Assembly: GCA_024760905.1 (NCBI GenBank)
Contig: CM045733.1
Location: 20,757,001-20,821,000, forward strand
Reading direction: 5' to 3'
Length of the DNA: 64,000 bases
Source of the DNA: Plotosus lineatus
Lineage: Eukaryota > Chordata > Actinopteri > Siluriformes > Plotosidae
The notes below the pieces were generated by a model that was given only the letters and a program-made list of their open reading frames with translations, was not told the origin of the DNA and did no database searches. Of the stretch, positions 1 through 64,000 are shown one piece after another (the stretch's first letter is position 1; the number at the start of each line of letters is the position of its first letter). The translations under genes were made by a program, and so were the position numbers.

Positions 1-682
1 GGGTTTTCATTGTCCCCTTTGTCTGTAGCTGCATGAAGCAAACCCATGTTAGGAGATGTCTAGCCTATATTTATTTCCCCTCAGATCAGCAGGCTTTTTT
101 TTTTTTTTTTTTTTTCCCCCCGCGCCTCGGTGAGGTACTGGTAATTTTCAGTAGCCTAACATCGTCGTAGTGTCCTGTCAACCTTTAGTCTCAGTTCTTT
201 AGTTTTGTTTTTGAAACCCAGTGGAGCGAGTGCTTGTGCAGCACTTTTTCTCTGTGTGGATGGGTGATGAGAATGAATGTGTGCTTCTTCCTGTCTGTAT
301 GAATAACATCATGTGTGCTGTCTGTAGTGAGGCACAGGACGCACCTGTTGACAAAACTATTGTAGGTCAAAGTGGTTTCATGTGGATGCCCTGTTTGTGA
401 ATGCATGCACAGAACTAATGCCTGTGTGAGTTTGCCTCAATCAGTGTTGGTTTTTAAAAAAAATTGAATTGGTTGTGCAGTCACACTGTAACTCAAGTGC
501 ATATGTATGTTAAATGCCAAAATTGTGCAAGTGTAGATTTCATATGGGGTTTGTTGTTTTATTTGACAGATTATTCCCTTTGGATGATCAATTTTTAATT
601 CAACTGAGACATGTGTCGTTTAAGTAACAGTTTATTAGACTGCATACGTATGTAATTACTGTTCTGTTTAAGCTAAATGCCT
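1..682. other. dock4 intron, nothing specific seen
   Basis: AT-rich intronic sequence upstream of E1 with a 25-nt T run near 97-115. I see no exon with DOCK4 homology or clear splice pair. Short reading frames here show no recognisable domain. Confidence 0.6.
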
Positions 683-780
683 TGGGGCCGGTGGCGTAGT
701 GGCTCGGGTGCTGCACTCATGTGTTCGAATCCCAGTTAGACCCCCACTGTGCTAAGACCACTGGGCAAGGTCTTAACCAC
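683..780 (+). repeat. tRNA-derived SINE fragment (family A)
   Basis: The segment begins ggggccggtggcgtagtggc and carries a B-box-like gttcgaatccc, then an actgggcaaggtcttaacca end. A related copy lies on the other strand at 3112-3207. It ends about 70 nt before exon E1. Confidence 0.6.
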
Positions 781-849
781 AATGAACAGAATATTTTTTG
801 TCCAAACCTTATTTGCATTACCTACAGTCTTCTGTCGACTTTCTTTTAG

Positions 850-974
850 GAGAGATGAGGAACGATCTGTACATCACCTTGGAGAAAGGAGAGTTCGAGA
901 AGGGAGGGAAAACGGTAGCCAGGAATGTGGAGATCACTGTTTACGCACTGGATGTCGACGGAGAGATTCTCAGG
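850..974 (+). CDS. dock4: dock4 exon E1 (DHR-1 start)
   Basis: The exon follows a ttcttttag acceptor and begins with two bases of a split codon. It encodes [18 protein letters not shown]...[10 protein letters not shown], the first strands of the DHR-1 C2-like domain, which binds phosphoinositides. The inferred donor is AGG|gtattg, weaker than consensus. The end is fixed by phase and by homology to DOCK4. Confidence 0.93.
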
Positions 975-3900
975 GTATTGAAGTTTCTGGAGTATTTGAT
1001 AACATCTTTGCATATTAACATCTCAGATTGTGTTTTAATCTGTAAGGAGTATTAACCGCAGCAGTGTCAAGCATGCAGTACTGAAACCATGCATCAGAGC
1101 AGCAAATCTAAAAAAAACAAAGCATATGCATATTTCATATTCACCATTGGTGCTATTGTTGACTTGTGGTTTTCCTGATTCAGTGGAAAATAAGAGCTGA
1201 TGGGTAGCATGCATAACTCTGACCTGCAGTGTGTGCGCGTTTGTGTGTGTGTGTGTGTGTGTGTGTGCTCTGCAGGGGTATGTAGCAGCGGGTTCAGGAG
1301 AGCCAGGGGATGATGAGTACCATTCCTTTGTGCTGTACCACAATAACAGCCCACGCTGGACAGAGCAGATCAAGCTGCCCATCCCCGTTGACATGTTCCG
1401 TGGCTCCCATGTCCGATTTGAGTTTCGCCACTGCTCGAGTAAGGAGGACTGTTGTATCATTTATTGCACTGACACTTTTAGGACAAAGAGTTGATGTTTT
1501 GAGCTGTGTAGCACACGATCCTCAATTCAGCACTAGTTTTTCTAGATCATATTTGAAGTGTATAAAATGTTTAACACTTACCTGTGCAAGGATGTTGTAC
1601 AAACTTGGTGCAATGTGGTAAACCGAATGTAGTGCCGTGTGTGAACAGTATAAAACAGTTTTACTATATCAGTGATATCCAGGTAATCTCCTCAGGACAG
1701 ATTTCACAACCTAGTTTTGTTTTCATTTATCCCTTTTTCAAGCCACTTAATTCTAATTAGGATCACTGGGAGGCCGGTACCCAACTCAGCTGATGACTGG
1801 TGGGGTACACCACAAACAGCTTGCTAGACCATTGCATGGCCAACACGCACACAGTCATTCACACACCTAAGGTTGAGTTGGAACAGCCAATTAACCTACT
1901 GTGCATGTTTTTGTACTGTGGGAGGAAACCGGAATACTCTGAGGAGACCCACACAAGCATGGGGAGAACATGAAAACTCCACACAGAAAACAATCAACCT
2001 TCGTATTGAACTCGGGCCTTCTTGCTTGGATATGCTAACCCCAACTGTGCCGCTCTGGTTTTTGTTTGATAGAGTTATTTTATTTTCAGAATATAAACTG
2101 TAAGAGTACTTGTATACAGTAGTTGCGGTAGCTGATTTCTTGCTGAATGTAGTATATTTCAATGTAAATGCGAGTAGGTTTTTTTTTTTTTCCTAATTGA
2201 ATTCATTCTACTTTATGTGAACAGTGATAATGTGTAACTTTCTTACACCTGTGTAATTTATAAATACATTTAGATTGTTGTTTTGAATAGTATTCATTTT
2301 CATAATTTTATTTTTTAACTTGAATTGCAAGCATTTTGTAGATTTTAATTTGTTTAGAGGTTGAAAATAATTCAGGACCCCCCCCCCCCCTTTTTTTTTT
2401 TTTTTAGCTAAATCAGTGTACTGTGGTTGTCAGCCTGTATTTTGATATGAATTGCTTTATTGTTACTGATTGGAGAATTTGTTAAAAAAATGGAAAGTTA
2501 TGAATTCAAGACTTTCAATACATCAGTCCTTTTCTTTTCTGGGAACAATTGGTTTAGGTGCAGACTTTCTTTTTGACTCAGTACTCAAAGTATAATGAAA
2601 GGCACGATAAAAATAAAAACAGGTGACAAGGTGTGGCTGCTACCTGATTGGAATAAAAACAAGCACCTTTTGTGAGTGAAATTGGGCTCTCTTGATATAA
2701 TCTGAAAAATACTAATTGCTCATTTTTTCTGGCTTTTCCTCAGCAAAAGACAAAGCGGAGAAGAAGTTGTTTGGCTTCTCATTTGTTCCTTTAATGCAGG
2801 AAGATGGACGAACTCTGCCTGATGGTGCCCATGAGCTTATTGTCCATAAGGTATATCATTTTAATCTCATGTGCATCATGAGCATGTACAATTTTGGTAA
2901 CTTAAAGGGGAATTAAACCGAAAAATTGCATGCATAATTTCTCTGTATCTATCAAAAGGCACTGTGCTGAATAAACCCTAAAACATTGAAACGAGAATCA
3001 AATCCTCAAAGGGGAGCATTGTACTGCGAAAAGTGGGACATGATTCATAGATACTGAGATGATTCATGCCAAAAGCTATAGATACTTGTATATAAAATCA
3101 AATAAAGGTGTTGTTAAGACCTTGCCAGAGGTCTTACAGGGACTCGAACCCACAATGTCTTGATCATGACCTGCACAATATCCACTCCACTGCACCACCG
3201 GCTCCAATTGCAGTCAACATATGATTTGGTGATTTTGAATTTTATACCACTGTATTCTTGAACAGCTGATTTCAGCAGAAGATTCCGTATTCAGTACATG
3301 TAACCACCAACGGTGCACTAAACAAATCTCAATAGGCTTGTATAAGGAAAAAAAAAATCAGCTTGCTTCCTCTAAATGCAATTTGTATAAATTGTTAGTT
3401 TTTAATCACATCCTCTTATTGCGTGAGTGTGTGGCTATCCCTTGAATAACACATTGATAGAAATTAGATTGAAAGGAAAAGTGTACAAGACGGTGTTGAG
3501 GCCAGCGATGCTGTATGGTTTAGAAACAGTGGCACTGAGGAAAAGACAGGAGGCAGAGCTGGAGGTAGCAGAGATGAAAATGTTGAGGTTCTTCTTTTGG
3601 AGTAACGAGGATGGATAGGATCAGGAATGAGTACATCAGAGGGACAGCACATGTAAGAGGTTTTAGAGACAAAGTCAGAGAGACTCGCTTGAGATGGTTT
3701 AGACATGTACAGAGGAGGGATAGTGAATATATTGGTCGTAGGATGCTGAGGCTGGAACTACCAGGCAGAAGGCCTAGAGGAAGACCAAAGAGAAGATTTA
3801 TGGATGTGGTGAAGGAGGACATGAAGGTAGTCGGAGTAAGAGTAGAAGATGCAGAGGATAGGGTAAGATGGAGGCAGATGATTCGCTGTGGCGACCCCTG

Positions 3901-6900
3901 AAGGTAAAAGCCGAAAGGAAAAGAAGATGACACTCACTCAAAAAAAGAAATATATGTTTATTGTATAGCCATTCCTGGGTCTCTGTGTTTGTGATGACAG
4001 CACAGGCGAATGATTGTATTGTATGAACATATTATGACTGAACAAATAAACCATGATAACTTGATAAAATATAAAATTGTACCTCTGTGTAACAAACTAC
4101 ACTCACGGCAATTTCCTTAAAACAAAAAAGCAATTAAAATGAATTATGTAATATCTGTGGTGGTTTATTTCAATATTTTTTTAAAATCCATGTTTATTGT
4201 ATTTTGCTCATTTTATTTCCAAATTGTAGAAAGTACATGTCTACTTTTGCTCTTAGTGTATGGATTTTGACAACAGTCAAAGCTTTTGTAATGGGGATTG
4301 TCGGCCAGTTTTACTCTTGTGGATGGATTTTTCCTGTCATGTAGCCAGAAGTGGGCAGTTTTTAACTCTTGTGGATGGACGTTTAACTCTCATGGAGGAA
4401 GCAATGGGTGTTCTTTTCTCTTGCAAGTGAATGTGGGTGGTTTGTATAATCATGGAGGTGGGAGGGCTTTGTTTTTACTCTTGTGAACAGTGTGTACTTT
4501 CGTGGAGGCAGGATTGATTATTATTTGTTTCATATGGATAGGAGTTTCTCCGAAAGATTGACTTATTATCTCTGTTTTTACTGTTCCTAGTGTGACGAGA
4601 ACGCTAATCTTCATGACTGTGCCCGCTACCTCAATCTACCTTGTTTTAAATCCAGCCTGTCAGGCAACAACCAAGCTGTGAAAAGCAGCAAGGAGTCCTT
4701 CTGGATCACCTCGTTCCTCTGTTCCACCAAACTTACTCAGAATGGTACTCTATTCTCCTCACACTGTGTGCTGTTGGACCATATAAGAACATTGTACAGT
4801 ATATGTGTCCTCTATGGTGGACGGTTTCTATTCTGGTTTCTAAACAGCAGCAGGAAGAGCAGTGATACAGAGATCATGTATTGCACTGCTTGCTGTGTGC
4901 AGGTGATATGCTGGACTTGCTGAAATGGAGGATGCATCCTGAAAGGATCAATGACAGCCTATCAAAATTGAAGGAAATCGATGGCTCTGAAATAGTGAAG
5001 GTAGATTATACTGAAATTTCGCTTTGCTAATGTACATCATAAACTTTTACTGACTGATTGGCTAGTGTGCTTATGTAAAAATAAAATAAGCCAAAAAAAT
5101 AAAATAAAATAAATTGAAGGAAAGCTTAAATACCACCCAGTCATTTGCTGAAGTGCTTAATTCTACTAGGGTCACAAGTGGACTGATGTCCACCTCAGCC
5201 AGCACCGGTTTGAATGCAGTTTACATTCGGCATAGGCTGCCGGACTATCGCTGGGCAACATACACAACCATTCACATTCACTCCTAGGCTCAGTTGGGAT
5301 TACATTCAGATTTAGCACTGTGGGAAGAAATCAGAGTACTTCGAGAAAGCTCAACACAGAAACGCCTTGTATGTATATATTATATGTGTATATAATATCA
5401 ATAAATGCATATTCAATGCTATAAATGCTTATAATAACAATTAAACATTGAAAAAAAATAACATCAGCTGTAAATAACATATAAATACAGACGCTCTCCA
5501 ACTTACCAAAATTCGTGTTGCAAACGTCCAGAGATACCAACATGTCCAAGGTCGAAAGTGAAATGAAATTAAAGAACAAGTAGAAATAGAAATGGAATAA
5601 AATCTACAGAAAGATATATCATAAATATAAGTATGGAATATGATTAAACATTATCCTGTATAGTAAACTAGTGTATTGGAAGAGGTGTTGGGGTTATTTA
5701 TGAACAGAATGAAATTCTGAGGTGATATATCTAGGGGTGTCATTGAAAACCTATTATTGGTATCGATATATTGATAAAAAAAAATTTCCGATGCATCAAT
5801 ACATTGGAATATTGCTGTACTGTTCCATAAATGTATTCAATAGAACAAACTAAGATATATTACAGTAGTTTGTATAATGCATTGAATACAGTGAGTCGTC
5901 GACTTACGACCTATGCGAGTTTCGTCTGATCGACTTTACGACCGCAAAAGTGGTGAAGCATGATTCGTGGCAGTGCAGTGCAAGTGTTGTGTACGATGGT
6001 TGCTTGCGCTGCCGGCAGCGCCAGCATCTTAAAAGGCCAAGCAGGAGCTGATGAAGCTTCACTTTCTAACTGCTCAGAGCAAATTTATTCATCTACTTTC
6101 AATGCCCCGTCAATGTGGCGCGAAGCTGAGAGCCAATCCTTTCTGTGTGGGCGGGTCCGATACCTTGAATCTCTAATTTTATTGGACGCACACGCTGCAG
6201 TGTTTATGTGACTGGAAGCGTGTCCCAAGTTTTGACAATCAGCTGCTCTTGCGGGTTGAAGTTTTTCCATGTCTGTCCTTTTGTGTTTGCTTGCCAGCTG
6301 TGCTTGGCTTCATGGAAATGAGCCGATCAAAACGAGGGAAATTTATCTCTTTACTCAAACAACACATGCAGTCTGTAGCTGTGGTTATAATCCAATAAAA
6401 TTGGAGTTTGAAGCTATCGGACCCGCCCACACAGTGGAGTACAGAAAGGATTGGCTCTCCGCTGCGTGTCACAGTGACGTGGAATCGAAAATAGATGTAT
6501 AGATTAAGAAGATGCACATATCTGCATTATCCGGTGATAAATGTCTCTTGTTCAAAATGTTCCGTGCTGTTGAGAACATGTGCTCTGACGGCTCACTAGA
6601 AGCAGGGATGTACCATTTACCATACAGAGAGGTGGGACGTACTATTTACCATACAGAGAGGCGGGACGTACCATTTACTCGGGGTGTCATTGAAAATGGC
6701 ATTTACTACAGACAGCTGTCATGAACACAGGAAAGCTATAATGTTAGAAGTATCGATGTCCCTTTTATAGGTATTGATTATCGATCGACATAATTATATC
6801 GGCGATATTCCGATTGTCAATGACATCCCTAGATATATCTGACTTGTTTGTCATACTTTTCATATTTATCTTCTGAACTGTTTTTGGATGCTCTCTGTTG

Positions 6901-9900
6901 TAATATTCTTCCCTGTGTATGTGTTATACGTTGCCCTTTTGGAAACTGGCTCAAGGCAAATTCCAATTATTTTATAATAAAATAATTCCAATTTATTTAT
7001 AGTTTCTTATATTTTGGATTGTGTTCCTGCCAATCCTTTCAGTTTCAAGGTCATGAGATTTTATTGCTGGGTCACTTTTTATTGAAAAGGATGTGGTTCA
7101 CCTATAAATCACCTGGACGTCAATATTTGAACTTTGTAAACTTGACCTGTTTTATGTGTCTCACTGAAATTGTATGTCTCTCAGTTCTTACAGGATACAC
7201 TGGACACGCTTTTTGGAATTATGGATGAGAGCTCGCAGAGATACAGCCTCAAAGTCTTTGATTCACTTGTAAGTTTTAAAATCAATGTCAGTTGTACTTA
7301 CAGCAAATTACAGTGTCAGCCTCTAAATATTTATATCAATGATTGCAAAAGGAAATTATAACTGTATGTGTCCTTTTGCAAATTTGCTGTTCTGCAATTT
7401 ATCATTTTTAACAGACAGTGCTTGTGGATCTGTGCAGCACATGTTGTCAAACTCTGGTTGATCTGAGCTCAAATTCATGTTCTTTTTTTAGTCATTCAGG
7501 CAAGGCTAGACTTCACCTGATGAAGAAGAACTAATACATTGTGAATAGAATGAGTTTTCATTAAATTTACTATGTTAAACTGGGCAGTAGTGGCCCGGTA
7601 AGGTGTTGGATTACCAATCCTAAAGTTGGGGATTCACGCCTCACTGTCAAAGGTTGTCACTGCTTTTGCCCAGTGCAGCTCACTGGGTTATCAAAGTCCG
7701 GCCATGTATCTCACTGTCTGTGGTGAGAGGTTCATGTAAAAGAACCATTGTTGGTTTTCATGAAGAGTAGCTGCATAGCCGACAGTGCGTTTCTGCCCTG
7801 CGATGGCCTAGCAAGCGGTTCAGGATGTACTCTGTCCTCGCCCTGAGTCGGCTGAGATGGGTGCCAGCCTCCCTGCAGCCCTAATAAGGATTAAGCGGTT
7901 CAGAAAATAAAATAATGTTAAAGAATGGACATGTAATACAGCTTAATTGATTAACGTTTGAGAGGTTATTTACTATTGTGCCACAGAAGAGTTAAATTAA
8001 TGCATCTGAAGGTTGTCTTGGGGTTCCAGAGTATAAAAGTGTGTTGTTCATTCATAAATTACTTTAGCATGATAGCTTTGATGAATACCTATATAGTTAC
8101 ACTTTGGTATACCATATGAATACAATACCAGGGTGATTTATGAGGGGATTTATTCACTGTCTAAAGCCGGAGCTCCAATTCTTTCAGGGTCAGTATTGTG
8201 TCTGGAGCTAATAAATAAATAAATAAATGCCCCTGTTTTTCCTGACTAAGGTTTGATGTGAAAGAAGGAAATGTTAACACTGAGGTTTTCTTTTCACTGC
8301 CTTCTGTTATCTGGTTTCTACATTCATTCTTATCACCTGTCTTGTTACTTTAATTATCCTTTTAACAATGTCACGTTTCCATTCATGCTTCATAGTGTCA
8401 TGCAAAAGTTTCTTTGTCCAAGTTAGGTTGTGTGCTTTTATTATTCTGTGAAGGTCTGCGTGGTGGTGTATGAGCCTCTATTTTTTGGATTTCAGTTTCC
8501 TTATGAATAAAAAAAAATTTTTTTTTGGTGATTCTGTCCACCTTTACCTGTCGAGTACAAACATGGGACAGCCGTCTAAAGCATGATTCATGTCTTAGGA
8601 GCTCAGTAGCACCACCATAATATCACTTGGCCATTGAATGTTTTGCTGTATCAATACATATCAGTGTTTTATCCCTTACATGATAAACTGGATAGCTTGT
8701 GAGACTATGTGATGTGTGGTCATATTCAAGAAAGTTTACAGTATATCACATTATTTACCCCAAAAGACATAATCTGTATGGTTTAATATTTTCCATTTCA
8801 CTTGCATTACAGTGGCACTCGTAAACCAATAGAAGTGATGGTGAAATACTCACTGGCAGTGACCAGAGATTCTGTGTGGTAGCCCATAAATTTGCAAGTG
8901 GACATACAATAACTGTACACTGTTAAATCCGGGGTCTCATTTGTCAATTACATGAAAGCATAATTTTGTGCCGAAACCAAGTGTACATGTGCATCTATGC
9001 ATAGAATTGGATTTGTCAAGTTTTTATCATATGTACTGATTATAAGGGTGTTCCTTTATGTAAATGAGAGTGGTATTGTGGGATTTATCAGTGACCACTG
9101 TGTAGGATACATACATATTACACAGTATGCTAATCCAAAATGCAATAATAAATGAGACCCTAGTCTTTTGAATTGGGAAATATCAAGTTTTCTTTGCTTT
9201 GAAGTCCGATTATGTTTACACAATTCTGTTAAAAAAAAAAACCAAGAAGTTCCTGTAGTCTAAACCAGTTTCTCTCCTCAGGTGCACATTATAAACTTAC
9301 TCCAAGACAGCAAGTTCCAGCACTTTAAACCAGTCATGGACACTTACATCGAGGGCCATTTTGCAGGAGCTTTGTCATACAGGTATGTAGTGCACTAAAC
9401 TATTGCCCTTATGCAGTTGGTATTTACAGTACTTTTTAATGAAATGCATAAAGTTTAGATGAGGAACATGTTCAGAGGCTGTGCAATTGGTTCTGTGTGA
9501 TGATTCATTGAAGTGTGAACTGGTCACCTGCATACCACTGGTAATCTGCAGAACAGGCTGTTTACAAACTCAGCCCACAGGTCTGTCTGTCGGTGTGATG
9601 CTACATTCTGTTGTCCCTCCTCACATATTCCAAATAGGATTCCTCTCACACAGCAATGCATACACAGAGACGCACTCAGGTTTGATGATGACACCCAATA
9701 GTAAGAATATCCAAGCCTGACTGGTACAAGACATTATTCAAGTCTGTCTAGCAACTTTACAGGTAATATAATAAACCAGCAGACAAAGCAGAGTGGTACA
9801 GCAATTTTGTGGTGCAAAAGCACGCATTTACATTGCTATGGGCATATATTTACAGGAATGTCAGAATGGCACCATGTGCACAGTGAAGTCTTTATACTTG

Positions 9901-12682
9901 CACATAACATTAATATTATCTACCCAGTCATTCCTGCAAAAGGTTACACGGTGATATCTGTTACTAGATGTGCTGTGTCGAATCTGTCTCGTGGTATTGT
10001 GTGATATTCTTTGCGGGCAGCACAATGGTATAGTGGTTTAGTATGTCTGGCTCATATCAAGAAGGTCTTGGATTCGATGTTTGGGTGTTTCTCTGTGGAA
10101 TTTGTATGCTGTCTTCTTGCTTGCATGGGTTTCCTCCTGGTACTCTGATTTTCCTCCTTTTGGTCCAAAACCATTTGCCATCGGCTAATTGGCTGCTCTA
10201 AATTGCCACTACGTGCGTGTGAGAATGGTTGTATCTGTGTTGCCAGCTGTTCAGGGTATACCACACCTTTGCCCAGTGTTACCTTCCAACGACCCTAATT
10301 GAGTTAAGCGGTTTAGCAAATGAGTGAGTGAGAGCATGTTCTTTTTTTTTTTTTTTAATTTTGTTGTCCAACTTGATTTTACACTCGTGTTGTCATCTCA
10401 TTTCATGAAACAGTTCTGCATGATGATAACTCATGCAGGTTTCACACGCACATAAGTGTACCGTTTATACACATTTATGTTCCTGCCTGGAGGGCAGCGG
10501 TTTCTTTAACTTCTATATCCACCTCCTAGATCTAACAACTTCTGCCCTACAGAATGTCTCATAAAAGCTTCATCACTAACCCTTTGTTTTAGTGATGGAT
10601 TTATCAGGATCACACTCCTACACAGTCCCTAACATTATGCAACAAATGATATAACACAGAGATGCACACATACGTGCTTCCTTAAAGAGAAATCTAACAT
10701 TCAGTGCTGGTTGAGTTTATTTCCATAACAGGTGAGAACTCAAAAACATAGTTGTACCTTGACTTAAGAGGGACAGCACATGTTAGAGGTATTGGAGACA
10801 AAGTCAGAGAGGCTAGATTGAAATGGTTTGGGCATGTACAAAGGAGGGCTAGTGAATATATTGGTAGTAGGATGCTGAGATTGGCACTACCAGGCAGAAG
10901 GCCCAGAGGAAGACCAAAAAAAGATATCTATGGATGTGGTGAAGGAGGACATGAAGGTCATTGGTGTAAGAGAAGAAGGTGCAGAGGACAGGGTGAGATG
11001 GGGGCAGATCATTTGCTGTGGTGACCCCTGAATGGAGCAGCCGAAAGGAAAAGAAGAGACCTTGACTTAAGAGTGTCTTTTATATAGAATTTTCCATGAT
11101 ACGAGCTTCGATCAGCACCAAAAATCTGCCCCGTCCAATGAGCAAAATTTTGATTTACAAGCTCTGCTGGGGAAATGACTTTTCCGGGCCCGTTAGCCTT
11201 GTATTCTTCTGCGCTCAGAGAATGCCTTGTACAGTGCTTCTCAAGTATTCTGTGTGATGCCCCCTATAGGAAGAAAAAAATTAACCCCCCACCCCAGCAG
11301 CACACACACGACTATAAATAGTGTTTACCTCACTTCATATCGTTTGCTCGGTGCTTTTTCCCTTACAGTATAGCTCAACAGAGTGGCATTGCCATCTAGT
11401 GTAATTGCGCATCCTCTACAGTAGGTGGTAGTGGCGCTCTCACTCTGTCCCCGACACCATAGGGAACACAGTGAAAGCGCCACTGTAGATGATGCGCAAT
11501 TACACTTAATTCTAGTACAGTATGGTAAAAAAGCATGTTCCAAAGGGTCATACATACCATGCACCCCACTATTTGAGAAGCACTGGCCTTTCCTCGCTGG
11601 CATTTGTAGCATGCACATACACAAAATTCTCCTCCTCCTCTGTTGCGCACCACCTCATGCCTGCCCACGTGGCAGTCGATGATCGGAAGGATTAGTTGAC
11701 TTATTGTTGTATTATTATTATTTATTATTATTAATGTTAATGTACATGCATTCTTCTTCTTTTCTACGCTTTGCAAAAGCCAGCAATGGTTCTTTTACAT
11801 GAACCTCTCACCATAGACAGTGAGAGACATGGCCGGCCTTTGATAACCCAATTAGCTGCACTGGGGGTACAGTGACAACCTTGTAGGGAATGGGACTCGA
11901 ACCCCCAACCTTAGGATCAGCGATCCAGCGCCCTTTACCACCAGGCCACCACTGCCCTGATTAATGTTCATGTATTACATTAGTATAACAATAATTAATA
12001 TTTATTGTTTTTACATGTTTAATATATTAGGTCGAATATACATGTTTGTGTCAGGTTATGTGTGTTTGGGGGGCGGGTGGGGGGTGGCACAAATTAATTG
12101 GTCTTCTATTACTGCCTATGGGAATTTTTGTTTTATCGAAAGAACATTTTAACTTACGGGCTTGCCCTCGGAACGGATTAATTTTGTAAGTCAAGGTACC
12201 ACTGTATGTAGTTTTGACAAGGCCTCTCTGTATTTGTTCCATTTAGCCCATTAGTTTAAGTCTCTTTTGCGGAGACAACAGATCTAAGAGGGAAACCTAG
12301 GCATCCCTCTTTCCAGTTACCGATTCTAGCTCCTCCTGGGGGCTCTTGAGGGGCTCCCAAGCCATGCAGGGTGATATAATCCCTCCAGTGAGTACTGGGT
12401 CTACACCGGGGCTTCCTCCCAGTTGGATGTGCCGGAACAGCTCTAACAGGAGGCATTCTTATCAGATGTCCGAGCCACCTCAACTAAATTCTTTCCTTGT
12501 TTAATAGTCATTTCTTATTATTACCACAAATATATAGATTGAATATAACACCATAACTTGTAAATTGTTCTCATCTTTAGGGATCTGATTAAGGTACTGA
12601 AATGGTACGTGGACCGCATCATTGAAGCTGAACACCAGGAACATATCCAGAGAGTACTTAAAGTAGGAGTTTACACAGCTTC

Positions 12683-12731
<49 letters not shown>

Positions 12732-15052
12732 AATAAGCTTGAAACACTTACCATTTGTTTTCCCCTGTTTAATAGCAGTGGTACTTTTTTCTTTTCCTTC
12801 TTTCTTCCTCTGGTGATTAAGGACTATGATGATTTATTGCTTTCGGTGGCTTCTGTACATGTAATTAGAGCACATTGTTTTATCATGTCACAGTTTAATT
12901 GGATGAACGATTCTTTTTTTGCAGGCAACGGAATACATCTTTAAGTACATTATCCAATCTCGAAAGCTGTTTGCATTCGCCACAGGAGGCCAGAACGAGG
13001 AAGAGTTTCGCTGCTGTATGCATGAACTCTTTATGTCCATCCGCTTCTTCTTGTCGCAGGAGAGCAAAGGATCCAGTTCTATCGTGCACACACAGGTGAG
13101 GCCAGCATACTGAAGACTATTTGAACATTAATGACCTATATAGAATTGTACATTATATAAGTGGTTTTATTTTTACTTGGTGAAAACTACACTTTACTCC
13201 TCTGCATTTCATGCAGATGTGCTTTTTATAATTATTTTTTCAATTGTCTGTGGCTATATTCACACTATAAGCCTCTTTGTTTATTTATTTTTTACTCAGA
13301 TTGGATTTACCTATCTTGATGGATTACATTTATTATACAAATAAACTGTATCTCTAACTGCAGCTGTAATTTAAATGCTAAATTCAAAACTTTGTGAATG
13401 TGTGCCAATAAGGCACCATAACCATTGGGTAGCTGCGTAATATTTGTGAGAGGACTCACTGTATTAAAACTGACATGCTTTCAGCTAATTTACACATCGC
13501 ATTGTACTCTGTAGAAAACAGTGTGCCAGTTATACATGTTCGGGCTAAGAGGAGAAAAGCCTGATGTTTCACTTCAGTTCAGTTTTCTTCCATTTGGTTT
13601 AAACACATTAATTTTTCCAAATGTCATGTTAATTGAAAAAATTTCCCATCCTTCTACTCAGGGTGTAGATCTACTTTTTTGTTGTTTTGCAGCACTGCCA
13701 GAAATGATAGTAAAAGGCTACCAAGGCCGGCTGATAACAATACTCAGCAGCGTGATTGTGTGAAGGCCACACAAATTTTAATCTGACTGTTCTCATTCAT
13801 ATTGTATGGCCCCAAACTGGATTTTTTATTTTCGGGCATACATTAACGTCGAACAAGGTTGCAAAATTCTGGGAATTGTCAATATTGGAAAAAAATCCAC
13901 AGGAATAAACTGGAAATTAGAAAAAGTGCTGAGAAGCCCATTATATCTTGCATCATAAACATAACCAAACCTTTTTCATATGTGTCCTGATTAATGTGAA
14001 TATGATAAATGCCACGAAAACATGAACTCTTTGACATTATTGTTTAAAAAAAAAAAAAAAAAAAAAAAGGCAGTGTTGTGTCACATCAGGGTAACAGAAG
14101 CATAACCTTTATTCATCTCTGTTCAAATTTAGTATAGGTGCATTGGTCAGAATAAAACACATTTTCATTGACCGTAATACAAGTTTTTTCCACTTAAAGA
14201 AAGAAACCCCAGCTTTAGTGCTTTTCTGGCCCTTCATTGTTGTCAGGATTCCAGCCAAGATGGTCATAGCTTATATGCCAGGGGTCGGGAACCTATGGCT
14301 CGCGAGCCAGATGTGGCTCTTTTGATGACTATGTCTGGCTCTCAGATAAATCAGATGGCCTTGCTTAACAGAATAACTAATACATAATTTCACTGTCATT
14401 TAAGTAAAAATACAGAAAAGGTCATCAAATGAAACCAAAACATAAATAAATCTCACGCATTTCAATCTATACATCTATTTTCAATGCCACTTGCCGCTGT
14501 GGCACGCAGCGGCATGCCAAGCCTTTCTGTACTCCAGTGTGTGGGTGAGGCCGATGACTTGAAACTCTAATTTTATTGGATTATGTGAAAACAGCCTGCG
14601 CGAGTTGTTTTTGGGTCGAGGTAAATGTTTCTCGTTTTTTGATCAGCTCATTTGCACAAAGCCAAGCAGAGCTGGCAAGCGAAACACAAATGGACAGACA
14701 TAAAACCACTTGAACCCGCAGACCAGCTGATTGTCCAAACTTGGAACACGCTTCCTGTCACATAAACACTGCAGCGTGTGAGTCCTGTCGTACTGACCAT
14801 GTTTGGCCCCACACATATGCATGCAAGCAGTCCTTCTCACCTGAGAAACATCAAGACCAACCTGCAGTCACATTTAACAGATGAAAGCTTAAACGCCTGC
14901 ATGAAGCTGAACCTCAGCACGTATCAACCAGACTACAAAGCCACCAGCAAAACCATGTAGCACCAGAAGTCACATTAATAGTAACTTTATTATAACAATG
15001 TTGTTCAACTAAATTCAGTCTTATTATACTCTCAAATTGTTGGTCTGTGTGT

Positions 15053-15104
<52 letters not shown>

Positions 15105-15952
15105 GGCTCTCAGAGGATTAGATTTTAAAATGTGTTTTTTTGACTCTCTTAGTCAAAAAGGTTCCCAACCCCTGCGATTGTCCTCTTCCTTTTTCTTTCT
15201 TTTTTTTAATGACACTTACACATTTTTATTTTGTTATATAGTATATTTAATTGGATACTTTTAGAAGCATTCCCCTTGAAAAGGGAGTTAAATTATCCTT
15301 TATGGTGTCTTTGAGGGGTTGTCTTAGCACAATGCCCCTCTCTCTCAGCTGAGACAAAGCAGCGGTAGACACCCATGAAAGAACTTGACTATATTATCAG
15401 CTCTGTGTGCAATTGTAGAGTATTTGGATTGTAGTCCATCCCAACTAGTCTGTATTAACAACATCTGCATTGTGTTTGTATGCAAAGATTAACTTAGATA
15501 AAAACAGATAGACAAGTAGATGCTGTGGCTTTACCTTATAAAGGCTGTTCATGCCCGAACACCATCCAATCTGGTTGATCTTAAACCAAAATTCAAATAA
15601 AAAAATATCACATCACATCGTGGGTCAAAATCCCATCACAGCGATGTGAAAGACTCATCGCCTCTTATCACAAATGCTTGACTGCAGTTATAGCTGCAAA
15701 AGGTGGTTCAACCAGCTATTAGGTTTAGGGGGCAATTACCTATTCACACAGGCCCTTGTAGGTTCAGATGTTTTTTCCCTTTTAATAAATGCAGTTGGCA
15801 CTGAAAACTGCATTTTATGTTTACTTGTGCTCATCTTTGTATGATATTTAGTTTTGCTTGAAATGGATGACAGTGACTAAACGTGCAAAAAAGGTCAGAA
15901 ATTGGTCAGGGAAAACCTTTTGCACAGCACTGTATACCGTGTGTGTGTATAA

Positions 15953-15996
<44 letters not shown>

Positions 15997-18900
15997 CTAG
16001 TCCAGGGATCACCAACGTGGTGCCCGTGGGCACCAGGTAGCCCGCAAGGACAATATAAGTTGCCCGCGGACCTGTTCACTGCTATTTTTAGGACAGGCCC
16101 ATTTTTAGGACAGCGCCACTCTCCATTGAGCTGCATATAATTTTTTTGAATATATTTTTAAATCAAGTCAATATCTTCACATAGATGAATATCATTAATT
16201 ATTAATAATAACATCTAATTAAATCTAATTAAATGTAAATTGAGCAAATTTGTAATTTCAGAGGTGTGTATCGACCTAGTAGCCCTTCGCATTAATTGGT
16301 ACCCATGAAGTAGCTCTCAGTTTCAAAAAGGTTGGTGACCCCTGTACTAGTCCTTCTCAAAAAATTAGCATATTGTGATAAAGTTCATTATTTTCTGTAA
16401 TGTACTGATAAAAATTAAACTTTCATATATTTTAGATTCATTGCACCCCAACTGAAATATTTCAGGTCTTTTATTGTTTTAATGCTGATGATTTTGGCAT
16501 ACAGCTCATGAAAACCCAAAATTCCTATCTCAAAAAATTAGCATATCATGAAAAGGTGCTCTAAACGAGCTATTAACCTAATCATCTGAATCAACCAATT
16601 AACTCTAAACACCTGCAAAAGATTCCTGAGGCTTTTAAAAACTCCCAGCCTGGTTCATTACTCAAAACCACAATCATGGGTAAGACTGCCGACCTGACTG
16701 CTGTCCAGAAGGCCATCATTGACACCCTCAAGCAAGAGGGTAAGACACAGAAAGAAATCTCTGAGCGAATAGGCTGTTCCCAGAGTGCTCTATCAAGGCA
16801 CCTCAGTGGGACGTCTGTGGGAAGGAAAAGTGTGGCAGAAAACGCTGCACAACCAGAAGAGGTGACCGGACCCTGAGGAAGATTGTGGAGAAGGGCCGAT
16901 TCCAGACCTTGGGGGACCTGTGGAAGCAGTGGACTGGGCAACAGATGCCGCATTCCCCAGGTCAAGCCACTTTTGAACCAGAAACAGCGGCAGAAGCGCC
17001 TGACCTGGCTACAGAGAAGCAGCACTGGACTGTTGCTCAGTGGTCCAAAGTACTTTTTTCGGACATGCAAATTTTGCATGTCATTCGGAAATCAAGGTGC
17101 CAGAGTCTGGAGGAAGACTGGGGAGAAGGAAATGCCAAAATGCCTGAAGTCCAGTGTCAAGTACCCACAGTCAGTGATGGTCTGGGGTGCCATGTCAGCT
17201 GCTGGTGTTGGTCCACTGTGTTTTATCAAGGGCAGAGTCAATGCAGCTAGCTATCAGGAGATTTTGGAGCACTTCATGCTTCCATCTGCTGAAAAGCTTT
17301 ATGGAGATGAACATTTTCCTTTTTCAGCACGATGTTCAATTACTTTATTCTAATACGGCAAAAAAGCATGCTCTTTGGGGTCACACACGCCCCCCTGGCA
17401 TTGCACCCCCTGAGGGGGGGTTGGCTCCCACTTTTTGAGAACTACTGGTGTATATACATATATACAGTCATGTGAGAATACACCTTGTTGAGTAGTCAAG
17501 TCTTTATTTAGAAATGTTCATAAATGTCAAATCTTGTTTTTCTTGTCAATCTTGTTGTATTTCTGGAAAGGAAAGTTATTTAACTGTAATTAAACAACAT
17601 CAATTTTATGCATTAAACAAAAAGTATATAAAATATAACAACAATGTATACTTCAATAATGAAAAAAAATTAGGACAGTCCCACATATTTTCCCATTTAC
17701 AATGGCTATAATCACACACACAGGTGTATTAGATCAGATGCATGTGATTAGAACATGGTTACCACTTGCCCTATTTAAACCTCACACGTTTAGACTTCTG
17801 TTGAAGACTAAGCACCATCGCGAGATTCAAAGAGCTGTTTGAGGCCGTCAGAAAGAATATTGTGGCGGCTTATGAGTCGGGTAAGGCATTTAAAAAGATG
17901 TCAAAAGAATTTGACATCAGCAATTCCATCATCCGTGAAATTGTTTACAATACATTCAAACAAGATAACTTGTTAACAGACAAGTGTGTATGTTTCTTCA
18001 TTTTTTCCTCATGGCTTATTTCTAATAGAACATTTTCTTCTGCTTTGCATTTTTAAAATCATTATTTATTTTGCATTACAGTTTCCTCTCCTTTTCTCTT
18101 CGGAGTAGCTGCAATAGTCAAACCAGTTTAGCAGTTTGCATTTGTTTTATTTCTCTTTAATCATCATTTAGTTAAATAATCATTTACTACCTTTTTCGTT
18201 CTGGCCAAACTCTACATGAAATTGAATACAACTGAAAATACAGCCGAGAAGAGCATTTGTTGATATTATTCTGGTTCCAGTCCCTTTGCTAAACCTTGAT
18301 GTTAATCCTCAGTAGTTTAATCTTTATACACTGGAGCACAAAAGCAGCCAGAGAATGCAGATCAGCGTGGCCCTAATCTGTGCTCATCCCAGGCCTTCTC
18401 TACATACCAGTGACCAGATGTGAGCCTTTCATTTTCATTTGATTTCCTTCACCATAGATGAACTGTTGAAGGCTTCCACATTACACATTAGTGCCTGTAG
18501 ATGAGATGCTTTGTTTCCAGTTTAGAGTAGCAGATTTGTGTTCTTTTGAGCAGTTGTTCTAAGTCAGTATGCCATTTACAGGGTTGATAAGGCTGGACAT
18601 TACATGAACATCTGACATCTTTGTTTCTGTGCAATCAGACCAGACATACTAGCCTTCTCTTCCCACTTGAATCAGTGAGCCTTGTGAATCCATGACACTC
18701 TGCGAGGTTTACCTGTTGTCCTTCTTTGGGTCCACTTTATATGCATTTACCACTGTCTGTCTTCCTTTCGGCTTTTTCCCTTTTACTCGGGAGTCGCCAC
18801 AGCGAATCATCTGATTCGCACATTTGATTTGGCATAGGTGTTTACGTCGGATGCCCTTCCTGTCACAACCCTTTTAGCAAGGGACAGAAACACGCTGACG

Positions 18901-20606
18901 ACTTTGCAGCCTACTCTTTACGAAAGTCAGCAATGGTTCTTTTACATGCCTCTCACCATAGACAGTGACAGACATGGCCCGCCTTTGATAACCCAGTTAG
19001 CTGCACTGGGGGAGACAGTGACAACCTTGTGGAGAGTGGGACTCGAACCCCCAACCTTTGGATCAGCGATCCAGCGCCCTATACCACTAGACCACCACTG
19101 CCCCACACTTATATGCATTTACCACTATAAACCAATAAAACCCCAAACGTTCTGCTGCTTTGGAGATTAATAGACCCAGTTACCACAATATGGCCCTTAT
19201 CAGAGTCACTCATATCCTTACGCTTTCTCATGTTTCCTGATTTCAACACATCAACTTCTAAATTGACTTGTTCACTTTCTGCCTAATACATCCCACTTGT
19301 TGGCATGTGCCACTGTATGGTGAATGACCCCACCAGTGTTGTTCATGTCACCTGTCAGTGGTTATAATCTTTTAAATTTTATGGCTGTTCTGTGTGAAAT
19401 GGTCCCACTTTCTCTCTGTTTTTTTCTTGGTAGGTTCTTTGTTGAATAGTACAAAATTACTGTGGTCCACAAAGGTATCACTAAAGATTTATGTGACTAT
19501 ATGTTTAAAGTGCATCGATCAGCAGATGGATATAAAAGAATTGCAATTACAGTTAATGTCACTGACCGCTGTTAGGCCCATCATTAAGAAGTGGATTTTG
19601 ATAGCAGTGGAATGAGGGGATCATTTGGCAAGCTGCTCAGAGGTCAGTGAAAACCTTTAATGAGCTCCAAGAATTTATGGCAGTCAGTACACACACTGAA
19701 TATTATGACCCTTTCGATACTGATGAAAAAAATGAGGAGGATGTCCAAGATGTTTGTGTTTGTGAAATACCAAGCATTCCAGATGGCTCTCATTAAATGC
19801 CATGATTGCTGAATATTGATTCAGTGCCAACACAAGCATCACTATTCATACCTACAAAAGAGGTGGCATCCTTTTTGGGCTCTATTTTCTTTGCTGTCAT
19901 AAGGGTGGTTTTCTTCTGTGACCTTTTTTGGTACATGCTGTTTTTTGCTGGAAAGAACATAGGCGTTTTGAGCTTTCAACATAGCAGCAATATTAATCAC
20001 ACCTTTTGAACCAAGGAATGTGTCAGGAAAATGAGGATCGATGTCAGTAAATGGCCCAGTTATTGGTCTGATCTCAGTCCATTATAAGGCTGTGGATTGA
20101 CATTGATTTACCACCTGTCAGTCTGACTCAAGCGGTAATACTACTGTACATGTTTAAGCGTTGATGTTGCCGTCAAAGAAACAAAAGGGCACAAGGTTAA
20201 AACAACTCTAAGGTCGCGTGTTGAAAACTCATTAATATACTAGCCTCACTGGAACCCAGCACTAACTGCTGTGTGTCAGCAATAGTGTATTGGTATAGTT
20301 TTTTAAATGTCTCACCATTTCAGAACATAACTGTTATTAAACATGCGTTTAACCCCCTCGATTAAAGGACTGCGTGGTACAAAGCAAATGTGACGGGACT
20401 GATGTCTATTTCCTCAAGAAGACTTAAAAGAAGAATTTTACCAAAAGATAGCAATTTTTGCAATATTTTTGAGAGGAAACTGTCATATTTATTGTTGGTA
20501 AGATTTGTTCTCTAAATTATAATGTGTGAAATGCCTGACATGATCTGGACTGATTTTTTTTTTTTGTGTGTGTGTGTGTATATTTTAGCATATTTGAAGG
20601 TGAATT

Positions 20607-20641
<35 letters not shown>

Positions 20642-23600
20642 AGACAGTGTTTTTGCAGGCATTTCCAGCAGTCTACGAGGAGCTCCTAAAGTTGTTCTCT
20701 GTTCGAGATGTAGCCTCGTTCGTGAGGGAGACACTGGGGAGTCTGCCAGACACCTCACAGTCAGACTGCTCTCTAGAGACTGTGAAACTTCAGTGTATCG
20801 CTAAAACTGTGGAGAGCCAGCTGTACACAAACCCAGGTACACACACACACAACCCTTTATTATATTATTGGTTTATACATAGCGGGAGAACCGGAGCAGT
20901 ATTGTTTTAAGAGTGAACTGTAATTAAAGTCAGGGTCTGCAGTTTTAAGTCAGAGAACTTTGGTGAATTTCTTCTCAGTTTCATTCACCAGACATTTAAT
21001 AGGTATTCACAGAGGATGAAATTCAATTCAGTTTTATTTGTATACAATTGACATGTCACAAAGCAGCTTTACACAGTAAAACAGTAAAAGTGGGAGCTTA
21101 CAAAGTAGATAAGAATTTAAACATTTCCTATAACAGATAGACATCCCTAATGAGCATCGCCCACGGCGACGGTGGCAGTGAAAAACTTCCTCAGTAGATG
21201 GGAGGAAGAAACAAATGTGCAACTCACAGTTCATGAAGCGAACCAAAAAAAAAAAACCCAAAAAACTTGAAGTAAATAAATCGAGGTGCTTGTGGTGAAC
21301 TACAGAAACACCAAATAACTGGAAGCTGAAGCGGCATGGACTTGTCCTCCCTCTCCCCCCCTCTCTCTTTCGTTCTTTCATTCTCAAGTAAATCTTACGT
21401 TTTGTACTTAAAAACAAACAAGAAAACACTAATCAGGTCATCACAATATATTGTAATGTAATGAAAACATGTGCATAGACTAGTGTATAATAATAATTTG
21501 TTGATGATGATCCCTGGTGAACAGTTCGTTGTATTAATGTTATGTTTTGTTTTGTAGGTGTGTATGGAGAAGTGAATACAATCAATGTATTTTACTTCAG
21601 ACAGCAAATTTAAAATGTGCAAAACCTGTTTACTGTCAGGAAGTCATCAGCTTTTAATTTCTTAATTTGAACCCAATATAAACATGTGTAATTTGTCTCA
21701 GACTCTTTGGGCTGTAGGGGGAAAATAGGTAATATGGAACATCCTTCACGCAGACAGGAAAAGAATGGATTAGTTCTTGCCTGTTGATTATGGAAGCCTC
21801 TCCATTTACACCCACTTTGGGGTTTCTTTGTATTGCTAGAAATAACTCTTGTTTGTGTGTGTGTGTTTTTGTGTGATTGATTGTGTGTATTTTGCATTTC
21901 AGAATCGAGGTGTATCCTGCTTCCTGTGGTCTTGTGCTTGTTACAGACTCACATGAAGGAGCAGCGCGATTTGGTGATGTGCGCCCAAATACTCACCAGC
22001 ATGCTGTCCATCATGAAGAGATACGACACGGTGAGATAGCATCCTCTAACTTGACTTGAAGTACTCAGAGGAAGTGAGAGGGAGAGAGATGGGCTTTGGG
22101 GCTGAATGAGTGATGCAACCTTTTTAAAACATTGTGCTCTAAATAATGGCAGGAAATGCTGAAGACATTAAAGAGAGGAGTAAAGCACATCTTGTGACTT
22201 GCTGTGAAATAAGATTTAGTAGAGCTTGTTTAAAAGAAGTAAAACCCATGCTTTCTCAGGGTCATTTGGTTCTCTGCAGTCTGATGTAGTACCTCAACAA
22301 TGACAGAATCAGAATAACATAGGGGCTTCAACATCTACATGTACAGTAGTTTAAAAATATTGTGTTCAGGTAGTTTTTGTTAAGCACCATGTGTTGGTTA
22401 AATATTTTTGAAACTATTTAATTCAACCAAGTTAAGACTTCTGTAGTTACTTTAGTTTTGTGAAATATTTCTGATGAGCTTTGGGTGTAATGATTAGGGA
22501 AGTGTTTTCCCTCCCCTTGCTGAAGTGTTCTTCTGCAAGACATCTAACCCCCCACTGCTCTCCAGGTGTGGCTGTCTACTGCTTTGAGTGTGTTTGTTTA
22601 CTCTGGATAGGTAAAATCTTCTTCTTTTCTTTTCGGCTTTTTCCCATTCTTGAGAGTCGCCACAGCGAATCATCTGATTCGCACATTTTTGATTTGGCAT
22701 GGGTTTTTATGCCCTTCCTGTCACAACCCTTTAGCAAGGGACAGAAACACGCTGACGACTTTGCAGCTCCTCTTTACGAAAGTCAGCAATGGTTCTTTTA
22801 CATGCCTCTCACCATAGACAGTGAGAGACATGGCCCGCCTTTGATAACCCAGTTAGCCGCACTGGGGGAAGAGTGACGACCTTTGTGGGGACTCGAACCC
22901 CCAACCTTAGGATCAGTGGTCCTGCGCCCTATCCACTAGACCATCACTGCCCACAATACTCTGGATAGGTTAAATGCAGAGCCAAATTTCCCTTGCAGGA
23001 TTAATGTAGTATTTCATAATCAAATTAAAATAATTAATACATATTTGGGGTATGTGATTTTTTTATGTAATCATTTTTCTTTAAGATAATCCAAATAATT
23101 GATGAATCAAAACATTATTTGTAAATAAATAATTTGCAGTCATTATTTGCAATTCTAGCTCTAATCCAGGACAGTCGCTCTTCTTCCTTTTTTTTTTTTT
23201 TTGGCATGAGGTAAAATGTGTGTGAGTGTTAAATAGCATTCACACAATCTGCAGGGTCTCTATTCAGAGAGGCATCACCTCTTCTAGCCCCCTTTTTTCC
23301 ATTCTGGCTGCTTTTCACTCTGTCATTATCACCCTATCAGGAAGCACATGCGGTTTCCACGTTGCTTTATTATTCAAATCCAGGCTTTAACTGCTTAATG
23401 CCATGGGATATTAATATGGTTGGTAAAGTGTGTACATATAAGCAAATAAAAAAGAAATCAAACACTTGGATTATCTTCAGACTTGCTTGCAAGAGCGGCA
23501 CAGCAGTTCTATATTCTTTTCAGCTTTTTCCCTTTTCTCGGGAGTCGCCACAGCGAATCATCTGATTCGCACATCTGATTTGGCATAGGTGTTTACGTCG

Positions 23601-26600
23601 GATGCCCTTCCTGTCACAACCCTTTAGCAAGGGACAGAAACACGCTGACGGCTTTGCAGCTACTCTTTACGAAAGTCAGCAATGGTTCTTTTACATGCCT
23701 CACACCATAGACAGTGAGAGACATGGCCCGCCTTTGATAACACAATTAGCCGCACTGGGGGAAGAATGACGACCTTTGTGGGGACTTGAACCCCCAACCT
23801 TAGGATCAGCGATCCTGCGCCCTATCCACTAGACCACCACTGTTCTACAACAGGTGTATATTACTCGTTGTTTGATGGCAAGTGCACCTTCCCAAGAAGA
23901 TGCAGGTAAATGTGGCCTTCGGTGAATTATAAGTTCTTTTTATATTCATGTTTATTTTGAAAGCTGTAAATTAAAGAGGGAATTTGTATAACTAGCCACC
24001 CCTCCATTGGTATGAAAGCAATAATGACTGCTGTTTTTCCCGTCCTCTGTCAAATGTTAACTTTCAAACATGGTCAACTATGGCTGAACAGTGCATGGTA
24101 AGCCATTTCACCAGTTATACCAAAGGGATCCAAGCGCTACAACACCAATAACAGAAGCGTGTAGACTGAAAGCTAAAACATGTTGAAAAATAAACCACAT
24201 TTATGCAAATTCAGCAATGGTTAACCTGTGAGCCTTTCAGCCCACACTGTATAAGACAAATTTATTTTAGAAGATGAATTCTAGATTCATTCCAACCTCT
24301 TTACACGATAACATGTTTGGCAACTCCGCAGTATAGTATCAAGTAAAGTATTTTAGTACAAGATGAATGAACTTACTAATATTACTTGTATGTATTTTTT
24401 TTAGCTACTACGTACTCATTTACTCATATGACGAATATATAACCGAATAGTCCTATGAGGATGATGGTGAGACGGGTGCCCATCTCAGCCAACACTTGAT
24501 GAAGGCAGGGCACATCTGAAAGAGTTCACCAAACTGATATTTTTCTGGTTTCATACAAATCTTTCCTTTCGACTCTGGTTTATACAGTGGTATTGCATCT
24601 AACGAGTGTCCCTTATAACGATTCTTCCATGATACAATCTTCGAACCCACCAAAAATCTGCTCTATCCAACAAGTGAAAATTCACTTTATGAGCTCTCCT
24701 CGAAATGGCTTTTCCAGGCTGATTAGCCTCGTATTCTTCCACGTGTATTTCTCTGCGCTCAGAGAACACTTTGTACAGTGCTTCTCAATTATTTTCTGTG
24801 ACGCCCACTCTCGGGATGGGGGGGTGGGGGTGAGACAACATTTCACCTCCCACTCCCTCCCAGCGCCTTGTGCGTGACTATAAATAGTGTTTACTGCACT
24901 TCATATCGTTTGCTCGGTGCTTTTTCCCTACACCATAGTGTGACAATGTATATTCGCAATTCCATTTAATTCTAGCACAGTATGGCAAAAAATCATGTTC
25001 CCCAGGGTCATACGCACCCCCTAGGGCATCACACCTTGGGGGGCGCATCCCACTACTTGAGAGGCACTGACCTTGTGGGAGCTCACCACGAGCCTTTCCT
25101 CGCTGGCATTCGTAGCATGCACATGCACAAAATTCTCCTCCTCTGTTACGCACCACCTCATGCCTGCTCACGTGACATCTTCGGCGCAGTCGATGATTGG
25201 AAGGGTTAGTTGATTTATTGTTTATTCTTGTTTTATTATTTATTATTAATATACATTTTATTATTGTTTTATTATTTATTATTAATATACATGTGATATT
25301 ATGAAATATATTAATATAAATATTATCTTTAATATATTAGGTCAGATATATGTGGTTGTGGCAGATTATACGGGTTTGGGAGGGGGTTGGAACCATTTAA
25401 TTGGTTTTCAGTTATTTCTTCTGGAATAATTGTTTGATCTAACAAACTTTTTGGCTCACGAGCTTTCCCTCAGAACAGATTAAATTCGTTAGACAAGGTA
25501 CCACTGTATGAAGATTTCTTTCTTATGGTGTCCGAGAGTTTTTCCTTGCCATTGAGCTCAGGTATCGTATCTCAGACCTCCTTGGTATGAGGCAGATATG
25601 CTCACCAATGCATTACTATGCTGCTTGGAAAGAATACTGAACTAATTATCTAACTGCACATTGACATCCAATACCAAAAATAAATTTGACACTACAGCAA
25701 TTCTAGTCCACATCACCGTGTAACCTGCAGAAAAGTGTGGGTAGATAATGTTATGTGCAAGTTTGAAAACTTCACCTTGCGCATGATGCCATTCTGACAT
25801 AAATCAGTTAAATTTATTCTTATAGCAATGTACCTCAGCTCTTTTGCACCACACAACACTCACACCTAGGAGCAAATTGGAACAGACTTCTTCTTCTTCT
25901 TTTCCTTTCGGCTTTTCCCTTCAGGGGTCGCCACAGCGAATCATCTGCCTCCATCTCACCCTATCCTTTGCATCTTCTTCTCTTACACCAACGACCTTCA
26001 TGTCCTCCTTTACCACATCCATGAATCGTCTCTTTGGTCTTCCTCTAGGCCTTTTGCCTGGTAGTTCCAGCCTCAGCATCCTATTACCAATATACTCACT
26101 ATCCCTCCTCTGTACATGTCCAAACCATCTCAATCTAGCCTCTCTGACTTTGTCTCCAAAACGTCTTACATGTGCTGTCCCTCTGACGTACTCATTCCTA
26201 ATCCTATCCATCCTCGTTACTCCCAAAGAGAACCTCAACATTTTCATCTCTGCTACCTCCAACTCTGCCTCCTGTCTTTTCCCCAGGGCCACTGTTTCTA
26301 ACCCATACAGCATCGTTGGCCTCAACACCGTTTTGTACACTTTTCCTTTCATTTTTGCCGATACCCTCCTATCACACATCACACCGGACACTTTTCTCCA
26401 ACCATTCCAACCTGCCTGCACACGCTTCTTGACCTCTTTTCCACACTCGCCATTGCTCTGGATTGTTGAGCCTAAGTACTTAAAATCCTCCACCTTTCTT
26501 ATCTCTGCTCCCTGTAATCTCACCGTTCCTCTTTGGTCCTTGGCATTCATGCACATGTACTCTGTCTTACTGAGGCTAATCTTCATTCCCCTCCTTTCCA

Positions 26601-29054
26601 GGGCATACCTCCACCTCTCTAGATTTTCCTGCACTTGTTCTCTGCTCTCACTACAGATTACAATGTCATCTGCAAACATCATAGTCCATGGGGAATCTTG
26701 TCTAACCTCGTCTGTCAGCCTGTCCATCACCATAGCGAACAAGAAGGGGCTGAGAGCTGACCCTTGATGCAGTCCCACCTCCACCTTGAACTCTTCTGTC
26801 ACACCGACAGCACACCTCACCACTGTCTTACATCTCTCATACATGTCCTGCACCACTCTAACATACTTCTCTGCCACTCCAGACTTCCTCATGCAATACC
26901 ACAGTTCTTCTCTCGGCACCCTGTCATATGCTTTCTCCAGATCCACAAAGGCACAATGCAGCTCCGTCTGACCTTCTCTGTACTTCTCCATTAACATCCT
27001 CAAGGCAAACACTGCATCTGTGGTGCTCTTTCTGGGCATGAAACCAAACTGTTGTTCACAAATGCTGACTTCTGCCCTTAGTCTAGCTTCCACTATTCTT
27101 TCCCATAACTTCATCGTATGGCTCATCAACTTTATCCCTCTGTAGTTGCCACAACTCTGCACGTCTCCCTTGTTCTTAAAAATGGGCACCAGCACACTTC
27201 TCCTCCATTCCTCTGGCATCCTCTCACTCTCTAAGACCTTGTTAAATGTTCTTGTCAGAAAATCTACTGCTACCTCTCCTAGACACTTCCATACCTCCAC
27301 CGGTATGTCATCAGGACCAACTGCCTTTCCATTCTTCATCCTCTTCAATGCCCTCCTCACTTCACCCTTACTAATCTTTGCTACTTCCTGGTCCTCAACA
27401 GTCACCTCTTCTACTCTTTTTCTCTCTCATTTTCCTCATTCATCAGCTCTTCAAAGTACTCTTTCCATCTTCCCAGCACACTTCTGTCATCAGTCAATAC
27501 ATTTCCCTCTCTGTCCTTTATCAATCTAACTTGCTGCACGTCCTTCCCATCTCTATTTCTCTGCTGTGCCAACCTGTATAAATCATTTTCTCCCTCCTTA
27601 CTTTCCAGCCGAGCATACAAGTCATCAAACGCACTCTGTTTGGCCTTTGACACTGCTACCTTTGCCTTACGCTGTGTCTCCCTGTACTCCTGTTTACTCT
27701 CTTCGGTTTTCTCAATGTCCCACTTCTTCTTAGCTAATCTCTTCCTTTGTACACACTCCTGCACTTCCTCATTCCACCACCAAGTCTCCTTATCTACTTT
27801 CCTTCCAGATGACACACCAAATATTCTCCTACCTGTCTCCCTGATCACATTCGCTGTAGTTGTCCAGTCATCTGGAAGCACTTCCTGACCACCCAAAGCC
27901 TGTTTCAACTCCTCCTTGAAGACAACCCGACACTCTTCCTTTTTCAACTTCCACCACTTTGTCTTCTGCTCTGCCTTTGCCTTCTTCACCTTCCTCACCA
28001 TCAGCATCATCCTGCACACCACCATCCTATGCTGTTTGGCAACACTCTCACCCGCTACTCCTTTGCAGTCACTGACTTCCTTTAAATTACATCGCCTGCA
28101 CAAGATGTAGTCTACCTGTGTGCTCCTACCTCCGCTTTTATAAGTCACCCTATGCTCCTCTCTCTTCTGGAAGAAAGTATTCACCACAGCCATTTCCATC
28201 CTTTTTGCAAAATCTACCAACATCTGTCCTTCATGCTCCTGTCCTGGATACCAAACCTACCCATCACTTCCTCGTCCCTCTGTTTCCTGCACCAACATGT
28301 CCATTGAAGTCTGCCCCAATGACCACTCTTTCACCTCTGGGGTACTCTGCATCACTTCATCTAACTCCCTCCAGAATCTCTCCTTCTCTTCTCGCTCACA
28401 TCCTGTCTGTGGGGCATAAGCACTAACAACATTGACCATCACACCTTTAATTTCTAACTTGAGACTCATCACTCTGTCTGACACTCTTTTCACTTCTAGA
28501 ACATTCCTGGCAAACTCCTCCTTCAAGATGACTCCGACTCCATTTCTCTTCCCATCCACACCGTGATAAAACAGCTTAAACCCTGCTCCTATGCTTCTAG
28601 CCTTGCGACCTTTCCACCTGGTCTCCTGAACACACAGTATGTCCACCTTCCTCCTCTGCATCATGTCAGCCAGCTCTCTACCTTTTCCTGTCATAGTTCC
28701 AATATTCAAAGTCCCTACTTTCAGTCCTAGACTCATGCCTTTCCTCTTCTCTCTCTGGCAACGGACACGCCTCCCGCCTCTCCTTCTTCGACGTCTTCGA
28801 CGTCGAGCAAATTGGAACAGACAATCAGCTAAATGTGCTTGTCTTTGCACTGTGGGAGGAAACCCATGCAAGCATCGGAAAAACATGCAAATGCTACATA
28901 GATATGTCTGAGCCCAGGAATCGAACCAAGGACCTTCTTGCAGTGTGGCTGACTTTCTAAGCAGTACGCCACCGTGTTATACCTATTATAGTCTAAAAAG
29001 TGTCTCATGAATAATAGTGTTGAATGGAAGTGTACAATCATTTGTTCTCTCTAT

Positions 29055-29108
<54 letters not shown>

Positions 29109-30116
29109 GAACCAGCTATATCTGAAGAAGTGGATCTAATCGTGGAGAGCTTGCTTGGTGTGTTATTGAGGACAATATTGGAGATTTCCAACCGTCCACA
29201 AACCCCAGCATTGTCCATGCGACCGCAGAGTCAAGATGTTACGGTGAGCGAACAAGAATGCCCTATTAGGGTAGCCGTGGTCTAATGGTTAGAGATGCGG
29301 GGTTGGGACCACAAGGTTTGGTTCGGGACTCAAAGGTGAGGTGCACCTTCTCTTCCTCAACATTCATGACTGGAGTGCCCTTGAACAAGGCACCTATCCT
29401 CCAACTGTTCTCCGAATCCCACCATGTGTGGCAGCCCCCACTGCTCAGAGTGTGTACACTCACTGTTTAGGTGTGATTGGTTAAATACAGAGCAAAACAT
29501 TTCCCTTGCAGGATTAATACAGTATATCAAAAGTGAAGCTTCGTAATACACTGAAAGCAATACTGACCTTAACAGAAGGGGGTGGGGGTAGAATAAAGAG
29601 ATGAGGGGAAAATCTGAAAAAACCACCAACGCCCTGGAGGGTCTAGTAATTGCTGCTCAGGAGCCTAAGCCCTTTGTACTTCAATGCTGCTCCACAACAG
29701 GTGAATTGTGGGAGAGCTTTTGCCTTAGATGTGCTTTCTTTCTTTTTTGGTCTCATTTTGTATTCTGTTGTATAGCCCCACTGTGTCTCTGCTGAATGCT
29801 GCTTTTCTATAGCTCAAATGCACTTTCTATAGTGTTTACTTTACAGGCTGTGTTCAATCAGCACTATGTCAACAGAGCAGGGGAGGAGCTTGGAGTCGAT
29901 TTCTGGAATTCAGTTTTTGTGTTCATCAGAACATCTAAAGTTTCCCTATCATGTGTACTACAGGTTTTTTGGGGCACATATTATGTCACTTCCTCAGTAT
30001 AGGTATACCTCGACTTAAGTCCTTCAAGTTAAGTTAAGCGATTACGTGTCAGTTTTCAAAAAATGTATCCAAAGAAAAAAGTTTACATCATTATCGTTAT
30101 ATTTTATATTTTATAG

Positions 30117-30184
<68 letters not shown>

Positions 30185-33100
30185 TTTCTGAGTAGATCCT
30201 TCCGTAGGAGAGTGCTCAATACTTTTTGGTAGAGCAAAAAAAAATATATATATATAGTGTGTGTGTGTATTTAGTATATTAAATACTAGTCCTTCTCAAA
30301 AAATTAGCATATTGTGACAAAGTTCATTATTTTCTGAAATGCACTGATAAAAATTAAACTTTCATATATTTTAGATTCATTGCACACCAACTGAAATATT
30401 TCAGGTCTTTTATTGTTTTAATACTGATGATTTTGGCATACAGCTCATTAAAACCCAAAATTCCTATCTCAAAAAATTAGCATATCATGTTCAGGTAGTC
30501 TAAACGAGCTATTAACCTAATCATCTGAATCAACCAATTAACTCTAAACACCTGCAAAAGATTCCTGAGGCTTTTAAAAACTCCCAGCCTGGTTCATTAC
30601 TCAAAACCGCAATCATGGGTCAGACTGCCGACCTGACTGCTGTCCAGAAGGCCATCATTGACACCCTCAAGCAAGAGGGTAAGACACAGAAAGAAATCTC
30701 TGAGCGAATAGGCTGTTCCCAGAGTGCTGTATCAAGCCACCTCAGTGGGACGTCTGTTGGAAGAAAAAGTGTGGCAGAAAACATTGCACAACCAGAAGAG
30801 GTGACCGGACCCTGAGGAAGATTGTGGAGAAGAGCCGATTCCAGACCTTGGGGGACCTGTGGAAGCAGTGGACTGGGCTACAGGTGCCGCATTCCCCAGG
30901 TCAAGCCACTTTTGAACCAGAAACAGCGGCAGAAGCGCCTGACCTGGGCTACAGAGAAGCAGCACTGGACTGTTGCTGTGGTCCAAAGTACTTTTTTGGA
31001 TGAAAGCAAATTTTGCATGTCATTCGGAAATCAAGGTGCCAGAGTCTGGAGGAAGACTGGGGAGAAGGAAATGCCAAAATGCCTGAAGTCCAGTGTCAAG
31101 TACCCACAGTCAGTGATGGTCTGGGGTGCCATGTCAGCTGCTGCTGTTGGTCCACTGTGTTTTATCAAGGGCAGGGTCAATGCAGCAAGCTATCAGGAGA
31201 TGTTGGAGCACTTCATGCTTCCATCTGCTGAAAAGCTTTATGGAGTTGAAGATTTTCATTTTTCAGCACTACTTTTTACTGACCATGGTATTATTGTGCT
31301 CAATTGGCCTGCCAACTCTCCTGACCTGAAGCCCATAGAGAATCTGTGGGATATTGTGAAGAGAAAGTTGAGAGACACCAGACCCAACACTGTGGATGAG
31401 CTTAAGGCCGCTATCGAAGCATCCTGGGCCTCCATAACACCTCAGCAGTGCCACAGGCTGATTGCCTCCATGCCACGCCGCATTGAAGCAGCCATTTCTG
31501 CAAATGGATTCCCGACCAAGTATTGAGTGCATAACTGAACATAATTATTTGAAGGTTGACTTTTTTTGTATTAAAAGCACTTTTTTTAATTGGTCGGATG
31601 AAATATGCTAATTTTTTGAAACAGGGATTTTTGGTTTTTCTTTACTTTTTTTGCCAAAATGATCAATATTAAAGCAATAAAAGGCTTGAACTACTTCAGT
31701 TGTGTGTAATGAATCTAAAATATATGAAAGTCTAATGTTTATCAGTACATTACAGAAAATAAAGAACTTTGTCTCAATATGTTAATTTTTTGAGAAGGAA
31801 TAGTATTATATTTATATAATTTCATACAAGTAAATTTGGCGTAGACTAGCGTAGAGACGAGCTAATTCGATTTCGTTTTCAACTCAAGTCGTCTCTCCTG
31901 GAACCAAACCACGACGTAAGACGTGGTGTACCAGTACTGGGGACGTTTGGTGGTGGATTTGTAGAGACATCGTTAAAAAGGAAGGCAGACTATCTGGACT
32001 CATTAGTGTCACACACTCACTTCACTTAGTCCCTAACATCCGAGGATGTCGTTGGGGCGCCTTCATGGCGAGACTTGGGCTGATTTGGCTTGGCGGAGCC
32101 CATCCCTCTCCAGGCCGTGGAAACACGCTGACGGCTTTGCAGCCTACTCTTTACGAAAGTCAGCAATGGTTCTTTTACATGCCTCTCACCATAGACAGTG
32201 AGAGACCTGGTCTGCCTTTGATAACCCAGTTAGCTGCATTGGGGAGACAGTGACAACCCTGTGGGGACTCAAACCCCCAACTTTAGGATCAGCAATCCTG
32301 CGCCCTAACCACTAGACCACCACTGCCCCACTCATTAGTGTAGTAACAGTATTACTTGGACGGAGTCATATGTTGTTTATATGTTTATTGTCCACTCCAA
32401 GTTTAAAACCGACGTGGCTTGTCAGTTATTCGGTGTCACAGTCATGAAAGCATGCAGACGTTTATACAGACTGTTAGATATAAAACTCGTGTTTTCCAGG
32501 ATGAGAATGTACATGTTGTTCAGTCTGCATTTATTTACCCACATGACAGATGTACCTCATCAGTTCATTCATTTATTGGTTTATTTATTATCAATTAGAA
32601 CATTGTTTAGAGTTACTGGTTTAGATTACTGACTTGTCTCTATATAGGTTTGCTGATAGGCAGCTACGATCAAAAATTAGCTGTGGGTGTGGCTGAGCGT
32701 TTCGGAATTGAGCCAATGCAGCTCAACACATGGAATCATTATCTTAGTATCTAATTGAATGGGTTTTTTTTTGTTTGTGTTTGTTGACGCTGGGTTTTGA
32801 TGTTGGTCCATGTACCTTGTATTTCAGGGGGAGCTTGTGTCATGTCTTTTGGCTCTTCTGAAACAGATGGGTGATCAACACTACCAGCAACATCTTAAGC
32901 GTTTCACCAGTAAAGATGAGCTGAGGGTGAGAATGGCACAAGAATGATGCTTTTTATGAACAAAAGTGCTCCTGCAACAGAATTTACGAGCAACAACTAA
33001 AATTAAGGCAGTATAGGTACAGGGTGACCCAAAACTCTCACACATTTCAAATGTGAATAAGAAAGGTCAAAGATAATCAAATTAATATGTGCGCACATGA

Positions 33101-35274
33101 AATGCCAATCAACATAGTTTTTATTCATCTTTTTTTTTTTTTTTTTTTTTTTGCACACATGAAATTTAGTGATGCAGATCTGTTCGTAGCCCAACCCTAA
33201 CTTGAACATTGTAAGCTTGAAGCACCCGATGTATGGTTTCAGTAAAATCAAGCTTCGGAACACAAAGCTCAAAGACCATTGGAAGTGATGAAGGAAATAT
33301 AAGGTGATCTGATTGCGTGGCGATGTTGACCAGCCTGTTTCCCTGACCTCGCTCCTTGTGATCATTTTCTGGGGCTACATTAAATTGCAAGAGAATCATC
33401 GACCCCAAACTCTTGAAGCTCTTAAAGTTACTATTCAGCAGGAGATAGCTGCTGCTCCACCTGTCCAGCCATAGCAGCCTTCAGAAATTGCCTTCAAGCG
33501 TGTATAGAAAATGACAGTCATCATTTGTAAGATAAGATACAGCTTTATTAATCTCACAATGGAGAAATTCACTGTTACAAGCTCTTGAGGTACCATCAGT
33601 AGGGGGTGCAAAAATAGATACAAATACAAACATACACACATACATATATATTTTATATAAGTAAATAAATAAATAGATACATAAATAGTATAAATTAATA
33701 AACAATAAAAGAAAAGAAGGGAACGACTTTGTAGACTGGCCTATATTAAAGTGTAAATGTATCTGAGGGCAGAGTAGATGGGTTGATATGGTTCACAGTC
33801 AGTGGGGTAGATGTGGTTGATTAAAGTGCACGGGGTTGTAGGATGTTCTCCTTAAAACATGATGTATAAAAAATGCAGTTTTAAGTGTGTAAATAATAAT
33901 TCGATTCGCTTTCATGGATTTTATTGTTTATTTACCGTTGAAACATGGAGGATTTATTGGGTCACCTTGTACTTTATCTTACTGTGCATTATTTTTTCAA
34001 TTGGCTTGTTGATATATTTCCAGCCACAGTCAGTATAATTGCACTTTGCTGGCCTTGTTGTCAGTCATCAGGTATTACGTTCTGCTGGCAGCAGTTAAAC
34101 AGTGGATTTCTGAAATAACCAAAGAATATAAGGAACCAGTTTATAAATGATTGATTTGGAGAGATTTATACAGACCTTCAAATAGAATAGTAAGAACAAA
34201 TACTGCTTCCTTTCACAATTCATTAGAGCATGTCTCTTGTTTGCTTCAATTCACATTAATAATACAGAAAAAGATTAAAAAAAAAAAAATCATGCTGCCC
34301 TTCAGTCTATCCTTTAGATCAGTTGTTTTGAACGACATTTTAAAATCAGGACATTTTATTTATTTTCGGTCACTGAACTGTCCTTTGATAGTTTTTTTTT
34401 TTTTTTTTTCTCTTTCATGTGTTAGGAGTTCCTCCTGCAAATTTTCACCGTGTTCCGCATCCTGATTCGGCCCGAGATGTTTCCTAAAGATTGGACGGTC
34501 ATGCGGCTCGTCACCAATAAGTAAGAAGCAGGTCTACTCTGTTGAATTAATAATGCAATGTGATTGTTTTTCACTTGTGCCTAATGATAAACATTTTTAT
34601 TCCAGTGTCATCATAACAACGGTACTGTACCTGTCAGATGCTCTGAGGAAAAACTTTCTCAATGACAGGTTCGATTATAAGGTGTGTGGACTGTAGTGTG
34701 TTGATCTGTATTTGTGTTTTTATGTGCACAAAGCCCGCAGTGTGTGTTCGGACTGTAGTCTAAGCGCTATGTCAAGTGTACTCCTCTTCTGGGTCTGAAC
34801 ACACTCACACCCAGCACAGAACCAATCGTAGTGAATGAGATAGTGGAATTGTTTAGTGTTATTTACTTCCTTACTTACTCTTTGTAAAAGAATTACAGAT
34901 GAAGGTATGAATGCATCCTTGGTGACACTGGGTGTCTGTTCATGTGCCTTTAATATAGGTCTGGGATTCATACTTTTATCTTTCCGTAATCTTCATCAAT
35001 CAGCCCTGCCTCCAACTTGAGCTCTTTTCTCCTTCCAAACGCAAGAAAATTCTCGAAAAGTGAGTATCATGTTCATTCCTTTTCTGTGCTTTATGTACTG
35101 CATTCTGTTACACTGGATATTATGTGATGCATTGGCTTCACATAATAACAAATGCATCTATTGACTTATCATTAACATTCATTGCCGTTATCTGTGTACT
35201 CTACTATTCATGCACATATGTACAGGGATACCTCGCTACTTCGGGTTTCAATTCATGTGGCTTCAGTGCATCGC

Positions 35275-35313
<39 letters not shown>

Positions 35314-37718
35314 TCATCGAAATTAAAAAATCAGGAAATTAGGGAAGAATAGGAAAAAAATTAAGGAAAATTCCGCAAAAACAAGGCCAATTATTTAAAA
35401 AAAACAACCTCTAAACAAACAAAAAAACAACCAAAAACCTCCCATCAAAACTAGTTACATTTTTGTGAGGTGCGCATCTGCATGCGTGCGCGCGTCTGTA
35501 TGTGTGTGTATTTATATTTTATTTACATCTTATGCATTAACCGTGGAAAGCGAAGGATCCCTGTAATGTGTCTGTCCTGGTTCAAAATTAGTTAAAGTGG
35601 TGAATGCATGTGCATATGGTGGTAGCACGACCACCTCACAGCAATAAGATCTGGGCTCATGTCTCGGGCTTGGAAGGGGCATTTCTCTGTAGAGTTTGCA
35701 AGTTCTCCCTATGCTTGTTTGGGTTTTCTCAGGGAGCGCTGGTTTTCTCCCATGGTCTAAAGACATGCACATTCGGCACCACATAGTAACGTGTAATTGG
35801 TGTCACGTGTATTGCAAGTTGCTGTAGAGAACCGTCAGCAGCACAGCTTCCTGCAGCTACTTGCAGTAAATTCTAACATGTTCGATTTTTCCGCCGCATT
35901 TCTGTGAAAGACCAAAAACCTGGCAACGGGGCACCACATCCAGCATCATATGATCACTGTGACCATCAACACACACTTGTGGTACTATATGATGCTCACG
36001 GTGAGCAAATATCTTTTCTGTGATATAATAGGCTGTCAGTTTTCACCTCAGCTATTGTTGCAGAATCATGCCTTTGAAGGGAATAGGACAAATACAAGGG
36101 AGAGGGAGGTAAAAACTGCTTGCCATATCTATACCCACGGGGTGTTCCTCCTCGAGGTACTTCGGGTATCTGCATGAAAGTGGCGTCAGTGAGAAAAGTG
36201 GTAAAAGTGACTGTTTCCCATTGTTTCTAGGTGTAAGTGTTAATGTGCATGTGTTGGCCCTGTGATAGTCTGGTAAGCTTATGTGTGTCCCATCTTTGTA
36301 CAGTCAGCTGAGATAGACTCCAGCATACCTGTGAGCCTTATAGGGTTAAGAAGTTTGGCAAATAAATTAAAAATGAATGTATATGTGTGTAGGTATGGGG
36401 ATATGAGGGTGATGATGGGGTGTGAAATCTTCAGCATGTGGCAGAATCTAGGTAAGAGATAAGCAACAAAATATTTTTTCACAATTTATATAAATATAAT
36501 AAATATTAATATGAATAAACGAGTCTGTTTAGTCTTGTGCGTAAAATTCTTCTTCTTGCTTTTAAAGGAGAACACAAGTTAAACTTCATCCCTGCTATGA
36601 TTGGTCCATTTCTTGAGGTGACACTGGTTCCTCAGCCGGATCTGAGGAACGTAATGATCCCCATCTTTCACGATATGATGGACTGGGAACAGCGACGCAG
36701 TGGCAACTTTAAACAGGTACAACAGTGCCCCCTGCTGCTTCAATAAGCCACTGAACAATACTCGGTTCACTTATACCTGGGATGATTTTTTATTTTTTTT
36801 TTAACCCTGGATGATCTGTCTTAGGTGGAGGCAAAACTTATAGACAAGCTTGACAGTCTGATGTCAGAAGGAAAGGGAGATGAAACGTACCGAGAGCTTT
36901 TCAACAGCATGTGAGTGATGACATATATCTTTATTTCTCATATCCAGTCAGTATACAATGGTGACATGTAATACTGCACAAGTATACTGTAATCTCAGTT
37001 TTGGCTTCCTTTCGTAATTCAAGATTCATATGTGAGCATTGCTAAATTTAGAGCGAAGAGTTTTTTTGTTTGTTTGTTTTTCATAAAGGTTTCCATGCTT
37101 AAAGGGGTGTGCAACTGTATCCAGGGAGGGGGAGTCTGTGATTTCCTTAAACATTATGATTCCAAGTCCATTGAATATACGTGAATGACCACTGTATACA
37201 GTGTATCATTATTTTTTCTCGATTTTCTCCCCAATTTAGCCGTAGTCAAGTGATGCTTCCCTATCACACGATCATCACAAACCAGGGAGGGTAATGACAC
37301 GCATGTGCTCCCCCAAGGCATGTGATGCCAGTCAACTGCATTTTTTTTTTTCAGTCCACTATGCATGCAGAAGCAGCATAACACACTTGGAGGAAACCAC
37401 CATCTGTCTCTTTTTATACATGAGTTCACAGATGCGAGTGATTGGCTTGTGAATGCTTAAGTAGCAAGGAAGTGAACTTGTCCCTTCCAGAGCTCGGCCA
37501 ATTAGCTTTCGTGGGTTCCTGGTCACGGATAACCTTGTCCATTAAACTTTGTAGGCTTGAGATTGATAACTGTTGAGTGATTGTTCTGCACCTTGCTGTT
37601 GTGCCACTAGGGAGCCCACAGTTTATCAGTTTAACTAGACAGAGACAACTGTACTGTTTACAAAGTGTTGTTTGTCTTGAATGGTGCTGCCAGTCAGAGT
37701 GATATTAAGAAATGTCTG

Positions 37719-37755
<37 letters not shown>

Positions 37756-38046
37756 GCCTGGTTAAAGGGGGTATTTTTAAAGGGTAGGGTACACCCTGAA
37801 CAGCTCACTAATCCATTCAAATTTTAACACACAGAACTGTTCATACACATTCATTAAACATTTTTGAATAAGGCCACTCATTTTTTATTTTCTGGTTGAC
37901 GGATTTTTCAGCACAAATTTAGTGATGTCGGAGGAAAAAGAAAAAAAAAATAAGGCCACTAGATTGAAAATATTTTTGCAATTTTGGAAATGCAATTTTT
38001 TGCAATTATGCAAATTATCAGATGGAAAAATATAAAAAAAGTATTT

Positions 38047-38107
<61 letters not shown>

Positions 38108-41100
38108 TATATATATAGTTATTTTGTTGATATTAATAGCACAGGAAGGTTTCGTCACTTAAAATTTTTCCATGTATAATATCTGGTTGATGACTCTAGA
38201 AGTGCTGGGAATATTATCAAATATAGTGTGCAAATTACATATGTCTCAATACTCACGATACCTGGTGCGAGAATTCATTTGGATATAAAGATGTAAGCGC
38301 GATCTCGAAAACAAACACACAACATTATACATAATATTTAAAGATACGATTTTGTGTCTGATTAAGATTTGATTTTTTTGTCAAAACAAAATTCATACCG
38401 GATCGGTCGAGGCCCGGGTTAACAACGACCGCCATCAGTGCTGTCAACCAACAGGGTGCTGATGGAAATTGGAAGTTGAAGTTGGTCATCAAAGAAAGAG
38501 AGGTGGGAGGCGTGTCCGTAGGCAGAGAGAGTAGAGGAAAGGCGTGAGCCTAGGACTGAGAGTAGGGACTTTGAATGTTGGAACTATGCAAGGTAAAGGC
38601 AGAGAGCTGGCTGACATGATGCAGAGGAGGAAGGTGGACATACTGTGTGTTCAGGAGACCAGGTGGAAAGGTAGCAAAGCTAAAAGCTTAGGAGCAGGGT
38701 TTAAGCTGTTTTATCAGGGTGTGGATGGGAAGAGAAATGGAGTAGGAGTCATCTTGAAGGAGGGGTTTGTCAGGAATGTTCTAGAAGTGAAAAGAGTGTC
38801 AGACAGAGTGATGAGTCTCAAGTTAGAAATTGAAGGCGTGATGGTCAATGTTGTTAGTGCTTATGCCCCACAGGCAGGATGTGAGCTAGAAGAGAAGGAG
38901 AGATTCTGGAGTGAGTTAGATGAAGTGATGCAGAGTACCCCCAGAGGTGAAAGAGTGGTCATTGGGGCAGACTTCAATGGACATGTTGGTGCAGGCAACA
39001 GAGGGGACGAGGAAGTGATGGGCAGGTTTGGTATCCAGGACAGGAACACAGAAGGAAAGATGTTGATCGATTTTGCAAAAAGGATGGAAATGGCTGTGGT
39101 GGTGAATACTTTCTTCAAAAAGAAACAGGAGCATAGGGTGACTTATGAAAGCGGAGGTAAGAGCACACAGGTAGACTACATCTTGTGTAGGCGATGTAAT
39201 TTGAAGGACGTCAGTTACTGCCAAGTAGTAGTGGGTGAGAGTGTTGCCAAACAGCATAAGATGGTGGTGTGCAGGATGATGCTGATGGTGAGAAAGGTGA
39301 AAAAGGCAAAGGCAGAGCAGAAGACAAAGTGGTGGAAGCTGAAAAAGGAAGAGTGTCGTGTTGTCTTCAAGGAGGAGTTGAAACAGGCTTTGGGTAGTCA
39401 GGAAGTGCTTCCAGATGACTGGACAACCACAGCCAATGTGATCAGGGAGACAGGTAGGAGAGTACTTGGTGTGTCCTCTGGAAGGAAAGTAGATAAGGAA
39501 ACTTGGTGGTGGAATGAGGAAGTGCAAGAGTGTGTACAAAAGAAGAGGTTAGCTAAGAAGAAGTGGGACACCGAGAGGACCGAAGAGAGTAAACAGGAGT
39601 ACAGGGAGACACAGCGTAAGGCGAAGGTAGCAGTGTCAAAGGCCAAACAGAGGGCGTATGATGACTTGTATGATAGGTTGAACAGTAAGGAGGGAGAAAA
39701 TGATCTATACAGGTTAGCACAGCAGAGAAATAGAGATGGGAAAGACGTGCAGCAAGTTAGAGTGATAAAGGGCAGAGAGGGAAATGTGTTGACTGATGAC
39801 AGAAGTGTGCTGGGAAGATGGAAAGAGTACTTTGAAGAGCTGATGAATGAGGAAAATGAGAGAGAAAAAGAGTAGGAGGGGTGACCGTTGAGGACCAGGA
39901 AGTAGCAAAGATTAGTAAGGGAGAAGTGAGGAGGGCATTGAAGAGGATGAAGAGTGGAAAGGCAGTTGGCCCTGATGACATACCAGTTGAGGTATGGAAA
40001 TGTCTAGGGGAGGTAGCAGTAGATTTTCTGGCAAGAATATTCAACAAGGTCTTAGAAAGTGAGCAGATGCCAGAGGAATGGAGGAGAAGTGTGCTTGTGC
40101 CCATTTTTAAGAACAAGGGAGATATCCAGAGTTGTGGCAACTACAGAGGGACAAAGTTGATGAGCCATACAATGAAGTTATGGGAAAGAATAGTGGAAGC
40201 TAGACTAAGGGCAGAGGTCAGCATTTGTGAAGAACAGTTTGGTTTCATGCCAAGAAAGAGCACCACAGATGCAGTGTTTGCTTTGAGGATGTTAATAGAG
40301 AAGTACAGGGAAGGTCAGAAGGAGCTGCATTGTGCTTTTGTGGATCTGGAGAAAGCATATGACAGGGTGCCGAGAGAAGAACTGTGGTATTGTATGAGGA
40401 AGTCTGGAGTGGCAGGGAAGTATGTTAGAGTGGTGCAGGACATGTATGAGAGATGTAAGACAGTGGTGAGGTGTGCTGTCGGTGTGACAGAAGAGTTCAA
40501 GGTAGAGGTGGGACTGCATCAAGGGTCAGCTCTGAGCCCCTTCTTGTTTGCTATGGTGATGGACAGGCTGACAGATGAGGTGAGACAAGAATCTCCATGG
40601 ACTATGATGTTTGCAGATGACATCGTGATCTGTAGTGAGAGCAGAGAACAAATGGAGGAAAATCTAGAGAGGTGGAGGTATGCCCTGGAAAGGAGGGGAA
40701 TGAAGGTTAGTCTCAGTAAGACAGAATACATGTGTGTGAACGACAAGGACCCAAGAGGAGCGGTGAGGTTACACGGGGCAGAGATAAGGAAGGTGGAGGA
40801 TTTTAAGTACTTAGGCCCAACAATCCAGAGCAATGGAGAGTGTGGAAAAGAGGTGAAGAAGCGCGTGCAGGAAGGTTGCAATGGATGGAGAAAAGTGTCC
40901 GGTGTGATGTGTGATAGGAGAGTATCGGCAAGAATGAAAGGAAAAGTGTACAAGACGGTGATGAGGCCAGCGATGTTGTATGGTTTAGAAACAGTGGCCC
41001 TGGGGAAAAGACAGGAGGCAGAGCTGGAGGTAGCAGAGATGAAAATGTTGAGGTTCTCTTTGGGAGTAACGAGGATGGATAGGATCAGAAACGAGTACAT

Positions 41101-44100
41101 CAGAGGGACAGCACATGTTAGATGTTTTGGAGACAAAGTCAGAGAGGCTTGATTGAGATGGTTTGGACATGTACAGAAGAGGGATAGTGAGTATATTGGT
41201 AGTAGGATGCTGAGGTTGGAACTACCAGGCAGAAGGCCCAGAGGAAGACCAAAGAGAAGATTTATGGATGTGGTGAAGGCGGACATGAAGGTCGTTGGAG
41301 GAAGAGTAGAAGATGCAGAGGATAGGGAGAGATGGAGGCAGATCATTTGCTGTGGCGACCCCTGAAGGGAACAGCCAAAAGAAAAAGAAGAAGATTAAGA
41401 TTTGATTTTTTTTCACATCGACATATAATAGAGATTAGCAGGGGAAAAATAATAAATTGAATAAGTTAAATTATTTTTTACTGGCACTTTTGCCAGGGCT
41501 TCAGCGGATCCATTAACCAGATAACATAAAATGAGTGACCTAATGGGAGGAAACCAGATTTCCCAAAGGACGCCCACATGAGCATGGGGAGAACTTGCAA
41601 ACTCCACATAGAAATGCCCTCATCAAGCCCGGGACCTGAACCCAGGGTCTTGTTATGATGCAAACATGCTAACCATAACACTACTGTATCGCTGTCATAC
41701 TCAATAACAAACCAAAAATATGAAGCAAGAAAAAGAAAACACCGCAATTAATGTAAAAAAAACCCCAACAGAACACAAACCGTGTGTTTTTATATTTCAA
41801 TGAATATTTTTCCTGCTTTGCATGAAAATAGCATTTAACCCATCTATTTGAGAGAAAACACGAACACAACAAAAGCCTTTGTCTTCTGATAATTTTATTT
41901 TATCGCAAATCCAAATGTCTGATGTATTTCAAAAACAGTATACCGACACCAAACTATTTGCATGGCTATTCCAATGCTTTTGTCTGGATTTTATCCTTTC
42001 AGGGTAAACATTTAGAAATGCATCCATTGCTTAGCAATCAGAGATATGTACATTTAGCTGTGTGAGATTCTGTGCTTGTTATTCATAGTTATCCCTGTCA
42101 GTGCTGTTGGTATCAAATTTATTGTATTTCAGGTTTGTGAATGTGTTTTACACAAAAGTTCCTGCGTAGAAATTTATAGAAGAGAAAATCATTGCTTAAG
42201 ATGGTTAGCCAGAAATGTTTGTATGACTTTCTTTGATGTAGGAACAGAACACACTTGATTACTTACTTGATAATAATATAATAGGAATTTTTTCCCCTTT
42301 AATTGGTCCAGTAACTGTGATAAGAAGTTATAGTTAACATTAGCTTTTAGCATGCAGCCCTTCCACTGTCCATATATGGCACCAGACACATGCCTTTATC
42401 TCAAACCACCATGTACTGGGAGTTTAGAGGTAAACTGCTGGCAGTATTAGAGGTTGTACACTTATTGGTTCTGATGGAGAACGCCTACAATGTGTAGTAC
42501 AGGGATCCCTCACTTTCCGCGGTTAATTGGGACCGAGATCCCCCTGTAACCACCGAATTCCGCGAAGTAGAACCCCCCCCCCCCAACTGACATATACATA
42601 CATGTATATGTGTATATAATGTCAATAAATACATATTCAATGCAAGAATGCTTATAATAACAATTAAACATTAAAAAAAATGCATAAGATGTAAGTACAA
42701 TATAAATACACACATACAGACGTGTGCGCATGCACGCACTCAGATGCGCACCTCACATAAAAATCTAAGTAGTTTTGATGAGAGATTTTGGGTTATATTT
42801 TGTTTTGTGTTTGTTTAGGGTTCTTTTTTTTTTTTTGCATAATTGGCCTTGTTTTTGTGGCATTTTCCTTTCAACCTTTTCCCCTATTCTTTCTTAATTT
42901 CCTTGTCTTTTAATTCGATGTATATTAAAAACAAAAACGCGATACACTGAAGCCGCATGAATTGAAGTGGGAAGTAGCGAGGGATCCCTGTATATAATAA
43001 TCTAATATTGGGATATAGCATATTTACCTTAAGTGGATTATGAGCTCCTTCTGCGTCACCAGTTTGTGTTTAACTGTGTGTGTGTTTGGCTCCAGTTTTT
43101 GAGCACATAGCCTCTGGATATATCACAACTACATTTTTACTTTTCTGTTTTTTTTTTTAAACTGATGCCAAACAGAAGATTCCCCAAAATATAACTTTTC
43201 TTTCATATACACATGCTATTTAAAGCTGCCTTAACCTGCTGTCTGCCTGTCATTTTTAATTAATTTTTTTCAAACAAACAATTTCTGATATCAGCACAGA
43301 GTTTTGCTTTTTTTCTGTCAAAATCTCTGTTTTGCTCAAGCTCTGACCTCTTTTTTTATCTCATCTAATACTAACAGTACTAACCATGTGACTACCTTGA
43401 ACAAGTGAGTATTTCTGACTTTAATCGGATAATCTGACTTTGTCTCGTCTCTGCTTACCTGGAGTAGAATTCCACTGTTCGGTCCATATCCTAGGTAAGA
43501 CACATTTGTCCCCGTTCCTGTGTTTATATCTGTGAGCAGGGTGTGAGTGCATGGTTTCCCTCTGACTTGTGAATAATTCTTACCGGGAGATTGTTTGTGT
43601 TCATGAAACAATTAAATAATCAATGATTTTTTGCTTTTTTTCTTTGTTTATTGTCTTAGTCTTTTAAAGAAGATTGAGAGAGAGACATGGAGAGAGAGCG
43701 GAATCTCATTAATTGCGACAGTTACACGTCTAATGGAGAGACTGCTCGATTACAGGTGAGTACTCACACACACAAAAACAACTTCTGCCAGATGAATTCT
43801 GAAATGTAAATGGTTTTAAAGGGCTTTTTGTTCATGCTTTTGAATATTAATGAGTTTGTGAAGTTTTAAAGGCAACAAACAACAAACATTATCAGTAGAT
43901 TAAAATTCAATATAGAAATCCATGATCAAATTACAATTTCGTTGGGTCATATTTATGCAAGCAGGGCATTGGTGGTAACGTGGTAGATTACTGATCCCAA
44001 GGTTGGGGATTGAACAGTTGTCTCTGCTGTCCCCACAGTGCAGCTAACTGGGTTATCAAAGGCTGGCCATGTTGCTGACTGTCCATAATGAGAGTCTGTA

Positions 44101-47100
44101 AAAGAACTATTGCTGACTTTTGTGAAGAGTAGCTGGATAGCCGTCAGCACGTTTCTGCCCTGTGATGGCTGAGCGAGCTGCCCAGGGTGTACTCTGCCCT
44201 CGCCCAGAGTCGGCTGAGATGGGTGCCAGCTTCCCTGCGACCCTCATTAGGAATAAGTGGGTCAGAAAATAAATGAATATTATGTAAATATACCCATAAA
44301 ACATTTAATTATTATTATTATTATTATTAATTTTATAATGTTTTTATAATTTATTTTTGGGGTAGAGAGTGTTGCCAGAGATTTTGATGTTATACTCATG
44401 CTATGTTGTTCGTACAATGGTACGAGGAAGCTGCTAATAAACTTGTATATGAGCAAACAGTGGATTGACGTTTATTATTATATTTACAATATAAACAAGC
44501 TAAACCACCCCCCTCCCCCAATCCACGGTAATATTGTCAAGCGTTGACCGGTCTGCAGTGATAAAAAGGTTGGAGACTCCTCCCATACAAGATACATCAT
44601 GATATTCTAGAATCTATACAGTGCAGTGTCTGAATCTTAGTGGTCAGGAGGTGTTGATTAATTTTCTGTAGCAGATGTTTTATTCGTTCCAGCTGTAATT
44701 CGCATCATTGGTTTATATTGTTTTTATTGTAATGCTTTATTTCTGTAGTTTTTCTATAGTAACAGCTGATGGGTGTGACTGTTAATAACTAACATGTTTT
44801 AAGTGATAACTGGTGTTTACTTGTTTTATGGTTGTTCCCCATCATTAAAAATATAAAAGGAACTAAACACTTCAGGATCGTGCCTTGAATATATACAAAA
44901 ATGACTGCTTGGCTGCGAACACCCTTAGTTGAGTATATTGCAATAAACAACAGGATAAAATTACTGGTTTTGTGCTCTTTATGGTCATTTATGTGAACAT
45001 TAGTGCCTGTATTGCTTAAACGTGATATACACACAAGTTATGATGTATGGTATTGGTGTATGACAAATACCAGTACAGTTTAAGATTAATGTGTTTATTT
45101 GTCGTGTTTTTCTTATTTTTTTTATTTTAACAAAGGATTCAAGATTAAGTTTTATTTGTTGAAGTGTTTGATACATTTTTTCACCTACATAACAACTAAG
45201 GGCTGAAAGTTCACAAATTGAACAGAATAATTTTGGTTGACATTTCATGAACAGTTGCAGTGTAGGTTGTTATACACTTTTGAATGAGAGCACTCAAAGC
45301 GCACAAACATCTGTCAAGCACAGCAATCCTCTATATGAACCAATGTGTCAAACATCTCATGATGCTTTAGAGTTCCTGGATCCAGAATTTCATTCGAATC
45401 ATTTCCAAAATTTGTATAAAATCCCCACATCTGATAGGAATCTCATGACAATCCTCACATAACTTAATATAACTTAGAATGCAAGCACAAAACAAGGGTT
45501 AACCATAACCGTAACCAAGGTGATTATATACACAGAAAGTAGTCAAAATATACTTGTGCACTAAAGTTTTAAGCAATGTGCATCTTGAGTAGTTGCACTG
45601 TAGTTGCTTTGTAGTTTAATTCTACATGTTAAGGGCTTGGGTTTCTCTGTGTTTTCTCCAGGGACTGTATGAAACTTGGCGAAGTGGATGGAAAGAAGAT
45701 TGGCTGTACTGTCAGTTTGCTGGTGAGTTTCTTTCTGCACACATCCACCAACATTAAGGCTGCACCTGCCTGCCCACACTGGCTTTCACACTTTACTGCA
45801 TCTCTCTGCTGTGGAGACAACACAACTGTCAAACACATCCAAATCTAACAGGCCACCCATGAGGTCTATTTGCTCTAAACCTGATAATTTAACAAACGTT
45901 TGCAGAGCAATAACACTTTAGAGATTAATTATCCTCTTAGTATTTAAGTGTCAACTTGAAAAGTTCTATTGCTCTTGTCGGTGATTTCAGTTTAATTTAA
46001 TTTTCTGTGTCCACCTCGTGCAAGATATTCCATCTTCCGTTCCCCGTTGTCAACATAGCTGTGTGGATTGACAACTGGGGTCTTATTAACTTAGGAAGCA
46101 GAAAATACTTGGTCCTTGGCCCAGTCGTCCATCTCTTAGTCTCTCTCTCTCTCTTTTTTTTTTTCTTTTTTCTATCTAAATTTATTTCTGTCCATGCAGA
46201 ATTTCTATAAAACAGAGCTGAATAAGGAGGAGATGTATATCCGTTACATCCACAAGCTGTATGACCTGCACTTAAAAGCACAAAACTACACAGGTAATGG
46301 CATGTGTGGGTGTAGGACTAATGCTCCACAGGGGCATTCGGGGTTGATGCTGGAAAGAGATGAAAATGTCTGCAGATGGTGGGTGTGTTGTCATGACTTT
46401 CTGTGCAATTTGTATGTCTAGAGGCTTCTTATACGCTGCTGCTGTACGATGAACTGTTAGAGTGGTCAGAGAGGCCATTGCGTGAATTTCTAAGTTACCC
46501 CATGCAGACCGAGTGGCAGAGGAAAGAATACCTGCACCTCACCATCATCCAGAACTTTGACCGTGGCAAGGTCTGAACTTAACTTTCTGAAGTTTGTCTT
46601 TTTTTTTTTCTTTATAAATAGTTTTTTTTTTTTTTTTTTAATAACCTTAACTCGTACCTTTTAACACACAGCTCTAACCCTTCTTTCCCTTCTATATTCC
46701 TTCCTTCCTTCCTCCCTTGTCTGTTTTTCTCTGTTGGTATTTTCCCTCTCATCTTTCTTCTGTTTTGTTTCTTTCCCAACACCCATCAAAAGTTTTAGAA
46801 CACCCTGTTTTTAGTTTTATTGAAATTTAAGCAGTTCAAGTCCACTGAATGATCTGAAAAGGAACATGGGTAAGCTGTATATCTGAAGCACATTAAAGGA
46901 AAGGAACACGACAGTTGGCATTAAACATAGAATGGCAGCACAGTCCCCCCAGCATTGAACCCTATTGAGCTGGTTTGGGGTTAAATCAACGGAATGATGA
47001 AGCAACCAACTTATTTATGGGGACTGCAGAAGTGTTGGAAGAATTTCCAGAATATTTCATTGTTGTCATTGAAAGAATGCCATTCATGTGTTCATCTATA

Positions 47101-48552
47101 GAAGATGGCTAGTTTAGTCAAAAAATTACATAAAATTTTGTTAAAAAGAACAGTTTTTTTCTTCAGTGCTTTCATTTTAGAGTGGAATAAAATAATTTCA
47201 GAGTTACACTGAGATATTAAACTGCATACATTTCGATAAAATATTGAAGTGTTCTAAAAGTGGTTACATGTAATAAATAATTATGGAATCAGGAAAGGGT
47301 GAGTACGAAAGCCGAACAGTTATTATATGGCAATTATTATTAATTCACTACTTTAAAAAAACCTGTGTGATGAGTGTTATTTATATTTGACACTAGGTGG
47401 AGCTAGGTACTTGGAAGAGGAAAGGCTGCATAGCTGACATAGCTGTACAGAGCAGTGAGAAAGGAGAGCCGATGCAATAGTCACGTGAACTGCATGTACT
47501 TGCCGTTAATGAGTGAATAAATTAAAATATTTATATTCAACCTCCGAGCTGCGGTGGGCTGGTGGTAAAGGTGCTGGATCAATCTGGTCCCAAGGATGGG
47601 GGTTCAAGCCCCACTCTCAACGGGTTGTCACTGTCCTCCCAGTGCAGCTAACTGGGTTATCAAAGGCTGGCCATGTCTCTCACCGTCTATGGTGAGGCTC
47701 ATGTAAATGAACCATTGCTGACTTTCGTCAAGAGTAGTTACATAGTCGTCAGCATATTTCTGCCCTGCGATGGCCTGACGAGCTGTCCAGGGTGTACTCT
47801 GCCCTTGCCGAGAGTTGACTGAGATGTTCTCCAGCCTCCCCGCAATCTTAATTAGGATTAAGCGGTTCAGAAAATGAATGAATGAATATTCACCAATCTG
47901 ACAGATAGTCACATCACTGTCATAGCTAGCTAGTTAGTGCAGTTTCTGATTCATACAAGACATGAAAAACAGCAAATATGGAATAGAATTAAAGCGTTTC
48001 ATGATAAAGAACCAAGAATTACAAGACACTATCAGGATTTAGCTATAAGCCCGAAGTCTTAGGAGCAAGCAGCTTCACTAGTTTCTCTGGTAGGAGAGAG
48101 AGTGAAGGGACATACGTTTAAGACAGATAGGTTACTAATGTATTCTGCAAACAGCACCCTCATGTCAAAAGCGCTGTGGGCCTGAACTCAAAACGGTACT
48201 GAAATTTTTTTTTAATTTATTTTCCCAAAAATATTTGCTCTTGTAGTCCTCAATAGTGTGCTTACAACAGCATCAGTACGGAGAAAATACAATGAAGCTC
48301 AGAGCCGCAGTGCTTCCACAGTTTGTCACGGCTGTACCCTATTTATGTTATGATATAAATGAGGGGTGATACATGCACATGTGACAGTCATGTGCCATAA
48401 TTGTTCAAATAAACGATGGACAAATCAGCTCAGAAAAGAACACAAAAAATTCACTGGTGGACTTCCACCAATCAGATATGCTAAAATTTTAGAATAAATA
48501 ATAATGTACTTTGTTGGAGATATGTACTTTGTACATTCTGCACACACACACC

Positions 48553-48586
<34 letters not shown>

Positions 48587-51375
48587 AGGAAGAAAGAACG
48601 TGTGTGTGTTTAATACACATTTATTAAGTAACCTTACTACCTTTGGACGGCTTCTAGTTCTTGTGTCTCTTTTTTCCTTTCAAGGTTGTTTGTAATCTTT
48701 GTGCCAGTTGCTTAGAAACATTTGCATCTCATCACTTCAACTTCATCGTCTACTGATCAAAATATCAGTTGGAGATCGTCTTTTCATTAGTTACCCATCA
48801 CAACAAAATGGCATTTACATAATGAGCACCCTCATCAGCAGCTTGAATGAAAAGAGAACCTCAGCGCTCCCACTGCCTCGTCTCCTTCTGTACTTCTAAA
48901 TCAAGCCATGTGTGTATCACTGCTGTAAGATTAGGAAGCAGCAGGGAAGAAAACATTTTGTTTAATTAGCATTATGGCAAAACACTCTAGCTACATTGTG
49001 AAACCTTTTTCTTCGCAAATAATTGTCTTGCTCGTCTGCTGCCCCCCACTGGAAGTTAAGATTGCTGCTTACATGTTGTGACACCTGTTTTATTTGTTGT
49101 CCTTAGTGTTGGGAGAATGGCATCCTCCTGTGTCGGGAGTTGGCTGATCAATATGAAGCACACTATGATTACAGGAACTTGAGTAAAATGAAGGTAGTAA
49201 TTTTCCTCTGTGCATGATTAGATTTAAAATCGAGAGCTGATTATTGTACCCTGTCTCAGATTCATGTGCGCTGACATGCTTCTTCTGAACTATCCAGACG
49301 ATGGAGGCCTCTCTGTATGATAAAATCATGGACCAACAGAGATTAGAGCCCGAGTTCTTCCGAGTGGGCTTCTATGGGAAGAAGTTCCCCTTCTTTTTAC
49401 GGGTATGTGGTAATTCCTTTCAAAAGTTGTGAGTGGTATTTTCATAAAGGTTTGAATATACAACTTCAAAACCCCGATAAGACATAAGTAGACTGGGTAC
49501 TGCATATTTTTGTCGACTTTCAAGTTTTTTTTATGGTGAATGGAAAAAAACCCCCGGGAAATTCTGAAATAAACACGAATAATTTTTATCAGTTTAAGAT
49601 GGAGTGTTTGGAATTTTATTTTTTTGTTTTATATTTACTGCTAGGCTTTTTACCCAGATGGTTGTCTGAGAGCCTGTTTTAATTACTATAGAGAGAACGA
49701 CATAGGCTATAAACATGTTTTTGAACATGGTTATGAACTTGTATCCCATGTTTTTAATACATATTAGTTAGTCGTAGATTCCTTTTGAGTCCACTTGATG
49801 GCACTATTCCCCACTATGTATGTGTGATTATGGTGTTTGTGTATATTTGCATGTGTGTGAACTTTCAGAATAAGGAGTTTGTGTGTCGTGGTCATGACTA
49901 TGAGCGTTTGGAAGCATTCCAGCAGCGCATGCTCAATGAATTCCCTCATGCCATTGCCATGCAACATGTTAACCAGCCAGACCAGACCATCTACCAGGCT
50001 GAGGCCCAGTGTATCCTTCTACTAATGCACACATCCACAAACAAAGTAATGACTCGGAAATGAAAACTCTGCTTTATTTATGAGCGTTACATGTGACAAG
50101 ATGTTTGTATGCAGTTATTAATCTTAGCTCTGCTTGTGGTGTTTTTTCCGGTGTGAACAGCACTGTGGATGAAGGAACAGGATTTTGTGCAAGCTCAGGA
50201 CTCCTTTTGTAAATACGCATCTGTATGGTGGCAGAAAATCGATTTTGTCCCACTGTGACTGCGAACTGGCTCCAGGAGACGCCAGGCAGTGGACACAATC
50301 TTGCACGGTTGGTGGGGTAAATACGTGCAAGACTAGGGCATGCTGAATGTGGGTCTTTCTCTGGAGTGCAATTAGAGCGGACATCAGCGGTCAAACTGAA
50401 TTAGCCTAGTGCTTTGTTATCCTTGCAAGCAATTAATCAGTACCCTTCTTGGTTTGTCGCCATACTTAATTCATATTTCAGTGCTGATGAGTTCTCATGG
50501 ATGTGCTCAGTGACCCAAAGGCCACTAAAATTATACATTTTGGAGGATAGGACAGTATGCATTTCGGTGTATAGCTTGTTTGTGTAAGGATTCTCTCTCT
50601 CTCTCTCTCTCCCTGTCTCTCTCTCTATCAATCTATCTACCCATCTGTCTATATATATATATATATATATATAATATAAAAATATACAGTGGTGCCTCAC
50701 CTTATGAAATGAATCCATTCCAGACCCTTTTTCTTAACCTGGATTTTTCGTAAATTGAACCGCATTTTACATGTAAAACGTGTGATTCTTTCCAAGGCCC
50801 CCAATACTAGCCCCTAAACACTTTTAAAATGATAAAAGAATACCTTTTAAGACCTCCTTCTTCTTCAATATCGTACCGATGGTAGACGGGTTTGGCCATA
50901 TTCCTTTGCAATATCACCGGAAATCACACGTGCGTGCGTGTTGACCATGTCTTCTTAGCAGGGTTATAATCTTACAAATGTTTATGGAAGGTTAAAAGCA
51001 ATGAGCACACTCAAAAAACTCATGAAACAACAGTAACTCTGTCCTTTACACGAAAACCATTTTGGGAGATGCAACTCCATAATAGCTAATAGGAGCAAGC
51101 TGCGTCATCCCTCCTAGCCAATGGGAGACCAGCGGGGCGGGATATTGGAAGATCGTCAATGGGAGAACAGCTCATGCATTGTTTGAATGGCGCATTTTAA
51201 TGTCTGAATGGCGTGTTTGGCGCGTTTCGTAAGGAGACCTTGTTTCTTATACAGAGACAAAAAATTTTTCGAAAATGTTTTTCGTAACCTGGATTTTTCA
51301 TTTGCTGGGACTATCATAAGGTGAGGTACCACTGTATGTTTTTTTTGTGTATGTATGTATATATATATATATATA

Positions 51376-51420
<45 letters not shown>

Positions 51421-52581
51421 GTATACATATACAGTGATACCTCTGCTCACGAACATAATTGGTTCCCAGAAAGTGTGTGTGAGGCGAAAAGTTCGTTTTC
51501 CGAACATTTATTTCCCATAAGAAACCATTAAAATGAGAATAATCCGTTCCCAGGTCCCCATAAAACATAATTTTCTACTAAATAAGCCTTAAAACTACAC
51601 AAAAATATACCTTATTTTATGTATAATAAATGTGCTATTGTATTGTAATTAAAGAAATAAACTGTACTATATAATAAAGTGGTTTTATTTACCTTTGTGA
51701 TGGTAGTTGATGGCTTGATGGAATGGAGTGGGAGGAGGAGGGAGGGAGGGACATACTGTTTGGAAGGAGAGTTTGGAAACGCCTACTGTTTGGAAACACG
51801 CATAGCCACACACGCACCCTTAATAGCTTCCTTGTTCTTAAGGATGGTGGTAGACTTAGCGTACTGGTACTGGGACGCTGAGTCACACAAACGCACACCT
51901 CGTTCGTGTTTTTCAATGATCTCCGCCTGTGGTGGGGTCTTTTTCGGTCCCATAATAGCAAAAGTACACTCAATATGGTCCAAAATGTCGAGCAAACACA
52001 AACCACTTCCGCATTCAAAGAAAGGGGTGTGACGAACTGTGACGCCGTGAACGTACGTCAGCTTCTCGTGGCCGCCACCGTGGCGCTGTTCGACCGCGTG
52101 GTTTGATTCGTCCGCCGAAAACTAGTTCGTCAGCAGAGACAATATGCTCGCAAATTTAATGTTCTTGAGGCGAAAAGTTCGTGAGCTTAAGCGTTCGTCA
52201 GCGGAGGTTTTACTGTATATATAAAATCGATAAAAATAAAAGGACAGGACAAACACTTTCTATTGAAACTCCATTTATCACTACAGATCTGTTTCGAGGG
52301 GTGGTGAAACCATCCTCTCTCTTCAGGTGATTATAGAAGAATCTATAATCACCTGAAGAGAGAGGATGGTTTCACCACCCCTCGAAACAGATCTGTAGTG
52401 ATACTATAATCACCTGAAGAGAGAGGATGGTTTCACCACCCCTCGAAACAGATCTGTAGTGATAAATGGAGTTTCAATAGAAAGTCTTTGTCCTGTCCGT
52501 TTATTTTTATTGTTATTTGCTATACCAAAAAGTATTGAGCACTCTCCTACGGAAGGATCTACTCAGAAAATCCCCCCCCCC

Positions 52582-52626
<45 letters not shown>

Positions 52627-53172
52627 GTGGGGCCAATAAGTATTGGGCAACGTGAAAATGTGCAAGTTCACCCATTTAAAAAGATAAGAGAGGTTTGTAA
52701 TTTTCATCATAGGTACACATCAAGCTTGAGAGGCAGAATGTTAAAAAAAAATCTAGGAAATCACATTGTATGATTTTGAAACAATTTATTTGAGAAAATG
52801 GGAGTCCAATAAGTATTCAGCAGCTAGAAAACAAACATTATTTCGGCCCCCACTCGTTAACAGTATGAATGACACCTGTTTGAACTGATTAGATGCATAA
52901 GAGACACCTTCAAACCTGCACACAACTTCAAACTGTTAGACTGCAGTCTTCACCATGACCAAGACCAGAGAGCTTCCCAAAGACACCAGAGATAAAATTA
53001 TACAACTGCATAAAGCTGGGATGAGTCAAACTGCAATTGGTAAACAACTTTGTGAGAAAAGATCAACGGTTGGAAACATTATTAGAAAATGGAAGAGGTA
53101 TAGCATGTTTTGTATACAACATGTATATGTATATATACATGTATATACTGTGTGTGTGTGTGTGTGTGTCTG

Positions 53173-53241
<69 letters not shown>

Positions 53242-56200
53242 TGGATATATTACATTTGTACCAATGTATTCTATTTAAAAAGCTTTACCACAAAGTTTAA
53301 GTTTAGTCAAAATGCACCACAATCCTTGAGGAAAGTGGGAGGTTTTTTGGATATCACTGGCTAAAATGACCATGAAACTACTTTAGTGTAAAAGAGGCTT
53401 GAAAAATGGTGGGTCCAGCCAAGCAGTGCTAGGTGGTTTGGAGGGACCGTTGTGCAGGGTGAGACGAGTGCTTTTAAGATAGGTGGATCCTGGCCAGTGT
53501 TTGGGAGTGTAGTAACAGGATGGTATTGGGGAATTTGGGAAGGTTCAAATCAAGTTATGCAGCTCATATTGAAACAGATGTAGTGATTGAAGAATGGAGA
53601 AAGTAAAGGAATGATACATGTAATTGTCATCTTTGTCGCAGTGCTGTGAAAACCCACAATATAATATGACAAAGACCGAGCAATGAGCCTTGTGGGACAC
53701 CAGAGAGATCTCTCATTATTTACAAAAAAATACTTGGTAGACTTTTATTATTTCTTTGTCTTCTTCTTCTTCCTCTTCCTCTTCTTCTTCTTCTTATTAT
53801 TGTAAGAAGTAGTCACTCATGACAATTATATATTTTTTGTCAGAAAATGTATTTTTATTAAACTAATGCTAGGGAGAGGCGTGTTCAATATTTGTGAATG
53901 GAACCCTAATATTTTTTTTTAACCAATATGCAGTGATATGTACCTGTCTTCCATTCATGTTTTGCATTCAGTTTTGGGTTCAGTGATAAATTGATTATCA
54001 TTCTCGAGCTAGAACACATCTCCATAACAGACCTTGACACAATCCTGACTCAGACCTGCAAATCTATGCAGTGACACCCATCCCAGACAGCCAGGATGTC
54101 CTTCAGAGAGACGGTGTTCCAGACAACATCAAGAGCTTCTACAAAGTCAACAACATATGGCGTTTCCGCTATGACCGCCCCTTCCACAAGGGTACCAAAG
54201 ACAAGGAGAATGAGTTTAAGGTGACTGGCATTGCAGACTCTTGCTAGTTTCTCTGCCGTCAACCTGATTCTTTATCTCTTTTCTCATTTGGCTTCTTGGA
54301 TACGTCTGCCCTGTTTCCCCTGTATGTGACTTGGGTATTCATGCCTGTAATATGTGTGTGTATAGAGCTCAGGTGTGCTTTCATGTGTTGCATTATTCAC
54401 ACTCAGCCCAGTGAGGCTAATTAAAGTTTTAGAGGCCAGGAGACGGGCTCATTCCAAATATCATTTCTCTCATCTCATGCTCAGTAGCCGGCACAGAAAA
54501 TCACATCCAAAACGCGGATCGTATCTACAGCCGGGGTTAGATTTCCAGCGGCCTCTAGTGGGTATAAGGTTTGAAATAAACAGTTTAGCCTGCCAGATAT
54601 TACATTTTCTCTGACACTGAGGTGTGTTTCTCCCTGCCTCACTCATCACGAAGTAATATATATATATTTTTTTGAGAAATATCATTAAGAAGCTAACTTA
54701 AGATTAGATAATATTTAGACGATAAGATTATATTGGAGACAGCAGTTTCTTTGTGTCGTATCTTCAGTAACCAAAGTTCTTGGCGAGTTCTCCCTTTGTA
54801 ATATTCTTTATGCATTAGGTGAACCAAAGCCCAGGACACTTCCTGAGAAAGCCATCCAGAGTAAATTTTGAGGAGATGAAATTTAATATGTGAAGAGAGA
54901 CCCCTAATAAACCGAGGATAAACTTTTTTTGTTGTTGTTGAATAAAGTGAATGCAGTGCTCAGGGGTAGAAGAGGAAGAAGTGCTTTGTAAATGGCAGGA
55001 CCCCCATGGAATAATCCAGTCTCATGTACTTTGTTGCAGGGGCATTTAAACCTGTAACGTTTAATGATTGAGTTCACTTGGGATTCTTTTGAATCTACAC
55101 AGCTGTGTCTATGACTTTCAAAATAATAACTCGTGGTTTAAAAAAAGAAGCCAGCAATAATGTACAATACATTCTAATAGACACTACAAAGGACATTCAA
55201 TAAGCAGAACGCCATTTAATTGTAGCTGTCAAGTCAGCGATGATAATGAATGCGTAGGGAGTGATGTTATTGTATTTGAGTGTGAGTCATTGTAAGACTG
55301 TCAGTGTTATTAGCCTTTTATGATGCCTTGAGCTTGAGCGTACAAGCAGCTCACATCTTGGTGTGTGTTTGCTTTGGCCCACAGAGTCTGTGGGTGGAGA
55401 GGACCACGTTAACCCTGGTACAGAGTCTTCCAGGGATCTCTCGCTGGTTTGAGGTAGACAGGAGAGATCTGGTAAGAGAATTGTTCCACAACACCACGAG
55501 TCCTTATTTTCAAATTCTGTTCTAAACCACCACCATGCGTTTCAGTGGCCTGTCTGTAACTGCATTGTATTGTGGTGCAGGTGGAGGTGAGCCCGTTGGA
55601 GAACGCCATCGAGGTGATCGAAAACAAAAACCTGCAGCTGCGCACACTCATTACACAGTGCCATACGCGCCAAATGCAGAATATCAACCCGCTCACTATG
55701 TGCTTGAATGGCGTGATCGACGCTGCTGTGAATGGAGGCCTTGCTCGCTACCAGGAGGTTAGCATTAACCTTGTTAAAATTAGCTCATTTTCACTTGTGG
55801 GTTAATTATTTTTGGGTGATATCATCAAAGCATAGTTCAAGTGAATCTATTGTTGTGTTCAAAATGACCTGATTAATTGAGCATCCATTTAAATTTAAAT
55901 TTCAGATTTTAATTGTACATAGTATTTTACAATCGATATTGTCTCAAAACTGCCTTGCACGGTAAAACACATTTGGCAAATAATTTAAACTTATTATTTT
56001 TATGTATTTCTCTGTAAACGCTATACACACACTCCCCAACTTACGTTTTAGTTCAGTTCCGGATGGCGAACATAAGGTGAAAAAAAACAAAAAAAACATA
56101 AATTGTTACTGTATGTTCCAGTCACGTATGACGTTCATACTGTACTATACAGTATCTCATAAAGCACCCCTAAATCAATTATTATAAACATAACATTGTA

Positions 56201-59200
56201 AAATATCAACTATAGCAAATAATATCAACATCAATTTCAAATAAATTGAATTCAAGCAAAATAATTTCAAATACATTTTAATCAAATTCACTAATCAAAT
56301 ATCAAATACAGTATCAAATATAACCTTTACCATGCTCTGTGATGCGATCTTTCTGCTTGTAAATGGTTCCAATGGTCGACGGACCCATTTAAAAGAAACA
56401 TGTTTTTCACCAGCATCAATTTTCTTGATAATAGCCATCTTCGTTTCTAACGAGATGGTTTGCTGCTTTTTCTGATTACCATCATCACTAGTAGGCTTAT
56501 ACCTCTGACCAACCATATTTGCTTAGGGTTACAAAAGTCCGTAAAACGGTGTAAACACGAAGATCACAGAGACGACCTCTTAACACATGGGTACATGCAG
56601 TGAACTGGGAAGAAGGAGGGGCACGTTCAGTCTGTCATTTGTAAACAATGGACGCAGCGTCATTACATCATTGTGTTATTACGTCAGCGTACTACGTAGG
56701 TATGTCTCCGTACTACAGCGAGCACGCTAAACTCAAAATTTGATTTTTTTTCTTTTAAAAAATGTAAAATCGAAAAAAACGTAAAACGAGCGTCTGTATG
56801 TCCCTCATGAGCAAGCTTGTGGCGACAATGGCAGGGAACATTAATTCAAGGACAATTCAAGGAATTTTAAAAATTGAGGAATCAAGTCAAATTTGTTATC
56901 TTATAACTGTAATAGTAATTATAACTCATTTTAGTAAACGAGGTTATATCACCAGCAGTGAAACAGTTTGAGTGTATATTTAGATTCATATGAATCACCA
57001 TCAGAGCCAGTGAGGGCCTTCTAAGATGTGACCTCAACCCAGTTGTAGCGTATCAACTAATTCACAAAAAAAAAAAAGCTTAGCAGGCGTCACGGTTGGG
57101 ATGCTTTTCAGTGTGGGGTATATGTGTGTGTTTGTGTATTTCCTATCACCCAACATGAATTAAGATCACAACATAAAGATTTTTGCATACAGATATTTAC
57201 AGTATTTCAGGAAGTTCATTTTAACCACAAAAGGATGTTTCGCAACCCCCAAGAAACAGTAACTGTTCACTGAAGCAATGTAAACTAATAATTATGAGGC
57301 CAGCGAATTCATTATTTATAACATAACTACACTTTAGTCTACTATATTTATTGCAACTGGTCTAATAAACAGAATGATGAAAACAAGAGCTATGTTTACA
57401 TGCACATATTTCTACTTTTGCAATGCATTCTAATGAATATACCTTTTGCGTGTGTGTGTGTGTGTGTGTGTGTGTGGGCGGGCAGTCTGTGTATTTGTGT
57501 TTCAAATGTGCAATTAGAATAGAGTTTCTGATGCTCACTCATTTCCAAATAGACAGTAGACTGAGCTCAATTTTTTTTAAGTCAGTCTGTTCATGTTTCT
57601 TTTATCTATCTGTAATCTTTTCCATGTAGAATTGGCGAACCTGAGAAGTTGAGCACACAATACATTTTCTCAGAATACGATCCTATGCAAGCCTTATCTT
57701 TTCTGAAATTGCCACAGTTGAATGTCATCATTGCAGCCAGATGTACCAAAAATCTGTTGAGGGTTTACATTCATTATAGTTTCCTATTAAACAGATTGTC
57801 AATTTTACACCACCTGGAGCTTCAACTTTAGAAGGATACACACGACGCTCGGAATATACACAAAACAGTTTCGTGCATGTGAAGTGCACACTGTGTTGTG
57901 TGTGTTTGTATTGATATACTGTATTAATTCCATAAGGGAAACAATTCTGCATTTAACACATCCAAAGTGAGCATGTACACACACACTCAGAGCAGTGGGC
58001 TGTCACACATATGTTGGGGGTGCCCGGAGAGCAGTTGGGGTTTAAGTGCCTTGTTGAAGGGCACTTGAGCCATTTTTGTGGAGGAAGGGGAGGTGCAGCT
58101 CACTCCTCCACTGCTACACATTTTTCCTGCTGGATCGGGAATCGAGCCAGCAACCTTTCGGTCCCAAATCAGCTTCTCTAACAATTAGGCTACGACTGCC
58201 TATGTATTAAAAATGCAAAAACGAAGAACATCAGAATAAACTTTTGATTTGTATTATGTATGCATGCACACTTTTCCATCCCCTCAGCTCCCTATCAATA
58301 GATCTTGCAGCAGAGAAAAGGGTTTTTAAAATCTTTCAACCATTGACCACAGAATTCTTGTGAACCCAGAGTTCCATAATTAAATGCTTACAAATAGGTG
58401 CATTTGTGGTTTAGCGATGGTCATGCATGTGAGTGTTATTAAACCTAAAACTTTTTTTTTTTTTTTTTTTTTTATACTCCAGAGGCAATTTGGTGTCTGA
58501 GTTAGTAGAGTGAAATGTTTAATTCTGTACTTTCTTACACTGATTACTAAATATATAAAAGTGTAAGTCAAAAAGTAATGCAATTTTATTATATAATAAA
58601 TAAGGAACCCATTAAATATATCCTGCATTAAGATATATCTGTACGTCACACCTCTACTTCCTAACATAGTCACCACCTCTTTCAATGGCAGTGTTCCACC
58701 TATGAATGAAGGCTTGGATCCCAGCTTTGTAAAACTCAACCTGCTACTTATGCAGCCAATTCCTTCCAGCAGCTTTCGCTTCATTGCTACCATAATGTTT
58801 ACTCTCCGAACCTCTTTCAATGGAACAAAAAGATGGAAGCTTGATGGTGCTTAATCAGGTGAGTAGGGAGGATGCAACAGAAGAGGTGATTGCCTCCCTT
58901 GTTCTGAAATTGGAGTGAAACCTGGCATTGTCATCTCCAAATTTGGTTCCATTTGGCGGATTCTTGTTCCAAGTCCTTAAGGGTCAGTGTATGCTTTAGA
59001 TTTGACCGACTTCACTTTTCTTGGCAAGAAATCAACAAGAATAAACCTTGTACATCCCAGAAGACAGTTGCCAGGATTTTTTCGAGCTGACTTTTCTGCC
59101 TTGAACTTTGTTTCCGGAGAAATCGGGCAGTGAAATTTCGTTTATGGTATTTTATGATTGTTTTTTTTAAATATTATTCCATCTCTTTGGTCCAATAAAA

Positions 59201-59629
59201 GAGGAAAGATCCGGTGAGATTTTCATTTCCACTTTTGGTGGCAATTAGATGGACCAGCCCTGTTATTGCATCTTAGGTGACCCCATGTGGGGTTGTGAGC
59301 CTAGGGTCGAACACTGCTGTAGAAGCTAGGATATTCTCCTCGTTAATTGCAGAAAGGTGCTGCTTCCTTTTATGGCTTGCACTGCAGTGCCTTTCCTTTG
59401 ATGGAATCTTCTCGATAGCCTGCTGTATTTCCACTCTCCTGGTGCATGCTGCGCAATAGGGAAATGAACAAAGGGTGTGGGCGGTAAAGTATTTTCTTTT
59501 CCGTAGCTTTAAAAAATCTGGGAAAGTGTTCAACATATTAAAAACTGCCTGAGCCTGGTCAAGACGGCCACGCTGTGGAGTACGGCTGGACAGCTGTTGC
59601 ATAGCAACCTTGTTTTAATAAGGGGGAAA

Positions 59630-59672
<43 letters not shown>

Positions 59673-60003
59673 TGCGTGCTTGCGTACAGGTAGGCAAAGC
59701 GTGGTATGGTAGAGTATCATTAGTGTGCATGTGTATCTCTCTCAGTTTACAATACTGTTTTAATTTAAACTCTCCGGTTAAAACTTTCTGGTTGAAATGT
59801 GCTCTGTAGTATATTTATTTCATTTAGCTTGTTCTATATTTTTATTTAGTTTTTATTACTCAAAGTAATGTTTTAAATTAATTTCTTCTATTTAATTTCA
59901 GCCCTTAATGAATAAATCAGTTTGTTTGTAAACTTCCCTTTTAATTCTCTCTCTCTTTCTCTCTCTGTCTGTCTGTCTGTCTCTCTCTGTGTCTATATCT
60001 GTA

Positions 60004-60036
<33 letters not shown>

Positions 60037-60577
60037 TTAATTTATCCAAAGAGTGAAATCACCAATCATGAGTCTTTTGTGTTCCTCAAGAATGTGAAGC
60101 CAGACTATGAATCTAATTTGGTCATGATTAATTACTTTTGTGATGAATTTCATGGGCCAAAGCATTTATATCTTCATCAAACAGGAAACTAACTTCTAAA
60201 GAGTGATTTCAGTCATTTTCATTGATTCATAGTGAAGCCAGGCACAAAATGAGCCTCAAAACTTGCACGTAACTCTCGTGATGATGGTAAGTCTTCCCTC
60301 AACAACATTTGATGTAGTGAGCTGCTTAGTGGTTGCCTAGGAAACTGTCTGAAGGAGTTAACAGTAGTAGTTTATTAGCTTGTCCTCAGATGTTGGGAGT
60401 GATGCTGGAGTGTATGCCATATCAGATTTATAGCACTGAAGCCGCTCTGTGTGTGACTCTTTGTGGTGGGAGGATGGCACACCTCCTGCAGCTTCTTCTC
60501 TGGCTGGTTCTTTGGAGATACACAGCCATTATTCTAGGAAGCGATTGCAAACACATTGAATGTGTTTTCTAGTTTCC

Positions 60578-60638
<61 letters not shown>

Positions 60639-61159
60639 TGAAGTCTGGGAGCTCCTGTACTCAATGGCATTACATTAAAGTGTTATGTTTTTCTCAAAGA
60701 ATTTGCTCTACATTTTTAAAGCAACAAAGGCTTTTGTTTGGCATTTTGGTACCACTAAATAGCATTAAAATGTAAATTGTTAAAGTGCATAAATAGTGCA
60801 TGTCACAACAGGATGAAGCACCTGGAGGTAACAAAAAGACATCAGTTTATGCAAGCGTGCATGAAAAAAATAAATAAATAAAACTACATACTGTCTTGAA
60901 CTTATAGAAGATTCCGAACTTGATTATTCGGTGCCATGAAATTTTATCTTCCAACTGGCAGAACTTCAAAGTTTTACCTGTTTTGTAATTTATTTTTGAT
61001 TTAGCTGCCAAGCATCTCGGATATAAAGCAGCAGCTACAGAAAGATTACCATCCTCCATTTTTTGCTTTGAAGAGTGTGTGGGATGTGTATGCGCACAAC
61101 ATCAATCATGTTTGGATGTTTGGGTGGGGTAACTGTTTGTAAGTAACTGTGTGTATGTA

Positions 61160-61210
<51 letters not shown>

Positions 61211-62218
61211 TGCAGGCATTCTTTGTGAAAGACTATATGATGAATCACCCAGAGGACGGGGACAAGATTGGACGCCTTAGAGAACTTATGTTTGAACAGG
61301 TCAGTATTTATTCATCTTTTAAAACGGTAGCAGTATGGTTGACCTTTCCAGTCATTCTTTTCATTTTTATTCATTCTACATCATTTGCAAAATACATTTC
61401 AAATCCATCCACATTTAATTGTAAAGCATATATAGGGGAAATAAAAAGGTATATAAATCTATAGCATGAAATACAATATGTTTTTGGAAATTTGATTAAT
61501 TGTTGTGATATGCATTGCATCATGTTTAACCAAAGTGTGTTTGAAAATCTCTGTCTTTGTTTATTTTTTCTCTTCAGGCACAAATACTGGAGTTTGGCCT
61601 AACTGTCCATGAGAAGTTTGTTCCACAGGACATGCGGCCACTACATAAGAAACTGGTGGATCAGTTCCATCTCATGAAGTCTAGCCTAGGAATTCAGGTA
61701 ATCCCTCCAACCTGCTACCAAATATAAAGGATCGGGAAGAGACTCCGTCTATATTATTTCATGTATTATTTTATTTACCGCACATCCTTCAGGAGCTTCC
61801 AGCATACATGAGAGCCAGTCCGATTCATTTTCCCAATGGAAGCCCACGAGTCGGGCGAAACTCAATGCCCAACATCTTGAATGTAGAGGGAGGACGTGTG
61901 GTGGCCCGGCGCAGGTGAGAGCCTTGAACACATGGAAGCAGAATGGTCAGATTCAGTTAAGCATATGTCAGATAAGGAGTCAGTCTCAGGATGTGAGCTG
62001 GGGTGTTTTTGTGTGTGGGAGTGTGAAGATAAAACATAGCACTGCTACACGATGATGGCAGCTTGTCAATACGCAATTTCACGCATTGAGCTGCGAACCT
62101 GTCAGCTTTAGCACAGTTTGTATCAATTGTTAAGCTTTAATGCCAACTATATTAAAATATTTGTACTTTATCACTGTTTTGAATTTGTGTAGAAGCACCA
62201 TATGGAAGTTGAGCTGTA

Positions 62219-62282
<64 letters not shown>

Positions 62283-62973: not shown

Positions 62974-63114
62974 GTGAGGACACATTTTCCACTTGTCTGC
63001 AGAATGTCAGAATCTATCATGTGTTCATCTTAATATCAGCTCTATAAGACACTGCGTAAGGTCTCATTTAGATCACACACTAACTGCATGTTTTTGACCC
63101 TCTATTAATCTATT

Positions 63115-63250
63115 AATTTATGGATGTGGTGAAGGAGGACATGAAGGTAGTTGGTGTAAGAGAAGATGATGCAGAGGATAAGGTGAGATGGAGCCAGATG
63201 ATTTGCTGTGGCGATCCCTGAAGGGAACAGTCGAAAGGAAAAGAAGAAGA
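63115..63250 (+). mobile_element. RTE-like LINE, very short 3' fragment
   Basis: tttatggatgtggtgaagga ggacatgaagg ...gatttgctgtggcgatccct gaagggaacagtcgaaagg aaaagaagaag matches the last 135 bp of the full copies ([14 protein letters not shown]...GDP). Confidence 0.85.
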
Positions 63251-63255
63251 CTGAA

Positions 63256-64000
63256 CAAGTCTCTTTCTAATTGTGTTAAAATTATTTATGTAGGAAAAAA
63301 TGTTGATTTTGGGCCAATATTTGAGAAAAACAGACAAAAAAAAAAGAAACATTTCTAGGCTATTAACCCTTTCACTTCATGTAGCAGATATGCTATGCTG
63401 GTTAATAGATGGTTATACATGGGCACAGATGGATACACATGCGCACGTGCGCGCACATGTATACCTGTATATCTTATTGCATCATGAGCTAAGGGCATAT
63501 CTTAAAGAACAGTGGTATTTATATCCCCAGTACAGTTTCAGTCTCATGCCAAGGTGGCAGCTAATGATGGCTGAACATCTTAAGACACTCTACATATTGG
63601 TTTTTATTTTAATTTGTCGGTTTTTGTATTCACAAGTCTTTACACTATATGCATGTACACGCAAAGGCATGCCTAAATACCTAAATCTCTCTCCGTTATG
63701 CTTTTTAGCAGTTTGCTCTATTGTGTAAACAGATCTTTAGAACACTAAAATATACCAGCGTTTATGGGTCTCACCTCGGCAGCCTTTCATACTCCTGCTT
63801 TCACTAAAATTCCAGCTGCCTATAATGTGTCCAGGAGAATTACAAGCAGCAGTATCCAAACAGTGTGGCTAGTGCCTGTTGTGTTAAGGTGAAGTGCTAT
63901 GCGAGTGCTGTTCCCCGGTGATGGAGCAGAGAGTGCACGAGCTGTTCTAACCGTCTGGAACTGTAGCTCGCTGCTAAATAGCCGTCTGTCACCATCAGAG
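63256..64000. other. dock4 intron 35, to window end
   Basis: No element recognised. The last bases read caccatcagag, which could be the acceptor of the next exon at 63999. Two bases are too few to confirm this. Confidence 0.4.

Follow-up and report, generated by a model that had tools for sequence, protein, structure and literature searches.

Three type I hammerhead sequences in a palindromic, probably Penelope-like element between DOCK-family exons of Plotosus lineatus

We analyzed a stretch of 64,000 nucleotides from the genome of Plotosus lineatus (assembly GCA_024760905.1, contig CM045733.1, positions 20,757,001 to 20,821,000; hereafter the window) and found three type I hammerhead sequences united in one short palindromic element that lies between DOCK-family exons. 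The element probably derives from the end (pseudo-LTR) of a Penelope-like retroelement and is most likely non-autonomous. Self-cleavage of its hammerheads is a prediction from the letters.

Hammerhead motifs in one palindromic element

Re-reading of the letters together with a descriptor search located the same 55-nt motif three times with 0 mismatches, just as the initial annotation had claimed: twice on the + strand (52348–52402 and 52409–52463) and once on the – strand (52331–52277), where it corresponds to ribozyme antisense in a + strand transcript. The conserved hammerhead core was complete, with all core positions of a type I hammerhead in place (C3 U4 G5 A6 N7 G8 A9, G10.1–C11.1, G12 A13 A14, A15.1–U16.1 and H17 = A). 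Three helices can be drawn round this core, namely an open-ended helix I of 5 bp, a helix II of 9 pairs with an A·C mismatch and a single bulged A, and a helix III of 3 bp (ACA/UGU) with the loop GAUC. Taken as one stretch, the stem and loop of helix III spell ACAGAUCUGU, which is a perfect palindrome of 10 nt. Cleavage is predicted after 52397 in the first + copy and after 52458 in the second, the same positions as had been proposed before.

All three motifs belong to a single structure at about 52229–52573 on the + strand, which consists of a near-perfect palindrome and a tail on one side; its approximate borders were drawn from other copies (20 compared), inverted repeats and the letters. 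The – copy and the first + copy form the arms of a perfect 62-bp inverted repeat, a feature absent from the initial annotation. These inner arms (52276–52337 and 52342–52403) are 62 nt long and 100% complementary around a 4-nt loop (52338–52341), and an outer arm pair (52215–52336 and 52404–52525) is 93% complementary over 122 nt. Within the element, the inverted-repeat search placed an outer left arm at 52229–52275, pairing with about 52465–52511, and an outer right arm at 52465–52510 (+ strand). The tail (52511–52573, + strand), assigned from its letters and from the count of a family-tail 30-mer, is found on one side only and ends near 52573, where simple repeats follow. Because of the palindrome, a perfect antisense of the ribozyme would be transcribed ahead of the ribozyme on either strand. 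What we take to be a Tc1-like transposon remnant (about 52620–53105, +) adjoins the element. A tail-only piece of the same family lies elsewhere in the window (30182–30252, – strand) and is 93–94% identical over about 70 bases.

Tandem Repeats Finder and a repeat search identified a 61-bp unit in the + strand half of the element (52343–52464), present in 2 copies with 100% identity. The junction between the + units occurred once in the 1.33-Gb genome at ≤3 mismatches, namely at the window site, whereas the motif itself had 11,781 matches, likewise at ≤3 mismatches. Since the junction was found only once, we take the tandem to be a private 61-bp duplication of this copy. The uniqueness of the junction leaves the proposal of a Penelope- or retrozyme-type tandem arrangement unsupported; metazoan retrozymes are recognized by tandem monomers of about 150–450 bp that each carry a hammerhead, and here we found a 61-bp unit with a junction that occurs once.

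The element has DOCK-family exon pieces on either side, all on the + strand: upstream at 49298–50009 and downstream at 55590–55757 and further. Their matches among solved structures were to DOCK2 and DOCK5, with DOCK2 at 6e-17 and 9.9e-26. The flanking pieces and these matches bear out the earlier placement of the tandem in gene-sense orientation between DOCK-family exons. The host gene is presumably dock4. Other parts of the window contain long open frames (38535–39872 and 39860–41149 on the + strand, 25924–27426 on the – strand), which we assume to be LINE endonuclease and reverse transcriptase-like. Rfam tRNA-family matches just above threshold were also observed on the – strand (11882–11955, 19028–19101 and 32261–32320), possibly representing tRNA-derived SINEs.

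Genomic copies and Penelope-like origin

The genome searched comprised 1.33 Gb in 30 contigs. Whole pattern counts gave the 11,781 motif matches mentioned above as well as 9,336 matches of the family-tail 30-mer at ≤2 mismatches, while the reversed patterns of motif and tail gave 0. With 241 element bases as query, at least 80 genomic matches were obtained (best 40 of 748 candidates scored). The tail as a DNA query found no match in the genome, probably through skipping of very common words, and the pattern search counts thousands. Among the 100 motif places listed, all of them exact, 34 made up 17 pairs spaced no more than 200 bases apart, a minus copy always preceding a plus copy; this count leaves out partners carrying mismatches. 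Ordinary palindromic copies have loops of a few nt (20 copies, L009–L028). A few centre bases vary between these copies and occur in both orientations.

To describe the 5′ ends, 30 tail sites were fetched (L032–L061) and 29 counted; L046, which begins at –62, was dropped as a duplicate, judged over 60 bases on each side, and L057–L059, neighbouring tail-only copies at one place, were counted separately. Fourteen of the 29 tail-bearing copies start 57–62 nt upstream of the predicted cleavage site, five start between that cluster and the site, one at the site, eight beyond it and one further upstream. The template RNA perhaps begins at this shared position, at 57–62 nt. In 14 of the 29 copies, an inverted arm lies immediately upstream. 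Larger copies carry the same block beside an ORF, and in one of them (L115) it stands on both sides; where a second block was seen in ORF-bearing copies, its orientation was mostly opposite to that of the first. The predicted fold of this ORF combines a telomerase-like reverse transcriptase with a GIY-YIG endonuclease, both of which are hallmarks of Penelope-like elements. Pfam returned no domain for the fish ORF pieces, and a sequence search of the PDB with the fish ORF returned no match. A homologue with 60% identity (P0048) matched RVT_1 at 25.9 bits, below the curated cut-off of 29.6. A search for relatives yielded none among viral contigs and one among genome contigs. In the distant relative L116, at 45% protein identity, the ORF is followed downstream by a truncated hammerhead core. 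A portion of this ORF is repeated, inverted and antisense, at the beginning of the contig (1–1500).

These elements may have arisen as follows. A Penelope enzyme would start reverse transcription in the tail and copy back through the ribozyme. Roughly half of the insertions would involve a cDNA that then folds back and copies itself, giving the inverted arm, and in the window copy a later local slip would have duplicated 61 bp; no intermediate of either step was seen. The element has likely inherited its ribozyme from Penelope ancestry and would not need it for insertion. The starts of the 29 copies, only one of which lies at the predicted cleavage site, fit the in vitro result for an Anolis element that cleavage is not needed for insertion, as given in the accessible part of that report (PMC11167929).

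Chance, covariance models and core conservation

In 5.92 Gb of random sequence matched to the window in dinucleotide composition, a strict descriptor (core, G10.1–C11.1, CGAAA, at least 4 Watson–Crick pairs in helix I and at least 2 in helix III) returned 5 rows, and helix II was closed in none of the five. With a looser descriptor, 4.96 Gb of such sequence yielded 222 rows, a figure that contains duplicates, so that a loose match alone is expected by chance at this genome size. The earlier argument that a chance origin is unlikely thus draws support from the rarity of the strict form and none from the loose one; chance is an unlikely source of the tight form of the motif.

A covariance-model match, whose lack the initial annotation had named beforehand as a refuting outcome, was absent from the window: the Rfam 15 hammerhead families gave none at the gathering score, and none at E ≤ 10 with queries of 361 or 78 bases in a search run without a positive control of the same type. 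The hammerhead models likewise found no match in the ORF-bearing copy L115 or in relative L116, whose core is truncated at the end of the contig. Genome-wide, RF00163 pointed to 3 places, all below the cut-off (best 73 of 122,561 candidates scored), and such sub-cut-off matches also occurred in 11 of 14 control genomes; these places were set aside as uninformative. Helix II is long and helix III short, which is the likely cause of the miss. We treat the Rfam model as a detection aid that stands outside the definition of a hammerhead by core and helices, and overruled the miss. In the field, a scan for canonical and minimal hammerheads used RNAmotif descriptors, according to the available portion of its description (PMC7229834). 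Rfam microRNA models gave 28 rows in addition, all under the gathering score; these merely mirror the long hairpin and were rejected.

Folded with its flank, a single unit had an ordinary energy (z –1.21), with 24 of 200 shuffles folding as well or better. Among 141 arms chosen for spanning the motif, 133 kept the core and 119 kept core, helix I and helix III. The change rate was 10/1833 in the core versus 63/5640 outside (P = 0.03, or 0.08 without the A/G subfamily site); in this weak test, the core letters were not clearly more conserved than the rest of the arm.

Predicted folding and rival explanations

Folding was modelled with static energies that omit tertiary contacts. The best fold of the monomer pairs C3-U4-G5 with CAG in place of helix III (–13.4 versus –10.6 kcal/mol). 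For the whole element (52230–52510), the best predicted structure was a long hairpin of –199.0 kcal/mol with copy 1 in the loop, and an alternative fold, in which the arm is paired with copy 1 and copy 2 is free, reached –193.7 kcal/mol. Adopting the canonical hammerhead fold would cost the free copy 5.0 or 2.8 kcal/mol, respectively (–194.0 and –190.9 kcal/mol). The antisense arm is thus predicted to lock one ribozyme copy of the element while the other stays free; in ordinary palindromic copies, the sole sense ribozyme would be locked. Likewise, in a transcribed intron, the antisense arm would pair with one ribozyme copy and leave the other free. Given its weak 3-bp helix III and the competing fold of the core, this free copy would, as a monomer, cleave slowly if at all, and the ribozyme activity of the window copies is expected to be weak.

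A more active outcome would be a working double hammerhead, in which the + copies pair via the 10-nt helix III palindrome, cut the DOCK pre-mRNA and alter expression. When 52343–52468 was folded alone, the minimum-free-energy structure was indeed the double hammerhead (–38.1 versus –23.2 kcal/mol for two monomers) with a helix III pair probability of 0.98, and the sense orientation of the tandem between DOCK-family exons would suit such a role. Amphibian hammerheads with a weak helix III also cut better as dimers, as stated in the accessible part of the report (PMC7229834). However, the antisense arm is transcribed first, and within 52230–52510 the double hammerhead amounts to –119.8 kcal/mol against –199.0 kcal/mol for the long hairpin; pairing through ACAGAUCUGU would give the most stable structure only in RNA lacking the antisense arm, and we regard this explanation as unlikely. 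We advance with considerable reserve a wider scenario, in which a Penelope-like element made its ribozyme end self-complementary by cDNA fold-back, leaving the transcripts of such copies antisense-locked, and the window copy, the only one found with the 61-bp duplication, has one ribozyme unlocked by it and offers a natural gain-of-activity test in a DOCK-gene intron.

It might also be asked whether the motif is a hammerhead by descent at all. If only the palindrome mattered, the core letters could be an accident amplified by the mobile element, and the missing Rfam hammerhead match in the window and in L115, the ordinary fold of the unit, the 222 rows of the loose descriptor and the weak core-conservation test would all agree with such a look-alike. 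The strict form, with its 5 rows in 5.92 Gb and closed helix II in none, argues against it, as do the hammerhead core downstream of the ORF in a relative at 45% protein identity and the general statement, in the available sections of two reviews (PMC6155905, PMC7761336), that Penelope-like elements carry such motifs; we consider an accident improbable. Being short, palindromic and highly repeated, the element could also be taken for a MITE, a small derivative of a DNA transposon bounded by terminal inverted repeats. This origin appears very improbable to us, given that the tail is one-sided, that copies are cut off at many 5′ points and that the larger copies carry an ORF predicted as reverse transcriptase, which already largely contradicts a MITE. 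We retain the reading as a Penelope-like end copy as the probable one. From the initial annotation, the hammerhead-type motif, its tight form beyond chance, the Penelope-like origin and the sense tandem between DOCK-family exons carry over into this reading, and the element-typical nature of the tandem is left unsupported.

Comparison with known systems

Hammerheads of Penelope-like elements were reportedly described by Cervera and de la Pena in 2014. A literature search by titles and abstract openings, with thin coverage of subscription journals, retrieved nothing on palindromic hammerhead-bearing Penelope copies in fish. By this reading, the element belongs to the known hammerhead-bearing Penelope-like kind, with palindromic copies and one private tandem. 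Its thousands of near-identical matches, which occur solo, inverted and in one case as a tandem, allow insertion ends to be compared with the cleavage site, and since one ribozyme occurs there locked, singly and doubled, these states can be assayed side by side.

The Penelope-like hammerheads, including that of Anolis Poseidon, are the closest systems judging from the accessible parts of the literature (PMC11167929, PMC6155905, PMC7761336): they share the hammerhead in a repeated end of an element with reverse transcriptase and GIY-YIG endonuclease, as well as insertion beside AT-rich DNA, a tail, dispersed copies and little helix III. Reviews describe Penelope-like forms without tertiary contacts between loop I and loop II in the portions available (PMC6155905, PMC7761336). 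In contrast to these, helix III of the window family has 3 bp and makes up a 10-nt palindrome together with its loop, helix II has 9 pairs, the family has very many short palindromic copies, and the tandem of the window is private. Hammerheads of amphibian satellites and axolotl retrozymes, as far as the accessible part of their report goes (PMC7229834), resemble it in a weak helix III and a palindromic loop suited to dimers, but reside in tandem repeats of about 330–350 bp, whereas the window holds a single 61-bp duplication inside a palindrome. In the Aedes aegypti hammerhead, stem and loop III likewise pair fully between two copies to form a 10-bp stem, according to the available excerpt (PMC3088659); its host is a different one, and that excerpt mentions no palindromic element.
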